A DNA stretch of 64,000 nucleotides. Source: Flavobacterium sp. N502536 (GTDB lineage: Bacteria; Bacteroidota; Bacteroidia; Flavobacteriales; Flavobacteriaceae). The notes beneath the pieces were generated by a model, which did not search any database, had not been told where the DNA came from, and saw only the letters and a program-made list of their open reading frames with translations. Within the stretch, counting starts at the first letter, position 1, and each line of letters opens with the position of its first letter. A program made the translations under genes and the position numbers. The stretch spans positions 2,914,001-2,978,000 of the forward strand of contig NZ_CP110011.1 in the NCBI RefSeq assembly GCF_025947345.1, written 5' to 3'. Below are positions 1 to 64,000 of the stretch, in pieces.

Positions 1-465
1 AAAGCAAAGCCTAAAATCGAAAGAAAAGAGTTTGTGCAGGAATTTGTTTCTAAAAAAGAAAAAATTATAGTTCAGGATATCAATACGGCAACCCGGGAAG
101 ATCTTGTTCGGCTCTATGGTATTGGTGATGCTTTATCTTTAAGGATATTAAAACAACGAGAGGTTTTGGGATGTTTTGTTTCGATGGAGCAAATGAATGA
201 GGTGTGGGGTCTTTCGCCTGAAGTTGTCAATGAACTAAGTTTGTATTATAAAGCTGTAATACCTTCTTCTTTTAAAAGAATAGCTGTAAATGATGCGTCT
301 TTGAAAGAATTGGCAAAGTTTCCGTATTTCAGATATGCGTTGGCTAAAGAAATTGTAACGTATCGAAGCATGAATGGAAAAATTAATAATATTGAGGATT
401 TATCAAAAATTAAAGATTTTCCTATTGAAAAAGCAAAAATAATTAGTTTATATTTGGAGTTCTAA
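1..465 (+). CDS. Helix-hairpin-helix (ComEA-like) protein, 5' end missing
   Basis: The reading frame is open from the first base of the window, so the gene begins upstream; the first possible internal start, a GTG at 34, is not convincing. The visible part holds two helix-hairpin-helix units. The first reads INTATREDLVRLYGIGDALS, with the usual N-x-A-x-x-x-x-L and G-I-G signature. The second, about 80 residues later, reads VNDASLKELAKFPYF. Such tandem HhH regions bind DNA non-specifically and are the hallmark of ComEA-type proteins. The N-terminal part that would show a membrane anchor is outside the window, so a DNA-uptake role is only an inference. It lies 17 bp before the acyl-CoA dehydrogenase gene and may be cotranscribed with it. 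Confidence 0.8.
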   Translation, partial: KAKPKIERKEFVQEFVSKKEKIIVQDINTATREDLVRLYGIGDALSLRILKQREVLGCFVSMEQMNEVWGLSPEVVNELSLYYKAVIPSSFKRIAVNDASLKELAKFPYFRYALAKEIVTYRSMNGKINNIEDLSKIKDFPIEKAKIISLYLEF

Positions 466-482
466 AAAAAAACAGAATTACA

Positions 483-1625
483 ATGAACTTTGAATATAAC
501 GAAACGCAGTTGATGATTGCGCAGTCAATAAAAGAATTTGCGGAGAAAAATATCAGACCCAATGTGATGGAATGGGATGAATCTCAGGTTTTTCCGGTTT
601 CCCTGTTTAAACAACTGGGAGAAATGGGGTATATGGGAGTTTTGGTTCCCGAAGAATACGGAGGTTCCGGTTTAGGATACCACGAATATATTACCGTTGT
701 AGAAGAAATTGCAAAAGTTGATCCTTCAATTGGTTTATCGGTTGCGGCTCATAATTCATTATGCACCAACCATATTTTGACTTTTGGAAACGAAGAACAA
801 AAGAAAAAATGGTTGCCAAAATTAGCCACAGCCGAATATATTGGAGCGTGGGGATTAACAGAGCACAATACCGGATCGGATGCAGGAGGAATGAACACTA
901 CAGCTGTTAAAGACGGTGACGAATGGATTGTAAATGGAGCTAAGAACTTCATCACGCATGCTATTTCAGGTGATATTGCCGTAGTAATTGTTCGTACTGG
1001 TGAAAAAGGAGATTCAAAAGGAATGACGGCTTTTGTTTTTGAGAAAGGAATGAAAGGATTTAGTTCAGGAAAGAAAGAAAATAAACTAGGAATGCGTGCC
1101 AGTGAAACGGCAGAATTGGTTTTTGATAGCTGCCGTGTTCCGGATGCAAACAGACTAGGAGAAGTAGGACAGGGGTTTGTTCAGGCCATGAAAATATTAG
1201 ATGGAGGGCGAATTTCAATTGGAGCCTTATCTTTAGGAATTGCAAAAGGTGCTTATGAAGCCGCTTTGAAATATTCAAAAGAAAGATACCAATTTGGTCA
1301 GCCGATTAGTAATTTTCAGGGAATCTCTTTCAAATTGGCGGATATGGCTACTGAAATTGAGGCGTCGGAATTGCTACTGCATAAAGCTGCTTTCTTAAAA
1401 CAACAGCATAAACCGGTTACCACACTTGGGGCTATGGCCAAGATGTTTGCTTCAGAAGCGTGTGTGAAGATCGCCAATGAGGCCGTTCAGATTCACGGAG
1501 GTTATGGGTATACCAAAGATTTTCCGGTAGAGAAGTTTTACAGAGATTCTAAATTGTGTACGATCGGAGAAGGAACAACTGAAATTCAAAAAGTGGTTAT
1601 TTCGAGAAACTTACTTAAAGAGTAG
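483..1625 (+). CDS. Acyl-CoA dehydrogenase
   Basis: The 380-residue product has the normal length and full layout of an FAD-dependent acyl-CoA dehydrogenase: an N-terminal helical domain, a central beta domain with the FAD-binding stretch GAWGLTEHNTGSDA (about residues 120-133), and a C-terminal helical domain containing QIHGGYGYT. The catalytic base is the glutamate of the IGEGTTEIQ motif (Glu363), the position used by short- and medium-chain enzymes. The family oxidises acyl-CoA to trans-2-enoyl-CoA, passing electrons to an electron-transfer flavoprotein, in fatty-acid or branched-chain amino-acid breakdown. Chain-length preference cannot be read from the sequence. The gene ends just before an inverted repeat rather than a classic U-tailed terminator. 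Confidence 0.95.
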   Translation: MNFEYNETQLMIAQSIKEFAEKNIRPNVMEWDESQVFPVSLFKQLGEMGYMGVLVPEEYGGSGLGYHEYITVVEEIAKVDPSIGLSVAAHNSLCTNHILTFGNEEQKKKWLPKLATAEYIGAWGLTEHNTGSDAGGMNTTAVKDGDEWIVNGAKNFITHAISGDIAVVIVRTGEKGDSKGMTAFVFEKGMKGFSSGKKENKLGMRASETAELVFDSCRVPDANRLGEVGQGFVQAMKILDGGRISIGALSLGIAKGAYEAALKYSKERYQFGQPISNFQGISFKLADMATEIEASELLLHKAAFLKQQHKPVTTLGAMAKMFASEACVKIANEAVQIHGGYGYTKDFPVEKFYRDSKLCTIGEGTTEIQKVVISRNLLKE

Positions 1626-1629
1626 ATTT

Positions 1630-1722
1630 TGTGAAATGTGAATTGTGAAAAGTAAAATGCGAGATATGGGTTATTAATTAACACAGTATACATGCTACAT
1701 TTCACATCTTACATCTCACATT
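1630..1722. repeat. Inverted iterated-word repeat (TGTGAAATG family)
   Basis: The left arm at 1630-1653 repeats the words GTGAAATG and TGTGAAA. The right arm at 1698-1720 reads as their reverse complement (CATTTCACATCTTACATCTCACA without the last bases). Transcribed, it would form a long imperfect stem. The same word family returns near 54.7, 62.0 and 62.8 kb in this window. Confidence 0.75.
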
Positions 1723-1766
1723 AAAAAAAAATCACATTTTATGGCTCGTAATTCATAATTAATATA

Positions 1767-1774
1767 TACTTTTG
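1767..1774 (+). promoter_or_regulatory. Promoter -7 element for rpsU
   Basis: TACTTTTG matches the Bacteroidetes primary-sigma core TAnnTTTG and sits 30 bp before the rpsU start. No clear TTTG -33 element is visible at the expected spacing, so only the -7 box is annotated. Confidence 0.6.
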
Positions 1775-1787
1775 CAGCCTTAACGAG

Positions 1788-1795
1788 AGGAGGTG
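1788..1795 (+). promoter_or_regulatory. Strong Shine-Dalgarno of rpsU
   Basis: AGGAGGTG is an eight-base perfect complement of the canonical 16S anti-Shine-Dalgarno and ends 8 nt before the ATG at 1804. No other gene in the window has an SD of this strength, as expected for a lineage in which the anti-SD is normally occluded on the ribosome. It fixes the start codon of rpsU and points to dedicated translational control. Confidence 0.85.
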
Positions 1796-1803
1796 TCAAT
1801 ATT

Positions 1804-1998
1804 ATGTTAATTATACCAATTAAAGACGGAGAAAATATCGATAGAGCATTAAAGCGCTATAAAAGAAAATTTGATAAAACAGGAACTGTTCGTCAATTAA
1901 GAGCACGTACTGCTTTTATTAAGCCTTCTGTAATCAAAAGAGCTCAAATTCAAAAAGCGGCTTACATCCAAAACTTGAGAGACAGTTTAGAGAGTTAG
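1804..1998 (+). CDS. rpsU: 30S ribosomal protein bS21
   Basis: The 64-residue basic protein shows the bS21 pattern: IPIKDGENIDRALKRYKRKF at the N-terminus followed by a long basic helix with repeated Arg/Lys. In Flavobacterium ribosomes bS21 helps cover the 3' end of 16S rRNA together with bS18 and bS6, which hides the anti-Shine-Dalgarno. The gene has its own -7 box (1767-1774), an exceptional SD (1788-1795) and a strong terminator (2021-2068), so it is a monocistronic unit. The SD suggests that ribosomes lacking bS21 would preferentially translate this mRNA, giving autoregulation; that mechanism is known in F. johnsoniae and is inferred here. Confidence 0.97.
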   Translation: MLIIPIKDGENIDRALKRYKRKFDKTGTVRQLRARTAFIKPSVIKRAQIQKAAYIQNLRDSLES

Positions 1999-2020
1999 TA
2001 GTAGCTTTTCAAAAATAATT

Positions 2021-2068
2021 ACCGTTAGTCATCAAAAAATTATAACTTTGATGCTAACGGTTTTTTTT
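2021..2068 (+). terminator. Rho-independent terminator of rpsU
   Basis: ACCGTTAG then CATCAAA pairs with TTTGATG then CTAACGGT across an AT-rich loop, with one mismatch, and is followed by eight T. It lies 23 bp after the rpsU stop. Confidence 0.9.
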
Positions 2069-2135
2069 GTGTTTAAAATTTACTGTTTTATGTCTGGTTT
2101 TTGCAGTTGTAATAGTGTTGTAGTCTTGTGTTTTT

Positions 2136-3032
2136 ATGAAATCAAATAAAGAGGCGTTTCGTGAGTATTTGGAGCTGGAGAAAAAGTATTCGGCACATAC
2201 TGTTGTGGCTTATCTGAACGACATCTCGTCTTTTGAGGAGTTTAATCAGACTGCTTTTGATCAGGATGCAATCGAGCAGGTGAGTTACGGTCAGATTAGG
2301 AGTTGGATTGTTTCTTTGGTGGATGGAGGAGTTTCTAATGTTTCGGTCAATCGAAAAATGGCATCTTTGAAGTCGTTTTATGAATTTCTTTTAAAAACAA
2401 AGCAAATTGAAGTGAGTCCGATGCTAAAGCATAAAGCATTAAAGACGCCTAAAATTATTCAGATACCTTTTTCTGAAAAAGAACTAACGGATTTGATGTT
2501 GGAGGTTGGTAATCCTTGCGGGTTCGAAGAAATCCGTGACAGACTTATTGTAGATCTTTTTTATGCTACAGGAATGCGAAGAGCGGAGTTGATTCATTTG
2601 ATGAAATATAATGTTGATCTGTCTTCGGGGGTGCTTAAGGTTTTAGGGAAGCGAAATAAGGAACGTGTTATTCCGATATTGCCAATAATTGCAGAGCAGT
2701 TGAATTTGTATTTAAGGGAAAGAGCATTGATTGAAAAGATAGTTGATGAGGATTATTTTTTTATTTCGGGCAAAGGGTTAAAATTGAGTGAATCTTTTGT
2801 GTATCGATTAATAAATTCTTACTTTAGTAAAGTCTCTGAAAAGGTAAAAAAGAGTCCGCATGTGCTTCGGCATACTTTTGCGACACACTTATTAAATAAC
2901 GGAGCAGATTTAAATTCAGTTAAGGAATTATTGGGGCATTCGAGTTTGGCGTCTACACAAGTCTATACTCATAATAGTTTAGCGGAACTTAAAAAAGTAT
3001 ATACAAATGCGCATCCGAGAAACAAACAGTAA
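2136..3032 (+). CDS. xerC: Tyrosine recombinase, XerC/XerD type
   Basis: The 298-residue protein has the Xer length, an N-terminal SAM-like DNA-binding domain (residues about 1-85) and a C-terminal catalytic domain. The active-site set is complete: Arg148 in TGMRRAE, Lys172 in LGKRNKER, His242 and Arg245 in HVLRHTF, His268 in LGHSS and nucleophile Tyr277 in TQVYTH. Xer enzymes resolve chromosome dimers at dif. Nothing around the gene suggests a mobile element: it lies between rpsU and a hibernation factor, so a housekeeping Xer function is the best reading. Whether it is the XerC or the XerD partner cannot be settled without the second copy. The next gene begins 31 bp downstream. Confidence 0.9.
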   Translation: MKSNKEAFREYLELEKKYSAHTVVAYLNDISSFEEFNQTAFDQDAIEQVSYGQIRSWIVSLVDGGVSNVSVNRKMASLKSFYEFLLKTKQIEVSPMLKHKALKTPKIIQIPFSEKELTDLMLEVGNPCGFEEIRDRLIVDLFYATGMRRAELIHLMKYNVDLSSGVLKVLGKRNKERVIPILPIIAEQLNLYLRERALIEKIVDEDYFFISGKGLKLSESFVYRLINSYFSKVSEKVKKSPHVLRHTFATHLLNNGADLNSVKELLGHSSLASTQVYTHNSLAELKKVYTNAHPRNKQ

Positions 3033-3063
3033 TTCTGAAATGTTTAACCCTAAAATTTGTATT

Positions 3064-3366
3064 ATGAAGGTAGATGTTCATGCAGTTAACTTTGCTGTTG
3101 ACAGAAAATTGGTAGATTTTATTCAGGAGAGAATGGATAAATTGGAAAAATATTATGATCGTGTTGTTTCGGCGGATGTTTTCTTAAAAGTAGAGAGAAC
3201 AAGTGACAAGGAGAATAAAGCAGTAGAGATTAAGATTAATGTACCGGGGGATGATTTTTTGGTTAAAAAGCAGTGTAAAACATTCGAAGAGGCGGTCGAA
3301 CTTTCGGCTGAATCACTAGAGAGGTTACTTGTAAAAAGGAAAGAAAAAATAAGAGCACATATATAA
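3064..3366 (+). CDS. hpf: Ribosome hibernation-promoting factor, short form
   Basis: The preferred start is the ATG at 3064, giving a 100-residue protein that begins MKVDVHAVNFAVDRKLVDFI. An upstream in-frame ATG at 3040 would add a short unconserved tail. The sequence matches the HPF/RaiA N-terminal domain: a beta-alpha-beta-beta-beta-alpha fold with the conserved stretch KLEKYYDRVVSADVFLKVER. There is no C-terminal dimerisation domain, so this is the short form. The family binds the 30S decoding region in stationary phase, stabilising inactive ribosomes. It is probably cotranscribed with xerC and precedes the promoter of the tRNA-tuf operon. Confidence 0.9.
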   Translation: MKVDVHAVNFAVDRKLVDFIQERMDKLEKYYDRVVSADVFLKVERTSDKENKAVEIKINVPGDDFLVKKQCKTFEEAVELSAESLERLLVKRKEKIRAHI

Positions 3367-3388
3367 TTGAAATTTTTTTCAAAAAATG

Positions 3389-3418
3389 TTTTGATTAAAA
3401 GATAAAATGGCTACATTT
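3389..3418 (+). promoter_or_regulatory. Promoter of the tRNA-tuf-secE-nusG-rpl operon
   Basis: TTTG at 3389-3392 and TACATTTG at 3411-3418 are separated by 18 bp, matching the Bacteroidetes consensus of a -33 TTTG and a -7 TAnnTTTG. It is the best two-box promoter in the first 20 kb and lies about 38 bp before the first tRNA. Confidence 0.75.
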
Positions 3419-3421
3419 GCA

Positions 3422-3447
3422 GTCCGTTAGAAATAGCGGACTTTTTT
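3422..3447 (+). other. Leader hairpin with T-tract before tRNA-Thr
   Basis: GTCCG and CGGAC form a short stem with a 10-nt loop and are followed immediately by six T. The element begins only four bases after the -7 box, so it would be the first structure in the nascent RNA. It looks like a small terminator, which could trim or attenuate the transcript; that role is inferred. Confidence 0.45.
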
Positions 3448-3456
3448 AATGCAATT

Positions 3457-3530
3457 GCCGATGTAGCTCAGCTGGCTAGAGCAGCTGATTTGTAATCAGC
3501 AGGTCGTGGGTTCGAGTCCCTCTATCGGCT
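3457..3530 (+). tRNA. tRNA-Thr (anticodon TGT)
   Basis: A 74-nt cloverleaf with a 7-bp acceptor stem (GCCGATG with TATCGGC, one G-T pair), D-loop GCTCAGCTGGCTAGAGC, anticodon stem CTGAT/ATCAG with loop TTGTAAT, and T-arm GGTTCGAGTCC. The anticodon TGT reads ACA. CCA is not encoded. Confidence 0.96.
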
Positions 3531-3652
3531 CAAAAATATTTCAAATGCGATTTGAAATTGTTCTTTAAAATTATTGAAAAAAAGTAATTATGATTAAGGA
3601 AGAGATTCTGGAGTTAGATCTAAAATCACAAATCTGAAATCATACGTTATTC

Positions 3653-3733
3653 GGGGAGATACTCAAGCGGCCAACGAGGGCAGACTGTAAATCTGCTGTG
3701 TGAACTTCGCAGGTTCGAATCCTGCTCTCCCCA
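3653..3733 (+). tRNA. tRNA-Tyr (anticodon GTA)
   Basis: An 81-nt tRNA with acceptor stem GGGGAGA/TCTCCCC, anticodon stem GCAGA/TCTGC with loop CTGTAAA, the long variable arm of class II tRNAs (GTGTGAACTTCGC) and T-arm AGGTTCGAATCCT. The anticodon GTA reads UAC and UAU. Confidence 0.96.
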
Positions 3734-3815
3734 CAAATAAAGAAGTAGTTAAGATTTTGAGCTATGATTTTCAGGTGTTTAGCTTGAAAATTAAATTCAA
3801 AAGTCAGAACTCTCT

Positions 3816-3887
3816 GCCGACTTAGCTCAGGGGTAGAGTGCTTCCTTGGTAAGGAAGAGGTCACGGGTTCAATTCCCGTAGTTGGCT
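3816..3887 (+). tRNA. tRNA-Thr (anticodon GGT)
   Basis: A 72-nt cloverleaf with acceptor stem GCCGACT/AGTTGGC, anticodon stem CTTCC/GGAAG with loop TTGGTAA, and T-arm GGGTTCAATTCCC. The anticodon GGT reads ACC and ACU. It is the last tRNA before tuf. Confidence 0.95.
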
Positions 3888-3942
3888 CAAGTAAGTAGGA
3901 AATTGAAAATTAATATATAACTAAGATTAAAAATTAAGTAAA

Positions 3943-5130
3943 ATGGCAAAGGAGAATTTTAATCGTTCCAAACCGCACTTAAACATAGGTACAATTGGAC
4001 ACGTGGATCACGGAAAAACTACATTAACTGCAGCAATTACAAAAGTATTGTCTGATGCTGGTTACTGTCAAGCAAAATCGTTTGATCAAATCGATAACGC
4101 TCCAGAGGAGAAAGAAAGAGGTATTACTATTAATACATCACACGTAGAGTATGAAACAGCTAACCGTCACTACGCTCACGTTGACTGTCCAGGTCACGCG
4201 GATTACGTAAAGAACATGGTTACTGGAGCAGCTCAAATGGACGGAGCTATCTTAGTAGTTGCTGCTACAGATGGTCCAATGCCACAAACTCGTGAGCACA
4301 TCCTTTTAGGTCGTCAGGTTGGTATTCCAAGAATCGTTGTTTTCATGAACAAAGTGGATATGGTTGATGATGCTGAGTTGTTAGAGCTTGTTGAGATGGA
4401 AATTAGAGATTTATTATCTTTCTACGAATATGATGGAGATAATGGTCCTGTAGTTCAAGGTTCTGCTTTAGGAGGATTGAATAATGATCCTGCTTGGGTA
4501 CCAAAAATCATTGAATTAATGGAAGCTGTTGATGCTTGGATCGAAGAGCCAGTGCGTGACGTAGCAAAACCATTCTTGATGCCGGTTGAAGACGTATTTA
4601 CAATTACTGGTCGTGGAACTGTTGCTACAGGTCGTATCGAAACAGGTATTGCTAATACAGGAGATCCAGTTGAAATCATTGGTATGGGAGCTGATAAATT
4701 AACTTCTACTATTACAGGAGTTGAGATGTTCCGTAAAATCCTTGATAGAGGTGAAGCTGGAGATAACGTAGGTTTATTGTTAAGAGGTATTGATAAAGAA
4801 TCTATCAAAAGAGGAATGGTTATCATTAAGCCAGGATCAGTAAAACCACACGCTACTTTCAAAGCTGAGGTGTATATCTTGAAAAAAGAAGAAGGTGGGC
4901 GTCACACTCCATTCCACAATAACTACCGTCCACAGTTCTACGTACGTACAACTGACGTAACAGGAGTTATTACTTTACCAGAAGGAGTAGAGATGGTAAT
5001 GCCAGGAGATAACTTGACTATCAATGTTTCTTTATTAAGCCCAATCGCAATGAGCGTAGGTTTACGTTTCGCTATCCGTGAAGGTGGTAGAACTGTAGGA
5101 GCAGGTCAGGTGACTGAAATCGTAGGATAA
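3943..5130 (+). CDS. tuf: Elongation factor Tu
   Basis: The 395-residue protein is a full-length EF-Tu. The GTP-binding motifs are intact: GHVDHGKT (residues 19-26), [14 protein letters not shown] (switch I), DCPGHADY (switch II) and NKVDMVDD. Domains 2 and 3 follow with FLMPVEDVF and the tRNA-contacting [16 protein letters not shown]. It delivers aminoacyl-tRNA to the ribosome. Codon use is strongly biased, as expected for a highly expressed gene. The order tRNA-Thr/Tyr/Thr, tuf, tRNA-Trp, secE, nusG resembles the tufB locus of many bacteria. A stem-loop at 5148-5187 follows the stop codon. Confidence 0.99.
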
Positions 5131-5147
5131 TCCTATAAAAATTATAA

Positions 5148-5187
5148 AAAAGCCAGTTGATTTTCTTAACTGAAGTCACTGGCTTTT
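5148..5187 (+). terminator. Stem-loop between tuf and tRNA-Trp
   Basis: AAAAGCCAGT at 5148-5157 pairs perfectly with ACTGGCTTTT at 5178-5187 around a 20-nt loop. The T-tract is only four bases, so it is probably a partial terminator or processing site that tapers expression between the very abundant tuf mRNA and secE-nusG. Confidence 0.7.
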
Positions 5188-5191
5188 AATT

Positions 5192-5262
5192 ACGGGCGTA
5201 GTTCAAGGGTAGAATAGCGGTCTCCAAAACCGTTGATGGGGGTTCGAATCCCTCCGCCCGTG
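5192..5262 (+). tRNA. tRNA-Trp (anticodon CCA)
   Basis: A 71-nt cloverleaf with acceptor stem ACGGGCG/CGCCCGT, D-arm GTTCAAGGGTAGAAT, anticodon stem GCGGT/ACCGT with loop CTCCAAA, T-arm GGGTTCGAATCCC and discriminator G. Here the genome does carry C and A after the discriminator, though probably by chance. Confidence 0.96.
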
Positions 5263-5280
5263 CAATAAAAAATATATCAA

Positions 5281-5478
5281 ATGACAAAAGTTACTAATTA
5301 TTTATCAGAGGCTTTCGAAGAGTTAAAGTCAAATGTTACTTGGCCTGCTTGGGCTGAGGTTCAAAAATTGACAATTGTTGTGGCTGTATTTTCGATCTTA
5401 TTCGCTTTGGCAACATGGGGAGTAGACGAATTTTTTGCAAAAGCTTTGGCTGGATTTTTTAACTGGTTAAAAGGATAA
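5281..5478 (+). CDS. secE: Preprotein translocase subunit SecE
   Basis: This 65-residue protein has the minimal SecE form with one transmembrane helix (about residues 26-45, KLTIVVAVFSILFALATWGV). It is preceded by the amphipathic SecE signature YLSEAFEELKSNVTWPAWAEV, abbreviated here by its key residues EELK, V and WP. SecE clamps SecY in the inner-membrane translocon. Its place directly before nusG is conserved in nearly all bacteria and supports the call. It starts 18 bp after tRNA-Trp. Confidence 0.95.
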   Translation: MTKVTNYLSEAFEELKSNVTWPAWAEVQKLTIVVAVFSILFALATWGVDEFFAKALAGFFNWLKG

Positions 5479-5488
5479 TTTTTTTGTG

Positions 5489-6040
5489 ATGGCAGATAAT
5501 AATGTGAAAAAATGGTACGTGGTTAGAGCTGTAAGCGGACAGGAAAACAAAGTCAAAGCTTACATCGAAACCGAGATTGCCAGATTAGGTATGGGCGATT
5601 ATGTTTCCCAAGTTTTGGTACCTACAGAAAAAGTAGTTACTGTAAAAGAAGGAAAGAAAATGTCTAAGGATAAAGTTTATTTCCCTGGATATGTTATGAT
5701 CGAAGCCAATTTGGTTGGTGAGATACCTCATATTATTAAGTCTATTACTAGTGTAATTGGATTTTTAGGTGAGATCAAAGGTGGAGAACCTGTTCCTTTG
5801 AGACTTTCTGAAGTAAATAGAATGTTAGGTAAAGTAGATGAGCTGGCTGTAAATACAGATACTCGTTCTATTCCTTTCAGCCTTGGTGAAACGGTTAAAG
5901 TGATCGATGGTCCTTTCAACGGATTTAACGGTTCGGTTGAAAAAATCAATGAAGAAAAGCGTAAACTTGAAGTAATGGTTAAGATTTTCGGAAGAAAAAC
6001 ACCATTAGAATTGAGCTTTATGCAAGTTGAAAAAGTATAA
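5489..6040 (+). CDS. nusG: Transcription termination/antitermination factor NusG
   Basis: The ATG at 5489 is chosen over the GTG one codon earlier. The 183-residue product has an N-terminal NGN domain (KWYVVRAVSGQENKVKAYIE, then VYFPGYVMIE) and a C-terminal KOW domain (ETVKVIDGPFNGFNGSVEKI). NusG rides on RNA polymerase at the beta-prime clamp, suppresses pausing and links to Rho or the ribosome. It follows secE by 10 bp and precedes rplK, the standard order. Confidence 0.97.
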   Translation: MADNNVKKWYVVRAVSGQENKVKAYIETEIARLGMGDYVSQVLVPTEKVVTVKEGKKMSKDKVYFPGYVMIEANLVGEIPHIIKSITSVIGFLGEIKGGEPVPLRLSEVNRMLGKVDELAVNTDTRSIPFSLGETVKVIDGPFNGFNGSVEKINEEKRKLEVMVKIFGRKTPLELSFMQVEKV

Positions 6041-6107
6041 TTTTTTGTTACATATATAATATCCATTGTAATCGCTTCCATTGATTGCAGTGTTAAATTT
6101 TTTAAAA

Positions 6108-6545
6108 ATGGCTAAAGAAATTAGTAAGGTAGTTAAACTACAAGTTAAGGGAGGTGCTGCGAACCCGTCGCCACCGGTTGGACCTGCTTTAGGAGCTGCT
6201 GGGGTAAACATCATGGAGTTCTGTAAGCAATTTAATGCTAGAACTCAGGATAAACCTGGCAAAATATGCCCAGTGCAAATCACTGTGTATAAAGACAAAT
6301 CATTTGATTTTGTCGTTAAGACTCCTCCAGCAGCGGTTCAGTTAATGGAAGCTGCAAAGCTAAAATCTGGTTCTGGTGAGCCTAATCGTAAAAAAGTAGC
6401 TAGTGTTACTTGGGAACAAATTAGAGCAATTGCTGAAGACAAAATGCCTGACTTAAACGCTTTTACAGTAGAAAAAGCAATGAGTATGGTTGCTGGAACA
6501 GCTAGATCTATGGGTATAACCGTATCAGGAGATGCTCCTTTTTAA
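6108..6545 (+). CDS. rplK: 50S ribosomal protein uL11
   Basis: The start is placed at the ATG at 6108 ([19 protein letters not shown]), the usual uL11 N-terminus; an upstream in-frame start at 6081 would add nine unconserved residues. The 145-residue protein shows the uL11 signature [19 protein letters not shown] and the C-terminal rRNA-binding domain ending in [12 protein letters not shown]. It forms the GTPase-associated region with the L10-L12 stalk. It is followed 13 bp later by rplA. Confidence 0.98.
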
Positions 6546-6558
6546 TTAAGAAAAAGAC

Positions 6559-7248
6559 ATGGCAAAATTAACAAAAAAGCAAAAAGAGGCTGCTTCAAAA
6601 ATTGAAAAGAACAAACTATATTCTCTTAAAGATGCTGCGGCATTATTAAAAGTAGTTGCTTCTGCAAAATTTGATGAGTCTGTTGATATCGCAGTTCGTT
6701 TGGGTGTAGATCCAAGAAAAGCGAATCAAATGGTTAGAGGTGTAGTTACATTACCTCACGGAACAGGTAAAGATGTTAAAGTATTAGCATTAGTTACTCC
6801 AGATAAAGAAGCGGAAGCTAAAGAAGCTGGTGCAGACTATGTTGGTCTTGATGACTATTTACAAAAAATTAAAGACGGTTGGACAGATGTTGATGTGATC
6901 ATCACTATGCCAGCAGTTATGGGTAAATTAGGTCCATTAGGTCGTATTTTAGGACCTAGAGGTTTAATGCCAAACCCTAAAACAGGTACTGTAACTATGG
7001 ATGTTGCAAAAGCTGTTGCAGAGGTTAAAGCTGGTAAAATTGACTTTAAAGTTGATAAAACTGGTATCGTTCACGCAGGAATTGGTAAAGTTTCTTTTGG
7101 AGCTGAGCAAATTGTTGACAACGCACACGAAATTATTCAAACATTAATAAAACTTAAACCAACTGCTGCTAAAGGTACCTACATTAAAGGTATTCACCTT
7201 ACAAGCACTATGAGTCCTGCTATTGCATTAGACCCAAAAGCAGTATAA
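6559..7248 (+). CDS. rplA: 50S ribosomal protein uL1
   Basis: The 229-residue protein has the standard uL1 length and two-domain layout, with the conserved segments [20 protein letters not shown] near the N-terminus, [20 protein letters not shown] in the middle, and the closing domain-I segment with [15 protein letters not shown]. It forms the mobile L1 stalk at the ribosomal E site. uL1 often represses its own L11-L1 mRNA, but I did not find an obvious rRNA-mimic hairpin in the short 67-bp gap upstream of rplK. Confidence 0.98.
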
Positions 7249-7270
7249 TTGGTAGTTAAAAATTTTTAGT

Positions 7271-7774
7271 ATGACTAGAGAAGAAAAATCAATCGCGATT
7301 GAAAATTTAACTGCGCAGTTAGCTGGTACAAATATCATTTATGTATCTGATATTTCTGGTTTAAACGCAGAAACAACTTCAAACTTAAGAAGAGCTTGTT
7401 TTAAAGCAGGTATCAAATTAGAAGTTGTAAAGAACACTTTGCTTGCAAAAGCAATGGAAGCTTCTGCTAATGATTATGGTGATTTACCTACAGTTTTAAC
7501 TGGTAATAGTGCTATCTTCATTTCTGATGTAGCTAATGCTCCTGGAAAAATTATCAAAGATTTCCGTAAGAAATCTGATAAACCAGTTTTAAAAGGTGCT
7601 TACATCAATTCTGAAGTATACATTGGAGATAACCAATTAGAGGCATTAGCAACTATTAAGTCTAAAGAAGAACTTCTTGGAGAGCTTATCGGATTGTTAC
7701 AATCTCCAGCTCAAAGAATTATTTCAGCTTTACAAAACAAATTCGCTGGTAGCGAAGAAGAAGCTGAGGCTTAA
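7271..7774 (+). CDS. rplJ: 50S ribosomal protein uL10
   Basis: The 167-residue protein matches uL10: an N-terminal rRNA-binding domain (residues 1-130, with LRRACFKAGIKLEVVKNTLL) and a C-terminal helix (LGELIGLLQSPAQRIISALQ) that binds L7/L12 dimers. It lies only 22 bp after rplA, so there is no room for the long L10-binding leader known in enterobacteria; autogenous control, if present, must use another site. Confidence 0.97.
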   Translation: MTREEKSIAIENLTAQLAGTNIIYVSDISGLNAETTSNLRRACFKAGIKLEVVKNTLLAKAMEASANDYGDLPTVLTGNSAIFISDVANAPGKIIKDFRKKSDKPVLKGAYINSEVYIGDNQLEALATIKSKEELLGELIGLLQSPAQRIISALQNKFAGSEEEAEA

Positions 7775-7866
7775 TAATTATAGTGAGGAACTTGTTTTCC
7801 TTGCTGCTTAAATAGCGCACAATAAACAAAATATAATTTTACAAATCATTTTAAACGATAGAAAAA

Positions 7867-8238
7867 ATGGCAGATTTGAAACAATTCGCAGAACAATTAG
7901 TTAACTTAACAGTTAAAGAAGTTAACGAATTAGCAACAATATTAAAAGACGAGTATGGTATCGAGCCTGCTGCTGCAGCTGTAGTAGTTGCTGCTGGTGG
8001 TGGAGAAGGTGCTGCTGAAGAAGCACAAACTGAATTTACAGTTGTATTAAAAGAAGCTGGTGCTTCTAAATTAGCAGTTGTAAAATTAGTAAAAGAACTT
8101 ACAGGTTTAGGTCTTAAAGAAGCTAAAGATGTAGTTGACGGTGCTCCAAGTAACGTTAAAGAAGGTGTTTCTAAAGAAGAGGCTGAAGGTCTTAAAAAAT
8201 CATTAGAAGAAGCTGGAGCTGTTGTTGAGTTAAAATAA
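7867..8238 (+). CDS. rplL: 50S ribosomal protein bL12
   Basis: The 123-residue acidic protein has an N-terminal dimerisation helix ([20 protein letters not shown]), an alanine/glycine-rich hinge ([19 protein letters not shown]) and a C-terminal factor-binding domain with [20 protein letters not shown]. It recruits translational GTPases to the stalk. The 92-bp gap after rplJ is longer than the others in the block and may allow separate translation. A strong hairpin (8259-8297) follows the stop codon. Confidence 0.98.
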
Positions 8239-8258
8239 CAAAACACAGTTTAGAACTA

Positions 8259-8297
8259 GGTTTAGACCTTGGGTGGAATCATCCAAGGGTCTAAACC
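8259..8297 (+). terminator. rplL-rpoB intergenic attenuator hairpin
   Basis: GGTTTAGACCTTGG at 8259-8272 pairs with CCAAGGGTCTAAACC at 8283-8297 with a single bulged base. It is followed by ATTTTTCG, a weak T-tract. This is where many bacteria place a partial terminator to lower RNA polymerase subunit expression relative to ribosomal proteins. Confidence 0.7.
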
Positions 8298-8502
8298 ATT
8301 TTTCGTATAATAAAATATATCAAGTTTTATTATCAAATAGTTTAAAATACGAAAAAGTTTTTGATCAGTACGAAGAAAAAAAATTAAACCAACTTTAAGG
8401 TTTATTTTTAAAGATGTATTGATTATAATAAGAAAGTATAGATTAAACAGTGTGTTTTTACACAAAAAAATTACTTTTTTTTAATCAAAATTTTGTCCAT
8501 TG

Positions 8503-11500
8503 ATGATAACAAATCAGACTGAAAGATTGAATTTTGCCTCTACAAAAAATATTCCTGACTATCCGGATTTTCTAGATGTTCAGGTTAAATCTTTTAAAGA
8601 TTTTTTTCAACTAGAAACTAAATCTGACGAAAGAGGCAACGAAGGGTTGTACAACACCTTCATGGAAAACTTTCCAATCACAGATACAAGAAACAACTTT
8701 GTATTGGAATTCCTAGATTATTTTGTTGATCCACCACGTTATACAATTCAAGAATGTATAGAGAGAGGTCTTACTTATAGTGTGCCTTTAAAAGCTAGGT
8801 TGAAACTATACTGTACAGATCCAGAACACGAAGATTTTGAAACTATTGTACAGGATGTTTATCTTGGAACAATACCTTATATGACTCCAAGTGGTACTTT
8901 TGTAATCAATGGTGCCGAGCGTGTAGTAGTATCTCAGCTACACCGTTCTCCTGGGGTTTTCTTTGGACAATCATTCCACGCAAATGGAACAAAACTTTAT
9001 TCTGCCAGAGTAATTCCTTTTAAAGGATCCTGGATAGAATTTTCTACAGATATTAACAGCGTTATGTACGCCTATATCGATAGAAAGAAAAAATTACCAG
9101 TTACTACTTTATTCCGTGCAATCGGGTTTGAAAGAGATAAGGACATCCTTGAAATTTTTGACTTAGCAGAGGAAATTAAAGTTTCTAAAACAGGTATTAA
9201 AAAGTATATCGGAAGAAGACTTGCTGCACGTGTACTAAACACATGGCATGAGGATTTCGTAGATGAAGATACCGGAGAGGTAGTTTCTATCGAACGTAAC
9301 GAAATCATCCTTGATCGTGATACAATTATCGACAAAGATAATGTTGAAGAAATCATCGATTCTAACGTTAAATCTATTTTGTTACACAAAGAGGATAATA
9401 ACCAGGCAGATTATGCTATTATCCACAACACGTTACAAAAAGATCCAACAAACTCTGAAAAAGAAGCTGTTGAGCATATCTACAGACAATTGCGTAATGC
9501 AGAACCGCCTGATGAAGAAACTGCTCGTGGTATTATAGATAAATTGTTCTTCTCTGATCAACGTTATAACTTAGGTGAAGTTGGTCGTTACAGAATGAAC
9601 AAAAAATTAGATTTAGATATCCCTATGGACAAGCAAGTGCTTACCAAAGAAGATATCATTACAATCGTAAAATATTTGATCGAATTGATTAACTCTAAAG
9701 CAGAGATTGATGATATTGATCACTTATCAAACCGTCGTGTTAGAACAGTTGGAGAACAATTGTCTCAACAATTCGGTGTTGGTTTGGCACGTATGGCGAG
9801 AACTATTCGTGAGAGAATGAACGTTAGAGATAACGAGGTGTTTACACCAATTGATTTGATTAATGCTAAAACATTATCATCAGTTATCAACTCTTTCTTT
9901 GGTACGAACCAGTTGTCTCAATTTATGGATCAAACGAATCCATTAGCGGAGATTACACACAAAAGAAGACTTTCTGCACTTGGACCAGGTGGACTTTCGA
10001 GAGAGAGAGCTGGTTTCGAGGTTCGTGACGTTCACTATACACACTATGGTCGTTTATGTCCGATTGAAACTCCAGAGGGACCAAACATTGGTTTGATTTC
10101 ATCTCTTGGTGTTTATGCAAAAGTAAACGGAATGGGTTTCATCGAAACACCTTACCGTAAAGTAACTAATGGTGTAGTTGATTTAGAAAGTACTCCAATT
10201 TACTTAAGTGCTGAAGAAGAAGAAGGTAAAATGATTGCTCAGGCAAACATTGAAATGGATGAAACTGGTAAAATTACAGCTAGCAATGTTATTGCTCGTG
10301 AGGAGGGTGACTTCCCGGTTGTTGAGCCATCTGTAGTTCATTATACAGACGTTGCGCCTAATCAGATTGCATCGATTTCTGCGTCATTGATTCCTTTCTT
10401 GGAGCATGATGATGCGAACCGTGCGTTGATGGGATCAAACATGATGCGTCAGGCGGTTCCTTTGATCCGTCCGGAAGCACCAATTGTAGGTACAGGTTTA
10501 GAGCGTCAGGTAGCTTCAGATTCAAGAGTATTAATCAATGCTGAAGGGCATGGAACTGTTGAATATGTTGATGCAAATATCATTACTATCAAATACGATC
10601 GTACAGAAGACGAGAGAATGGTTAGTTTTGATGCTGATGAGAAAACATACAACCTCATTAAATTTAGAAAAACCAATCAGGGAACAAGTATTAACCTGAA
10701 ACCAATCGTAAGAAAAGGTGACAGAGTTATTCCTGGACAAGTATTGTCAGAAGGTTATGCTACTCAAAATGGAGAATTAGCTTTAGGTAGAAACTTAAAA
10801 GTTGCGTTCATGCCATGGAAAGGGTACAACTTCGAGGATGCAATTGTAATTTCTGAAAAAGTAGTTCGTGATGATATTTTTACTTCTATCCACGTTGATG
10901 ATTATTCATTAGAGGTTAGAGATACGAAGTTAGGAAACGAAGAGTTAACAAACGATATTCCTAACGTTTCTGAAGAAGCTACTAAAGATTTAGATGAAAA
11001 CGGTATGATCAGAATTGGAGCAGAGGTTAAACCTGGCGACATTTTGATTGGAAAAATTACACCAAAAGGAGAATCAGATCCTACTCCGGAAGAGAAATTG
11101 CTTCGTGCAATCTTCGGGGATAAAGCAGGTGATGTAAAAGATGCTTCATTAAAAGCTTCTCCATCTTTACACGGTGTAGTTCTTGACAAAAAATTATTTG
11201 CAAGAGCCGTAAAAGATAAACGTAAACGTACTCAGGATAAAGATGCTTTAGGCGCTTTAGAAATGGAGTTTGAAACTAAATTTGTTGAATTAAAAGACAG
11301 ATTGGTAGAGAAATTATTCCTGATCGTTAACGGAAAAACATCTCAGGGTGTAATGAATGATTTGGGTGAAGAAGTTTTACCAAAAGGTAAAAAATATACT
11401 CAAAAAATGCTTTACGCAGTGGAAGATTTTGCTCACTTAAGCAAAGGTCAATGGGTTGCTGATGACGCTACTAATAAAATGGTGAATGATTTAATTCATA

Positions 11501-12315
11501 ACTATAAAATTAAGCTAAACGACTTACAAGGATCTTTAAGAAGAGAAAAATTCACTATTACAGTTGGAGATGAATTACCATCTGGAATCTTGAAATTAGC
11601 GAAAATTTATATCGCTAAAAAACGTAAACTGAAAGTAGGGGATAAAATGGCAGGACGTCACGGTAACAAAGGTATTGTTGCTAGAATCGTTCGTCATGAA
11701 GATATGCCTTTCCTTGAAGACGGAACACCGGTAGATATCGTATTGAATCCACTTGGGGTACCTTCACGTATGAACATTGGTCAGATTTATGAGACGGTTC
11801 TTGGATGGGCTGGTATGAACTTGGGTAGAAAATTTGCTACTCCAATTTTTGACGGTGCTTCTCTTGACCAGATCAACGCTTTGACTGATGAGGCTAACGT
11901 ACCACGTTTTGGACATACCTATCTTTATGATGGTGGAACTGGTGAGCGTTTTGCACAAAAAGCAACTGTGGGTGTAATTTACATGCTTAAATTAGGACAC
12001 ATGGTTGATGATAAGATGCACGCACGTTCTATCGGACCATACTCATTGATTACGCAACAACCACTTGGAGGTAAGGCTCAATTTGGAGGTCAGCGTTTTG
12101 GAGAGATGGAGGTTTGGGCACTTGAGGCTTATGGAGCATCAAGTACGCTACGTGAAATCTTAACGGTTAAATCTGATGACGTTATTGGTAGAGCTAAAAC
12201 TTACGAAGCTATCGTTAAGGGAGAAACTATGCCAGAACCAGGTTTACCAGAATCATTCAATGTATTAATGCACGAATTGAAAGGTCTAGGTTTAGATCTT
12301 CGTTTGGAAGAATAA
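8503..12315 (+). CDS. rpoB: RNA polymerase beta subunit
   Basis: The ATG at 8503 ([14 protein letters not shown]) is preferred to the TTG one codon upstream. The 1270-residue protein spans all conserved beta-subunit regions. These include the fork/rifampicin region [20 protein letters not shown] and [20 protein letters not shown], the active-centre segment [14 protein letters not shown], the lineage-typical [15 protein letters not shown], and the C-terminal clamp-linked [20 protein letters not shown]. Residues of the rifampicin pocket appear wild type (Q, D, H, R, S, L in the usual positions), which predicts sensitivity. The subunit forms half of the catalytic cleft. The upstream gap of 264 bp carries the attenuator hairpin. 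Confidence 0.99.
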
Positions 12316-12325
12316 TAAAAGTTTT

Positions 12326-12377
12326 CAGTTACAGTCTCAGCATTCAGTTTACACTGAAAACTGAGACTGTTCACTGT
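12326..12377. repeat. Inverted iterated-word repeat (CAGTCTCAG family) after rpoB
   Basis: CAGTCTCAG at 12332-12340 pairs with CTGAGACTG at 12361-12369. Between and around these arms the word CAGTTT/ACTG is repeated, so the stem can extend in both directions. It starts 11 bp after the rpoB stop. Confidence 0.75.
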
Positions 12378-12448
12378 TACTAATAGTATTAAAGTTTTTA
12401 AGATTTATACCCGTAACCCGTTCCGATTTTTTATAACAATGCAAGGCA

Positions 12449-12479
12449 TTTTATAACTAGCACTTCAAATTTAAGTTTG
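12449..12479 (+). promoter_or_regulatory. Candidate promoter within the rpoB-rpoC gap
   Basis: TAAGTTTG at 12472-12479 fits the TAnnTTTG core, with TTTT at 12449-12452 exactly 19 bp upstream as a one-mismatch -33 box. It lies 125 bp before rpoC. An overlapping near-palindrome, TCAAATTTAAGTTTGA, may be the real signal instead. Confidence 0.3.
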
Positions 12480-12603
12480 AGGTTTAGAGAAGTAAACCGA
12501 GGTAAGCGCGATGATTTAACTCTTTTGAAGGTAACTTTTAAAAGATGGAGATTATGAAATCTAAAATCAATTTTTAAACAGCAGTAAATCAATAGTAAAA
12601 ACT

Positions 12604-15600
12604 ATGATGAATAATAGAAACAATAAAGATAAGAATCCAGTAAAAAGATTTAACAAAATTTCTATTGGATTGGCTTCACCAGAATCTATCCTGAAAGAAT
12701 CAAGAGGAGAGGTTTTAAAGCCGGAAACAATTAACTACAGAACTCACAAGCCAGAGCGTGATGGACTTTTCTGCGAAAGAATCTTCGGACCTGTTAAGGA
12801 TTTTGAGTGTGCTTGTGGAAAATATAAAAGAATTCGTTACAAAGGTATCATCTGTGACCGTTGTGGTGTTGAAGTTACTGAGAAAAAAGTACGTCGTGAC
12901 AGAGTAGGACACATCAACCTTGTTGTGCCTATCGCTCACATCTGGTATTTCCGTTCTCTTCCAAACAAAATTGGTTATATCCTTGGTCTTCCATCTAAGA
13001 AATTAGATATGATCATTTACTACGAAAGATACGTAGTAATCCAGGCTGGTATTGCTAAAAATGCAGATGGAGAATCACTACAAAGATTAGATTTCTTAAC
13101 TGAAGAAGAATATTTGAACATTTTAGATACTCTTCCACAGGAAAACCAATATTTAGATGATTTAGATCCAAATAAATTTGTTGCCAAAATGGGAGCAGAG
13201 TGTATTATGGATTTATTAGCTCGTATCGACTTAGATGCTTTATCTTATGAATTAAGACACAGCGCTAACAACGAAACTTCTAAGCAACGTAAAACGGAAG
13301 CTTTAAAAAGATTACAAGTTGTTGAGTCTTTCCGTGAGTCTAACTTAAACCGCGAAAACCGTCCTGAATGGATGATTATGAAAGTGGTTCCTGTTATTCC
13401 ACCAGAATTACGTCCGCTTGTGCCACTTGATGGAGGTCGTTTTGCAACTTCAGATTTGAACGACTTATACCGTCGTGTAATCATCCGTAACAACCGTTTG
13501 AAAAGATTAATGGAGATTAAAGCTCCTGAAGTAATCTTAAGAAACGAAAAACGTATGTTACAGGAATCTGTAGATTCATTATTTGACAACACGCGTAAAG
13601 CTTCTGCTGTTAAAACAGAATCTAACAGACCATTAAAATCATTATCTGATTCCTTAAAAGGTAAGCAAGGACGTTTCCGTCAAAACTTACTTGGAAAACG
13701 TGTGGATTATTCTGCTCGTTCGGTAATTGTTGTTGGTCCTGAGTTAAAATTATTCGAATGTGGATTGCCAAAAGATATGGCATCTGAATTATACAAACCT
13801 TTCGTTATCCGTAAATTGATTGAGAGAGGTATTGTAAAAACAGTAAAATCTGCTAAGAAAATCATAGACAAAAAAGAGCCGGTAGTTTGGGATATTCTTG
13901 AAAACGTAATTAAAGGACACCCAGTATTACTGAACCGTGCTCCTACTTTGCACAGACTTGGTATTCAGGCTTTCCAGCCAAAATTAATTGAAGGAAAAGC
14001 GATTCAGTTACACCCATTAGTATGTACGGCATTCAACGCCGATTTCGATGGGGATCAGATGGCGGTTCACTTACCTTTAGGACCAGAGGCTATTTTAGAG
14101 GCACAATTATTAATGTTGGCTTCTCACAATATCCTTAACCCTGCAAATGGTGCTCCAATTACGGTACCTTCTCAGGACATGGTTTTGGGTCTATACTATA
14201 TGACCAAAGAGCGTATTTCTACAGAAGATCACATTATTTTAGGTCAGGATTTGACTTTCTATTCTGCTGAAGAAGTAAACATTGCATTAAACGAAGGAAG
14301 ATTAGAATTGAATGCTCGTGTGAAAATTAGAGCAAAAGATTTTAATGAGGCTGGAGAATTAGTGTACCAGATTATTCAAACAACTGCGGGACGTGTATTA
14401 TTTAACGAAGTAGTACCTGAAGCAGCCGGATATATCAATGACGTATTGACTAAGAAAAACCTTAGAGATATTATCGGACACATTTTAAGTGTGACTGATG
14501 TACCTACAACGGCAGCTTTCTTGGACAATATGAAAGATATGGGTTATAAATTCGCATTTAGAGGAGGTTTATCATTCTCTCTTGGTGATATTAGAATCCC
14601 GGAACAAAAAACTAAGTTAATTGCAGATGCCAGAGAACAAGTTGAAGGTATCTCAACTAACTATAACATGGGTCTTATTACCAATAACGAGCGTTACAAC
14701 CAGGTTATTGACGTATGGACTTCTGCGAATGCTCAGTTAACAGAATTAGCAATGAAAAATATTAGAGAAGACCAACAAGGTTTCAACTCTGTATATATGA
14801 TGCTTGACTCTGGGGCGAGGGGTTCTAAGGAGCAGATTCGTCAGTTAACAGGTATGCGTGGTTTGATGGCTAAGCCTAAAAAATCTACTGCCGGTGGTGG
14901 TGAGATTATTGAAAACCCGATTCTTTCTAACTTTAAGGAAGGTCTTTCGATTCTTGAGTACTTTATTTCTACTCACGGTGCTCGTAAAGGTCTTGCGGAT
15001 ACGGCTCTTAAAACGGCCGATGCTGGTTACTTAACAAGAAGGCTTCATGACGTATCTCAGGATGTTATTGTAAACATCGAAGACTGTGGTACTTTAAGAG
15101 GTGTTGAAGTTTCTGCATTGAAGAAAAATGAGGAAATTGTTGAATCTTTAGGAGAAAGAATTTTAGGACGTGTTGCATTGCAAGATGTTATTAATCCTCT
15201 TACGAATGAAGTTCTGGTTCAATCCGGACAACAAATTACTGAAGCAATCATGAGAGTTATCGAAGCTTCTCCGATTGAAAGAGTAGAAGTTAGATCTCCA
15301 TTAACTTGTGAGGCTTTAAAAGGTATTTGTGCTAAATGTTACGGTAGAAACTTAGCTACCGGAAAAATGACACAAAGAGGTGAAGCTGTCGGAGTTATTG
15401 CAGCTCAGTCTATTGGAGAGCCAGGTACACAGTTAACACTTCGTACGTTCCACGTTGGAGGGGTTGCTGGAGGTATTTCTGAAGAATCTAGTATTGTTAC
15501 AAGATTCAACGGTAGACTTGAGATTGAAGATTTAAAAACAGTTAAAGGTGAGGACAGTGAAGGTAATGCGGTTGATATCGTAGTATCACGTTCAACAGAA

Positions 15601-16911
15601 TTAAAATTAGTTGACGAGAAAACTGGAATCGTTTTAAATACACACAACATTCCTTACGGATCTAGTATCTTTGTTAAGGATGGTGAAGTAGTTACTAAAG
15701 GATCTGTGATCTGTAAGTGGGATCCATATAATGGTGTAATTGTTTCTGAATTTACAGGTAAGATTGCTTACGAAGATTTAGAGCAAGGACAATCATACAT
15801 GGTTGAAATCGATGAGCAAACAGGATTCCAGGAAAAAGTAATTTCTGAGGCAAGAAACAAAAAATTAATCCCAACTTTATTGGTTTACGGTAAAGAAGGT
15901 GAATTGATTCGTTCTTACAACTTACCAGTAGGTGCACACTTAATGGTTGAAAACGGTGAGAAAATTAAAGCAGGTAAAGTATTGGTTAAAATTCCACGTC
16001 GTTCTTCTAAAGCGGGAGATATTACAGGAGGTTTACCAAGAATTACCGAGTTGCTTGAGGCTCGTAACCCTTCAAACCCTGCAGTTGTATCTGAAATTGA
16101 TGGTGTTGTTTCTTTTGGAAAAATCAAAAGAGGTAACCGTGAGATCGTTATCGAATCTAAATTTGGTGAAATTAAAAAGTATTTAGTTAAACTTTCAAGC
16201 CAAATCTTAGTACAGGAAAATGACTTTGTAAGAGCAGGAGTACCATTGTCTGACGGTGCAATTACACCGGATGATATTTTAAGAATTCAAGGACCGGCTG
16301 CTGTTCAACAGTACTTGGTAAATGAAATTCAAGAGGTATACCGTTTACAAGGGGTAAAAATTAATGACAAGCACTTTGAGGTAGTTATTCGTCAAATGAT
16401 GCGTAAAGTAAGAGTTCAGGATCCGGGAGATACATTATTCCTGGAAGATCAATTGATTCACACCAAAGATTTCATCGTTCAAAACGATAAATTATACGGT
16501 ATGAAAGTAGTTGAAGATGCCGGAGACTCTGCTGTACTAAAACCAGGTCAGATTATTACACCTCGTGATTTACGTGATGAGAACTCATTGCTAAAACGAA
16601 ATGATAAAAATCTGGTTGTAGCCAGAGATGTAATTACTGCAACTGCAACACCAGTTTTACAAGGTATTACAAGAGCTTCGCTACAAACTAAATCATTCAT
16701 CTCTGCTGCTTCCTTCCAGGAAACAACAAAAGTACTTAACGAAGCTGCTGTAGCTGGTAAAGTAGATGATTTAGAAGGATTGAAAGAAAATGTAATTGTT
16801 GGACACAGAATTCCTGCGGGAACTGGTATGAGAGAATACGATAACACTATCGTAGGATCTAAAGACGATTACAATGAAATGATGGCTAATAAAGAAGAAT
16901 ATATTTATTAA
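12604..16911 (+). CDS. rpoC: RNA polymerase beta-prime subunit
   Basis: The 1435-residue protein is full length. It has the N-terminal zinc site ([20 protein letters not shown]), the catalytic triad motif [12 protein letters not shown] that binds the active-site magnesium, the trigger loop region with [19 protein letters not shown], and the second zinc cluster [13 protein letters not shown]. The C-terminus includes [19 protein letters not shown]. Two tandem ATGs occur (12604 and 12607); the first is kept. Unlike in many genomes, the gene is separated from rpoB by 288 bp that hold an inverted repeat and a possible promoter. Confidence 0.99.
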
Positions 16912-16922
16912 TTTAGGAAACT

Positions 16923-17234
16923 ATGAGTAATCCGAACCAACAACAAGAACAGATTAATATTGAGTTAGACGAAACTATCGCAGAAGGAATTTATTCCAAT
17001 CTTGCGATTATCAACCACTCATCCTCAGAATTTGTTTTAGATTTTGTGAGTATTATGCCTGGTATTCCTAAAGCCAAAGTAAAGTCAAGAATTGTCTTGA
17101 CGCCACAACATGCTAAAAGATTATTAAAAGCAATTGGTGAAAATATTCATCGTTTTGAAGTCGCTCATGGCGAAATCAAAGAGACGGAACAAGCTCCAAT
17201 ACCGCTTAATTTTGGTCCTGCGGGACAAGCATAA
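16923..17234 (+). CDS. DUF3467 domain protein
   Basis: This small acidic protein of 103 residues starts MSNPNQQQEQINIELDET and carries the DUF3467 core: EGIYSNLAIINHSSSEFVLD, then FVSIMPGIPKAKVKSRIVLT and PQHAKRLLKAIGENI. The family is widespread, often follows rpoC in Bacteroidetes, and has no settled function. It starts 11 bp after the rpoC stop and is followed by a strong terminator, so it is the last gene of the polymerase transcript. That constant position invites the idea of a transcription-related role, but nothing in the sequence proves it. Confidence 0.9.
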   Translation: MSNPNQQQEQINIELDETIAEGIYSNLAIINHSSSEFVLDFVSIMPGIPKAKVKSRIVLTPQHAKRLLKAIGENIHRFEVAHGEIKETEQAPIPLNFGPAGQA

Positions 17235-17239
17235 ATTTT

Positions 17240-17266
17240 AAAAGCCCCAGCAATGGGGCTTTTTTT
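17240..17266 (+). terminator. Terminator of the rpoBC operon
   Basis: GCCCCA and TGGGGC form a GC-rich stem with a 4-nt loop, flanked by A4 and T7. It sits just after the DUF3467 gene and closes the + strand block. Confidence 0.95.
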
Positions 17267-17510
17267 ATGGAAAAAAATGAAAATTTTGACAGCTTTTACC
17301 GTTGTTAGAAAACAGATGGGTATAAATTTAGAAAATGAGATACAGTTGGAGATCCAAACAAACAGAAAGTGTAGTTCAACGGATTTATTTTTGTTTTCGT
17401 CGACAAAATTTTTTGTTTTGCATGGATTGTCCTAGATTGCCACCTCCTAAATAAAAGATTATTAATTATTGGAATATATTAACTAATTAAGGTTCGATTA
17501 ATTCAAATTA
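17267..17510. other. Intergenic region without a supported gene
   Basis: This AT-rich stretch between two terminators contains only a 60-codon open frame starting inside the upstream terminator. That frame has no recognisable protein features, and I see no promoter or RNA structure. Confidence 0.6.
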
Positions 17511-17547
17511 AAAAAAAAGCGCTAATTTAAAATTAGCGCTTTTTTTA
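17511..17547 (-). terminator. Terminator of prfC
   Basis: AAAAAGCGCTAATTT pairs with AAATTAGCGCTTTTT almost without a loop, with A and T runs on both sides, so it can work in both directions. It lies 20 bp beyond the prfC stop. Confidence 0.95.
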
Positions 17548-17566
17548 TGGGATATTTTGAAATTTC

Positions 17567-19159
17567 TTAGTCAAATTCTGAGGTGAAGAACAACTTCACA
17601 CTTGGGTATTTACTTTGTGTCATTTGAATCGTAAAGTCAGAATCGGCAAGGAATACCAACTGACCGTATTTATCATGAGCAAGGAATTTTTGTTTGATAC
17701 GCTTGAATTCTTTAAATTCATCATTCTTGGCATCATCCGGTTTAACCCAGCATGCTTTGTGAACCGGGAAGTTTTCATAGGTACATTTTGCACCGTATTC
17801 GTGCTCTAAACGATACTGAATTACCTCATATTGAAGTGCTCCAACAGTTCCGATAACCTTACGATTGTTCATTTCCAGAGTAAACAACTGTGCTACTCCT
17901 TCGTCCATCAACTGATCAACTCCTTTTTCTAATTGCTTAGCTTTCATAGGATCGGCGTTGTTGATGTATCTGAAATGTTCCGGAGAGAAACTTGGGATTC
18001 CTTTGAAACTCATTATTTCTCCTTCGGTTAAGGTATCACCAATTTTAAAATTTCCTGTATCGTGCAAACCAACGATGTCCCCAGGATACGAAATATCTAC
18101 AATTTCTTTTTTCTCAGCGAAAAACGCATTTGGACTCGAGAATTTTAAATTTTTCTTTTGACGAACGTGGTAATAAGGCTTGTTTCTTTCAAAAGTTCCC
18201 GAAACAATTTTAATAAAGGCCAGACGGTCTCTGTGTTTCGGATCCATATTGGCGTGGATTTTAAACACAAAACCAGTCATTTTTTCCTCTGCCGGATCAA
18301 CCAAACGGGTTTCAGAATCTTTTGGTCTTGGAGATGGAGCGATTGTAACAAAACAATCTAGCAATTCGCGAACCCCAAAATTATTCAAAGCCGAACCAAA
18401 AAATACCGGTTGTAGTTTACCGTCTAAATAATCCTGACGATCAAATTTTGGATAAACTTCGTCGATCAATTCTAATTCTTCACGAAGTTTTTCAGCTGCT
18501 TTCTGACCCACAATTTTATCTAATTCCGGATTGTTCTGAACATCAGAGAAAGCAATCGTCTCTTCGATGTTTTTACGGCTGTCTCCGCTGAAAAGGTTAA
18601 TGTTTTGTTCCCAAAGATTATAAATTCCCTGAAAATCATACCCCATTCCGATAGGGAAACTTAGCGGCGTAACGGTAAGACCAAGTTTTTGTTCCACTTC
18701 GTCCATAAGGTCAAAAGCATCTTTTCCTTCACGGTCTAATTTGTTGATGAAAACAATCATCGGGATGTTACGCATTCTACAAACAGCTACTAATTTCTCT
18801 GTTTGTTCTTCGACCCCTTTTGCAACGTCAATTACAACAATAACGCTATCAACAGCGGTTAAAGTTCTAAAAGTATCTTCGGCAAAATCCTTGTGTCCCG
18901 GAGTATCAAGGATATTGATTTTTTTGTCTTTATAATTAAAAGCAAGTACAGATGTTGAAACCGAAATACCTCTCTGGCGTTCGATTTCCATGAAATCACT
19001 CGTTGCTCCTTTTTTAATTTTATTGTTTTTTACAGCTCCCGCTTCCTGAATAGCACCTCCAAATAACAATAACTTCTCTGTTAAAGTTGTTTTACCGGCA
19101 TCAGGATGCGATATAATTCCAAATGTTCTTCTGCGTTGTATTTCTTTTAAAAAGCTCAT
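17567..19159 (-). CDS. prfC: Peptide chain release factor 3
   Basis: The 530-residue GTPase matches RF3 in length and domains. The G domain has DAGKTTLTEKLLLFGGAIQE, RQRGISVSTSVLAF, DTPGHKDFAEDTFR and NKLDREGKDAFD. Domain II follows (TGFVFKIHANMDPKHRDRLA), then the C-terminal domain III with GALQYEVIQYRLEHEYG. RF3 recycles RF1/RF2 from the ribosome after peptide release. It differs from EF-G by lacking domains IV and V. The gene stands alone with a -7 box at 19179-19186 on the same strand and its own terminator. Confidence 0.97.
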   Translation of the reverse strand: MSFLKEIQRRRTFGIISHPDAGKTTLTEKLLLFGGAIQEAGAVKNNKIKKGATSDFMEIERQRGISVSTSVLAFNYKDKKINILDTPGHKDFAEDTFRTLTAVDSVIVVIDVAKGVEEQTEKLVAVCRMRNIPMIVFINKLDREGKDAFDLMDEVEQKLGLTVTPLSFPIGMGYDFQGIYNLWEQNINLFSGDSRKNIEETIAFSDVQNNPELDKIVGQKAAEKLREELELIDEVYPKFDRQDYLDGKLQPVFFGSALNNFGVRELLDCFVTIAPSPRPKDSETRLVDPAEEKMTGFVFKIHANMDPKHRDRLAFIKIVSGTFERNKPYYHVRQKKNLKFSSPNAFFAEKKEIVDISYPGDIVGLHDTGNFKIGDTLTEGEIMSFKGIPSFSPEHFRYINNADPMKAKQLEKGVDQLMDEGVAQLFTLEMNNRKVIGTVGALQYEVIQYRLEHEYGAKCTYENFPVHKACWVKPDDAKNDEFKEFKRIKQKFLAHDKYGQLVFLADSDFTIQMTQSKYPSVKLFFTSEFD

Positions 19160-19178
19160 ATTTCGTATAAATAGGTTG

Positions 19179-19186
19179 CAAAAGTA
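19179..19186 (-). promoter_or_regulatory. Promoter -7 element of prfC
   Basis: On the - strand TACTTTTG matches TAnnTTTG, 20 bp before the prfC start. No good -33 box is visible at 18-20 bp spacing. Confidence 0.55.
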
Positions 19187-19487
19187 CTATTAAATACAGC
19201 TTTATAAAAATATTCAGTTCTTAAATTTGGAAGACTTTCTTTTAAAAAGATATTTTAAAGTAAAATAGCCTCTTTTTTTTAATTTAAAAGATTCTTGAAG
19301 ATGAAATGGGGTGTGATATTTTATTTAGATTTGATGTCGTTTGCTCCAGCGGAGCAAAATCTTTAAAGGAAACAGTATCGAGGATAGAAAAAAGCTCCAG
19401 GAGGAGCGATATGTCTTATCCCTAGAGGGTTCTTTTAAAAGTGCAGCGTGTTTTTTTTATCAAAATTATGCCCTTCCGGGATGCAGT
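19187..19487. repeat. Intergenic region with short palindromes (5-3-5 hairpins)
   Basis: No gene is seen. GCTCC-AGC-GGAGC at 19343-19355 and GCTCC-AGGA-GGAGC at 19394-19407 are tight hairpins separated by 38 bp. CCCTAGAGGG and CCCTTCCGGG follow near 19420 and 19471. The design, a 4-5 bp stem around a 3-4 nt loop, is that of the array at 52.3-52.9 kb. Confidence 0.6.
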
Positions 19488-19519
19488 AAAAAAAAAGCTG
19501 TCTTGTTTTAAGACAGCCT
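19488..19519 (-). terminator. Terminator of the amylase gene
   Basis: On the - strand GGCTGTCTT and AAGACAGC form the stem around a short loop, followed by nine T. It lies 23 bp after the amylase stop. Confidence 0.93.
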
Positions 19520-19541
19520 TAATAGTTATTTTTAGTTTAGG

Positions 19542-20984
19542 CTATTGATTAACCGACCAAACAGAATATCCTTTTGGAGGACATTGTATTTTTACCCATT
19601 TGTCGGCCTGAGTAGTAGGATACCAGCTTGAATTTCCGGTGAAATCTTTAATTTGAGTACTGGCCCAGTTGGTTTGAATCCATCTTTCCTGCCAGGTATC
19701 AGAATTGTTGATGTAAACAACCAATCCGGGATTTCCGTTGTAACCGTTTCTTCTTGCTACATATTCATCATTGTCAGAATAGAGAATAGAAGTTGTTCCC
19801 GTTGCTTTATTGTTGTGAATCCAGATCAGATTGTTTAGTTTGCTTTTGTCTAACCATTCCTCATAATCGCGGTAAAAAATAGTCGGATATCCTTCATGAG
19901 TCAGGATGTAGGAATACGCTAATAATTTGCTCCAGATTTCATCGGTATCATGATTGGTTACAAAGGTCACGGCTTTGTAAGGGTTTCTTTTCCACATCAT
20001 ATCATCATTCAGTAATGCCAGATTGTTTCCGTCAAAAGCATCATTCATTTTGTAATAACAGGCAAAGTCAAAAACAGAACTGTTTGCGCTGTTAGCCCAG
20101 TCATTTAACACGTTTACATTCGAATCCCATAATTCTCCAACCGAGAATCCGCCCACATTCGCATTCCATGAATTTACGACCCAGGCACCGAAACCTTTTA
20201 CATAATCGAATCTCCAGCCGTCAAACTTCATCGTGTTTTTGTAATATTTACCCACACCGTCAGCTCTCAGCCAAAGCCAGTCCTGTACATGCGGGTTGGC
20301 GTGGCATAAATCAGGAAAACCTCCAAAAGCACCCTCGTCATTATTACCATAACTGTTTTTGTAGAAGTCGTTATAATTACGGGTAAACTTTCCGGAAGCC
20401 ACTCCGCTAAAATTAGTCCATGTATTCGTTCCCGTAAAAGGATTGGCTTCGGATTGCCCGCCACTATTATGATTGATCACAATATCGGCGTATACCTTTA
20501 CATTTTCTGTGTGTGCAGCGGTAATTAAGTTCACCAATTCGGTTTTAGAACCAAATCGGGTTTCTACAGAACCATTTTGGTTGTAATCTCCAAAATCAAA
20601 ATAATCTGTAGGGTCGTATCCCATCGAGAAAGCGCCGTTTTGTGCCTTAGAAGCAGGTGGCAGCCATATAGACCCGATTCCTGCATTAGACCAGGCGGTT
20701 ACTTTGCCGCTTACCGTATTCCACCAGGTTCCACCAGACGGAACATCCCAGTAAAAAGCCTGCATCATAACTCCGCCACCCGGATTGTCTACATACTTTC
20801 CGGTTAAAGACGAATTGGAAGTGCCCGTACTAAAAGGTCTTCCGTCATGATGGGTAACGTTAATAATTTCAAATTGCTCGCTTTGAGCTTTTGATTCTGT
20901 TTCAATGGTTTCATTTTGTGAACAGGAACCTAAAAATGCAGTCATCGCTGCAAGCAGGTAAAGTTGTAGAATTGGTTTTTTCAT
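19542..20984 (-). CDS. Alpha-amylase, GH13 family, lipoprotein
   Basis: The 480-residue protein begins with a lipoprotein signal (lipobox LGSC, Cys21), so it should be anchored in the outer or inner membrane. The GH13 motifs are all present: region I DIVINHN (about 167), region II GWRFDYVKG with nucleophile Asp260, region III VGELWD with acid/base Glu284, and region IV FVTNHDT with Asp346. The product is predicted to cleave internal alpha-1,4 bonds in starch-like glucans. It is not beside SusC/SusD genes, so it is an orphan rather than part of a polysaccharide utilisation locus. The sequence resembles the secreted liquefying-type bacterial amylases with a short C-terminal beta domain. Confidence 0.93.
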   Translation of the reverse strand: MKKPILQLYLLAAMTAFLGSCSQNETIETESKAQSEQFEIINVTHHDGRPFSTGTSNSSLTGKYVDNPGGGVMMQAFYWDVPSGGTWWNTVSGKVTAWSNAGIGSIWLPPASKAQNGAFSMGYDPTDYFDFGDYNQNGSVETRFGSKTELVNLITAAHTENVKVYADIVINHNSGGQSEANPFTGTNTWTNFSGVASGKFTRNYNDFYKNSYGNNDEGAFGGFPDLCHANPHVQDWLWLRADGVGKYYKNTMKFDGWRFDYVKGFGAWVVNSWNANVGGFSVGELWDSNVNVLNDWANSANSSVFDFACYYKMNDAFDGNNLALLNDDMMWKRNPYKAVTFVTNHDTDEIWSKLLAYSYILTHEGYPTIFYRDYEEWLDKSKLNNLIWIHNNKATGTTSILYSDNDEYVARRNGYNGNPGLVVYINNSDTWQERWIQTNWASTQIKDFTGNSSWYPTTQADKWVKIQCPPKGYSVWSVNQ

Positions 20985-21515
20985 AATTGGTTGAGATAGG
21001 TTAATAAAGTTTGTAATTGTAATCTATCGGGGTGAAAAGAAGCGTTATTCGTAATTTATACCCTTTTAAATTAGTAATTACGTATCTAAAGTATGTGTTT
21101 TTTGATTTCATTTGAATTTGCAGGAAAATAGTTATCCCACGAAAACGTTGTAGTATGGATAACTTTTTTTATTACAGCCGTATTTAATACTTTAGAATTT
21201 AATAAGGACGATTTCTAAAGCGCATTGTTTCAGGGTTTAATCGTAAGTTGTAGCCGTTTGTCGCCACTATTTAACTGCGCTAAGAAGTCCGTTTCAGTTG
21301 AAATTGAAGATCAGCCCTATAATTTTTTGTTAATAGTATTGCTGATAGTTGTATTATGTAATTGAATTGTTATTTTTGTTCGTTATAAGTCAAAATGAAC
21401 TAGATCTTAATTGTTTAATGTTTCCGGAAGTATATCCTTGAAGTATTTCAAAGTAAGTTCGGTTTAAGACGAAATTCTAAAGCAAGACCTTTACATTCAA
21501 ATTAAATTTTAAATA
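20985..21515. other. Divergent intergenic region
   Basis: The 531-bp gap separates amylase (-) from the SurA-like gene (+). No coding frame of interest is visible. A good two-box promoter for the + strand gene lies at 21349-21378. I could not identify the amylase promoter, a MalI/LacI-like operator or a maltose-regulator site. Confidence 0.6.
21349..21378 (+). promoter_or_regulatory. Promoter of the SurA-like gene
   Basis: TTG at 21349-21351 and TATTTTTG at 21371-21378 are 19 bp apart, matching the Bacteroidetes -33/-7 pattern. The implied leader is about 130 nt. Confidence 0.6.
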
Positions 21516-22949
21516 ATGTTATTAAAAAAATTATCGCTAAAAACAATTGATTTCAAATTCGTGTTGACAATGTGTTTTTTATTTTTTTTCAACTCAATTA
21601 TTTCGGCTCAGGAAGTTATTAAGGATACAGTAGTTAGCAAACCGGCTCTTACCGTACCATCCGGGCAAAAGCTGAAAATTGACGGTATTATTGCTACAGT
21701 TGGAGATTATATTGTTTTAGATTCAGATATTGATAAAGGATTTTTAGAAATTTCAGCACAGGGAGGATCTACAAAAGACATTACAAGATGTCAAATGCTG
21801 GGGAAACTTTTAGAAGATAAACTGTATGCGCATCAGGCGATTCAGGATAGTATCGTAGTAAGTGATGCCGAAGTAAGAAGCATGATGGACGAGCGATTGA
21901 ATTATATGGTACAACAGGTGGGTGACATCAATAAAGTTGTAGCGTATTACAAAAAGAACTCAGTAGAAGAATTTAAAACCTATTTTGCAGATATCTTAAA
22001 AGAGCAAAAATTAGCGTCAGAAATGACTAAGAAAATTGTGGACGCCGTTGAAATTACACCGGAAGAAGTTCGTAATTTCTTTAAAAAGATACCAAAAGAC
22101 GAATTACCAACTTTTGGAGCAGAGATGGAAGTAGCACAAATCGTGGTAGAGCCTAAAGTTTCGGCAGAAGATGAGCAAAAGGTAAAAGACAGATTAAATG
22201 CTATTCGAAAAGATGTGCTTGAAGGATCGAGTTTCGCAACAAAAGCAGTACTGTATTCACAGGATCCGGGATCATCACCAACGGGAGGTTTTTATAAAAT
22301 GACCCGAAAAACACCTTTCGTAAAAGAGTTTAAAGATGTTGCTTTTAGTTTGGCAGCCGGAGAGATTTCAGAACCTTTTAAAACTACTTTTGGATACCAT
22401 ATTATAATGGTTGAAAAAATTAAAGGTCAGGAAGTGGAACTGCGCCATATTTTAATTGCTCCAACGGTTTCAGAAGCAGCGCTGAAAGAGGCGAAAGAAA
22501 GAATTGCAAACATCAGAAACAAGATTGTTAATAAGGAGATTACTTTTGCAGATGCTGCAAGAACAGAATCAGACGAGAAAGAAACAAGAGCAAACGGAGG
22601 AACGCTGGTAAATCCAAATACTCAGGATACCCGTTTTGAATTGACTAAAATGGATCCGACTTTATACAGCCAGGTTTCTAACTTGAAAGACGACGAAATT
22701 TCACAACCGCTTTTAAATACAGACGATAAAGGTAAAAAAACATACAAATTAATTACCGTTACCAATAGAATTGAGCAGCACGTTGCAGATTATGCTAAGG
22801 ATTATACTAAAATTAAAGAATTGGCATTGAAAGAAAAGCAGATCACGACCATTTCAAAATGGTTTGATAACAAAATAAAAGATACTTATATCAAAATTAT
22901 TGGAGAGTACAGAGATTGTAATTTTGTATACAATTGGCTTAAAAAATAA
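21516..22949 (+). CDS. SurA-like periplasmic peptidyl-prolyl isomerase
   Basis: The 477-residue protein starts with a signal peptide whose hydrophobic core reads FVLTMCFLFFFNSIISAQE, cleaved after the Ala. A SurA N-terminal chaperone domain follows (IIATVGDYIVLDSDID), then two parvulin (PPIC) modules. The first contains VLYSQDPGSSPTGGFYKMTR and ends TTFGYHIIMVEKI; the second starts VELRHILIAP. In E. coli SurA escorts outer-membrane beta-barrel proteins, and the same role is likely here. The gene has a two-box promoter and is followed by a terminator that partly separates it from moxR. Confidence 0.9.
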   Translation: MLLKKLSLKTIDFKFVLTMCFLFFFNSIISAQEVIKDTVVSKPALTVPSGQKLKIDGIIATVGDYIVLDSDIDKGFLEISAQGGSTKDITRCQMLGKLLEDKLYAHQAIQDSIVVSDAEVRSMMDERLNYMVQQVGDINKVVAYYKKNSVEEFKTYFADILKEQKLASEMTKKIVDAVEITPEEVRNFFKKIPKDELPTFGAEMEVAQIVVEPKVSAEDEQKVKDRLNAIRKDVLEGSSFATKAVLYSQDPGSSPTGGFYKMTRKTPFVKEFKDVAFSLAAGEISEPFKTTFGYHIIMVEKIKGQEVELRHILIAPTVSEAALKEAKERIANIRNKIVNKEITFADAARTESDEKETRANGGTLVNPNTQDTRFELTKMDPTLYSQVSNLKDDEISQPLLNTDDKGKKTYKLITVTNRIEQHVADYAKDYTKIKELALKEKQITTISKWFDNKIKDTYIKIIGEYRDCNFVYNWLKK

Positions 22950-22965
22950 TTTTTATTAAATAAAG

Positions 22966-23007
22966 AAAAAGAGTTAGTTTTATGAATTCATAATACTAAC
23001 TCTTTTT
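22966..23007 (+). terminator. Terminator after the SurA-like gene
   Basis: AAAAAGAGTTAGT at 22966-22978 pairs perfectly with ACTAACTCTTTTT at 22995-23007. The loop also contains the palindrome GAATTC. Confidence 0.88.
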
Positions 23008-23027
23008 AAATTTAAAAACATATCTAA

Positions 23028-23981
23028 ATGTCTGACGTAACAGCAATTCATAATTTAGTTCAGAAACGAAACGAATTAAAAAACGAAATAGCAAAAATTA
23101 TTGTAGGCCAGGATGCCGTTGTAGACCAAATTTTACTGTGTATATTTTCAGGTGGTCATGCTCTTTTGATTGGTGTTCCGGGTCTGGCGAAAACATTAAT
23201 GATTAATACTTTGTCTCAGGCTTTAGGTTTAGATTTTAAAAGAATTCAGTTTACGCCGGATTTAATGCCTTCGGATATTTTGGGAAGTGAAATTCTGGAT
23301 GAAAACAGACAATTTAAGTTCATCAAAGGTCCTATTTTCTCCAACATCATTTTGGCAGATGAGATCAACAGAACTCCGCCTAAAACACAGGCCGCTTTAT
23401 TGGAAGCCATGCAGGAACGTTCTGTTACCATTGCGGGTCAAAACTATAAGTTAGATTTACCTTATTTTGTATTAGCGACTCAAAATCCAATTGAACAGGA
23501 AGGAACCTATCCGTTGCCGGAAGCGCAGTTAGACCGTTTTATGTTTGCGATTAAGCTGGAATACCCAACTTTTGAAGAAGAAGTTCAGGTAGTGAAACGT
23601 ACGACATCTGATGCTAAAACAACCATTAATCCATTGTTTAGTGCACAGGAAATTATCGATTTTCAGCATTTGATTCGCAGAATCCCTGTAGCCGATAATG
23701 TTATTGAATATGCAGTAACTTTAGTAAGCAAAACACGTCCGGATAATGCTTTGTCAAATGATTTCGTTAAAAATTATTTGGACTGGGGAGCAGGACCAAG
23801 AGCTTCTCAAAACTTGATTTTGGCTGCAAAAGCCCATGCTGCTTTCAATGGGAAATTTTCCCCGGATATTGAAGATGTAAAAGCAGTGGCAACCGGAATT
23901 TTAAGACACAGAATTATTAAAAACTATAAAGCAGATGCCGAAGGAATAACAGAGGAAAAGATTATTCAGAAGCTGTTGTAA
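23028..23981 (+). CDS. MoxR family AAA+ ATPase
   Basis: The 317-residue protein is a typical MoxR ATPase with Walker A GVPGLAKT (residues 49-56), Walker B ILADE (Asp111-Glu112), sensor-1 ATQNP and the C-terminal lid (DWGAGPRASQNLILAAKAHA). MoxR proteins act as chaperones for maturation of enzyme or envelope complexes, commonly with von Willebrand A-domain and DUF58 partners. Those partners are absent here: the next gene is on the opposite strand. It may instead belong functionally with the SurA-like gene upstream, but a terminator lies between them. Confidence 0.93.
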   Translation: MSDVTAIHNLVQKRNELKNEIAKIIVGQDAVVDQILLCIFSGGHALLIGVPGLAKTLMINTLSQALGLDFKRIQFTPDLMPSDILGSEILDENRQFKFIKGPIFSNIILADEINRTPPKTQAALLEAMQERSVTIAGQNYKLDLPYFVLATQNPIEQEGTYPLPEAQLDRFMFAIKLEYPTFEEEVQVVKRTTSDAKTTINPLFSAQEIIDFQHLIRRIPVADNVIEYAVTLVSKTRPDNALSNDFVKNYLDWGAGPRASQNLILAAKAHAAFNGKFSPDIEDVKAVATGILRHRIIKNYKADAEGITEEKIIQKLL

Positions 23982-23990
23982 ACCATATAG

Positions 23991-24021
23991 AGCCTGATAC
24001 AATTTGTATCAGGCTTTTTTT
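23991..24021. terminator. Bidirectional terminator between moxR and xrtN
   Basis: AGCCTGATACAA at 23991-24002 and TTGTATCAGGCT at 24004-24015 form a perfect 12-bp stem followed by seven T. It lies between convergent genes and its T-tract overlaps the stop codon of the exosortase gene. Confidence 0.92.
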
Positions 24022-25267
24022 ATATCAATTTTGTACGGCTGGTTTCGTTTATCAAGCGAACAGGTTTATTGTACAAAAGCTTTATGAAAAGCACCTCGAC
24101 AAGCGAGGTGTATTTTTTGCCATCGCATTCGTACCACCAATACGAGTAATACTGTGCCTGGTTTTTCTCCATTCGGACAAAACAGATTTCTTCGTTGTTT
24201 TTTTGAATCACTTTAGATTCGATTACTTTATAGCCATTTCCGGTCCAGCAAATCAAAGGATTGTGAGAAGGTGTTTTAATGTAAATAAGCTTTTCTGGAG
24301 TTGCAATTTTAAAAACTTCATTGGTAACCCATATTCCTTTCGTGGTAGTGTAGGTTGTATCCAGATTTTCAAGCAAGTTATGTTTTAGTTCTTTTTTGAT
24401 TTCAAAACTAGTTACCAATAGTATTAAAAAAGCGATGGCAATTGGAAACAAGGCAAATTTGCCAGAAGCCGGACGACTGGCGATTTCTTCCTGATTGGGT
24501 TTAAAAAAGCGTATTAAAAACAGCAGGGGTATGATTTGATAAAAAACAAAACAGAGCAAGCCAATGCTATGATGCAAGGCATTTTCTTCGGTACAATCGA
24601 CTAAAATTAAAACGATGATTCTGAAGTAATTCGAAATGATATTGAGTAAAATCATCACAAAACAGAAGAGGAAGATTTGTTTTACGTTGTAATATTTATG
24701 CTGCTTGCGTTCTTCCAAAGTCAATAAAAAAGCGCCAACAAGCAAACCGGTTTTAAACATCGAAAGTCCCATGCAGGCAGTGTCGATGGTAATTTTTGCA
24801 TTATTGATGTAGAAATTAACACCTTCGATTTTGGTAATAGGAATGAAATTTTTTAACGTTAAATAGACCCCGTAACAAAGCGTCTGTTTAATTTCGACGG
24901 TCAAATAATCAAAAAAGGTAGTAAACAGTGAGGAGAATAACAGAATGCAGATAAAAGCAATAAACGAAAATTTTCTCGTAAGACTGTAAAATAGAAAACA
25001 GGCTGATAGCGCCAATGCTAAAAAATGCAGCGATTTGGTGTGCAGCCGATAGCTTATGAATTCTAGTAAAAGAATCAATCTCAAAAGGGGGTAGTTCATA
25101 TTAAATGAAGTTTTTCTACCCCCGATAATGAATAAGACTATTGAAAATGAAATTCCAAAAAGATTGCGATCCAAACCAGAGCGGACAATATCAAAGTTGA
25201 TACCCAATAATAGCAGCAGCGTCAGGATCGCAATGGCATTTTGGTATTGAAATAAAAATGATTTCAT
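24020..25267 (-). CDS. xrtN: Exosortase N (XrtN)-type transpeptidase/protease
   Basis: The start at 25267 is chosen because its ATG overlaps the TAA of the upstream gene (TAATG), a classic coupled start; a longer frame to 25339 would run 73 bp into that gene. The 415-residue protein is highly hydrophobic with about eight membrane helices. The exosortase catalytic triad is visible: Cys165 in TACMGLSM, Arg216 in SNYFRIIVL and His233 in ALHHSIG. A soluble C-terminal tail (about residues 290-415, with ICWTGNGYKVIESKV) resembles the EpsI-like extension of exosortases. The family cleaves and probably transfers proteins bearing PEP-CTERM-like tails. The neighbouring gene product has just such a tail, so they form a dedicated pair. 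Confidence 0.87.
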   Translation of the reverse strand: MKSFLFQYQNAIAILTLLLLLGINFDIVRSGLDRNLFGISFSIVLFIIGGRKTSFNMNYPLLRLILLLEFISYRLHTKSLHFLALALSACFLFYSLTRKFSFIAFICILLFSSLFTTFFDYLTVEIKQTLCYGVYLTLKNFIPITKIEGVNFYINNAKITIDTACMGLSMFKTGLLVGAFLLTLEERKQHKYYNVKQIFLFCFVMILLNIISNYFRIIVLILVDCTEENALHHSIGLLCFVFYQIIPLLFLIRFFKPNQEEIASRPASGKFALFPIAIAFLILLVTSFEIKKELKHNLLENLDTTYTTTKGIWVTNEVFKIATPEKLIYIKTPSHNPLICWTGNGYKVIESKVIQKNNEEICFVRMEKNQAQYYSYWWYECDGKKYTSLVEVLFIKLLYNKPVRLINETSRTKLI

Positions 25268-27759
25268 TAAATCGTTTGCTTTTTGTGTTTTCTGTAATAA
25301 AAGAAAAGGATTGTCGATCCCAGAATAATCATTAGCCATTCATGAGGTTCAGGAACAGCGCCGTCATTATTCACAGAAGCATTTCCAAGAGTATCAACGT
25401 TTTTCTCAATGCCGTTATTTTTGTAATCTTCATCAGTTTCAAGAACAATTAGGGAAGATATCGGGGTAACAATATTGGCATCTTTGGCTAAATCGACATA
25501 TTGATTTTGCACTAAAGTATCGTTTTGAATTTTCACCTGTTCTTCAAGTACTTTTCCAAAAGCGTACATTCTGTAGATGTGATCCGGCCCACTTTTTTTA
25601 GGAATATTGGTTTGAGGGTTTTCTGTAATCACAATATTGGCAGCTTCGATATTCACCGCATTCGGTGCTGTTTTAAACAATACAAATTGTTTTTTATCAA
25701 TCAGTTCTAAGCTGTTTCTTAAACTGGTCTGGAAGTAATCGACATATTTTTGTTCTTTTACCGTTTGCCAAAACGGATTAATATCGGATGAAATATTAAT
25801 TACTTTTAAATTTTTCGGCTTTGTTTCGGTTTTGATCCTTTTTAAATAATTGCAATCTTCAAGCTCCTCAAAATTGGCAGAGAACGTACCGCATTTGGTA
25901 ACGATTAAACTGTTTTTGGCCATTTTATAAAGAGGTAGCAAAGAATAATGAAGATCTTCAAACTCTAAGGCAAGGGCTCTAAAATTGTCTTTGTTGATTT
26001 CTTTCTTTTCGTCATTTATAAAAACAAATAAGTTGGTTTTGTTTAAATTCACATACGATTCTATTTGTTTGGTTGTCCAGCTGCTGTTTAAGTCCAGTAT
26101 AATTTCTGAAGGAGTAAAGGGAACTGTCGTTTTTTGAATGTTCTTTACTTCGTAAACTTTGTTTTTCCATGCGAATGAGTTTGAGGCTTTGGTGAGCGGC
26201 ATATAGGCTTCCCAATGGTCTAATCCTTTTGATTGATTGATGTAATGGCCTTTGTTTCGTTCAAAATCTTTGCTGGTTTCAATTTTTGTACTTCCAACGC
26301 TTTGAATTCGTGATATCGTTTCGGCATTCGAAATGTTTGGTCCTTTAATAGAAAGACTCTGGTATTTCATTTGGTTGTCTTCCACTTTTAAAGGAGTTGT
26401 AAAACCACATTTAAAAGTTCGCGGAGTCCTGGCATTGATAGGAAAAACTCTAACCACGACTTTATTTCCCTCTTTCCATTGCATTAAAGACGGATCACGG
26501 CTTTCTACACCTACAATTTGATTATAGGCCGCCTTCGCTTTCTCTTTCGTAGTCAAAACCCCTTTTCTTTCAACTCCGTTTACCCATAGTGACAATGAGG
26601 TTGCAACAGAACCTTCCGGCAATTGAAAAGAATAAATAGCTTCCTGATCCCTCCAGGTATCTTCAGGGCAGGCACTCTTCATGGTAACTTCAGTATAGGC
26701 CAGATGCGCGTCAGGGTACAGTTTTACATCTTCCTTAATGGTTTTGGTAAATAAACTTTTGCCACTCCACAGTTGTTCTTCAGTTTCTAATCGTTTGTCA
26801 AAGTTTGATTTCAGAATATTGATTTTGTCATCATTGTGGATATTCAGGTCTTTACAGAACAGATACGCAACAGATATAAACGGATTGTGTATTTTTTCCT
26901 CATTGAACTGTTTAGTGCTGAAGGAACCAAAACGGTTAAAAGAAAAGAGGTCATGAAGCGGAATGTAGACGATGTCTTTTTTTAATAATATCTCATTGAA
27001 AAAGTTAGGTTTTAAATTCTGAGATATCGAAATATAACGTGGTAAGTTCTCATTCTGATCAAAGGAATTGATTGCAGCCGATTGTACTATTTTATTGCTT
27101 TCAATACGCAATCCAATTGCGAAAAAAGTTAAGCTCAGGAGTACAACTAAGAAACCGGCACCAAAAGCAAGGGTGTAATTCTTGTTTCGATTAAGATAGC
27201 GAGCCATTGTTATCAGATGGATGACAAGCACCAATGCAGGAACCAATCCGTAAAATCCTAACCCTAAGATTATAATGGCCATGAAAGAAAATGGCATGAT
27301 CGGAATCAGGTAGATTGCAAAATACAAGATGATCCCAAAAGATAAACCATTTATGAAAAAGGAGACAGATCTGCTTCGGTTTTCGTCTGATTTGCTGTAG
27401 ATGAAAAAATTGGACAGACAAAAAAACAGCGTGGCCAAGTAAACCCATATTTGAAGATCATGGAAAATAGGAACAAGGATATTTAAAGAGAAACATCCAA
27501 TAAACCAGTTCAGAATTAAAAAAGGAGTCAGATGGATATAAGTTTCTTTGTTTTTTAAGATCATAAACGAAAGAACAATTCCATATACAAATTCAGCTAT
27601 AAGGCTGGGTATAGCAATTGTTTCAAAATCATGAAATCGAAATTCTTTAGAGATAAGAGCAGCAATCAGGAAAAGGCTGCTGAAAAAGGTTGCGATTAAA
27701 CCAATGATCACTCCGGTTTTTTGAGTGTAAAGTTCGAAAGCGGCTAGTTTGTTTTTCAT
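25267..27759 (-). CDS. XrtN-system VIT domain protein with PEP-CTERM tail
   Basis: The 830-residue protein has a membrane N-terminus (about residues 15-215, several helices), then a large periplasmic part containing a VIT (vault/inter-alpha-trypsin) domain around residues 340-460, including CPEDTWRDQEAIYSFQLPEG and AKAAYNQIVGVESRDPSLMQ. The C-terminus is the recognition signal: PEP at 803-805, a hydrophobic helix (WLMIILGSTILFFYY) and the basic cluster RKHKK. This is the exosortase-type sorting motif. The following gene encodes the exosortase itself and overlaps by one base, so the two proteins are made together. The usual vWA domain after the VIT region is not obvious; a weakly similar alpha/beta segment occupies residues 540-650. 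Confidence 0.85.
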   Translation of the reverse strand: MKNKLAAFELYTQKTGVIIGLIATFFSSLFLIAALISKEFRFHDFETIAIPSLIAEFVYGIVLSFMILKNKETYIHLTPFLILNWFIGCFSLNILVPIFHDLQIWVYLATLFFCLSNFFIYSKSDENRSRSVSFFINGLSFGIILYFAIYLIPIMPFSFMAIIILGLGFYGLVPALVLVIHLITMARYLNRNKNYTLAFGAGFLVVLLSLTFFAIGLRIESNKIVQSAAINSFDQNENLPRYISISQNLKPNFFNEILLKKDIVYIPLHDLFSFNRFGSFSTKQFNEEKIHNPFISVAYLFCKDLNIHNDDKINILKSNFDKRLETEEQLWSGKSLFTKTIKEDVKLYPDAHLAYTEVTMKSACPEDTWRDQEAIYSFQLPEGSVATSLSLWVNGVERKGVLTTKEKAKAAYNQIVGVESRDPSLMQWKEGNKVVVRVFPINARTPRTFKCGFTTPLKVEDNQMKYQSLSIKGPNISNAETISRIQSVGSTKIETSKDFERNKGHYINQSKGLDHWEAYMPLTKASNSFAWKNKVYEVKNIQKTTVPFTPSEIILDLNSSWTTKQIESYVNLNKTNLFVFINDEKKEINKDNFRALALEFEDLHYSLLPLYKMAKNSLIVTKCGTFSANFEELEDCNYLKRIKTETKPKNLKVINISSDINPFWQTVKEQKYVDYFQTSLRNSLELIDKKQFVLFKTAPNAVNIEAANIVITENPQTNIPKKSGPDHIYRMYAFGKVLEEQVKIQNDTLVQNQYVDLAKDANIVTPISSLIVLETDEDYKNNGIEKNVDTLGNASVNNDGAVPEPHEWLMIILGSTILFFYYRKHKKQTI

Positions 27760-27790
27760 AGTTGTATTTATTTAAAAGTACTTTGAATTG

Positions 27791-27798
27791 CAAAGTTA
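27791..27798 (-). promoter_or_regulatory. Promoter -7 element of the VIT/xrtN operon
   Basis: On the - strand TAACTTTG matches TAnnTTTG, 32 bp before the ATG. No clear -33 box is seen. Confidence 0.5.
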
Positions 27799-28156
27799 TT
27801 AAAGAATTTGAATTACAGCTTTTTTATTTTAAATTTTTTTTGAATCATGGAAAAAGAGTAACGCTGACAAATGATGTTTTAAAATGAAAAAAAGGGGAGG
27901 GAAAAAAGCGCTACTATAACGTTGTAATTGCTTATTTAGAAAGGTTCTTCGTTAAAGCGGAAGTAAAATCTCACTTCGTTTATAACAACGAATTTCGACT
28001 TTGCTAAAGAAAGGATTTTAAAATAGTAATAATTCAGTTTTTTAATAAAAAATTGGAATTTTGGCAAAAATAAGCAACGAAAATTGTTTTTTAGCAATAA
28101 TAATTTTTGAAAAGGCGACTTCTGTTATATTTTTTTTAATTCTCGGCTTTAATAGC

Positions 28157-28164
28157 TAAATTTG
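28157..28164 (+). promoter_or_regulatory. Promoter -7 element of acnB
   Basis: TAAATTTG matches TAnnTTTG, 33 bp before the acnB start. The -33 region is only a T-run. Confidence 0.6.
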
Positions 28165-28196
28165 CAAACAAAAAATAAAAAGACTTCTATAATATT

Positions 28197-30968
28197 ATGA
28201 ATACTTATCAAGATTACATTAAAGAGATCGAGGAAAGAAAAGGCCAGGGTCTTCATCCAAAACCAATCGATGGTGCAGAATTAGTAAGTGAAATCATTTC
28301 GCAGATTAAGGATGTAAACAATCCATATAGAGAAGATTCTCTTAAATTTTTTATTTACAATACTTTGCCTGGTACTACAAGTGCTGCAGGTGAAAAGGCT
28401 GAGTTTTTAAAAGAAATTATTCTTGGTGAAGCTGTAGTAAGCGAAATTACTCCTGCTTTTGCTTTTGAATTATTATCTCACATGAAAGGTGGTCCTTCTA
28501 TTAAGGTACTGCTTGATTTGGCTTTAGGTAGTGATGTTGCTATTGCAAAAGAGGCTGCAAAAGTTCTTAAAACACAGGTTTTCCTTTACGAAGCAGATAC
28601 AGCTCGTTTGGTAGAAGCATTTAAAAATAATAATGAAGTTGCGAAAGAAATTTTGGAGAGCTATGCACAGGCAGAATTCTTTACAAAACTTCCGGAAGTA
28701 GCAGACGAAATTAAAGTGGTTACTTTTATCGCTGGTGAAGGAGATATTTCAACCGATTTACTTTCTCCGGGAAATCAGGCGCACTCACGTTCAGATCGTG
28801 AACTTCACGGGCAATGTATGATTACGCCACAAGCACAGCAGGAAATTAGAGCTTTACAGGCACAACATCCTGATAAAAGCGTAATGTTAATTGCTGAAAA
28901 AGGAACAATGGGAGTGGGATCTTCAAGAATGTCAGGTGTAAATAACGTGGCACTTTGGACAGGAAAACAAGCAAGCCCATACATTCCATTCGTAAATATC
29001 GCTCCAATTGTTGGAGGTACAAATGGTATTTCTCCAATTTTCTTAACGACTGTTGATGTAACTGGTGGTATTGGTCTTGACCTTAAAAACTGGGTAAAAA
29101 AGGTTGATGCTGAAGGAAATATTGTTCGTAACGAAAATGACGAACCAATTTTGGAACAAACTTATTCTGTTGCTACAGGAACAGTTTTAACCATCAATAT
29201 TAAAGAGAAAAAGCTGTACAATGGAGATCAGGAATTGATTGACATTTCGAAAGCATTTACTCCTCAAAAAATGGAATTTATCAAAGCAGGTGGTTCTTAT
29301 GCTATCGTATTTGGTAAAAAACTTCAAACATTTGCAGCGAAAACTTTAGGTGTTACAGCTCCGGTTGTATTTGCTCCGTCAAAAGAAATATCTATTGAAG
29401 GACAAGGTCTTACTGCTGTAGAGAAAATCTTCAACAGAAATGCAGTAGGTACAACACCAGGAAAAGTACTGCACGCAGGTTCAGATGTTCGTGTTGAAGT
29501 TAATATCGTAGGTTCGCAAGATACAACGGGTCTTATGACGGCTCAGGAGTTAGAATCTATGGCAGCAACTATAATTTCACCAATCGTTGATGGTGCTTAC
29601 CAATCTGGTTGTCATACTGCTTCGGTTTGGGATAAAAAAGCTCAGGCAAATATTCCGAAATTGATGAAATTTATGAACGATTTCGGTTTGATTACGGCTC
29701 GTGACCCGAAAGGCGTTTACCATGCAATGACCGATGTAATTCATAAAGTTCTTAACGATATTACGATTGATGAGTGGGCGATCATTATTGGTGGTGACTC
29801 ACATACCAGAATGTCTAAAGGAGTTGCTTTTGGTGCTGACTCAGGAACAGTTGCTCTTGCACTTGCTACAGGTGAGGCTTCAATGCCAATTCCGGAATCT
29901 GTAAAAGTAACTTTCAAAGGAGACATGAAAGGGTATATGGATTTCCGTGATGTGGTTCATGCTACTCAGGCTCAGATGTTGCATCAGTTTGGTGGAGAGA
30001 ATGTATTCCAGGGTAGAATTATTGAAGTTCATATCGGAACACTTACTGCTGACCAGGCGTTTACCTTTACAGACTGGACTGCAGAGATGAAAGCAAAAGC
30101 TTCTATCTGTATTTCTGAAGATGATACTTTAATCGAATCATTGGAAATTGCAAAAGGCAGAATCCAGATCATGATCGACAAAGGAATGGACAATGACAAA
30201 CGCGTTCTTCAGGGATTAATCAACAAAGCCAATAAGAGAATTGAAGAAATCAGAACTTCTGAGAAACCAGCTTTAACGCCGGATGCCAATGCAAAATACT
30301 ACGCTGAAGTGGTAGTAGATTTGGATCTGATTGCTGAGCCAATGATCGCAGATCCGGACGTAAACAATGCGGATGTTTCTAAACGATATACACACGATAC
30401 CATCAGACCTTTATCGTTCTATGGAGGAGTGAAAAAAGTTGATCTTGGATTTATCGGTTCTTGTATGGTTCACAAAGGAGATATGAAAATCCTTGCTCAA
30501 ATGTTGAAAAACGTTGAAGCACAAACAGGAAAAGTTGAATTTAATGCACCTTTGGTTGTTGCGCCGCCTACCTACAATATCGTAGACGAGTTGAAAGCAG
30601 AAGGAGACTGGGAAGTTTTACAAAGATATTCCGGTTTTGAATTCGATGATAGTGCTCCAAAAGGTGCAGCACGTACCGAATACGAAAACATGTTGTATTT
30701 AGAACGCCCGGGATGTAACCTTTGTATGGGGAACCAGGAAAAAGCGGCAAAAGGAGATACTGTAATGGCAACTTCTACACGTTTGTTCCAAGGAAGAGTT
30801 GTAGAGGATACAGATGGTAAAAAAGGAGAGTCTTTACTTTCTTCTACACCAGTAGTGGTATTGTCTACAATTTTGGGTAGAACTCCAACATTGGAAGAGT
30901 ATACAACTGCAGTTGAAGGAATTAATTTAACCAAGTTTGCACCTTCAAACAAACAATTAGTGATGTAA
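28197..30968 (+). CDS. acnB: Aconitate hydratase B
   Basis: The 923-residue protein is of the AcnB type, recognised by the N-terminal HEAT-like domain (YREDSLKFFIYNTLPGTTSA), the swivel domain placed before the catalytic domains (HSRSDRELHGQCM), and the 4Fe-4S ligands: one cysteine in GFIGSCMVHKGD and a pair in RPGCNLCMGNQ near residue 840. It converts citrate to isocitrate through cis-aconitate in the TCA cycle, and AcnB enzymes also accept 2-methylisocitrate. The length is slightly above the 865 residues of E. coli AcnB. An AcnA-type enzyme follows 126 bp downstream after a terminator. Confidence 0.95.
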   Translation: MNTYQDYIKEIEERKGQGLHPKPIDGAELVSEIISQIKDVNNPYREDSLKFFIYNTLPGTTSAAGEKAEFLKEIILGEAVVSEITPAFAFELLSHMKGGPSIKVLLDLALGSDVAIAKEAAKVLKTQVFLYEADTARLVEAFKNNNEVAKEILESYAQAEFFTKLPEVADEIKVVTFIAGEGDISTDLLSPGNQAHSRSDRELHGQCMITPQAQQEIRALQAQHPDKSVMLIAEKGTMGVGSSRMSGVNNVALWTGKQASPYIPFVNIAPIVGGTNGISPIFLTTVDVTGGIGLDLKNWVKKVDAEGNIVRNENDEPILEQTYSVATGTVLTINIKEKKLYNGDQELIDISKAFTPQKMEFIKAGGSYAIVFGKKLQTFAAKTLGVTAPVVFAPSKEISIEGQGLTAVEKIFNRNAVGTTPGKVLHAGSDVRVEVNIVGSQDTTGLMTAQELESMAATIISPIVDGAYQSGCHTASVWDKKAQANIPKLMKFMNDFGLITARDPKGVYHAMTDVIHKVLNDITIDEWAIIIGGDSHTRMSKGVAFGADSGTVALALATGEASMPIPESVKVTFKGDMKGYMDFRDVVHATQAQMLHQFGGENVFQGRIIEVHIGTLTADQAFTFTDWTAEMKAKASICISEDDTLIESLEIAKGRIQIMIDKGMDNDKRVLQGLINKANKRIEEIRTSEKPALTPDANAKYYAEVVVDLDLIAEPMIADPDVNNADVSKRYTHDTIRPLSFYGGVKKVDLGFIGSCMVHKGDMKILAQMLKNVEAQTGKVEFNAPLVVAPPTYNIVDELKAEGDWEVLQRYSGFEFDDSAPKGAARTEYENMLYLERPGCNLCMGNQEKAAKGDTVMATSTRLFQGRVVEDTDGKKGESLLSSTPVVVLSTILGRTPTLEEYTTAVEGINLTKFAPSNKQLVM

Positions 30969-31000
30969 TATAACATTAGTTATAATCATTATATATAGAG

Positions 31001-31033
31001 AGCCCGAGTGATAAACTCGGGCTTTTTCTTTTA
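31001..31033 (+). terminator. Terminator of acnB
   Basis: AGCCCGAGT and ACTCGGGCT form a perfect 9-bp GC-rich stem with loop GATAA, followed by a T-rich run. It separates the two aconitase genes. Confidence 0.92.
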
Positions 31034-31094
31034 CAACTCCTCTATTTTTTGTAACTTGGGATGTTCAAAAAAACAAACAAAAACAATTATACTT

Positions 31095-33359
31095 ATGGCT
31101 TTTGATATTGAAATGATTAAAAAAGTGTATGAGAACATGCCAGGTCGTGTTGATAAAGCACGCGAAATTGTTGGTCGTCCACTTACCTTAACAGAGAAAA
31201 TTTTATACAATCACCTATGGGATGGAAATCCGACAAAGGCGTTTGGAAGAGGAGTAGATTATGTTGATTTTGCACCGGATCGTGTGGCCTGTCAGGACGC
31301 AACAGCTCAAATGGCCTTGTTGCAGTTTATGCACGCCGGTAAAGCTAAGGTGGCAGTGCCTACAACCGTACATTGCGATCACCTGATTCAGGCAAAAGTA
31401 GATGCTGCAACCGATTTGGCCAGAGCAAAAACACAAAGTAATGAGGTTTTCGATTTCTTATCGTCAGTTTCTAATAAATACGGAATTGGTTTCTGGAAAC
31501 CGGGAGCGGGAATTATTCACCAGGTAGTACTTGAAAATTATGCATTCCCGGGAGGAATGATGATTGGTACCGATTCGCACACCGTAAATGCAGGAGGTTT
31601 AGGAATGGTTGCTATTGGTGTTGGTGGAGCAGATGCTGTAGACGTGATGTCAGGAATGGCCTGGGAGTTGAAATTTCCAAAATTAATTGGAGTAAAACTA
31701 ACGGGTAAATTATCAGGCTGGACAGCGCCTAAAGATGTTATTCTTAAAGTAGCCGGTATATTGACTGTAAAAGGCGGTACAGGAGCTATTGTTGAATATT
31801 TTGGTGAAGGAGCAACTTCTATGTCCTGTACCGGAAAAGGAACGATTTGTAACATGGGAGCCGAAATTGGAGCTACAACTTCAACTTTTGGTTACGATGC
31901 CTCTATGGGTCGTTACCTGCGCTCTACAAACAGAGCTGATGTTGCGGATGCTGCCGATAAAGTAGCTTCTTATTTAACAGGAGACCCTGAAGTATATGCT
32001 AACCCGGAAAAGTATTTCGATCAGGTAATTGAAATTAATTTATCTGAATTAGAACCACATTTAAACGGTCCTTTTACTCCGGATTTAGCGACCCCAATTT
32101 CTAAAATGAAAGAGGAAGCCATCAAAAATAACTGGCCTTTACAAATTCAGGTAGGTTTAATTGGTTCTTGTACCAATTCCTCTTATGAAGATATCTCCCG
32201 CGCGGCTTCTTTGGCCAGACAGGTAAGTGCAAAAAACTTAAAAACGAAATCTCAATTTACAATTACGCCGGGTTCTGAAGTAGTACGTTATACCATCGAG
32301 CGTGATGGTTTTATCGATACCTTCCATAAAATTGGAGCGACTGTTTTTGCGAATGCCTGCGGACCTTGTATTGGTATGTGGGACAGAGAAGGAGCAGAGA
32401 AGGAAGAAAGGAACACCATCGTTCACTCTTTCAACCGTAATTTCTCCAAACGTGCAGATGGTAACCCGAACACTTTAGCCTTCGTAGGTTCGCCCGAATT
32501 GGTGACGGCTATGGCCATTGCAGGAGATTTAAGTTTTAATCCATTAACAGACACTTTGATCAATGAAGATGGAGAAGAAGTAATGTTAGAAGAACCTACA
32601 GGAGACGAATTGCCTCCAAAAGGATTTGATGTTAAAGATCCGGGATTCCAGTCGCCTGCTGAAGACGGTTCAGGAGTTCAGGTAGTGGTAAGCCCAACAT
32701 CTGAACGTTTGCAATTATTAGCTCCGTTTGATGCCTGGGATGGTAAAAACATCACGGGGGCTAAACTGCTGATAAAAGCATTCGGAAAATGTACAACCGA
32801 TCACATTTCTATGGCAGGACCGTGGTTGCGTTTCCGTGGACATTTAGATAACATTTCTAACAATATGCTGATTGGAGCTGTAAATGCATTCAATCAAAAA
32901 ACGAACTCGGTTAAAAATCAACTAACCGGCGTATATGACGCTGTTCCGGCTGTAGCCCGTGCATACAAGGCTGCAGGAGTTTCGTCTATTGTTGTGGGAG
33001 ATCACAATTATGGAGAAGGTTCGTCTCGTGAGCATGCTGCTATGGAGCCACGTTTCTTAGGAGTTAAAGCTGTATTGGTAAAATCGTTTGCCCGTATTCA
33101 CGAAACAAACCTTAAAAAACAAGGTCTTTTGGGATTGACTTTTGCTAATGAAGCCGATTACGATAAAATTCAGGAGAACGATACAATCAATTTTACGGAT
33201 TTAACCGAGTTTGCTCCGGGAAAACCATTAACATTAGAGTTCGTTCACGCTGATGGTACCAAAGATATTATTCTGGCCAACCATACCTACAACGAAGGAC
33301 AGATTGGCTGGTTCGTTGCTGGTTCGGCACTAAACTTAATTGCTGCCGGGAAAGCCTAA
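31095..33359 (+). CDS. Aconitate hydratase, AcnA/mitochondrial type
   Basis: The start at ATG 31095 ([20 protein letters not shown]) gives 754 residues, the size of mitochondrial-type aconitases. The upstream open frame runs back through the acnB terminator and is not credible. Domain order is that of aconitase A, with the swivel domain last. Cluster ligands are the Cys of [17 protein letters not shown] and the CxxC of [14 protein letters not shown]; the substrate-binding segments [14 protein letters not shown] and [19 protein letters not shown] are intact. It catalyses the same citrate-isocitrate step as AcnB, so the organism has two non-homologously organised aconitases adjacent on the chromosome. 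Confidence 0.95.
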
Positions 33360-33380
33360 TCGATACGATTTATTGCTATA

Positions 33381-33413
33381 AAAAAAGCTCTGTGAAAACA
33401 GAGCTTTTTTTAT
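33381..33413. terminator. Bidirectional terminator after the AcnA-type gene
   Basis: AAAAAAGCTCTGT and ACAGAGCTTTTTT form a perfect stem with a 4-nt loop. It serves the + strand aconitase and, in reverse, the - strand kelch gene ending at 33439. Confidence 0.93.
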
Positions 33414-33438
33414 AATTGAAATAAGCAAGCTTTTGTGT

Positions 33439-34818
33439 TTACTCAATAGGTTTAGCAGCACTCACTTCTTGCGATAAAATCTTCGTTTTATTGGGTTTTG
33501 TGGTTTCAAATTCCTCGAGATCAATGCTGAATACTTTTTCTGAGGGTATTTGAGAATAGCTATTGTCGATGCGTCCTCCAATAATATATAATTTATTGTT
33601 GTAGTAATACATCGCAGCACGTTTTGACTCCAGTTCGATTTCAAATTCTTTTAACTGCTTTGTTTTTAAATCGTAAGTATACATTTTTCGATCCTCAAAA
33701 AAGTAAATGATATTATTGTTATAGGCAATAGCAGGTCTTTCTAAGGGAGTGAATAATTCACCGGGAAATCCCCATTTTTCTGTTGTCAAGTCAAAAGTTT
33801 CGATTTGCGACAAAGGTTTTCCATTGTATCCGCCAATGAAATAAATTTTGTTTTCAATCAATATCCCTGTCGTTTCTTTAGCGGTTAGCATACTGGGAAG
33901 TTCGTACCAGTATCCTGATGTAATATTGTACAAATGCATTTTATCGGTAAAATCTTTTTTACCCTTTTCGTCCATTTTTACCGATCCTCCGGCTACAATG
34001 ATATTATCGTTATAACTAAAGGAAGCAAAATCAGCTGCCTGATGCGGATTTGCCTTATCTATTTTAATACTATGTTTGTCAAGATCTACCACTTCAATCT
34101 TATCTTGTAAGTATTCCCAACTACTAATCTTGTTAACCAATATTTTTTTTCCGCCCAAGACATAAATCAGATTGTTGTAGAAATGAATGTTGTGATAAGC
34201 TCTGGGCAGCAGTTTTAAATCCTGAACCTCCCAAATGTCATTCTTTATGTCATAAACAGAAAGGTGTTTTTTATAATGGCGTTTTCCTGTATTTTGAGCT
34301 TCCTCCAGAAAATCCTGAAAGTTTGGATCGGCTTTTTTGGCTCGTACTTTTGCCAGCTGATCTACTTCGGAATAAGCATCTCCACCGCTAACATAAATTT
34401 TATCCTCCTTTAAAAAAGAACCAAAGGAAAAAATAGGGTATTTTAAAGAGGCTAATTTGCTGAATGAAATCTTAGTTTTTAATTTTGAATTAGAGGCAAT
34501 AGTTACTCCGGATAAATTTTCGATGTTTTCTTCAAGTGAAACGGTGAAATTTCGGCTTGTTAAAAAGCTCAGCGATATTCTTATCGTTTTGTACCCCAGA
34601 TGAGAGAACTCTATGGTCTCCTCATTTTTAAATTCGGGCAGCAGTTTTAAAGAAAATTTACCGTTTTCATCCGTTGTCGTTCCTGTTTTGCTTGATAGTG
34701 CCAATATATTGGTGTTTTCAAGCGGAAGGCTGCCTTTTTGAGATACGACTACGCCTTTTATATTTTGGGCGATGACTAATAAGGGACTAAAAATAAAAAG
34801 TAAAAGTAATTTTTTCAC
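33439..34818 (-). CDS. Secreted CarboxypepD_reg/kelch-repeat protein, copy 1
   Basis: The 459-residue protein has a signal peptide (MKKLLLLFIFSPLLVIAQ). A carboxypeptidase-regulatory-like beta domain follows (residues about 19-105, with TTTDENGKFSLKLLPEF), of the kind found at the start of TonB-dependent receptors. The rest is a set of kelch blades with motifs such as IYVLGGKK, IIVAGGSV, IYFIGGYNG and LYIIGGRI. The fold would be a beta-propeller exposed in the periplasm or outside. The next gene upstream is a close paralog in the same orientation. I do not know the function. No sorting domain is visible at the C-terminus. Confidence 0.85.
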   Translation of the reverse strand: MKKLLLLFIFSPLLVIAQNIKGVVVSQKGSLPLENTNILALSSKTGTTTDENGKFSLKLLPEFKNEETIEFSHLGYKTIRISLSFLTSRNFTVSLEENIENLSGVTIASNSKLKTKISFSKLASLKYPIFSFGSFLKEDKIYVSGGDAYSEVDQLAKVRAKKADPNFQDFLEEAQNTGKRHYKKHLSVYDIKNDIWEVQDLKLLPRAYHNIHFYNNLIYVLGGKKILVNKISSWEYLQDKIEVVDLDKHSIKIDKANPHQAADFASFSYNDNIIVAGGSVKMDEKGKKDFTDKMHLYNITSGYWYELPSMLTAKETTGILIENKIYFIGGYNGKPLSQIETFDLTTEKWGFPGELFTPLERPAIAYNNNIIYFFEDRKMYTYDLKTKQLKEFEIELESKRAAMYYYNNKLYIIGGRIDNSYSQIPSEKVFSIDLEEFETTKPNKTKILSQEVSAAKPIE

Positions 34819-34887
34819 GCTGTTCAGATTAAGATTGATTTTTGGTTGTTATAAAGTAAATTAGTTTCGAATACTGAAAAGCTTTTT

Positions 34888-36273
34888 TTAATTGGCTTTG
34901 GCAAGGTTCATTTCTCTCTTTAGGGTTTTAGTTCGGGCGGGTTTCGTATTTTTGAAATCTTCAAGATCAAATGTAAAAATAGTTGAGGAAGGAGCTTTTT
35001 CAAATTTACTTTCCGTGCGTCCTCCTAAAATATACAGTTTGTTATCGGCAAAATACATAGTGGAATACTTTAGGGCTAACTCCGTTTCGTATTCTTTAAG
35101 TTGTTTAGTTTTTAAATCGTACGTATACATTGTGCGATCTTCATAAATATAAATTATGTTGTCGTGATAGGCTATGGCTGGTTTTTCCAATCCGTAAAAT
35201 AAATCGCCTTCTGTTTGCCATGCCTGTGTATTTAAGTCAAAGGTTTCTATTTTAGATACCGGTTTTCCGTCATCTCCACCAATAAGATAAATGGTATCGT
35301 CTATCACAATTCCCGATGTTTCTTTTGCTGTTGGCATAGGATCAAGTTCATACCAGTATCCTGAAGTAATGTTGTACAAATGTACCTTGTTGGTAAAATC
35401 TTTTTTTCCACTTTCAGACAATTTTAAAGAACCTCCCATTACAATAATATTATCCTTGTAAGTAAAGGACGCAAAATCAGCTGCCTGATGCGGGGTGGTA
35501 TAGTCTGTTTTAATCGTTTGATTATTGAGGTCCAGAACTTCGTTTTCATTTTGAAGGTATTCCCAATTGCTTTTTTGATTGACCTTAAGCGATTTTCCAC
35601 CCAAAACATAAATCGAATTGTTGTAGTAATGGATGTTATGATGGGCTCTTTTCTTTAATTTGGGTTCTAATTTCGGATATTCCCAGGTATTTGTTTTGAT
35701 GTCATAAATAGAGAAATCCCGTCTAAAATAAGAAAGAACAGCGTTTTGCTGATAGGCTTCCAGATAAGTGGTTAAGGTAAAATCGGCTCTTTTGGATCGT
35801 ATTAGTTCCAGTCGGTCCACCTCATAAGAAGCATCGCCGCCAATGATGTAAATTTTATCGTCCTTCAAAAAAGAGCCAAACGAAAAAATACTATGTTTCA
35901 TTGAAGTTAATTTGCTGTAGGGAAGTTTTAAATTCAATTTGGGATTGGCTTTAACCGTTACACCTGATAGATTTTGGACTTCATCTTCAAGAAAAACCTT
36001 ATAGTTTTGTTTTTTCAGATAGCTGAGAGAGAATTGTACGCTAGCATAACCAATATGTGAGAATTCTAGTACCTCATTGTCTTTAAATTTTGAAAGCAGA
36101 TTTAAAGAAAATTTACCTTCTTCATCTGTTATGGTTCCAGTTTTGCTTGATAAGGCAAATACATTGGTATTTGCAATTGGAAGTTTGGTTTCCTGAGAAA
36201 TTATAGTGCCATTTATATTCTGAGCAATTGATAATAAAGGAGATAGAATGAAAAGTAAGAGTAGTTTTTTCAC
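34888..36273 (-). CDS. Secreted CarboxypepD_reg/kelch-repeat protein, copy 2
   Basis: The 461-residue protein mirrors copy 1 throughout: signal peptide MKKLLLLFILSPLLSIAQ, a regulatory-like beta domain with TITDEEGKFSLNLLSKF, then kelch blades (IYIIGGDA, IYVLGGKS, IIVMGGSL, IYLIGGDDG and LYILGGRTE). The two genes are separated by 69 bp and appear to be a tandem duplication followed by divergence concentrated in residues 140-200 and in the C-terminal tail. It is probably the first gene of the pair's transcript. Function unknown. Confidence 0.85.
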   Translation of the reverse strand: MKKLLLLFILSPLLSIAQNINGTIISQETKLPIANTNVFALSSKTGTITDEEGKFSLNLLSKFKDNEVLEFSHIGYASVQFSLSYLKKQNYKVFLEDEVQNLSGVTVKANPKLNLKLPYSKLTSMKHSIFSFGSFLKDDKIYIIGGDASYEVDRLELIRSKRADFTLTTYLEAYQQNAVLSYFRRDFSIYDIKTNTWEYPKLEPKLKKRAHHNIHYYNNSIYVLGGKSLKVNQKSNWEYLQNENEVLDLNNQTIKTDYTTPHQAADFASFTYKDNIIVMGGSLKLSESGKKDFTNKVHLYNITSGYWYELDPMPTAKETSGIVIDDTIYLIGGDDGKPVSKIETFDLNTQAWQTEGDLFYGLEKPAIAYHDNIIYIYEDRTMYTYDLKTKQLKEYETELALKYSTMYFADNKLYILGGRTESKFEKAPSSTIFTFDLEDFKNTKPARTKTLKREMNLAKAN

Positions 36274-36528
36274 ACGGTTTTTGGGTTAGGATTGGTTGTT
36301 TTGGTTTGAAAATAGGGCCTTTTATAAAGAGCATTATTTCAAAGGGTTGACTCAATTTTTATGCCGAAATTGTTAATTTGAACAAAATAAGATGTTAAAA
36401 AAGGTGCTTTTTTTACTTTAAAAAGTTAAATTCGCTTATCGGGTAAAATAATTCCCTTTTTCTGAGTTTATAATTCAGAAAGTAATTCAATTCAGAGCGT
36501 GTAATAAAAGATAAAAATGTAATAAAGA

Positions 36529-37668
36529 ATGGTTTCCAGGTTAATAGTAATTTTGTTTTTTTTCAGTGTTGGTGTTTTTTCACAAGAAAAGTATATTAAA
36601 CACAAAATCTCACAAGGAGAGAATCTTACAGTAATTGCTAAAAAATACGGAGTAAAACCAAAAGATATTGCAGAAGCAAATCCGAAAGCGCCCAAAGTTC
36701 TAAAACTAAATTCCATTTTATTAATACCAAACCGCAATAAGACAGTTGCTAAAAAAACTGCCGAAACGGTTGCCAATACTACTCCGGTTGTAACTCCGGG
36801 TTCTCACGAAGTTTTGGCTAAAGAAACGCTTTGGGGAATTTCAAAAAAATACAATGTTTCAGTTGATGGCTTAAAAAAAGCCAATCCGCTTTTAGAAAGC
36901 GAAGGTTTAAAAATTGGACAACAAATTAACATCCCGACTACTACCGACACAAACACTGCTGTAGCGACGACTGCTCCGGTAATCGAGAATGTTCAGGAAC
37001 CTGCGAAGGTTGAAGTAAGTAGAGAGGTTTTACCGAAAGAAACAAAATACGCCATCGCAAAAGAGTTTGGGATAACCGTTAAGGAATTAGAAAAACAAAA
37101 TCCTGAAATTAAGAAGAGGCTAAAAGTGGGTTACCTGCTTAAAATAAATGTTTCACCCGAAAAAGCAGCAGCTTTACAGGAAATGAAGCCTGCCGAACCT
37201 ACTACATCCACACCACCGATTCAGATTGCCGAAGATACTACCGTAAAAAAAGATTCTACATTTGTAAGACTGGGCAATAACGCTGATTTGATTGATCAAC
37301 TGATTGTAAATGCAACAGAGAATATTGGAACACGTTACCGGTCAGGCGGAACAACAAAAGCCGGTTTTGATTGTTCAGGGCTAATGATCTGTACCTTTAA
37401 TAATTTTGATATTAAGCTGCCGAGAAGTTCGATCGAACAATCCAGAATTGGAGTTAGGGTTGAAAGCGAAGCCGCACAAAAGGGAGACCTGATTTTCTTT
37501 AAAACCAACGGAAGACGCCGTATCAATCATGTTGGGATGGTCGTTGAGGTAACAGAAGGAGAAATTAAATTTGTACACTCTTCTACTCACGGCGGTGTTA
37601 TGATTTCCTCTACTAAGGAGCCTTATTACCAAAGAAGCTTTTCTCAGGTAAACAGAGTTCTTCAATAG
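36529..37668 (+). CDS. LysM and NlpC/P60 peptidoglycan hydrolase
   Basis: The 379-residue protein has a signal peptide (LIVILFFFSVGVFSQE) and three LysM domains at about 22-67, 92-136 and 164-207, each with the pattern of a start segment plus N-P and a closing hydrophobic-I-P. An NlpC/P60 catalytic domain fills residues 255-379. Its triad residues are Cys282 in GFDCSG, His334 in INHVGM and His350 in FVHSS. Such enzymes cut stem peptides of peptidoglycan. The third LysM is diverged (TKYAIAKEF in place of the usual W-I/A). The gene is convergent with the response regulator, only 3 bp away. Confidence 0.92.
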   Translation: MVSRLIVILFFFSVGVFSQEKYIKHKISQGENLTVIAKKYGVKPKDIAEANPKAPKVLKLNSILLIPNRNKTVAKKTAETVANTTPVVTPGSHEVLAKETLWGISKKYNVSVDGLKKANPLLESEGLKIGQQINIPTTTDTNTAVATTAPVIENVQEPAKVEVSREVLPKETKYAIAKEFGITVKELEKQNPEIKKRLKVGYLLKINVSPEKAAALQEMKPAEPTTSTPPIQIAEDTTVKKDSTFVRLGNNADLIDQLIVNATENIGTRYRSGGTTKAGFDCSGLMICTFNNFDIKLPRSSIEQSRIGVRVESEAAQKGDLIFFKTNGRRRINHVGMVVEVTEGEIKFVHSSTHGGVMISSTKEPYYQRSFSQVNRVLQ

Positions 37669-37671
37669 TTT

Positions 37672-38061
37672 TTAATAGTTAAACAGTAAGGCTTTAAATT
37701 CCTCTATCGGAAAAGGCTTGTTCAAAAAAGCATTTACATACTTGTTTTTATTGATTTTTGCAATTTCATCCAGATCTAAGGTCGAGGAAAGTACAAAAAT
37801 TCGAATCCCTTTTTTTACGTCTTTTTTTAATTTACGGAACTCCTCCAAAAATTCGAAACCATTCATTATTGGCATTTGAATATCCAGTAAAATGATGAGC
37901 GGATGACTGTTTTTTTTAACAGCAAGCCACTGAATTCCTTCCTTACCATTGTTGGCAATAAAGACCTCGTCAATATCAAGCACTTTTTTCAGTAACTGTT
38001 TAATGACAAGCTGATCAATCAAATTGTCGTCGACGATTAGAAATTCGGGTTTAGTTTGCAT
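37672..38061 (-). CDS. Single-domain response regulator
   Basis: The 129-residue protein is a receiver domain only: acidic pocket Asp11-Asp12, phosphoacceptor Asp60 in ILLDIQMP, switch Ser/Thr in LSST (about 92-94) and Lys115 in LNKPF. There is no output domain. Its start lies 11 bp inside the upstream histidine kinase gene, so the two are translated together and should form a pair. Stand-alone receivers of this type in Bacteroidetes act through protein contacts or phosphorelays; the target is unknown. Confidence 0.92.
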   Translation of the reverse strand: MQTKPEFLIVDDNLIDQLVIKQLLKKVLDIDEVFIANNGKEGIQWLAVKKNSHPLIILLDIQMPIMNGFEFLEEFRKLKKDVKKGIRIFVLSSTLDLDEIAKINKNKYVNAFLNKPFPIEEFKALLFNY

Positions 38062-39475
38062 GAGAATGTGGAATTGCTACAATAAATTTACTCCCGACCG
38101 TGTTTTCAGAGAAAACCGAAATAGTTCCTTTGATGTTTTCTAAAGCTTCTTTTGCAATGTAAAGACCTAATCCTGAACCTTTGTTTTTGTTTGTACCAAA
38201 ATACATCTCAAAAATACTGTCTTTAAATTCGTCTTTAATGCCAATTCCATTATCTGTTATTTCTATTTTATCATAGCCTTCATCTGTATAAGTTTTAATC
38301 GAAATAAACATTTCGGGTTTATTGACATCGGCATATTTGATGGCATTTGAAAGCAAATTCGAAATAATGATTCTTAAACGCAAGTCATCGCTTTGGATGA
38401 TATCGACCAATAATTCCTTTTTAAAATTTATTTTGTTGGCATTTTCGATATGCATCAATTGCAAAATAGATTCGTCAATTAATTCCTTTAAGCTCACAGG
38501 TTCGATTACAACCTGTTTTCGTTTGTTTTTAGAGTAATCTATAATGTCAATTATAAACTGATCCTGTTTGGTGAGACTTTTATGCATCAGTGTTAAATAG
38601 TCTCTGATTTGATCAATATCATCTTCAAGCTGCGTAATTTCGATCAGACCTTTTAAGGACGTTATAGGCGATCTCAAATCGTGAGAGGCACTATAAACAA
38701 AACGATCCAGCTCGTGATTGACAAGGAGCAGGTTTTCGTTTTTTTCTTCAATTTCTTTCTTGGAAATCAGTAAGCGTTTTACCATAATCGCGTAGTACGA
38801 ACATACGCTTATCACGATAATCAGAATAAAAACAATATTGGTTATAATAAGAAGGCTCTTGATTTTTCGTGTTCCCTCTCCCAAAGTATTCAGGAAGTTA
38901 CGTTCGTTAATAGTCAGTTTGTCGCTGATGATACTAATTTCGTTTAGAAATTTTTGTTGACTGGCGGGGGTCAGACGATTTTGTTTTATCTCGGCATCTA
39001 CCTGCTGACCCAGCGTAGCTAATTTGAATATTAATTCGTCGCCCTGACCCCATTCGTGAATTGCTTTTGCTAAAAAGGATACATCTTTAAAGTTTACAAA
39101 GAGCCAGATAATATCGTCCAGATCCTCTTCGTGATTTCGTCCCGTGAGAAATCCTTGCCGGGCAGTTTCGCTATCTCCTTCTTTTAAAAGAGCTCTTCTG
39201 GCGATGCCGTCCCCCTGAGGTACTTTTAATTCCTGAGAAAAGAGTTTCCATTGGTTGGGATCTTTAGTAAAAAGATACATAATGAGATATCGTGCCGCGT
39301 CTTTTTGTCCTTTTGAATAATGTGATTCCCCATTAACATAAGCCCTGTTGGCAGATAATATTTTGATTGTAAAAAAGTTGATGCAGATCAGTAAAGCGCA
39401 GGAAATAAATACAATTATCAGGGGAATGAAAACATTCGGGAAACGTGTATTTTTAAAAAACGGACTCTTAGACAT
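38051..39475 (-). CDS. Membrane sensor histidine kinase
   Basis: I prefer the ATG at 39475 (MSKSPFFKNTRFPNVFIPLI), which puts the first membrane helix near the N-terminus; the frame extends to 39604 but that extension is basic and unstructured. The 474-residue protein has two membrane helices (about 15-38 and 205-230 of the longer numbering) enclosing an extracytoplasmic helical sensor region. Then come a coiled linker, a HisKA domain with FVYSASHDLRSPITSLKGLI, and a HATPase with ITDNGIGIKDEF and GSGLGLYIAKEAL. The external region suggests a four-helix ligand sensor. The coupled response regulator follows. Confidence 0.88.
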   Translation of the reverse strand: MSKSPFFKNTRFPNVFIPLIIVFISCALLICINFFTIKILSANRAYVNGESHYSKGQKDAARYLIMYLFTKDPNQWKLFSQELKVPQGDGIARRALLKEGDSETARQGFLTGRNHEEDLDDIIWLFVNFKDVSFLAKAIHEWGQGDELIFKLATLGQQVDAEIKQNRLTPASQQKFLNEISIISDKLTINERNFLNTLGEGTRKIKSLLIITNIVFILIIVISVCSYYAIMVKRLLISKKEIEEKNENLLLVNHELDRFVYSASHDLRSPITSLKGLIEITQLEDDIDQIRDYLTLMHKSLTKQDQFIIDIIDYSKNKRKQVVIEPVSLKELIDESILQLMHIENANKINFKKELLVDIIQSDDLRLRIIISNLLSNAIKYADVNKPEMFISIKTYTDEGYDKIEITDNGIGIKDEFKDSIFEMYFGTNKNKGSGLGLYIAKEALENIKGTISVFSENTVGSKFIVAIPHSHAN

Positions 39476-39978
39476 AATTTTCAGATTTGGAGGTTCATGC
39501 TGCTTTTTCTTTATCTGGTAAGAGTACTTAATGATCGAAGGTGTCTTTCTGAGAAAAAGCAGGTTACTGAGAGTTTTGTTTTTTAACGGTTTTGAAATAA
39601 ACAATTGTTAATAAAAACTTAATTTCCTAAGATTGATTTGCGCCTTTATAAATTTAATAAAAAAACGATATAGTTTTACAAATGAGCTAGTTTTTCTTGT
39701 TAATTTTATTTTTCACGTTGTTTTTTTATATAATTTAATGTTATAGCGTATTTTATTTTTGTTTTTCGAATTTTGATCCATTAGGGGGCATTGTATGGCG
39801 CAAAACTTAATTTAGAAATGGAAAAATAACACAAATAAAAATATCCTGAAATGCGTTATTGTTTTGTTTAACAATTCTTCATGTCGTTTAAAACGTAGTT
39901 CTTTTTATAGCTTATTAAAAAAGCTACAACTTTTTGGTGAGTTGTAGCTTCTAAATATTTAAGGTAAGACAGTATGTT
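39476..39978. other. AT-rich intergenic region
   Basis: About 500 bp upstream of the histidine kinase contain no convincing gene. A TATTTTTG core is present near 39754 but faces the wrong way for the kinase. The terminator of the next - strand gene is at 39921-39950. Confidence 0.5.
39921..39950 (-). terminator. Terminator of the 39.98-kb hypothetical gene
   Basis: AAGCTACAACT at 39921-39931 and AGTTGTAGCTT at 39940-39950 form a perfect 11-bp stem with an 8-nt loop. On the - strand it runs into TTTTTTAATAAGC. Confidence 0.9.
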
Positions 39979-40380
39979 TTATTCAAATTCATGCCAAAAA
40001 TGTTCACAGCCATTTTTACATTCGGTATTTCTTCGTTCAGTATCTGTAATTTTAAAAATCCAGAGTAATGAGGTTAAAACTTTTTTATTTTCGTTTTCAG
40101 GAAGTTCCGCTAGTTTATAAAAGGCAATTCGTGTTGGGTAATTTTTTAAAAGTACAATCGGGGTATAGGTTGATTTTAATGGAATGGTATGAAGCGCCTG
40201 CTGATAAGTTTCGGTATCATAATGAGTTTTCTCAGGAATGGCGTTGTATATATAGTTTTTTAAAGTTGTAAACAGCCTTTCGAAATCATAATGGGGATCT
40301 TCTAATAAAAGTTGTATTCCAAGATTAAAGTCTATTTTATCCTGCGCAACCTTGTTGATTATCTCTTCTTCTTTAGACAT
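39979..40380 (-). CDS. Uncharacterised small protein, possibly DUF5958-like
   Basis: The start at 40380 (MSKEEEIINKVAQDKIDFNL) gives 133 residues; an ATG three codons upstream is also possible. The protein has no signal peptide or membrane helix and is mostly helical by eye. Its C-terminus is distinctive: ITDTERRNTECKNGCEHFWH has a C-x3-C pair plus two His residues and could hold a metal. From memory it resembles the DUF5958 family, small proteins of unknown role common in Flavobacterium, sometimes near toxin-immunity genes. I am not sure of that assignment. It has its own terminator. Confidence 0.7.
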   Translation of the reverse strand: MSKEEEIINKVAQDKIDFNLGIQLLLEDPHYDFERLFTTLKNYIYNAIPEKTHYDTETYQQALHTIPLKSTYTPIVLLKNYPTRIAFYKLAELPENENKKVLTSLLWIFKITDTERRNTECKNGCEHFWHEFE

Positions 40381-40494
40381 TTGGTACATAAAGATATTTT
40401 AATTCTATTTTATAGATTGTTGTCTTGAAATCTTGAATTTTAAGTAGTGCTAAAATATAAAATATCTTTTTCAATTGTTTAGAAGGTGTCGTTC

Positions 40495-40914
40495 CTATTG
40501 TCCTTTTTTGTATTCTTGAATATCCTGAGAACCATCACTAAAAGTTTGAATTATAGAAAGTTTATTTTTGTTTTCAATAAAATTTATTTTTTCGTCATAT
40601 TGAGAATTTCTCCATCTTCCATCTATATTTGACCAAAGAATTTTAGTGCCATAAAATTTTATTTTATAATCGAATTTCCTTCTATCTGATTTTCTAATAT
40701 AGGATACATAGTATAAGTTCCCTTTTTTAATTGCAGTGATTATTTTAGGTTGTTGCCCCATAATAGACGCCATAGTATATCGGGCAATATCTTCATAAGT
40801 AAAAGTCTTTAATGTAGTTTTTTCTACTTTATTTGTTTCTTTAATGGTGATTTCTTTTTCTTGTTTGCTACTAAGAGTAAGAATGAGAATTAAAAGAGGA
40901 ATAATTAATTTCAT
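40495..40914 (-). CDS. Secreted hypothetical protein
   Basis: The 139-residue protein begins with a hydrophobic signal (MKLIIPLLILILTLSS) with no lipobox cysteine. The rest is a small, lysine-rich, mixed alpha/beta domain containing FTYEDIARYTMASIMGQQPK, YYVSYIRKSDRRKFDYKIKF and FSDGSQDIQEYKKGQ. It resembles the short exported proteins of unknown function frequent in Flavobacterium. It lies 38 bp downstream of a lipoprotein gene in the same direction, so the two may be cotranscribed. Function not recognised. Confidence 0.7.
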   Translation of the reverse strand: MKLIIPLLILILTLSSKQEKEITIKETNKVEKTTLKTFTYEDIARYTMASIMGQQPKIITAIKKGNLYYVSYIRKSDRRKFDYKIKFYGTKILWSNIDGRWRNSQYDEKINFIENKNKLSIIQTFSDGSQDIQEYKKGQ

Positions 40915-40952
40915 GTTTTTTTGATTTAGATAATTTTAGGGATGTTTTTGAT

Positions 40953-41351
40953 TTATCTCCTTCTTGGAGCACTTCGCGTATGTGGAGCAACATAAGTTCC
41001 ATTTTTTCTTGTATAACCTTTTACCTGAACGGACCCTCCTGAAGAGCTTCTTATTGAGGATTTAGTGTAACTACTGCCCGAGGAATTGTTATTGTCTGAA
41101 GTGCTGGAAAAACTTGAATTGCTATAGGCAGGATTTATAGCCCATCCTTTAAAATTTTGCCACTTTATTTTTCTTGCTTTTTTATCACTTCTATTAATGT
41201 ATGCGCCAGATCCTTTTGGAATTACGGTAACTGATTCTTTTCCATTTTCCGAAGTGAAAATCGGAGTATCTTCATCGATGTTGACAAAATAATAATTGGT
41301 AGCACAGGAATTAAGGACAAATAATAATAAGATTAGTGAGATTTTTTTCAT
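40953..41351 (-). CDS. Lipoprotein with SH3-like domain and basic C-terminal motif
   Basis: The 132-residue protein has a lipobox (LNSC, Cys17). An SH3-like beta region follows (about 20-80, including TPIFTSENGKESVTVIPKGS and KIKWQNFKGWAINPAY), then a serine/asparagine-rich linker (about 80-110). It ends in the motif VKGYTRKNGTYVAPHTRSAP, which recurs at the C-terminus of many small exported Bacteroidetes proteins. The SH3-like part suggests binding to cell-wall or protein partners. A -7 box lies upstream at 41392-41399. Confidence 0.75.
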   Translation of the reverse strand: MKKISLILLLFVLNSCATNYYFVNIDEDTPIFTSENGKESVTVIPKGSGAYINRSDKKARKIKWQNFKGWAINPAYSNSSFSSTSDNNNSSGSSYTKSSIRSSSGGSVQVKGYTRKNGTYVAPHTRSAPRRR

Positions 41352-41683
41352 AGTTATTTGATTAAAGTAGATTAATATTCTTTTAGTATGTCAAATGTAA
41401 ACAGGTGAAGAAGTATTATTTTATGGAAATCCGTAAACGCAATTATTATTTAAAAGGTCTGATAAAAACAATGTTGATGTGAAGGATAGAGGTGGTCTCC
41501 TTTAGTAAAGAAAAACAGAATAAAAGATAGAGTCGGAAGCCCAACCCGGAAGGACACGCCCAATTTACTTTAGACTTTTGGAATTTGGAATTTAGAATTT
41601 GGAATTTGAATTTTGGTATCTAAAAATTGAAAACTAAAATTTAAGAAAAAAGTATATCTTTAACCAACCAAAAAACTATAATT
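41352..41683. other. Intergenic region with low-complexity word repeat
   Basis: The 332-bp gap holds the -7 box of the lipoprotein gene and, at 41579-41616, iterated GGAATTT words (TTTGGAATTTGGAATTTAG and onward) followed by a partial complement. No gene is visible. Confidence 0.6.
41392..41399 (-). promoter_or_regulatory. Promoter -7 element of the lipoprotein gene
   Basis: On the - strand TACATTTG matches TAnnTTTG, 41 bp before the ATG at 41351. Confidence 0.5.
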
Positions 41684-43096
41684 ATGCAAGAAAACGACCA
41701 GGAAGATTTTAAAAGAGAACTGGGATTATTAGACGGAACCATGCTTGTGGTAGGTTCTATGATTGGATCAGGAATATTTATCGTGAGCGCCGATATCACC
41801 AGACAAGTAGGCTCAGCAGGATGGTTAACGCTAATTTGGCTCCTTTCAGGACTGATTACGGTAATAGCTGCTGTGAGTTACGGCGAGCTTAGCGCAATGT
41901 TTCCAAAAGCCGGAGGACAATATGTGTACCTAAAGGAAGCTTACAATAAACTAATTGCCTTTTTGTATGGCTGGAGTTTTTTTGCTGTAATCCAGACCGG
42001 AACGATTGCTGCGGTTGGAGTGGCTTTCTCAAAGTTTGCAGCTTATTTGTATGAGCCATTGAGCGATGAAAATATACTTTATGAACTGGGGGCTTTTAAG
42101 CTCAACGCCGCTCAGTTGGTTTCGATTTTTACCATTGTTGTATTAACCCTGATTAATAGCCGCGGGGTGAAGAATGGAAAAATTCTGCAAACCGTTCTGA
42201 CTATTATCAAAATTTTATCTTTACTTGGTTTAATCGTTTTTGGATTAACATTAGGCGCAAAAGCTTCGATTTGGGATGCCAATTGGGGCGCTAATGCCTG
42301 GGCAACACGTACCTATAATGCAGAAAGTGGCTCGTGGCTGCCTATTAGCGGAACAGCTTTGATTAGTGGAATTTCGGCCGCCATGGTAGGTTCGTTATTT
42401 TCCAGTGATGCCTGGAATGGGGTTACTTTTATTGCGGGTGAAATTAAAAACCCAAAGCGTAACGTAGGTTTCAGTTTGTTCTTAGGAACTTTTATTGTAA
42501 CGATCATCTATGTTTTGACCAATTTAATGTATTTGGCGGTAGTTCCGTTAGACGAGATCGCTACAGCCAAATCAGACCGTGTAGCGGTAGTGGCTTCGCA
42601 TTATATTTTTGGTAATATTGGTACGCTCATTATTGCGATCATGATCATGATTTCGACTTTTGCCTGCAACAACGGACTCATTATGGCTGGTGCAAGGGTA
42701 TATTATACCATGGCAAAGGATGGCCTTTTCTTTAAAAAAGCAGCCGTTTTGAACGAATCAAGTGTTCCGGGCTGGGCTTTGTGGGCACAGTGTTTCTGGG
42801 CTTCTGCTTTGTGTCTGACAGGAAAGTATGGCGATTTATTAGATTTTGTAATTATCATTGTATTGATTTTTTACATTTTAACCATTTATGGAATTTTCAT
42901 CTTGAGGAAAAAAATGCCGGAAGCCGAAAGACCCTATAGAGCCTTTGGATACCCATTTTTACCAATGCTGTACATTGTAATTGCAACTGCCATTTGTATT
43001 TCGCTGTTGCTTACCAAATTCTCAACCTGTGGATGGGGAGTTTTGATTATGTTAACGGGAATTCCGGTGTATTACTTGACGAAACCGAAAGAATAA
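41684..43096 (+). CDS. Amino-acid permease, APC family
   Basis: The 470-residue membrane protein has about 12 helices and the APC-superfamily signature in helix 1, GSMIGSGIFIVSADI, with the unwound G-S/G-I-G segment that binds the substrate amino group. Further APC marks are GELSAMFPKAGGQYVYLKEA in helix 3 and RVYYTMAKDGLFFKKAA in the helix 8 region. The closest match by eye is the LAT-like branch of neutral amino-acid exchangers; substrate is uncertain. The gene is monocistronic, with a terminator at 43171-43199. Confidence 0.9.
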   Translation: MQENDQEDFKRELGLLDGTMLVVGSMIGSGIFIVSADITRQVGSAGWLTLIWLLSGLITVIAAVSYGELSAMFPKAGGQYVYLKEAYNKLIAFLYGWSFFAVIQTGTIAAVGVAFSKFAAYLYEPLSDENILYELGAFKLNAAQLVSIFTIVVLTLINSRGVKNGKILQTVLTIIKILSLLGLIVFGLTLGAKASIWDANWGANAWATRTYNAESGSWLPISGTALISGISAAMVGSLFSSDAWNGVTFIAGEIKNPKRNVGFSLFLGTFIVTIIYVLTNLMYLAVVPLDEIATAKSDRVAVVASHYIFGNIGTLIIAIMIMISTFACNNGLIMAGARVYYTMAKDGLFFKKAAVLNESSVPGWALWAQCFWASALCLTGKYGDLLDFVIIIVLIFYILTIYGIFILRKKMPEAERPYRAFGYPFLPMLYIVIATAICISLLLTKFSTCGWGVLIMLTGIPVYYLTKPKE

Positions 43097-43170
43097 CATT
43101 AAAGTTACATAGATTCAGAGGGGCAAAGGTTCAAAGGTTTGGTGAACTGTAAATTTGTCTGCAAAATATA

Positions 43171-43199
43171 AATGCCTTGTTTTTAGCAAGGCATTTTTT
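43171..43199 (+). terminator. Terminator of the permease gene
   Basis: AATGCCTTG and CAAGGCATT form a perfect 9-bp stem with a 7-nt loop and a T6 tail. Confidence 0.92.
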
Positions 43200-43240
43200 G
43201 TATACGGTTTGGAGGAATAAAAAATCAGTAGGCTAAAAAA

Positions 43241-43279
43241 AAACACTACTAATCTGCAAAAGCAAAAGGAGTAGTGTTT
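43241..43279 (-). terminator. Terminator of the DUF1810 gene
   Basis: AAACACTACT at 43241-43250 and AGTAGTGTTT at 43270-43279 form a perfect 10-bp stem. On the - strand it is followed by a run of T. Confidence 0.88.
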
Positions 43280-43318
43280 CTTAAATGTAAATAATCTAAA
43301 AAAGCGGGCTTATGCAAA

Positions 43319-43780
43319 CTAAGCCATTTCAGCTTCAACAGATGATTCTATAGTTGAATTAATAATAGACAATGTAAGAGGATCCGTTTCTCCTGAGAAA
43401 AAAGCATCTAAAATTTCCTGAAATACAGGATTTGTATTTTCTACCAAAGAGAAAAGTGTCATAGACGAACGTAATTTACGCGCATTTAAATCACCTAAAA
43501 TTCCATCGGCTGACTTTCTTTTAAAAGTTAAAAACAGTTCTGAAATTTCGATAAGATGTTTTCCTAAAATTGGGTGTTCTAAAAAGTCGGTTGCTTCTTT
43601 TAGATCGTTAATGGCATAATAATTTGCAGTATCACTCTTACCCAATCCTTTAATTTGAGGAAAAATGAACCACATCCAGTGTGTCTCCTTTTTTCCTTTT
43701 TTAATTTCAGAAAGGGCAGTAAGATAAAGTTTGTTTTGCGCATCTAAAAAACGCATTAAATCATTGTTTGAATAAGCCAT
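43319..43780 (-). CDS. DUF1810 family protein
   Basis: The 153-residue soluble protein matches DUF1810: the signature ETHWMWFIFPQIKGLGKSDT, then YYAINDLKEATDFLEHPILG and a C-terminal helical part with LRSSMTLFSLVENTNPVFQE. Family members are often annotated as calpastatins without evidence, and the biochemical role is unknown; some occur beside NADAR or macrodomain proteins involved in ADP-ribose chemistry, which is not the case here. The gene has a -7 box at 43810-43817 and its own terminator. Confidence 0.88.
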   Translation of the reverse strand: MAYSNNDLMRFLDAQNKLYLTALSEIKKGKKETHWMWFIFPQIKGLGKSDTANYYAINDLKEATDFLEHPILGKHLIEISELFLTFKRKSADGILGDLNARKLRSSMTLFSLVENTNPVFQEILDAFFSGETDPLTLSIINSTIESSVEAEMA

Positions 43781-43809
43781 TGTGGTAATGTATATGTAAA
43801 AAAAGGTTG

Positions 43810-43817
43810 CAAAAGTA
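43810..43817 (-). promoter_or_regulatory. Promoter -7 element of the DUF1810 gene
   Basis: On the - strand TACTTTTG matches TAnnTTTG, 29 bp before the ATG, in a TTTTGCAACC context nearly identical to that upstream of prfC. Confidence 0.55.
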
Positions 43818-43954
43818 GTAAAAAAGATAGGGTTTGCCTAATAAAAGGTTCATACACTGAGTATTTTAACTTTTAGAGGAGGAATTTTCTACACTATTTT
43901 ACAGTAGAAATAACGCCCTTTGAGTTATTATATTTCAGGACAAGTTTTACAAAA

Positions 43955-44581
43955 TCAACTTTTTCGGTTGGTTCTCCTAAAGGTCAGGTTGATCCTGGGT
44001 AAAACATCACGAGCAGTTTTGGGAACCTGATGTTGCCAAAAACTATTAGTCGTTCCGGACATTAATAGAAAAGAACCATGATGCAGCGGAATCTCTACTT
44101 GTGGAATTTCTTTTCGGAATTTATGACGCAATCGGAACATTCGGGTTTCGCCAAAAGTGACCGAAGCAATAATTGGGTTTGGTCCGGTGTTATGTTCTTT
44201 GTCGCTGTGCCAGGAAACACCATCATTGCCATCTCGATATAAATTAAGCAGCAGACTATTAAATTCGAGTTGGGTTTCTCTTTCGACACGTCCTCTAATC
44301 CTTAACAATTCATAAGTCCAGTCAGGACCATTTTGATCTGCTCCAACATTATCTTTGTCTTCGTACCAGGAAATCATTCGGGGAGCTGTAACAATTTTAT
44401 CATACATTTCCATTTCATATTCTCTCCATTTCGTTTGACGTAGTAATTTTTCGTAAAAACGATCAGATTCTTCTTTACTGAAGAAGTTATCGATCAAAAT
44501 AAGTTCTGCATCAGGCAGGTCAAATATCTTTTTTCCTTCCAAACCTGTGGCAAATAATTCGGTATCGCTAAATAGTGTCAT
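43955..44581 (-). CDS. alkB: AlkB-like Fe(II)/2-oxoglutarate dioxygenase
   Basis: The 208-residue protein has the AlkB double-stranded beta helix. Iron ligands are His125 and Asp127 in GVSWHSDKEHN and His184 in SFWQHQVP; 2-oxoglutarate would bind Arg196 in LPRINLTFR. The substrate-lid segment includes APRMISWYEDKD. The length and sequence resemble the ALKBH2/3-like bacterial branch that demethylates 1-methyladenine and 3-methylcytosine in DNA or RNA. It lies 48 bp downstream of the exonuclease/GIY-YIG gene and is the last member of a four-gene DNA-repair run. Confidence 0.92.
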   Translation of the reverse strand: MTLFSDTELFATGLEGKKIFDLPDAELILIDNFFSKEESDRFYEKLLRQTKWREYEMEMYDKIVTAPRMISWYEDKDNVGADQNGPDWTYELLRIRGRVERETQLEFNSLLLNLYRDGNDGVSWHSDKEHNTGPNPIIASVTFGETRMFRLRHKFRKEIPQVEIPLHHGSFLLMSGTTNSFWQHQVPKTARDVLPRINLTFRRTNRKS

Positions 44582-44629
44582 AAGTCAATACTTTAGGTTT
44601 ATAGCTCTATTTTAAAAATTAGGTTCGTT

Positions 44630-46018
44630 TTAGATCCTTGATTGTAGCAAATTTTTGTTGAAAAAAACTTTTCGGGGATTTTTCTCTGCATAAGCAAAAA
44701 TCAATTGCACAATGTATTGATTGCTTTTATAAGGCGTAGCATAATTTTTTACTTCGGAAGGATCGGTAATCGCAACATCCAACGGAATATATCCCATGCC
44801 ATAAAAATGACCGTTTTCTATCCAAATACAACTGCGTTCGTGTGCTGTTCTTCCTTTTTCTATAATGGCAAAAGTGGGTCTGTTGCTTAATAAAAAATCA
44901 ATAGCATTGTCGACTTGTTCATTGTGAAGGGAAACCTCCGGCAAATCTTTTACATCATTATTCTGAAAGGATTCTCCTTCTTCAGGTTTTGAATATTTGC
45001 AAAATCTATAATCAATTTCAAATCGTTCTGCTAAACCCCGCAGCATATTTGTTGCTTCGTGTAAACTACTGAAATGCTCAATACACGGCTGAAATTTATT
45101 GAGTTTCCCGATAGCCAGATATTTATATCCGTTGCGGGCTTCATATTCGTACAATCCAAATTTTGGTTCAAATCGTTTTAAAGCCCTGTTGTAAGTTGGC
45201 CAAAGGTGTTTAATTTCGGTACATTCTAACAGCAGCGCCATTAACTCGTTGCCACAAACTTCATAGGAAATAGAATAAATATCCCGTAAGAAATGTTGTC
45301 TTTGCGGATTAATTTTGTGACCGCTAAAATGAGAGGCAACACGTTTTTTTATATTAACCGCTTTTCCCACGTAGATTACTTTTTTTACCTCATTATAAAA
45401 ATAATAGACACCCGGTTTTTCGGGTAGTTGATTAAAATCTTCTGGCGGAAGGTTAGGAGGTAAACGCTGATCCTGTGCCGTGTTTTTGATCATTTGTTCG
45501 ATATGACCTTCCTCATCCCATTCGAGTAATCGCGAAAACAATATAGCGGTAGCATCTGCATCTCCGCCGGCGCGATGCTGGTTTTCTAAAGGGATGTCGA
45601 GCGAATTGCAAAGCTTTCCTAAACTATAGGAGGGAAAACCCGGTCTGATTTTTCGGGCTGCGCGAACGGTACATAACTTTCTGGCGGTCCATTTAAGACC
45701 TGCTTTTTCAAGTTCATGACGAACAAACGAATAATCAAAATTGACATTATGAGCCACAAAGATTCGATCGGTAAGCATCTCTAATACTTTATCTGAAATG
45801 TCATCGAAGATTGGCGCATTAGCTACCATTTCGTTATTAATTCCTGTTAAGGCAAAAATAGCAAGAGGTATTTCCTTCTGTGGGTTTACAAGTGTTTCAA
45901 AGCGGTCTGTTACTTTTTCGCCATCGTGAATGACAATGGCAATTTCTGTAATGCAGCTGCCACTGGCATTCCCGCCTGTGGTTTCAATATCGACTATGGC
46001 ATATTCTTGCTTTTTCAT
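44630..46018 (-). CDS. DEDDh exonuclease fused to a GIY-YIG nuclease domain
   Basis: The 462-residue protein has an N-terminal DnaQ-like 3'-5' exonuclease domain (residues 1-175) with catalytic Asp10 and Glu12 in VDIETTGG, a mid-domain Asp in HNVNFDYSFV, and His-Asp in HRAGGDADAT. It is followed by a UvrC/Cho-type GIY-YIG endonuclease domain (about 200-290) with GVYYFYNE, VIYVGKAVNIKKRV and a downstream Glu. The C-terminal 170 residues are not recognised. This fusion is known in Bacteroidetes and actinobacteria and is thought to act in excision repair. Its place beside a translesion polymerase pair and AlkB fits that view. Confidence 0.9.
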   Translation of the reverse strand: MKKQEYAIVDIETTGGNASGSCITEIAIVIHDGEKVTDRFETLVNPQKEIPLAIFALTGINNEMVANAPIFDDISDKVLEMLTDRIFVAHNVNFDYSFVRHELEKAGLKWTARKLCTVRAARKIRPGFPSYSLGKLCNSLDIPLENQHRAGGDADATAILFSRLLEWDEEGHIEQMIKNTAQDQRLPPNLPPEDFNQLPEKPGVYYFYNEVKKVIYVGKAVNIKKRVASHFSGHKINPQRQHFLRDIYSISYEVCGNELMALLLECTEIKHLWPTYNRALKRFEPKFGLYEYEARNGYKYLAIGKLNKFQPCIEHFSSLHEATNMLRGLAERFEIDYRFCKYSKPEEGESFQNNDVKDLPEVSLHNEQVDNAIDFLLSNRPTFAIIEKGRTAHERSCIWIENGHFYGMGYIPLDVAITDPSEVKNYATPYKSNQYIVQLIFAYAEKNPRKVFFNKNLLQSRI

Positions 46019-46050
46019 CTCATTTATATAACGTCAAACTTAATTTAATG

Positions 46051-46135
46051 TTTAAAACTTTAACACATAGGGACATAGTCGGCAAGTGAAACGCCTTTGT
46101 TATTATTTTGAAACTATGTTTCTATGTGTTTAAAA
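46051..46135. repeat. Inverted repeat, ACACATAG family
   Basis: The left arm (46051-46079, with TTTAAAACTTTAACACATAG) pairs with the right arm (46111-46135, CTATGTGTTTAAAA at its end). The same sequence family occurs in the kdpA-kdpB gap at 60.1-60.3 kb. Confidence 0.75.
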
Positions 46136-46160
46136 TATTATGCTCAACTGGTTATGTGTT

Positions 46161-49100
46161 TTAAAATTTCATTCGGTGCCGGGGCAAATTAATCTCATGT
46201 CCTTGCGGATAAGGGGCTCGATGTGTTGGACTAACATCTTCCTTAATTTGGCGTTGTGTTTTAAACTGATCTTTAGCATCCATATAACGCGGATCCGGAA
46301 TAAAAGGCATTTTGGCCATCTTGGTTATGGTAATTGTTGGAAAATGATAATCGACTTCGACATTTCCTAACAAAAGATAGCAGCCGCCACCCTGAAAAGG
46401 ATAGTGGGCCAGGCTGTCCGGGAAATGGGCCGTGTCAAAATAAGTACCTTCATGATCGATCCAGGTGCCAAAATACATCGTTCCTTTTTTGGTAGGAACT
46501 TGTTTTCTGGAAATGAGATAAGCGAGCATGCGAACTTGTTTTTTATGATGGCTTACTAAATCTTTGCCCATAATATCGCCGCGGTATTTGGTTTGTAAAA
46601 GATCAAAAACAGTGCAGGATACAGGAAAACTTAATAGTTCAATTTCATCAAAAGCATCTTCATATAAAGAACGTTCCAGAGTAGGAAGCTTGTATTCCTT
46701 TACCGGTTCCTGCATCAGTCTCAGGTTTCTGTTTTCGGGTTTGAAATTATTAAGAAGCAAACTTGCGACAACCAAAAGCTGATTTTTGGTTTTTCCTGTA
46801 AAACGAAAAGCATCTATAAAAATTAGAATTTTCATGCTTTCAATGCCAATAGGGATTCTGTTGATAAAATCCTCTAAAGAAAGAAAAGCACCATTTTTCT
46901 CCCGATCCGACTCAATTAAATGCGCCGTTTTAGATTCAAGGCTCTGCAAATGCATAAAGCCAAGATAAATGTCTGTGCCATACAAAGTAGTCTGATATTC
47001 ACTTTTATTCACACACGGGTTGTGAATGCTGCCGCCTGACATACGTGCTTCGTGTACATAAACTTCAGTTCTGTAAAACCCGCCCTGATTATTGATTACT
47101 GCGGTCATAAACTCTACAGGATAATAAACTTTCAGAAACAAACTCTGATAACTTTCTACGGCATAAGAAGCCGAATGCGCTTTACAAAAAGAATATCCCG
47201 CAAAAGATTCAATCTGACGGTAAATTTCCTGACTCAGCATTTCGGGATGTCCTTTTTGGGCACAACAGGCAAAAAAGTTGTCTTTTACTTTTTGTAAAGC
47301 TTCCAGAGACCTTCCTTTTCCGGACATGGCACGACGCAGAATATCGCCGTCAGCAGCAGGAAGACCACCATAATGCTGAGCGATTTTGATCACATCTTCC
47401 TGATAAACCATAATGCCGTAAGTTTCGCCAAGCTGTTCCTTAAAAACGTCATGAAAATATTGAAACTGATTTGGGTTATTATGACGAAAAATATACTCTT
47501 TCATCATTCCGGATTGTGCCACACCGGGACGGATGATAGAGGAAGCCGCTACCAGAATTTTATAATTGTCACAATTCAGCCGGCGTAATAAACCGCGCAT
47601 GGCAGGGCTTTCGATATAAAAGCAGCCAATAGTGCGGCCCTGAGCCAAATAGATGTTGCATAAAGCTTCGTCTTTAGAAATTGAAGTATTGCGGATGTCC
47701 ACTTTTATACCACGGTTTTTTTCGATCAGTTTTACGCTGTCGTCAATATGTCCAATACCACGCTGACTTAAAATATCGAATTTCTCAAAACCAATCTCTT
47801 CGGCAATGTGCATGTCGAAAAGCACGATAGGAAAGCCTTTTGGAGGCATTTCTAAGGGAGTATAATTCGTAATAGGCTCTTCGGAAATCAGAATACCACA
47901 GGCGTGCATGCTGCGGTGATTGGGGTATTTTTCGAGCATCATACCATATTGCTGTACCAATTTTACAATGGAATTGGTTTCGTGTAACGCCATTGGATTT
48001 TTGGCCAGCATATCGAGTTCTTCTTTCGGAAGACCAAATACTTTTCCAACTTCTCTAAAAATCGACCGGTATTTGAATTCGACATTGGTGCCACAGAAAG
48101 CGACACGATCACGACCATATTTATCGAAGATATATTCTAAAATGATGTTGCGTTCTTTCCAGCTCCAGTCAATATCAAAATCGGGAGGGGTTTTGCGGTT
48201 AAGGTTTAAAAAACGTTCAAAGTATAAATCCAGTTCGATAGGGCAGATGTCTGTAATTCCGAGACAATAGGCAATAATACTGTTGGCACCGCTGCCCCGG
48301 CCAATATGCATAAAACCCTGACTGTTGCTGTATTGTACAATATCCCAGGTGATAAGAAAATAACCGCTGAACTCTAATTCATCAATAACTTTCAGTTCTT
48401 TTTCGACACGTTTTTTGGCTTCCAAATTCTCGTCTTCATAACGGTTTTTGAATCCTTTCCAAGCCAAATCCGTCAGTTTTTCTAAATCTTCCTGGCGGCT
48501 TTGGGTATAGAATTTTTTGTTTTTTGGAACTCCAAAATCATATTCAAAATTACAGGAATCGATTATTTGCTGAGTGTTGGCTATAATTTCAGGATAATTC
48601 TCATAGTAAGGCAACAGCGCTTCTAAAGGCTTTAATTTCTCAGAATTTTTGCAATAATCAGATTCCGTTAACTTCGATAAAAGAGTATTGGTGTCAATCG
48701 CCCGCAGAATTTTATGTAGGTTAAATTCTCTTTTGTTTGTAAAAGTTATCGGTTCAAGAATTACCATTTTAGCAATTCGGCTTTTAAATTCAGCCGTAAA
48801 AAGCTTAGAAACTTCATCTGTCCGAATCCCGATAAACTCATTTTCGCGAAGTGTTGCCGGAGCATTTTCCAGCGTATAAATCACAAAGACCGACTTGAAT
48901 TCGGGGGCAATCAAAGGCAAAGGTGCTCCGCTGAAATTGTGATCGGTTAAGAAGCGGTTCATTTCGCCTAAACCTTCCGTATTTTGAGCCAAACCAATAT
49001 ATCGGAATTGATGATGGCATCGAAATTCTATCCCAACTAAAGGTTTAATTTCTTTTTCTTGACAGGCTTTTATAAAATCATAAATTCCGGTTATCGTATT

Positions 49101-49214
49101 AATATCTGTAAGTGCCATAGCTTTTACACCACAAGAAGCGGCATGCCCGACCAAATCCTTAAGCGGAATTGTGCCGTAGCGAAGCGAGTGGAAGGAATGG
49201 CAGTTGAGATACAT
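46161..49214 (-). CDS. dnaE2: Error-prone DNA polymerase III alpha subunit, DnaE2/ImuC-like
   Basis: The 1017-residue protein is shorter than replicative DnaE and has the length of DnaE2/ImuC. Order: a PHP domain (1-200), the polymerase core with the catalytic PDFDID motif (residues 344-349) and the third aspartate in EKFDILSQRG, then a helix-hairpin-helix/OB C-terminus without the clamp and tau extensions. The PHP metal residues are degenerate: the usual LHxHS is CHSFHS and TDH is TDI (Asp37-Ile38), so proofreading by PHP is unlikely. It lies 3 bp after dinB and is cotranscribed with it. The combination fits a translesion mutasome. Confidence 0.9.
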   Translation of the reverse strand: MYLNCHSFHSLRYGTIPLKDLVGHAASCGVKAMALTDINTITGIYDFIKACQEKEIKPLVGIEFRCHHQFRYIGLAQNTEGLGEMNRFLTDHNFSGAPLPLIAPEFKSVFVIYTLENAPATLRENEFIGIRTDEVSKLFTAEFKSRIAKMVILEPITFTNKREFNLHKILRAIDTNTLLSKLTESDYCKNSEKLKPLEALLPYYENYPEIIANTQQIIDSCNFEYDFGVPKNKKFYTQSRQEDLEKLTDLAWKGFKNRYEDENLEAKKRVEKELKVIDELEFSGYFLITWDIVQYSNSQGFMHIGRGSGANSIIAYCLGITDICPIELDLYFERFLNLNRKTPPDFDIDWSWKERNIILEYIFDKYGRDRVAFCGTNVEFKYRSIFREVGKVFGLPKEELDMLAKNPMALHETNSIVKLVQQYGMMLEKYPNHRSMHACGILISEEPITNYTPLEMPPKGFPIVLFDMHIAEEIGFEKFDILSQRGIGHIDDSVKLIEKNRGIKVDIRNTSISKDEALCNIYLAQGRTIGCFYIESPAMRGLLRRLNCDNYKILVAASSIIRPGVAQSGMMKEYIFRHNNPNQFQYFHDVFKEQLGETYGIMVYQEDVIKIAQHYGGLPAADGDILRRAMSGKGRSLEALQKVKDNFFACCAQKGHPEMLSQEIYRQIESFAGYSFCKAHSASYAVESYQSLFLKVYYPVEFMTAVINNQGGFYRTEVYVHEARMSGGSIHNPCVNKSEYQTTLYGTDIYLGFMHLQSLESKTAHLIESDREKNGAFLSLEDFINRIPIGIESMKILIFIDAFRFTGKTKNQLLVVASLLLNNFKPENRNLRLMQEPVKEYKLPTLERSLYEDAFDEIELLSFPVSCTVFDLLQTKYRGDIMGKDLVSHHKKQVRMLAYLISRKQVPTKKGTMYFGTWIDHEGTYFDTAHFPDSLAHYPFQGGGCYLLLGNVEVDYHFPTITITKMAKMPFIPDPRYMDAKDQFKTQRQIKEDVSPTHRAPYPQGHEINLPRHRMKF

Positions 49215-49217
49215 GAT

Positions 49218-50399
49218 TTATTTGATGCGTTTTAAAATTTCGTCCTTAGTATTGGGTTTAAAATGAGCTCCTGCACAACGCATTACGGCATCAAAACCAT
49301 AACGGCTTTTCATTTTGTCCATAGCGGCGTAGAGCGATAACATTTCCTGCGTGTCTTCAAAAAGATCAATTTGATAAGTTCCGCGTACGAGTCCGCTAAA
49401 GCGAATGCCAATCAGGCGAAGCCGCATTCGGCGCTGGTAGACTTTTTCAAAGAGTTCTGTCACATTTTTGGTCAGAATATGATCTGCTGAGGTATAGGCA
49501 ATTTTAGATTGTTTGGTTTCGGTATCAAAATTGGCGTAGCGTATTTTAACCGTAACCGTTGAGGTGAGCCATTGTTCAGCCCGAAGCTGGAAAGCCAGTT
49601 TTTCGACCATTCCTAAAAGTATTCTTCTCAGTTTTGCAATGTCGATTGTATCCTGAGAAAAAGTAGTTTCGGTAGATATTGATTTTCTTTCCGTGTAAGG
49701 TTCTACGGGAGTGTGGTCAATTCCGTGTGCTTTTTTCCAGAGCTCGAGACCATTTTTACCAATCATTTGCTGTAAAACTTCGGCAGGCATTTCGGCTAAC
49801 GTCTGAATTTTACGAATGCCAATTCTGGACAAAAGCTGAAAAGTAACCGCTCCAACCATTGGAATTTTCTGAATGGATAAAGGATTTAAAAAGTCCTGTA
49901 CCCCTTGTTCCGGAATTTCAAGATTTCCTACTGGTTTGCCTTCTCCGGTGGCTATTTTAGAAACGGTTTTATTAATAGACAATGAAAAACTAATGGGTAA
50001 TCCGGTTTCTTTAATTACAGATTGTGCCAGTTCGTTGGTCCATTTATAACTTCCGTGAAATTTATCCATTCCGGTAATGTCGAGGTAAAACTCATCGATA
50101 CTGGCTTTTTCTAAAACAGGCGCTTTATCCTGAAGAATTTGTGTAACATCATGCGATAATTGCGAATACAATTCCATATCGCCTTTCATGACTTTTGCGT
50201 CCGGACAAAGTTTTAATGCCATACGGATCGGCATAGCAGAACGGACTCCAAATTTACGGGCTTCATACGAACAAGAGGCCACAACACCGCGGTCTCCGCC
50301 GCCTATAATAAGCGGGATTCCGTTGAGTTCAGAGTTGGTGCGTCTTTCACAGGATACAAAAAAGGTATCCAGATCCATATGTACAATTGCCCTTGCCAT
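49218..50399 (-). CDS. dinB: DNA polymerase IV, Y family
   Basis: The 393-residue protein is a Y-family polymerase with intact catalytic residues: Asp9 in HMDLDTFF and Asp102-Glu103 in SIDEFYLD. The steric-gate region (FFVSCERR) is conserved, followed by thumb, palm and little-finger domains. This rules out a catalytically dead ImuB, although the gene occupies the ImuB position beside a DnaE2-like polymerase. It is divergent from the LexA-like regulator across an 85-bp promoter region with a -7 box (TAATTTTG, - strand, 50427-50420). Confidence 0.94.
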   Translation of the reverse strand: MARAIVHMDLDTFFVSCERRTNSELNGIPLIIGGGDRGVVASCSYEARKFGVRSAMPIRMALKLCPDAKVMKGDMELYSQLSHDVTQILQDKAPVLEKASIDEFYLDITGMDKFHGSYKWTNELAQSVIKETGLPISFSLSINKTVSKIATGEGKPVGNLEIPEQGVQDFLNPLSIQKIPMVGAVTFQLLSRIGIRKIQTLAEMPAEVLQQMIGKNGLELWKKAHGIDHTPVEPYTERKSISTETTFSQDTIDIAKLRRILLGMVEKLAFQLRAEQWLTSTVTVKIRYANFDTETKQSKIAYTSADHILTKNVTELFEKVYQRRMRLRLIGIRFSGLVRGTYQIDLFEDTQEMLSLYAAMDKMKSRYGFDAVMRCAGAHFKPNTKDEILKRIK

Positions 50400-50419
50400 T
50401 TTCTTGTTTTTGTAGTAAA

Positions 50420-50427
50420 CAAAATTA
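50420..50427 (-). promoter_or_regulatory. Promoter -7 element of the dinB operon
   Basis: On the - strand TAATTTTG fits TAnnTTTG, 21 bp before the dinB start. The -33 region has no TTTG. Confidence 0.5.
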
Positions 50428-50450
50428 GTACAGATGATAACATTTTTTTG

Positions 50451-50478
50451 TATATTTGTTGTTCCAAATTATAACAAA
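50451..50478 (+). promoter_or_regulatory. Regulator promoter -7 box with candidate operator
   Basis: TATATTTG at 50451-50458 fits TAnnTTTG for the + strand regulator gene. It overlaps an inverted repeat, TTTGTT (50455-50460) and AACAAA (50473-50478), separated by 12 bp. The position suits autorepression by the encoded HTH protein; binding is inferred. Confidence 0.45.
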
Positions 50479-50484
50479 TTAATT

Positions 50485-51258
50485 ATGTCCCTATTTTCAG
50501 ATAACATCAGAGCATTGAGGGTTAAGCATAAAATATCGCAGGAGAAATTAGCTGAGAACCTAAAGATTACCCGAGGAAGATATGTTAAATACGAGGACGG
50601 AACCTCTGAGGCGCCGTACGATATCTTGAAACAAATTGCCTTATATTTTCATACTAGTATTGATTTACTATTGTCTGTCGATATACGTAAGATTGATATC
50701 GAAAATTTGATAAAACTGGAAGGCAACCGACTCATTCTGCCCATACAGGTAGACCGTTTTGGGGAGAATTATATCGAAATTGTATCCCAAAGAGCAAAAG
50801 CAGGTTATCTAAACGGATATGCCGATCCGGAATATATCGAAAGTTTGCAGCAAGTTTCCCTTCCGTTTTTGGGGCCGGGTAAACATCGCGGATTTCCTGT
50901 TGAAGGCGATTCGATGCCGCCACATGAAGACGGATCTATTATTATTGGGCGTTATGTAGAAAGGCTGGGAGAGGTGATGGATGGTAAGACGTATATCCTG
51001 ATTACCAAAAATGAAGGAATGGTTTACAAACGTCTGAACAAAAACAAAAAGAACACTTTGGTTTTAGAATCGGATAATCGTTTTTATCCAAATTATGAAG
51101 TGAAAGCCTCTGATATCTTAGAAATCTGGGAATATGAATGTAATATTGGAAGAAGCGATAAACGCCATGAGCAGACAGAATCTCAAAGTATGAAAGACTT
51201 ACTTCTGGAGGTAAAAAGAGAGGTAATGGAGATTAAGAATAATACTTCGAATACGTAA
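50485..51258 (+). CDS. LexA-like XRE/S24 self-cleaving transcriptional regulator
   Basis: The start at 50485 gives 257 residues beginning MSLFSDNIRALRVKHKISQE; a 17-residue upstream extension would overlap the promoter. An XRE helix-turn-helix (residues 5-62) is followed by an S24/LexA peptidase domain. The nucleophile is Ser143 in VEGDSMPP and the general base Lys182 in MVYKRL. A plausible self-cleavage site, Ala106-Gly107 in QRAKAGYLNG, precedes it at the right distance. Bacteroidetes generally lack canonical LexA, so this divergent neighbour of dinB-dnaE2 is a good candidate for a RecA-triggered repressor. The C-terminal 35 residues form a helix with KDLLLEVKREVMEI, possibly for oligomerisation. 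Confidence 0.88.
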   Translation: MSLFSDNIRALRVKHKISQEKLAENLKITRGRYVKYEDGTSEAPYDILKQIALYFHTSIDLLLSVDIRKIDIENLIKLEGNRLILPIQVDRFGENYIEIVSQRAKAGYLNGYADPEYIESLQQVSLPFLGPGKHRGFPVEGDSMPPHEDGSIIIGRYVERLGEVMDGKTYILITKNEGMVYKRLNKNKKNTLVLESDNRFYPNYEVKASDILEIWEYECNIGRSDKRHEQTESQSMKDLLLEVKREVMEIKNNTSNT

Positions 51259-51374
51259 AAGGTTTTTTGCCACAGATGGCACAGATTATTTTTTTCCGCC
51301 ACAACCCGAGCGATAGCGAACGGACGAAGTAATTCACGAATTTTATTTAAGCTCTAAACCCGATTTATAATTGA

Positions 51375-51450
51375 TAGTCGTCTGTCGGTCTGAGCGAAGT
51401 CGAAGACCTTTTGTGCTAGAAAGCCCTTCGACTTCGCTCAGGAAGACTAT
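51375..51450. repeat. Inverted repeat, CTTCGACTTCGCTCAG type
   Basis: TGAGCGAAGTCGAAG at 51391-51405 pairs perfectly with CTTCGACTTCGCTCA at 51426-51440; outer bases ATAGTC and GACTAT extend the stem after a short internal loop. It sits after the S24 regulator gene, just beyond the convergent PAP2 gene. This sequence family is a common intergenic repeat in Bacteroidetes. Confidence 0.85.
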
Positions 51451-51464
51451 AGCCAATAAAAAAA

Positions 51465-52250
51465 CTAAAAAACCTTCACAAATCCCAATCCGTATTGTTT
51501 GCCATTATAAAAAGGCATTACCATAGAAGTTGATTTGTTTTCGGAAGATGATTTAAATAGTTTTTTGGTAATATAGGGATTGATCCAGTAGGCAATTTTA
51601 GTACTCAAAATCCCGATTCCGGCTCCGGCAGCAACATCCGTTAACCAATGACGGTTGTTGTAAATTCTGAAAAGTCCGGTTCCGGTTGCTACGGCATAAC
51701 CGGCAATTCCGTACCAAATTGATTTGTCTTTGTATTCCTGCCATAAAAACTCCGCTCCGGCAAAAGCAGTCGCGGTATGCCCTGAAGGAAAAGAGTTGTT
51801 CGAACTTCCGTCAGGTCTTTCTACATGTGAAATCGATTTTAAGCCCAAAACAGTTGAAGCCATAATTACGTATGAGGTTACAAAAATGACAGACCGATCC
51901 CGCATAGTATTCTTTCCTTTCACACCAAAAGCATTCAGCGCATAAACCGAGGCAGCCGGCGCATATTGAGAGAAATCATCAATAGTGATTTTGTTGTCAA
52001 TGTCTTCAGTAACTTCTTTTTTAATCTGCGAATTGAAACTCAGCAACTGATCACTTTCAAGTCCAATTACTCCGTAGCCAATTAATACCCCCGGAATGAT
52101 TAGTTGTTTGTAGTTGAATTTTAATTGTTGTGAAGTACTGTCAATTTTTGTAATAGAATCATTTTGCTGTGCATTGGCACCCAAAAAACCAAATAAAAAT
52201 ACCAGAGAAATCGCTTTGTAAAACATCTTCGTTATTGTTAAAAGTTGCAA
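51465..52250 (-). CDS. PAP2 family phosphatase
   Basis: The 261-residue protein has a signal sequence (MFYKAISLVFLFGFLGANAQ, after a short N-terminal extension) and the three PAP2 motifs: K-x6-RP in KSISHVERP, PSGH in NSFPSGHTATA, and R-x5-H-x3-D in RIYNNRHWLTD. There are about five hydrophobic segments. The family removes phosphate from lipid phosphates such as undecaprenyl pyrophosphate or phosphatidic acid at the membrane. The substrate is not predictable. A second in-frame ATG eight codons in (MFYK) is an equally likely start. Confidence 0.9.
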   Translation of the reverse strand: MQLLTITKMFYKAISLVFLFGFLGANAQQNDSITKIDSTSQQLKFNYKQLIIPGVLIGYGVIGLESDQLLSFNSQIKKEVTEDIDNKITIDDFSQYAPAASVYALNAFGVKGKNTMRDRSVIFVTSYVIMASTVLGLKSISHVERPDGSSNNSFPSGHTATAFAGAEFLWQEYKDKSIWYGIAGYAVATGTGLFRIYNNRHWLTDVAAGAGIGILSTKIAYWINPYITKKLFKSSSENKSTSMVMPFYNGKQYGLGFVKVF

Positions 52251-52315
52251 TAATAACGTATGTCTAACCTAAGTATTTTTGGTTTAATTGAACCTTAAGC
52301 GAATATTAACCCGGT
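52251..52315. other. Upstream region of the PAP2 gene
   Basis: This is the first part of a 711-bp gap. I see only a weak TATTATTG near the PAP2 start. The remainder of the gap is the palindrome array. Confidence 0.4.
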
Positions 52316-52916
52316 GGCTTTAAAATAGAGAATTGAATTAAGATTGGCTAAATATTATATAATTCCGTAGGAATGGTTTATAATTGTAGCGACGGATTTT
52401 AATCCGTCGAAAATTGGTGTGCATTTTAAAGAGTTCCATCGGAACGATTCATGTTTTAGTTTTTATTATAACGGGACCGAATTGAAATCCGGCTGACAAA
52501 ATGGGTCGAGCCTATGGCTCTTTGATTCGCGGGTTTCTTTGATTGACCGGATTGAAATCCGGCCTATAAATATGTACGAACCTATGGTTCTTTTGTATTG
52601 TGGGATTTCTTACCAATCGGATTAAAATCCGGCTTTAAAATAGAGAATTGAGTTAAGATTGGCTAAATATTATATAATTCCGTAGGAATGGTTTATAATT
52701 GTAGCGACGGATTTTAATCCGTCGAAAATTGATGTGTATTTAAAGAGTTCCATCGGAACGATTCATGTTTTAATTTTTATGATAACGGGATCGGATTAAA
52801 ATCCGGCCGACAAAATAGGTCGAGCCTATGGCTCTTTGATTCGCGGGTTTACTTGATTGACCGGATTAAAATCCGGTCCTATAAATATGTACGAACCTAT
52901 GGTTCTTTTGTATTGG
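52316..52916. repeat. Tandem duplicated palindrome array
   Basis: Two imperfect direct copies with a 315-bp period (52316-52630 and 52631-52916, the second lacking the last ~30 bp). Each holds an ordered set of short palindromes: ATTCC-GTA-GGAAT (52362 in copy 1), CGACGGATT-TT-AATCCGTCG (52390), GTTCC-ATC-GGAAC (52433), CCGGATT-GA-AATCCGG, GAGCC-TAT-GGCTC and GAACC-TAT-GGTTC. Substitutions between copies often keep pairing, e.g. GAACCGAATTG versus GATCGGATTAA. No coding frame is present. Confidence 0.9.
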
Positions 52917-52961
52917 AAATTTTTTGATCCGATTGCTCTTTTTCTTCGAAAAATAAAATAT

Positions 52962-54683
52962 CTAAACCTTCAACGAAAACCAAAACGTACTTCCTAATCC
53001 CAAATTACTCTCAACACCAATAGTTCCGTTTTGAGCTTCGATAAATTCTTTGCTGATGGCGAGCCCCAATCCGGTTCCTGATTTCTGGCTTCCCGGAATT
53101 TGAAAATATTTATCGAAGACTTTGTCTTTATAGCGGGCATCAATTCCTTTTCCGGTATCGATAACCTCAAATGTAATTTGATCGTTTTCTTCTTTTAACC
53201 GGATGGTAATGGTACTTTTTTCAGACGAATAGGTAATCGCATTCGACAAATAATTAATCAAAACCCATCCTGTTTTTTCACTGTCGGCTTTTACATCTTG
53301 CAGGTGTTCATTGGCTTCAACAATGAGTTTGATTTGTTTTTGTTCGGCCTGAATTTTTACGGCTTCAGTTGCATAATTTACAATCGAATAAGGATTGCTT
53401 TTCTCAATGTTTAACTGAATATTCCCGGTTTCTAATTGTGATAAATTAAGCAATTCGCCTGTAATTTTCAATAAACGCTGACTGTCTTCTTTAATGCTTT
53501 CTACAAGTTGTTTCTGATCGTCGTTCATTTCACCTGTCTTATTGTTTTGAAGCAATTGAAGGCTTAGTTTTATAGAAGCAATGGGCGTTTTTAATTCGTG
53601 CGAAACGGTTGCAATAAAATTAGTCTTTGCAAAATCGAGTTCTTTAAACAAGGTAATATTTCGCAGGATGATTACATCTCCAATATTAATTTCCTTTTCT
53701 TCGCCCGTTGGAGTTATGGTGATGTTGATGGTTTCTTTATCAAAATAACTTTCTTTCCCGTGAGCAAAAATTTTCATTGGGTGTTTTTTCTGAGAATCAG
53801 CGGCCGGTTCTTTGAGAATCAAAGAGCGAATTAAATCATTGGAGACAGCCAAAGCTGAAGCCGATTGACCAATAACATCTTCAAGTTTCATTCCGATGAT
53901 TTTGAGAGCTTCATCATTTACAAACAAAATCACGCCTTCCTGGTCTAATCCAATAATAGGATCGTGCATGTTATTGATCAGGGTTTCCAGTCGTTTTTTC
54001 TCGAAGAATAATTTGTACAAATTACTATTGTTGTATTCCTGTAGTTTTTGCGCCATGGTATTAAAGGATTTTGCCAGATCACCGTATTCGTTGTGATTGG
54101 TAAAATGCACCCGTTCGGAATAATTTTTATTGGCAATTTCCTTAATACTCTGCGTTAATTCCTTAATTGGATTGGCAATATTATTGGGCAAATTAACGAG
54201 CAGATTAAAGGCAATTAAAAAGCAGAGTGTTCCCACAATGGCAATCCATAAATTGGCATTTTCAGCGGTATGTCTGGCAATATCACTTTTTTGCTTGATG
54301 GCATCCAGATTGAGTTTCATAATCGAAAAAATATCCTGCCTGATTTGTGCTTTCACGGTTTCATTAGAACCATTTTTTTCTAAAAGCGCAAAGTCATTTT
54401 CTAGTTTGGCAGTGGCTTCTTTTTCTCCGGGTTCTGTAACGTTTCGGGTTTGTTTTTCAAGATATTCTTTAAAAGTATGAATCGTACTATCAGTATTCAC
54501 TTTGATTTCATCCAGAGATAAAATCATATTTCTGGAATATTCCAGCGTATTGTAATTCGCTTTCAGAATATTCTCGGTATCTGCTTTGATTAAAAAAACA
54601 GCATATCCGCTCACTAACGAGAGTATAATAATCATTAAAAATAACAACCCGACTCCCAGATTCAATTTGGTTTTAATTCTCAT
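52962..54683 (-). CDS. Membrane histidine kinase with HAMP and PAS, probable Kdp-linked sensor
   Basis: The 573-residue protein has a membrane helix at 9-31, an extracytoplasmic helical region, and a second helix at 145-166. HAMP (167-220), a PAS domain (about 230-345), HisKA with His362 in VSHELKTP and HATPase with IDTGKGIDARYK and GTGLGLAISKEF follow. It lies 91 bp downstream of the stand-alone KdpD sensory gene. In most bacteria those two parts form one KdpD polypeptide, so here the kinase half is likely supplied by this protein. Its receiver partner would be the NtrC-type regulator at the other end of the locus. Confidence 0.9.
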   Translation of the reverse strand: MRIKTKLNLGVGLLFLMIIILSLVSGYAVFLIKADTENILKANYNTLEYSRNMILSLDEIKVNTDSTIHTFKEYLEKQTRNVTEPGEKEATAKLENDFALLEKNGSNETVKAQIRQDIFSIMKLNLDAIKQKSDIARHTAENANLWIAIVGTLCFLIAFNLLVNLPNNIANPIKELTQSIKEIANKNYSERVHFTNHNEYGDLAKSFNTMAQKLQEYNNSNLYKLFFEKKRLETLINNMHDPIIGLDQEGVILFVNDEALKIIGMKLEDVIGQSASALAVSNDLIRSLILKEPAADSQKKHPMKIFAHGKESYFDKETINITITPTGEEKEINIGDVIILRNITLFKELDFAKTNFIATVSHELKTPIASIKLSLQLLQNNKTGEMNDDQKQLVESIKEDSQRLLKITGELLNLSQLETGNIQLNIEKSNPYSIVNYATEAVKIQAEQKQIKLIVEANEHLQDVKADSEKTGWVLINYLSNAITYSSEKSTITIRLKEENDQITFEVIDTGKGIDARYKDKVFDKYFQIPGSQKSGTGLGLAISKEFIEAQNGTIGVESNLGLGSTFWFSLKV

Positions 54684-54711
54684 TTTTTGCTTTTTCTAGT
54701 AAAAAAGTTAG

Positions 54712-54778
54712 TTGTGAAATGTAAAATGTATTTCGCAAAAACATCTCACATTTTACATAAAAACATTTCACATTTTAC
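54712..54778. repeat. Inverted iterated-word repeat (TGTGAAATG family)
   Basis: TTGTGAAATGTAAAATGTA at 54711-54729 is mirrored by ACATTTCACATTTTAC at 54763-54778, with an extra complementary copy (ACATCTCACATTTTACAT) between. The right arm overlaps the stop codon of the kdpD-like gene. Confidence 0.78.
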
Positions 54779-55902
54779 GATAATATAACAAGATCAACAT
54801 TTGATAAAGACAGACTATTCAATAGACGTCTGAAAATTGTTGTAGACAAAATTACTTTAAATAAATTTAAATGTGGTTTCCCAATACATACAGTTGTAAT
54901 GTGCTTTTCTTCGACCGTCATTAAAATGGCGTCGGCAATATTTTTGTTTTCTGTTTTAATCACTTCGGCACCCAGCTGAACAGCCAGTTTAAAATTATTA
55001 ATCAAATGTCGTTGTTTGTCCAATGCAATTTTGGTACTGCTTTCTTTCGGAGTTTCTACATACAAAACATACCAGGATCCGTTATAATAACTTGCCAGAC
55101 GTGCCGCTTTTCTGATTACAATTTTTGCTGTTTTGTCGTTGCTGCTAATGCAGGCCAGTAATTTTTCGTGTCTTAATGCATGCAGCTGGGGTACTTCGTT
55201 TTCTACTTTTCGAACTACCTGGCTGGCAACTTCTTTCAAAGCCAATTCACGCAATTGTAAAATTTGTTCTGATTTGAAAAAATTAGACAAAGCAGTCTGA
55301 ATCTTATCTGCCGTATAAATTTTTCCTTCTTTTAAACGTGCAATCAAATCTTCAGAGGTCAAATCGATGTTTACGACTTCATCGGCCAGTCGTAAAACAT
55401 TATCGGGAATACGTTCCTGAACATCAATACTTGTGATGCGTTTAACGTCTTCATTTAAACTTTCGATATGCTGAATATTCACTGCCGATATCACATTGAT
55501 TCCGGCTTCCAGAATTTCCAGAACATCCTGCCAGCGTTTTTCGTTTTTGCTTCCTTCAACGTTGGTGTGTGCGAGTTCATCGACAATGACAACTTCGGGT
55601 CTAAGGTTGATTATCGCCTGTACGTCGAGTTCTTCGAGCTCTTTCCCTTTATAGAAAATGGTTCGCCGTGGAATCACAGGCAAACCAGATAAAAGCTCAT
55701 GCGTTTCTTTTCGCATGTGCGTTTCGATGTAACCAATTTTTACATCAATTCCGTTTTTTAATAACGAATGTGCTTCCTGCAGCATCCGGTAGGTTTTACC
55801 CACACCGGCACTCATCCCAATGTAGATTTTAAACTTTCCCTTTCGTGATTTCTGAATTAAATCGAGAAAGTGCTGTGCATTATTTTCTTTTTCTTCTTTC
55901 AT
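54775..55902 (-). CDS. kdpD: KdpD sensory protein lacking the kinase
   Basis: The 375-residue protein equals the N-terminal cytoplasmic part of KdpD: the KdpD domain with Walker A GMSAGVGKT (residues 29-37) and VIVDELAHTNVEGSKNEKRW, then a universal-stress-protein domain with ACISSNDKTAKIVIRKAARL. It stops there with no membrane helices, HisKA or HATPase. It is not a frameshift remnant: the stop is clean and the next gene is a complete, different type of kinase. In E. coli this part senses ATP, K+ and c-di-AMP and stimulates the kinase, so it probably works in trans with the kinase encoded downstream. Confidence 0.93.
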   Translation of the reverse strand: MKEEKENNAQHFLDLIQKSRKGKFKIYIGMSAGVGKTYRMLQEAHSLLKNGIDVKIGYIETHMRKETHELLSGLPVIPRRTIFYKGKELEELDVQAIINLRPEVVIVDELAHTNVEGSKNEKRWQDVLEILEAGINVISAVNIQHIESLNEDVKRITSIDVQERIPDNVLRLADEVVNIDLTSEDLIARLKEGKIYTADKIQTALSNFFKSEQILQLRELALKEVASQVVRKVENEVPQLHALRHEKLLACISSNDKTAKIVIRKAARLASYYNGSWYVLYVETPKESSTKIALDKQRHLINNFKLAVQLGAEVIKTENKNIADAILMTVEEKHITTVCIGKPHLNLFKVILSTTIFRRLLNSLSLSNVDLVILS

Positions 55903-55941
55903 AATTTTGCCGCTAAGGCGCTAAGACACAAAGTTTTTTTT

Positions 55942-56093
55942 AGCCACAGATTGCACAGATTCGAAGGATTATTGAATGGCTTTGTGTAGATTTATTTGCC
56001 ACGAATTCACGAATTGTATTGATGTTATTTATAAATAAAAATTCGTGAATTCGTGGCGAAAAATATCCTTTTAATCTGTGTAATCTGTGGCTG
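55942..56093. repeat. Nested inverted repeat, GCCACAGATT / GCCACGAATT type
   Basis: The outer arms (55942-55969 and 56064-56093) contain AGCCACAGATT and its complement plus an inner CACAGATT. The inner arms (55998-56015 and 56040-56057) are perfect 18-bp complements, GCCACGAATTCACGAATT. Transcribed, it makes one long stem with two arms. It lies between the porin and kdpD genes. Confidence 0.88.
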
Positions 56094-56100
56094 ATATTTT

Positions 56101-57177
56101 TTAAAAACTAATTGCCAGCGAAGTTGTTACAAATGTATTTGTACTCGTTGGAAGATTGTTTTTTGTAAATATTTCATCTTTACTGGAAAGATTTCTTGCT
56201 TCTAATCTAAACATTACATTATCAGTGACTAAGTAATCAAAGTTAGCTGAAAATCCGTAAGTTTTAAAACCATTTGGAGTTTGGGTTGCTATAATTACTC
56301 CTTTTTCATCACTATAATATTCGCCGCGGGCTGCAAGCTGAATTTTGTCAGTTGGTTTGTATTGCAAAATCAAAATCGGAGAAAACCAGGCATCATATTT
56401 AGCACTGTTTTTAGCCGATTGTTGTGTTCCAACATCAAAACCAGCCGTGATGTTTGTTTTATCGGTTACTTTAAATTGTCCGTAAAAATTATTAAAATAG
56501 CGCCATTTTTTGTCAATATCTGGTTGCTCATTTCCAACATAAGTGCTCCAGTTCAGTACCACTTTGTCTGATGGTTTGTAAGTAATCTGAGTTCCAAAAG
56601 CAGGAGTTTGATTGCCTTCTACTTTTTGGATGCGCTGCCAGCCATTCAAATACATTGCGGCTACATACCATGCTCCGGATTCAGAAGTATAACCAATTTT
56701 AACCCCCGTTTCATAATAAGGAGAGTTTTCAGCCAGAATACTTCGGGTCAGATTTTGACAATCTTTTCCGATAGCACTTTCAAAACCAAGATGTGATGGC
56801 ATAATTCCCGCATCAACCCATAAATTATGAGAAGAAGAAATCTTCACTCCCACATTGGCTTCATATACATTTTTTAATAAACCCTGCTCGGCAGCCAGGT
56901 TGTACTCGGCGTAAGTTCCGGCCATCAGCGCAAAATTTCCGCGAACATTGCCTTTGCTGTAGTTCACTTTTGCCAACCCTAAATTGATATTCATTTCATT
57001 ACTTTTATTGTAGTTGTAAATAAATCCCGGGCGGGTATGATTATCCGGTTTTCCAAAATCATAGCTGTAATAAACGTCTACGTATCCTGAAAATGTAAAC
57101 GGACTTTTTGATTCTTCCTGAGCGTGTAAATTGCTATAACCAAAAGCGATTAAAGCGGTAAGTATAATTTTTTTCAT
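56101..57177 (-). CDS. BBP2-family outer-membrane porin
   Basis: The 358-residue protein has a signal peptide (MKKIILTALIAFGYSNLHAQ) and alternating beta-strands ending in an aromatic/hydrophobic C-terminus (FVTTSLAISF) typical of beta-barrels. Family hallmarks include FTFSGYVDVYYSYDF near the N-terminus, GIMPSHLGFESAIGKD and NLTRSILAENSPYYETGVKI. These match the putative beta-barrel porin-2 (BBP2/OmpL-like) family. It sits between kdpC and kdpD on the same strand, so it is probably the outer-membrane entry for K+ or a co-regulated solute; that link is inferred from position. Confidence 0.88.
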   Translation of the reverse strand: MKKIILTALIAFGYSNLHAQEESKSPFTFSGYVDVYYSYDFGKPDNHTRPGFIYNYNKSNEMNINLGLAKVNYSKGNVRGNFALMAGTYAEYNLAAEQGLLKNVYEANVGVKISSSHNLWVDAGIMPSHLGFESAIGKDCQNLTRSILAENSPYYETGVKIGYTSESGAWYVAAMYLNGWQRIQKVEGNQTPAFGTQITYKPSDKVVLNWSTYVGNEQPDIDKKWRYFNNFYGQFKVTDKTNITAGFDVGTQQSAKNSAKYDAWFSPILILQYKPTDKIQLAARGEYYSDEKGVIIATQTPNGFKTYGFSANFDYLVTDNVMFRLEARNLSSKDEIFTKNNLPTSTNTFVTTSLAISF

Positions 57178-57242
57178 TTTGTGGTATTCAATTATTTATT
57201 TAGTAGATTTTTTTAGGAGCTAATCCCGCTATCCGTTTCAAT

Positions 57243-57272
57243 CTTTTGTGTCCGCCGCGGCGGACACAAAAG
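57243..57272. repeat. Perfect 30-bp GC-rich palindrome
   Basis: The left half CTTTTGTGTCCGCCG is exactly mirrored by CGGCGGACACAAAAG with no loop. Its core is far more GC-rich than its surroundings. The flanks AATCCCGCTATCCG and ATCGGGGCTAGATT are partly complementary too. It lies between kdpC and the porin. Confidence 0.92.
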
Positions 57273-57339
57273 GATTTCCACTACTATCGGGGCTAGATTA
57301 TTCGGGGCAAAAAGGGGGATTATATCGATTTTATATCCT

Positions 57340-57360
57340 AACAGGTTTCCAAAACCTGTT
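57340..57360. repeat. Short hairpin AACAGGTTT/AAACCTGTT
   Basis: Nine-base arms are perfectly complementary with a 3-nt loop, 68 bp beyond the 30-bp palindrome and 47 bp past the kdpC stop. Confidence 0.75.
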
Positions 57361-57406
57361 CAAAGAAAAAACCTTAGCACCTTAGTATCTCAGTACCTCA
57401 GAGCCT

Positions 57407-57958
57407 CTATTTCAATTGATCAAGGGCAATATTCAGTTCCAGTACATTAACTGTTTCCGGACCTACAACAGCAGTATTGATTTTAGATTCTACCAAAGTT
57501 TTTACTTTAGCCTCGTCTAATTTTCTTTCTTTGGCAATTCGTTTCACCTGAATCAAAGCGCCTTGCGGTGAAATATTCGGATCTAAACCGCTTCCTGAAG
57601 CTGTAACCATATCTGCAGGAATCTCTGCTTTTTTCAAATACGGATGAACGATTAAAAACGTATCGACTCTTTTTTGAACCAAAGCCAGGTATTCGGCATT
57701 ACTTGGTCCTTTGTTGCTTCCGGCACTTCCGGCAGCATTATAATCTACAGCCGAAGGTCGTCCCCAGAAGTAATTGGACTTATCGAATTTCTGACCAATT
57801 TTTTGGTATCCTACCACTTTTCCCTTAACCAAAATCGTTTCTCCTTTTCCTTGATTAGGAGCAAATTGTGCAATTCCATAGATTGCAAGAGGATAAATAA
57901 CTGCAAACAGAATTACGGTTAGCAGCGTAAGCTTGAATAGTGAAAATATATTTTTCAT
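57407..57958 (-). CDS. kdpC: Potassium-transporting ATPase subunit C
   Basis: The 183-residue protein has one N-terminal membrane helix (LFKLTLLTVILFAVIYPLAI) and the KdpC periplasmic domain with FDKSNYFWGRPSAVDYNAAG, ASGSGLDPNISPQGALIQVK and RIAKERKLDEAKVKTLVE. KdpC completes the KdpFABC complex and raises K+ affinity. It lies 96 bp after kdpB, a gap holding a CTAAG-type inverted repeat rather than a promoter. Confidence 0.97.
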   Translation of the reverse strand: MKNIFSLFKLTLLTVILFAVIYPLAIYGIAQFAPNQGKGETILVKGKVVGYQKIGQKFDKSNYFWGRPSAVDYNAAGSAGSNKGPSNAEYLALVQKRVDTFLIVHPYLKKAEIPADMVTASGSGLDPNISPQGALIQVKRIAKERKLDEAKVKTLVESKINTAVVGPETVNVLELNIALDQLK

Positions 57959-57971
57959 TTTATTTTTATTT

Positions 57972-58051
57972 TTGAGGTTCTGAGTTGCTAAGTTTCTAAG
58001 CTGCTAAGGAAAAAACTTAGAACCTTAGCAACTTAGTTTCTTAGTAACTTT
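57972..58051. repeat. Inverted iterated-word repeat (TTGCTAAG family)
   Basis: GTTGCTAAGTTTCTAAG near 57982-57998 pairs with CTTAGAACCTTAGCAAC near 58016-58032. Further CTTAG words follow. Related words, CCTTAGCACCTTAG, occur at 57369, downstream of kdpC. Confidence 0.75.
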
Positions 58052-58054
58052 TAT

Positions 58055-60088
58055 TTACATGAAGAGAGCAACAACTAAATCAATTAACTTAATTCCGACA
58101 AAAGGGACAAGTAATCCGCCTAAACCATAAATCAACAGGTTTCTTTTTAAGATGGCACTTGCTCCGATTGGTTTGTAATCGACACCTCTTAATGCCAGAG
58201 GAATTAGTATCGGAATAATTACTGCATTAAAAATTACGGCCGATAAAATGGCGCTTTCCGGACTGTGCAGACGCATGATGTTTAAACCTTCCAAAGCTGG
58301 AATTGCCGTGATGAAAAGGGCAGGAACGATCGCAAAATACTTCGCTACGTCATTGGCAATGGAGAAAGTAGTCAGCGTACCACGAGTCATTAATAATTGT
58401 TTCCCAATTTCGATGATCTCAATTAATTTTGTTGGATCATTGTCAAGGTCAACCATGTTTCCGGCTTCTTTGGCAGCCTGCGTTCCACTGTTCATGGCAA
58501 CACCTACGTTGGCTTGCGCAAGGGCAGGAGCGTCATTGGTTCCGTCACCCATCATGGCGACTAGTTTACCCAGATTCTGCTCGTTTTTGATGTAGTTCAT
58601 TTTATCCTCAGGCTTCGCTTCGGCAATAAAATCATCCACACCGGCAGCTTCAGCGATAAACTTCGCCGTAAGCGGATTATCTCCGGTCACCATTACCGTT
58701 TTAACTCCCATTTTTCTCAAACGGTCAAAACGTTCTTTCATTCCCGTTTTAATAATATCCTGCAATTCGATAACCCCCTGAACCTGATTGTCTTTAATAA
58801 CCACCAGCGGTGTTCCTCCTTTAGACGAAATATCAATTACCTTTTGAGCAATATCTTCAGGGAAAGAGTTTCCGGCTTGAAGGGCGATATTTTTTGCGGC
58901 ATCCTGAGCTCCTTTTCTAATATTGGTACCGTCTTTTAAAACAACTCCGGAAGTCCTGGTTTCTGCGGTAAACTTAATTAAAGTAGCACCTTCAATAGAT
59001 AATTTATTGGCAAGTTCGGCTCCAGCCAATTCCACGATACTTTTTCCTTCCGGAGTGTCATCTGCCAATGAACTTAGCACGGCAGATTTTATAAAATCTT
59101 CTTCTGAAACACCTTTAGCAGGATAAAAATTCGTTGCTTTTCTGTTTCCAATTGTGATGGTTCCGGTTTTATCCAAAAGTAAAACGTCAATGTCTCCGGC
59201 AGTTTCAACTGCTTTTCCGGATTTTGTAATAACATTGGCACGTAAAGCTCTGTCCATTCCCGCGATTCCGATTGCAGAAAGTAAACCTCCAATGGTAGTT
59301 GGAATTAAACAAACAAACAAAGCGATGAAAGCCGCAATCGTGATGGGTGCATTTGCATAGTCGGCAAACGGTTTTAGCGTAACGCACACAATCACGAAAA
59401 TTAAAGTAAATGCGGCTAATAAGATGGTTAATGCAATTTCGTTTGGTGTTTTCTGACGGCTTGCACCTTCTACCAAAGCAATCATTTTGTCCAAAAAGCT
59501 TTCGCCTGGTTCCGACGTTACAATTACTTTTATTTTGTCTGACAATACTTTTGTACCACCAGTTACAGATGATTTATCACCACCGGCTTCCCGAATTACA
59601 GGAGCACTTTCTCCTGTAATGGCACTTTCGTCTATAGTAGCCAATCCTTCGATAATTTCACCATCAGTAGCAATTAAATCACCTGCTTCGCAAATGAAGA
59701 TGTCTCCTTTTTTCAATTCAGAAGAGCTGATGTTTTTGATTTCTCCGTTAGATAAAATCTGTCTGGCCGGAGTTTCTTCCCTTGTTTTTCTTAAACTGTC
59801 GGCCTGTGCTTTTCCTCTGGCTTCGGCAATGGCTTCGGCAAAATTGGCAAACAAAAGTGTGGCCAGTAAGATTAAAAATACAATTAGGTTGTAAATAAAA
59901 CTACCCTGATCCTGAGCTCCCATTAAGATGGAAACACAAACAGCAAACATAATGGCAGTTCCTATTTCTACAGTAAACATTACCGGATTTTTGATCATCA
60001 TTTTTGGATTAAGCTTTACAAAAGATTGCACTAAAGCTTCTTTTACCTGCTTACTTTCAAATAATGATGTGGATTTATTATGAGTCAT
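58055..60088 (-). CDS. kdpB: Potassium-transporting ATPase subunit B
   Basis: The 677-residue P-type ATPase has the phosphorylation motif DKTGTIT, the actuator TGES ([10 protein letters not shown]) with the E that dephosphorylates, the hinge [10 protein letters not shown] and a nucleotide-binding domain with KGAQDAA. The layout of membrane helices is that of type IA Kdp pumps. KdpB hydrolyses ATP to drive K+ through KdpA. It starts 200 bp downstream of kdpA; the gap has an inverted repeat that could adjust subunit stoichiometry. Confidence 0.98.
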
Positions 60089-60121
60089 TTTTCTTTATAT
60101 TATTTATTAGTTGACTGTTTC

Positions 60122-60262
60122 TTTTAACACATAGAAACATAGATTCTTTCTTTTGAGATTAAGGACGTTTTACTTTCATACATTCACATAGCTATGTGAA
60201 AAAATGTGTTTTCTTTAATTTTCTTTTGAATTCATTTTATCTATGTTTCTATGTGTTTAAAA
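60122..60262. repeat. Inverted repeat, ACACATAG family, with inner palindrome
   Basis: TTTTAACACATAGAAACATA at 60122-60141 is mirrored by TATGTTTCTATGTGTTTAAAA ending at 60262 (21 bases shown in part). Between them lies the 18-bp perfect palindrome TTCACATAGCTATGTGAA (60183-60200). The arms resemble those at 46.05-46.14 kb. Confidence 0.8.
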
Positions 60263-60288
60263 AACATCGTTTAGCATTGAGAAACGAA

Positions 60289-62010
60289 TTATTTTAGTGT
60301 GAAATATTCCGCTAAAGGTCCAAGTGCCAACGCCGGGAAGAATGATAAAGCAGCGATAATTGCGATTACGGCAAAAACCATTATTCCAAAAATTGTAGTA
60401 TCCGTTTTTAAAGTTCCTGCACTTTCCGGGATGTATTTTTTACCTGCCAGTAAACCTGCGATAGCCAATGGTCCAACGATTGGAATGAAACGGCTTAACA
60501 ATAAAACAATTCCTGTAGTGATATTCCAGAACGGATTGTTATCTCCCAAACCTTCAAAACCTGAACCATTGTTGGCAGCACTTGAAGTATATTCGTATAA
60601 CATTTCTGAGAATCCGTGATGTCCCGGATTGTTGAGCCAGCCTGTTGCGTTTCCGCTAAACCACCATCCCATTGCAGTATCATTTGCTGCAAAATAAGAG
60701 GCTAAAGCTGTTCCTGATAATATTAATAAAGGATGAAGAATTGCAATGAAAGCAGCAATCTTAACTTCCCGGGCTTCAATTTTCTTTCCTAAAAATTCAG
60801 GAGTCCGTCCTACCATTAATCCGGAAATAAATACTGCCAGAATAATGAAGACATAAAAGTTCAGAATACCAACACCGCAACCGCCATAAAAGGCATTCAC
60901 CATCATGGCAAGTAATTCCATTGCTCCTGATACCGGCATCGAACTGTCATGCATACTATTTACAGAACCTGTAGAGATTACGGTTGTGGCAATACTCCAG
61001 AAACCTGAAATGGCTGGCCCTAAACGAACCTCTTTTCCTTCCATTGCTCCGGTTGTCTGAGCGATTCCCATTTTTTCTATAGCAGGATTTCCGTTGATTT
61101 CACTCATTACCGTCGGGATAACCAGTAACAGGAATCCAACCGTCATAACACCAAAAATGACATAAGATAATTTTCTTTTTTTCAAATAAAAACCTAAGGC
61201 AAAAATCATGGCAAACGGAACAATTAATTGTGCCCATAACTCCACCGCATTACTAAAATAGGTTGGGTTTTCTAACGGATGCGCTGAATTGGCTCCAAAA
61301 AAACCACCACCATTGGTACCGATATGCTTGATGGCAATAAAGGCTGCGGCAGGTCCGCGGGAAACTTCTACGTGATCACCTTGTAAAGTTGTAATCGCGT
61401 CTTTCCCTTCAAACGTCATAGGAGTTCCGCTAAACAATAGAGCAACTGCTACAATAGCCGAAAGAGGCAATAAAATACGCGTACAACTTTTGATAAAATA
61501 ATTGTAAAAGTTACCCAGTTTTTCGGTTGTTCTTTCCTTCATTGCAGTGAAAACCATCGCAGCTGCGGCCAGTCCTACACCAGCAGAAACAAATTGAAGG
61601 AACATCAGGAACATTTGTGACAGATAAGAAACACCGCTTTCGCCCGAATAATGTTGTAAGTTACAATTCACAACAAATGAAATGGCAGTATTAAAAGCCA
61701 GATCCGGACTCATTGACGGGTTGTTATCGGGATTTAAAAACAGCGATCCCTGGAACAATAAAATGAAAAAGCAAAGAAAGAACCAAATCATATTAATACC
61801 TAAAAGTGCTTTTAAGTGTTGTTTCCAGTTCATTTCTTCAGTGGAATTGATACCGCTGATTTTAAAGATGAGTTTTTCAATTGGATTGAAAATCGGGTCA
61901 AAAAGTGTTTTGTCTCCTAAATAAACTTTAGCAACATATTTTCCTAAGGGAATGGCTAAAACTATCGTGAGGATAAAAATACCAATGACGCCTAATAATT
62001 CTGTATTCAT
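60289..62010 (-). CDS. kdpA: Potassium-transporting ATPase subunit A
   Basis: The ATG at 62010 (MNTELLGVIGIFILTIVLAI) gives 573 residues, close to the usual 557; the longer frame would run through the intergenic repeat. There are about 10 membrane helices with four selectivity-filter repeats of the MPM/KtrB type, e.g. FNTAISFVVNCNLQHY, KHIGTNGGGFFGANSAHP and STGSVNSMHDSSMP, plus ANNGSGFEGLGD. It is the K+-binding channel-like subunit. The kdpF micro-gene precedes it by 93 bp, a gap that carries a TGTGAAATG-family repeat. Confidence 0.97.
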   Translation of the reverse strand: MNTELLGVIGIFILTIVLAIPLGKYVAKVYLGDKTLFDPIFNPIEKLIFKISGINSTEEMNWKQHLKALLGINMIWFFLCFFILLFQGSLFLNPDNNPSMSPDLAFNTAISFVVNCNLQHYSGESGVSYLSQMFLMFLQFVSAGVGLAAAAMVFTAMKERTTEKLGNFYNYFIKSCTRILLPLSAIVAVALLFSGTPMTFEGKDAITTLQGDHVEVSRGPAAAFIAIKHIGTNGGGFFGANSAHPLENPTYFSNAVELWAQLIVPFAMIFALGFYLKKRKLSYVIFGVMTVGFLLLVIPTVMSEINGNPAIEKMGIAQTTGAMEGKEVRLGPAISGFWSIATTVISTGSVNSMHDSSMPVSGAMELLAMMVNAFYGGCGVGILNFYVFIILAVFISGLMVGRTPEFLGKKIEAREVKIAAFIAILHPLLILSGTALASYFAANDTAMGWWFSGNATGWLNNPGHHGFSEMLYEYTSSAANNGSGFEGLGDNNPFWNITTGIVLLLSRFIPIVGPLAIAGLLAGKKYIPESAGTLKTDTTIFGIMVFAVIAIIAALSFFPALALGPLAEYFTLK

Positions 62011-62028
62011 AATTTTTTTTAATTTTAG

Positions 62029-62101
62029 TGAAATGTCAGATGTGATTTGTAAAAGGAGATCGATGCATAACATCCAACATCTCACTTATAACTTGTAACA
62101 T
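62029..62101. repeat. Inverted iterated-word repeat (TGTGAAATG family)
   Basis: GTGAAATGTCAGATGTGA on the left is answered by AACATCCAACATCTCAC and TTGTAACATC on the right. It lies between kdpF and kdpA. Confidence 0.65.
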
Positions 62102-62103
62102 CA

Positions 62104-62181
62104 TTAAAATTTTTCGGGTTTAATTAATACATAAACCAAATAGCCAAAAACGGCAATCGAAACAATAAATAGTGCAGTCAT
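62104..62181 (-). CDS. kdpF: KdpF small membrane subunit
   Basis: A 25-codon frame, MTALFIVSIAVFGYL then VYVLIKPEKF without break, is the canonical KdpF: one hydrophobic helix ending in the family tail K-P-E-K-F. It stabilises the KdpABC complex. It lies between the 28-codon micro-gene (3-bp gap) and kdpA. It is far below usual gene-calling limits. Confidence 0.9.
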   Translation of the reverse strand: MTALFIVSIAVFGYLVYVLIKPEKF

Positions 62182-62184
62182 GAT

Positions 62185-62271
62185 TTAGATTTTTTCAAAA
62201 AATTCAACCGATTTAAAACAGATTGCAAAGAGTAGGGCGCCCAATGCGAGTAAAAGAAATGTGATTAACAT
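62185..62271 (-). CDS. 28-residue hydrophobic micro-protein upstream of kdpF
   Basis: The frame encodes a signal-less single-helix peptide beginning MLITFLLLALGALLFA and ending KSVEFFEKI. It has an intact start and stop and lies just 3 bp before kdpF in the same direction, so it would be translated from the kdp message. The helix (about residues 2-18) followed by a charged tail is like KdpF in size and topology but not in sequence. I do not recognise it; a second accessory subunit or a duplicated KdpF is possible. Conservation is untested. Confidence 0.6.
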   Translation of the reverse strand: MLITFLLLALGALLFAICFKSVEFFEKI

Positions 62272-62332
62272 AGATTATAGATTATTAGATTGTTGGATTA
62301 TTATATTGGAGACAGTCAACCGATCAGGCACT

Positions 62333-62614
62333 TTATACGCCTGAGGTATTAACTTGTCGGATATATTCTGCTTTAAGCGTTTGTGGAAAAAGATGTGAGA
62401 TATTACAGTGACGCATTTCCATAAAAGAAGAAACCGAAAAAACATACACATTCGAAATGGCGTTTTTAGTTTCGATACTTCCGTTGATGAATAGGCGTTC
62501 AGCAAGTGCCAGGCATTTTTTTGCGCGAACAATATTGCCGGATATTATTGATTTTTTAGTTATCTCAGCAAAGCGATCAGCTTGTTTGTAGATTGAAGTG
62601 ACTTGATTTTTCAT
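62333..62614 (-). CDS. Small conserved protein at the head of the kdp operon
   Basis: The ATG at 62614 (MKNQVTSIYKQADRFAEITK) gives 93 residues; a nine-residue upstream extension is less likely. It is a soluble, mostly helical protein with TPR-like text: SGNIVRAKKCLALAERLFIN, then ETKNAISNVYVFSVSSFMEM and a final NTSGV. I recall similar small proteins (annotated DUF7674 in recent databases) at kdp loci of Bacteroidetes, but do not know a function. It is 61 bp upstream of the 28-codon micro-gene and is probably the first gene of the kdp transcript. Confidence 0.7.
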   Translation of the reverse strand: MKNQVTSIYKQADRFAEITKKSIISGNIVRAKKCLALAERLFINGSIETKNAISNVYVFSVSSFMEMRHCNISHLFPQTLKAEYIRQVNTSGV

Positions 62615-62731
62615 GAGAATGAATTTTTGTGTTCTTCCCACTTATGCCAAAAGTTAGACCTAAATTATGAAATAACAGCTAAGGTGTTGCTGGTAAATGA
62701 ATTATGCTTTTGTGCCAAAAATCAGGTATAA

Positions 62732-62759
62732 AAAAAGCCTATCATAATGATAAGCTTTT
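62732..62759 (-). terminator. Terminator of the NtrC-type regulator gene
   Basis: On the - strand AAAAGCTTATCA pairs with TGATAGGCTTTT around TTA, with one mismatch, followed by T7. It insulates the kdp promoter region from the regulator gene. Confidence 0.85.
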
Positions 62760-62784
62760 ATTGAAATGATAAGGTGATTTGGTA

Positions 62785-62867
62785 TTTGTAAGATGTGAAA
62801 TGTGATTTGTAAAATGTAGTGTGAAATGAAATCGTATTCACAACTAACATCTCACATTGTCACATTA
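62785..62867. repeat. Inverted iterated-word repeat (TGTGAAATG family)
   Basis: AGATGTGAAATGTGATTTGT and AAAATGTAGTGTGAAATG on the left are met by ACTAACATCTCACATTGTC and CACATT on the right. It ends at the regulator stop codon. Confidence 0.78.
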
Positions 62868-64000
62868 CTACTGAATCCCATACTCGTCTAATTTTCTATA
62901 CAGAGTTGCAATCCCGATTTCGAGTAAGCGTGCCGTTTCGGCCTTATTGCCTTTTGAATAGTTTAGAACCTTCTGTATGTGCAGTTTTTCAACACTCTGC
63001 ATCGAAAAAGCCGACATCTGCTTGGTGTTTTTTTCTTTTTCATGTTGCATTTCGTATGGTAAAACATCTGAAGTCAGCGTATCGTTACTACTTAAAATAA
63101 CCGATCTTTCGATAATGTTTTTAAGCTCACGAATATTTCCCGGCCACGAATAATGTTCTAATTTTTGAATGAAATCATCGGCTACCTGCAATGTTTTTTT
63201 ATTGGTTTTCTCAGAAAACTGCTTGACAAAAGAGTGTGTCAAAAGCGCAATGTCTTTTACCCTTTCGCGTAATGGCGGCAGTGTAATCTCAAAAATATTG
63301 AGTCGGAAATACAAATCGGAACGAAAACGATGTTCTTCGCTTTCTATTTTTAAATCTCGGTTTGTTGCGGCAATCAACCTGAAATTTGATTTTTTTGGAG
63401 TAGTATCACCAAGCGGAATGTATTCGCTGGTTTCTAAAACGCGCAACAATTTGGCCTGTAGTTCAATGGGCATTTCTCCAATCTCATCCAGAAATAAAGT
63501 TCCGCCATTGGCTTCTTCGATAAACCCTTTTTTATCTTTTAAAGCTCCGGTAAAAGCGCCTTGTTTATGTCCGAAGAGTTCACTTTCGAGGATTTCTTTG
63601 CTGAAAGTACTGCAGTTTAAGGCCACAAAAGATTTACCCACACGATTACTGTTTTCGTGAATGGCTTGTGCAAAAACCTCTTTTCCCGTCCCGGTTTCGC
63701 CTGTCAGTAAAACAGTCGAATCGGTTTTGGCCACTTTTTTAGCTAAATCAACAACCTGCTCGATGCCTTTCGATTTTCCAATAATTGTATTAAAAGAATA
63801 TTTGTCGCCAATGCGTTTTTCGAGTTGTTTTACCTTTTTTTGTAAATGTACTTTCTCGACAGCTTTGTAGAGCAGCGGAATGATTTTATCATTGTCATCA
63901 CCTTTTACAATATAATCGAAAGCTCCATTTTTCATAGCCTGAACGCCGTCCGGAATATTTCCGAAAGCCGTTAGTAAAATAACTTCAATCAAAGGAAAAC
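62868..64000 (-). CDS. NtrC-family sigma-54-dependent response regulator, N-terminus outside window
   Basis: The frame is open to the right edge, so the start lies beyond. The visible N-terminal part is the end of a receiver domain (VILLTAFGNIPDGVQAMKNG, then the Lys of IVKGDD). An AAA+ domain follows with Walker A GETGTGKE, the sigma-54 contact loop GAFTGA, Walker B GGTLFLDEIGE and the R-finger region. The C-terminus is a Fis-type helix-turn-helix (GNKAETARLLEIGIATLYRK). It activates sigma-54 promoters. Placement suggests it controls kdp in place of the usual KdpE (OmpR type), but I could not find a convincing -24/-12 promoter at the head of the operon. Confidence 0.93.
   Translation of the reverse strand, partial: FPLIEVILLTAFGNIPDGVQAMKNGAFDYIVKGDDNDKIIPLLYKAVEKVHLQKKVKQLEKRIGDKYSFNTIIGKSKGIEQVVDLAKKVAKTDSTVLLTGETGTGKEVFAQAIHENSNRVGKSFVALNCSTFSKEILESELFGHKQGAFTGALKDKKGFIEEANGGTLFLDEIGEMPIELQAKLLRVLETSEYIPLGDTTPKKSNFRLIAATNRDLKIESEEHRFRSDLYFRLNIFEITLPPLRERVKDIALLTHSFVKQFSEKTNKKTLQVADDFIQKLEHYSWPGNIRELKNIIERSVILSSNDTLTSDVLPYEMQHEKEKNTKQMSAFSMQSVEKLHIQKVLNYSKGNKAETARLLEIGIATLYRKLDEYGIQ

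Follow-up and report, generated by a model that had tools for sequence, protein, structure and literature searches.

An extended Shine-Dalgarno sequence before rpsU in a Flavobacterium genome, as in the autoregulated rpsU of F. johnsoniae, and bS21 genes lacking such a sequence in relatives and phages

The closest described system is the autoregulation of rpsU, the gene of ribosomal protein bS21, in Flavobacterium johnsoniae, and our account of it follows the available parts of McNutt et al. 2023 (PMC9976891). Cryo-EM of the F. johnsoniae ribosome found the 16S tail held by bS21, bS18 and bS6, with Tyr54 of bS21 stacked on A1534, and rpsU alone carries an exceptional Shine-Dalgarno (SD) sequence. 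When bS21 is mutated or depleted, rpsU'-gfp output rises at least 3- to 4-fold. Ribosomes without bS21 or its C-terminal region initiate on rpsU about 10 times faster at 20 C, while complete ribosomes initiate on it slowly, and a strong SD added to tuf makes its output somewhat lower in the wild type. The native rpsU leader is 25 nt long. The Bacteroidota were also surveyed for the rpsU SD, pairing below -13 kcal/mol being the published criterion for an extended one. The first-pass annotation of the DNA studied here had cited this work as establishing both the occlusion of the anti-SD by the three proteins and the strong rpsU SD, and the paper bears it out. Two further systems are described in the same source. 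Flavobacteriales of the Chryseobacterium type have an altered anti-SD (UCUCA) and a fitting rpsU SD (Jha et al. 2021, as described in PMC9976891), and Francisella, named there for its bS21 paralogues, has more than one bS21 per genome.

The window, which is the whole stretch of 64,000 nucleotides that we analysed, covers positions 2914001-2978000 of a single-contig genome of 5,052,333 bases. Its rpsU lies on the forward strand at 1804-1998, from the ATG at 1804 to the end of the stop codon at 1998, and encodes 64 amino acids. The product was recognised as bS21 by both PF01165 (62.3 bits, cut-off 27) and TIGR00030 (54.5 bits, cut-off 28.95). Counted from the alignment, it shares 61 of its 64 residues with F. 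johnsoniae bS21 (chain 7jil_z), and residue 54 is the Tyr of the published structure. One bS21 gene is present in the genome, unlike Francisella with its paralogues.

A promoter-like element, TACTTTTG, at 1767-1774 (+) matches TAnnTTTG, given as the -7 promoter consensus of flavobacteria in the available part of PMC3587595, and an element of this type is also present upstream of rpsU in relatives. If the leader has the length of that in F. johnsoniae, the mRNA would probably begin with 25 nt at 1779-1803 (+). Downstream of rpsU there is a terminator-like hairpin followed by a T run (2021-2068, the hairpin itself at 2021-2061, + strand); its folding energy is -17.5 kcal/mol (z -7.97), and none of 200 shuffles was equally stable. 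A separate terminator scan, which permits loops of 3-8 only, missed this hairpin, and a sigma-70-type promoter scan gave 5 sites versus 3.0 expected with a model that does not fit the promoters of this lineage. From the promoter-like element, the likely short leader and the strong terminator hairpin, rpsU is probably a transcription unit of its own and transcribed alone. The second gene downstream of rpsU, ahead of the tRNA genes and tuf, encodes an HPF/YfiA ribosome hibernation factor (TIGR00741, 3007-3366). Elsewhere in the window, at 57218-57298 (-), there is a Flavo-1 RNA (RF01705, 77.8 bits), which we take to be a conserved small RNA of this lineage with no known role.

Many ribosomal protein operons are controlled through a structure in the leader RNA that is bound by the protein itself. 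On this general knowledge, bS21 could likewise control rpsU by binding a leader structure. The leader, though, probably measures just 25 nt, and its predicted fold, taken with the first rpsU codons, is no more stable than those of shuffled sequences (z +1.45). Nor did any Rfam family match near rpsU, and we reject leader-structure control as hardly credible here.

The leader does hold a pairing site for the 16S rRNA. The SD core, AGGAGGTG, is located at 1788-1795 (+) and is separated from the ATG by a spacer of 8 nt (1796-1803). The first-pass annotation had described an eight-base SD 8 nt before the rpsU ATG; its position was right, while its length has to be corrected from eight pairs to 12, as the extended SD, GAGAGGAGGUGU, at 1785-1796 (+) pairs with the 16S tail over 12 uninterrupted positions, one of them a G.U. 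The tail used is the genome's own, GGAACACCUCCUUUCU, ending in GGAACACCTCCTTTCT; it is identical, with no mismatch, in all seven 16S copies found, and its anti-SD is the standard CCUCC, intact. By ViennaRNA the rpsU SD pairs with this tail at -21.5 kcal/mol, far below the published -13 kcal/mol, although that value was obtained with free_scan (PMC9976891) and the two energies are not strictly comparable.

It was also claimed at first pass that almost no other gene of the window has a comparable SD, and our survey of the window upholds this. Among 63,976 stretches of 22 nt sampled at every second base of both strands, the rpsU site is the strongest, at -21.5 versus -17.8 kcal/mol for the runner-up. 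Across the 41 other window ORFs of at least 100 aa, the best pairing at a start is -9.5 (ViennaRNA), and the mean pairing just 5' of their starts is weaker than in a mock region (-2.3 versus -3.7). This weakness agrees with the depletion of SDs at starts already published for the lineage, in the available parts of PMC9976891. With our own stacking table, applied to 47 candidate window genes at their first ATG, rpsU reaches -24.2 and the next best gene -10.9. The genes of the two proteins that hold the tail together with bS21, rpsF (bS6) and rpsR (bS18), lie at another locus (L174) and have no SD (-0.9 each; rplI, -4.8 kcal/mol). In the published system rpsU should carry the strongest SD among the ribosomal protein genes and usually the sole exceptional one of a genome, and the rpsU SD does exceed the pairing of these three genes.

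Scoring of SD strength at all starts of the genome had been proposed as a check. At the starts in the window rpsU alone is exceptional, and for the genome as a whole the check was made for the exact 8-mer, as AGGAGGTG followed by ATG after 3-12 nt. This pattern gave 22 matches at 20 distinct sites, and the reversed-pattern control gave 16 matches. Seventeen of the sites fall within open frames of at least 229 codons, two stand before short ORFs (12 and 14 codons), and the last is rpsU, the only one at a plausible gene start. As a plain word with up to one mismatch, AGGAGGTG is overrepresented in the window (41 copies versus 23.6 expected), the copies not being placed just 5' of starts. A second exact AGGAGGTG occurs at 17441-17448 (-), with no listed gene start just downstream.

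In most bacteria a strong SD leads to higher expression, and so the rpsU SD could be read as a strong constitutive ribosome-binding site of a highly expressed gene, with no feedback. The window itself speaks against this, as tuf (3943) and secE (5281), both very highly expressed, have no SD (-4.4 at each start with our stacking table). In F. johnsoniae, moreover, complete ribosomes are slow on rpsU, and the SD-bearing tuf loses rather than gains output in the wild type (PMC9976891, available parts). We therefore reject a constitutive site and leave it a small chance.

We then consider the relatives. In the phylum, bS21 was found in 197 of the 198 genomes searched. One rpsU was read in each of 45 genomes of the class, consisting of the 30 best-scoring and 15 chosen from the next ranks. 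It was found that 30 of the 45 pair with the window's tail at -12.9 kcal/mol or better, and a strong rpsU SD is present in all 10 genomes of the genus and in 18 of the 19 of the family. Two others, G012 and G095, have a changed 16S tail, ACATCTCATTTTA, together with a changed SD that fits it. Their SD pairs at -14.9 with their own tail and at -4.8 with the window's tail, and the window's SD on their tail gives -10.1. This is the covariation described for the Chryseobacterium type, while the window's genome keeps CCUCC. The remaining 13, mostly outside the family, show no strong rpsU SD against the window's tail; since the 16S tail was recovered in only 23 of the 44 genomes searched, some of these may be misjudged as SD-less. 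Both the prevalence and the covariation are consistent with the published survey, as far as the available parts of PMC9976891 describe it. We found nothing in favour of a site that matches by chance, or of one that is inherited but has no function, and the data speak against both: it is the best of the 63,976 window stretches, it is kept in every genome of the genus that was read, and it covaries with the 16S tail in G012 and G095. We reject chance, and give this explanation practically no weight.

We return to autoregulation by way of ribosomes that lack bS21, which the first-pass annotation had proposed for this locus. In a complete 30S subunit, bS21, bS18 and bS6 would keep the 16S tail in its pocket, and ordinary mRNAs would initiate without SD pairing. 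In a 30S subunit without bS21 the tail would be free to pair with the 12-nt rpsU SD, and this pairing would speed up rpsU translation until bS21 is replenished. The proposal is supported by the intact anti-SD, the 12-pair SD, the SD-less bS6 and bS18 genes, Tyr54 and the scarcity of SDs. The SD and the tail that fits it, its standing as a unique site in the tests made, the conservation of the SD and its covariation with the tail among relatives, and Tyr54 are all observed here; the mechanism very probably operates in the window's species as well, judging from homology to F. johnsoniae and the near-identity of the two bS21 proteins. By this analogy we are highly confident that the extended SD of rpsU serves in this species to sense whether ribosomes are complete. 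What weighs against the proposal is that 13 of the 45 genomes show no strong rpsU SD with the window's tail, and that in a few genomes of the family an SD-less bS21 gene is the only one detected. When compared to the F. johnsoniae system, the locus shares an extended SD far below -13 kcal/mol, the scarcity of SDs elsewhere, Tyr54, a short leader (here a predicted one) and a near-identical bS21. The difference is that F. johnsoniae was studied by experiment, while the present organism is another species, seen through its sequence. Autoregulation of rpsU is not new, being already published for F. johnsoniae (PMC9976891), and since the window departs nowhere from that account, the proposal correctly recognises, in another species, a mechanism that is already known. 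The published rule very probably carries over to one more species, adding to a clear case of specialised ribosomes in bacteria, in which a ribosome missing one protein favours the mRNA of that same protein.

Outside the window, the search for bS21 led to a second type of bS21 gene. We searched 149 genomes of Flavobacteriaceae, almost every one from a different genus, with a bS21 protein of this second type; 144 of them match, and 55 have at least two bS21 genes, as in Francisella. In 43 genomes there is a gene whose identity to the query is 69% or higher. Its product has the segment KRKHRN(V/I)(K/Q), compared with, for example, KRKFDKTG in rpsU products. All 43 of these genes were read, and they pair with the standard tail at -5.5 kcal/mol or weaker; this tail was confirmed in G103 and G118 and assumed for the other second-type genomes. 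A more distant gene in G218 gives -6.8, and one in G118, from a separate search, gives -9.8, the strongest seen. A further bS21 gene exists in 40 of the 43 genomes, and in the 20 where it was read it always has an SD, at -17.2 to -17.6. In G261, which is 80% complete, only the SD-less gene was found. In the nearly complete Flavobacteriaceae genomes G286 (L154) and G329 (L155) the sole bS21 gene detected is SD-less, and so is the only one detected in G053 (L102); from these three genomes, the rpsU feedback seems dispensable in some members of the family.

The place of the second-type gene is also conserved. Of 45 loci, which hold 44 distinct genes, 38 have a DUF2797 gene downstream on the opposite strand. 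In 22 the bS21 gene is preceded on its own strand, at a distance of 13 to 215 nt, by a sigma factor gene, and tblastn adds the single gene of L115/L156. This sigma factor is RpoD-like, with Pfam sigma-70 regions 1.2, 2, 3 and 4, and scores below the NCBIfam RpoD cut-offs. All nine tested genomes with the sigma gene beside bS21 have at least two RpoD-like matches (partial pieces in G331). Among eight genomes without the adjoining sigma gene, six have one such match, as does the window's genome, and two have two. For Dokdonia, a second RpoD whose promoter is not known was described, and the available part of that paper (PMC3587595) makes no mention of rpsU or S21. A scan of named genomes covered the best 80 of at least 560 relatives, which form a related set rather than a random sample and include Winogradskyella, Algibacter, Psychroserpens, Tamlana, Hyunsoonleella, Gelidibacter and others. 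All of these best 80 lack an SD (strongest -7.7), and the sigma gene is upstream in 59 (gap 22-335 nt), absent in 20 and could not be judged in one that was too short. The second type, with no SD and a conserved place, comprises L104-L133, L154, L155, L157-L167 and L175-L254. We also considered that a second bS21 without Tyr54 might leave the anti-SD free. This is unsupported, as Tyr54 is present in 21 of 21 aligned proteins and an aromatic residue stands at 54 in all of the best 80 of at least 560. Bacteroidota are not in the list of lineages with extra bS21 genes in the available parts of McNutt et al. (PMC9976891), and we found no report of an SD-less second bS21 in Flavobacteriaceae in the part of the open-access literature searched. 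This second type of bS21 gene is a lead outside the window and possibly new.

Phages carry bS21 genes as well. According to the available parts of Chen et al. 2022 (PMC9723584), phage bS21 has an aromatic residue and diverges near residues 21-28, and it was proposed to replace the host's protein; those parts contain no discussion of the SD of the phage gene. We found 24 viral bS21 loci and counted 20 (L061-L080), many of them nearly identical. Three others (L081-L083) were discarded because the match had no nearby start codon, and L060 is not counted among the phages. The latter is a 72-kb contig of a viral collection with a bS21 of the Chryseobacterium type and a matching altered SD, TGAGATGT, and it may be host DNA. 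None of the 20 counted loci has an SD before the bS21 gene (-0.8 to 0), the leaders being AT-rich, and Tyr54 is present in all seven phage proteins aligned. A FastTree tree built from 63 bS21 proteins had too little support to place those of the phages. The idea that phage genes carry SDs and exploit bS21-free ribosomes was also examined and is unsupported: for 97 ORFs from 9 phage loci the pairing is -2.0 at starts versus -3.7 in the mock region, with three ORFs at -9 or below in each.

An SD-less bS21 gene stands outside the rpsU feedback. Since Tyr54 is kept in these proteins, the anti-SD pocket should close around them, and such a protein, if incorporated and closing the pocket, would silence the host's rpsU. 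The changed segment at residues 23-28 may shift the choice of mRNAs, and a second sigma factor together with an SD-less bS21 could switch transcription and translation jointly. That the SD-free genes, both the second ones of many marine Flavobacteriaceae and those of phages of such hosts, override the rpsU feedback, with the second sigma factor and bS21 acting as such a joint switch, is a tentative suggestion that we consider rather unlikely. If an SD-less bS21 does enter ribosomes, it would offer a natural test of whether the exchange of bS21 reprograms translation, and also of whether cells or phages are able to turn the feedback off. The family-wide set of SD-less bS21 genes, although a by-product of this analysis, could matter more than the rpsU finding itself.
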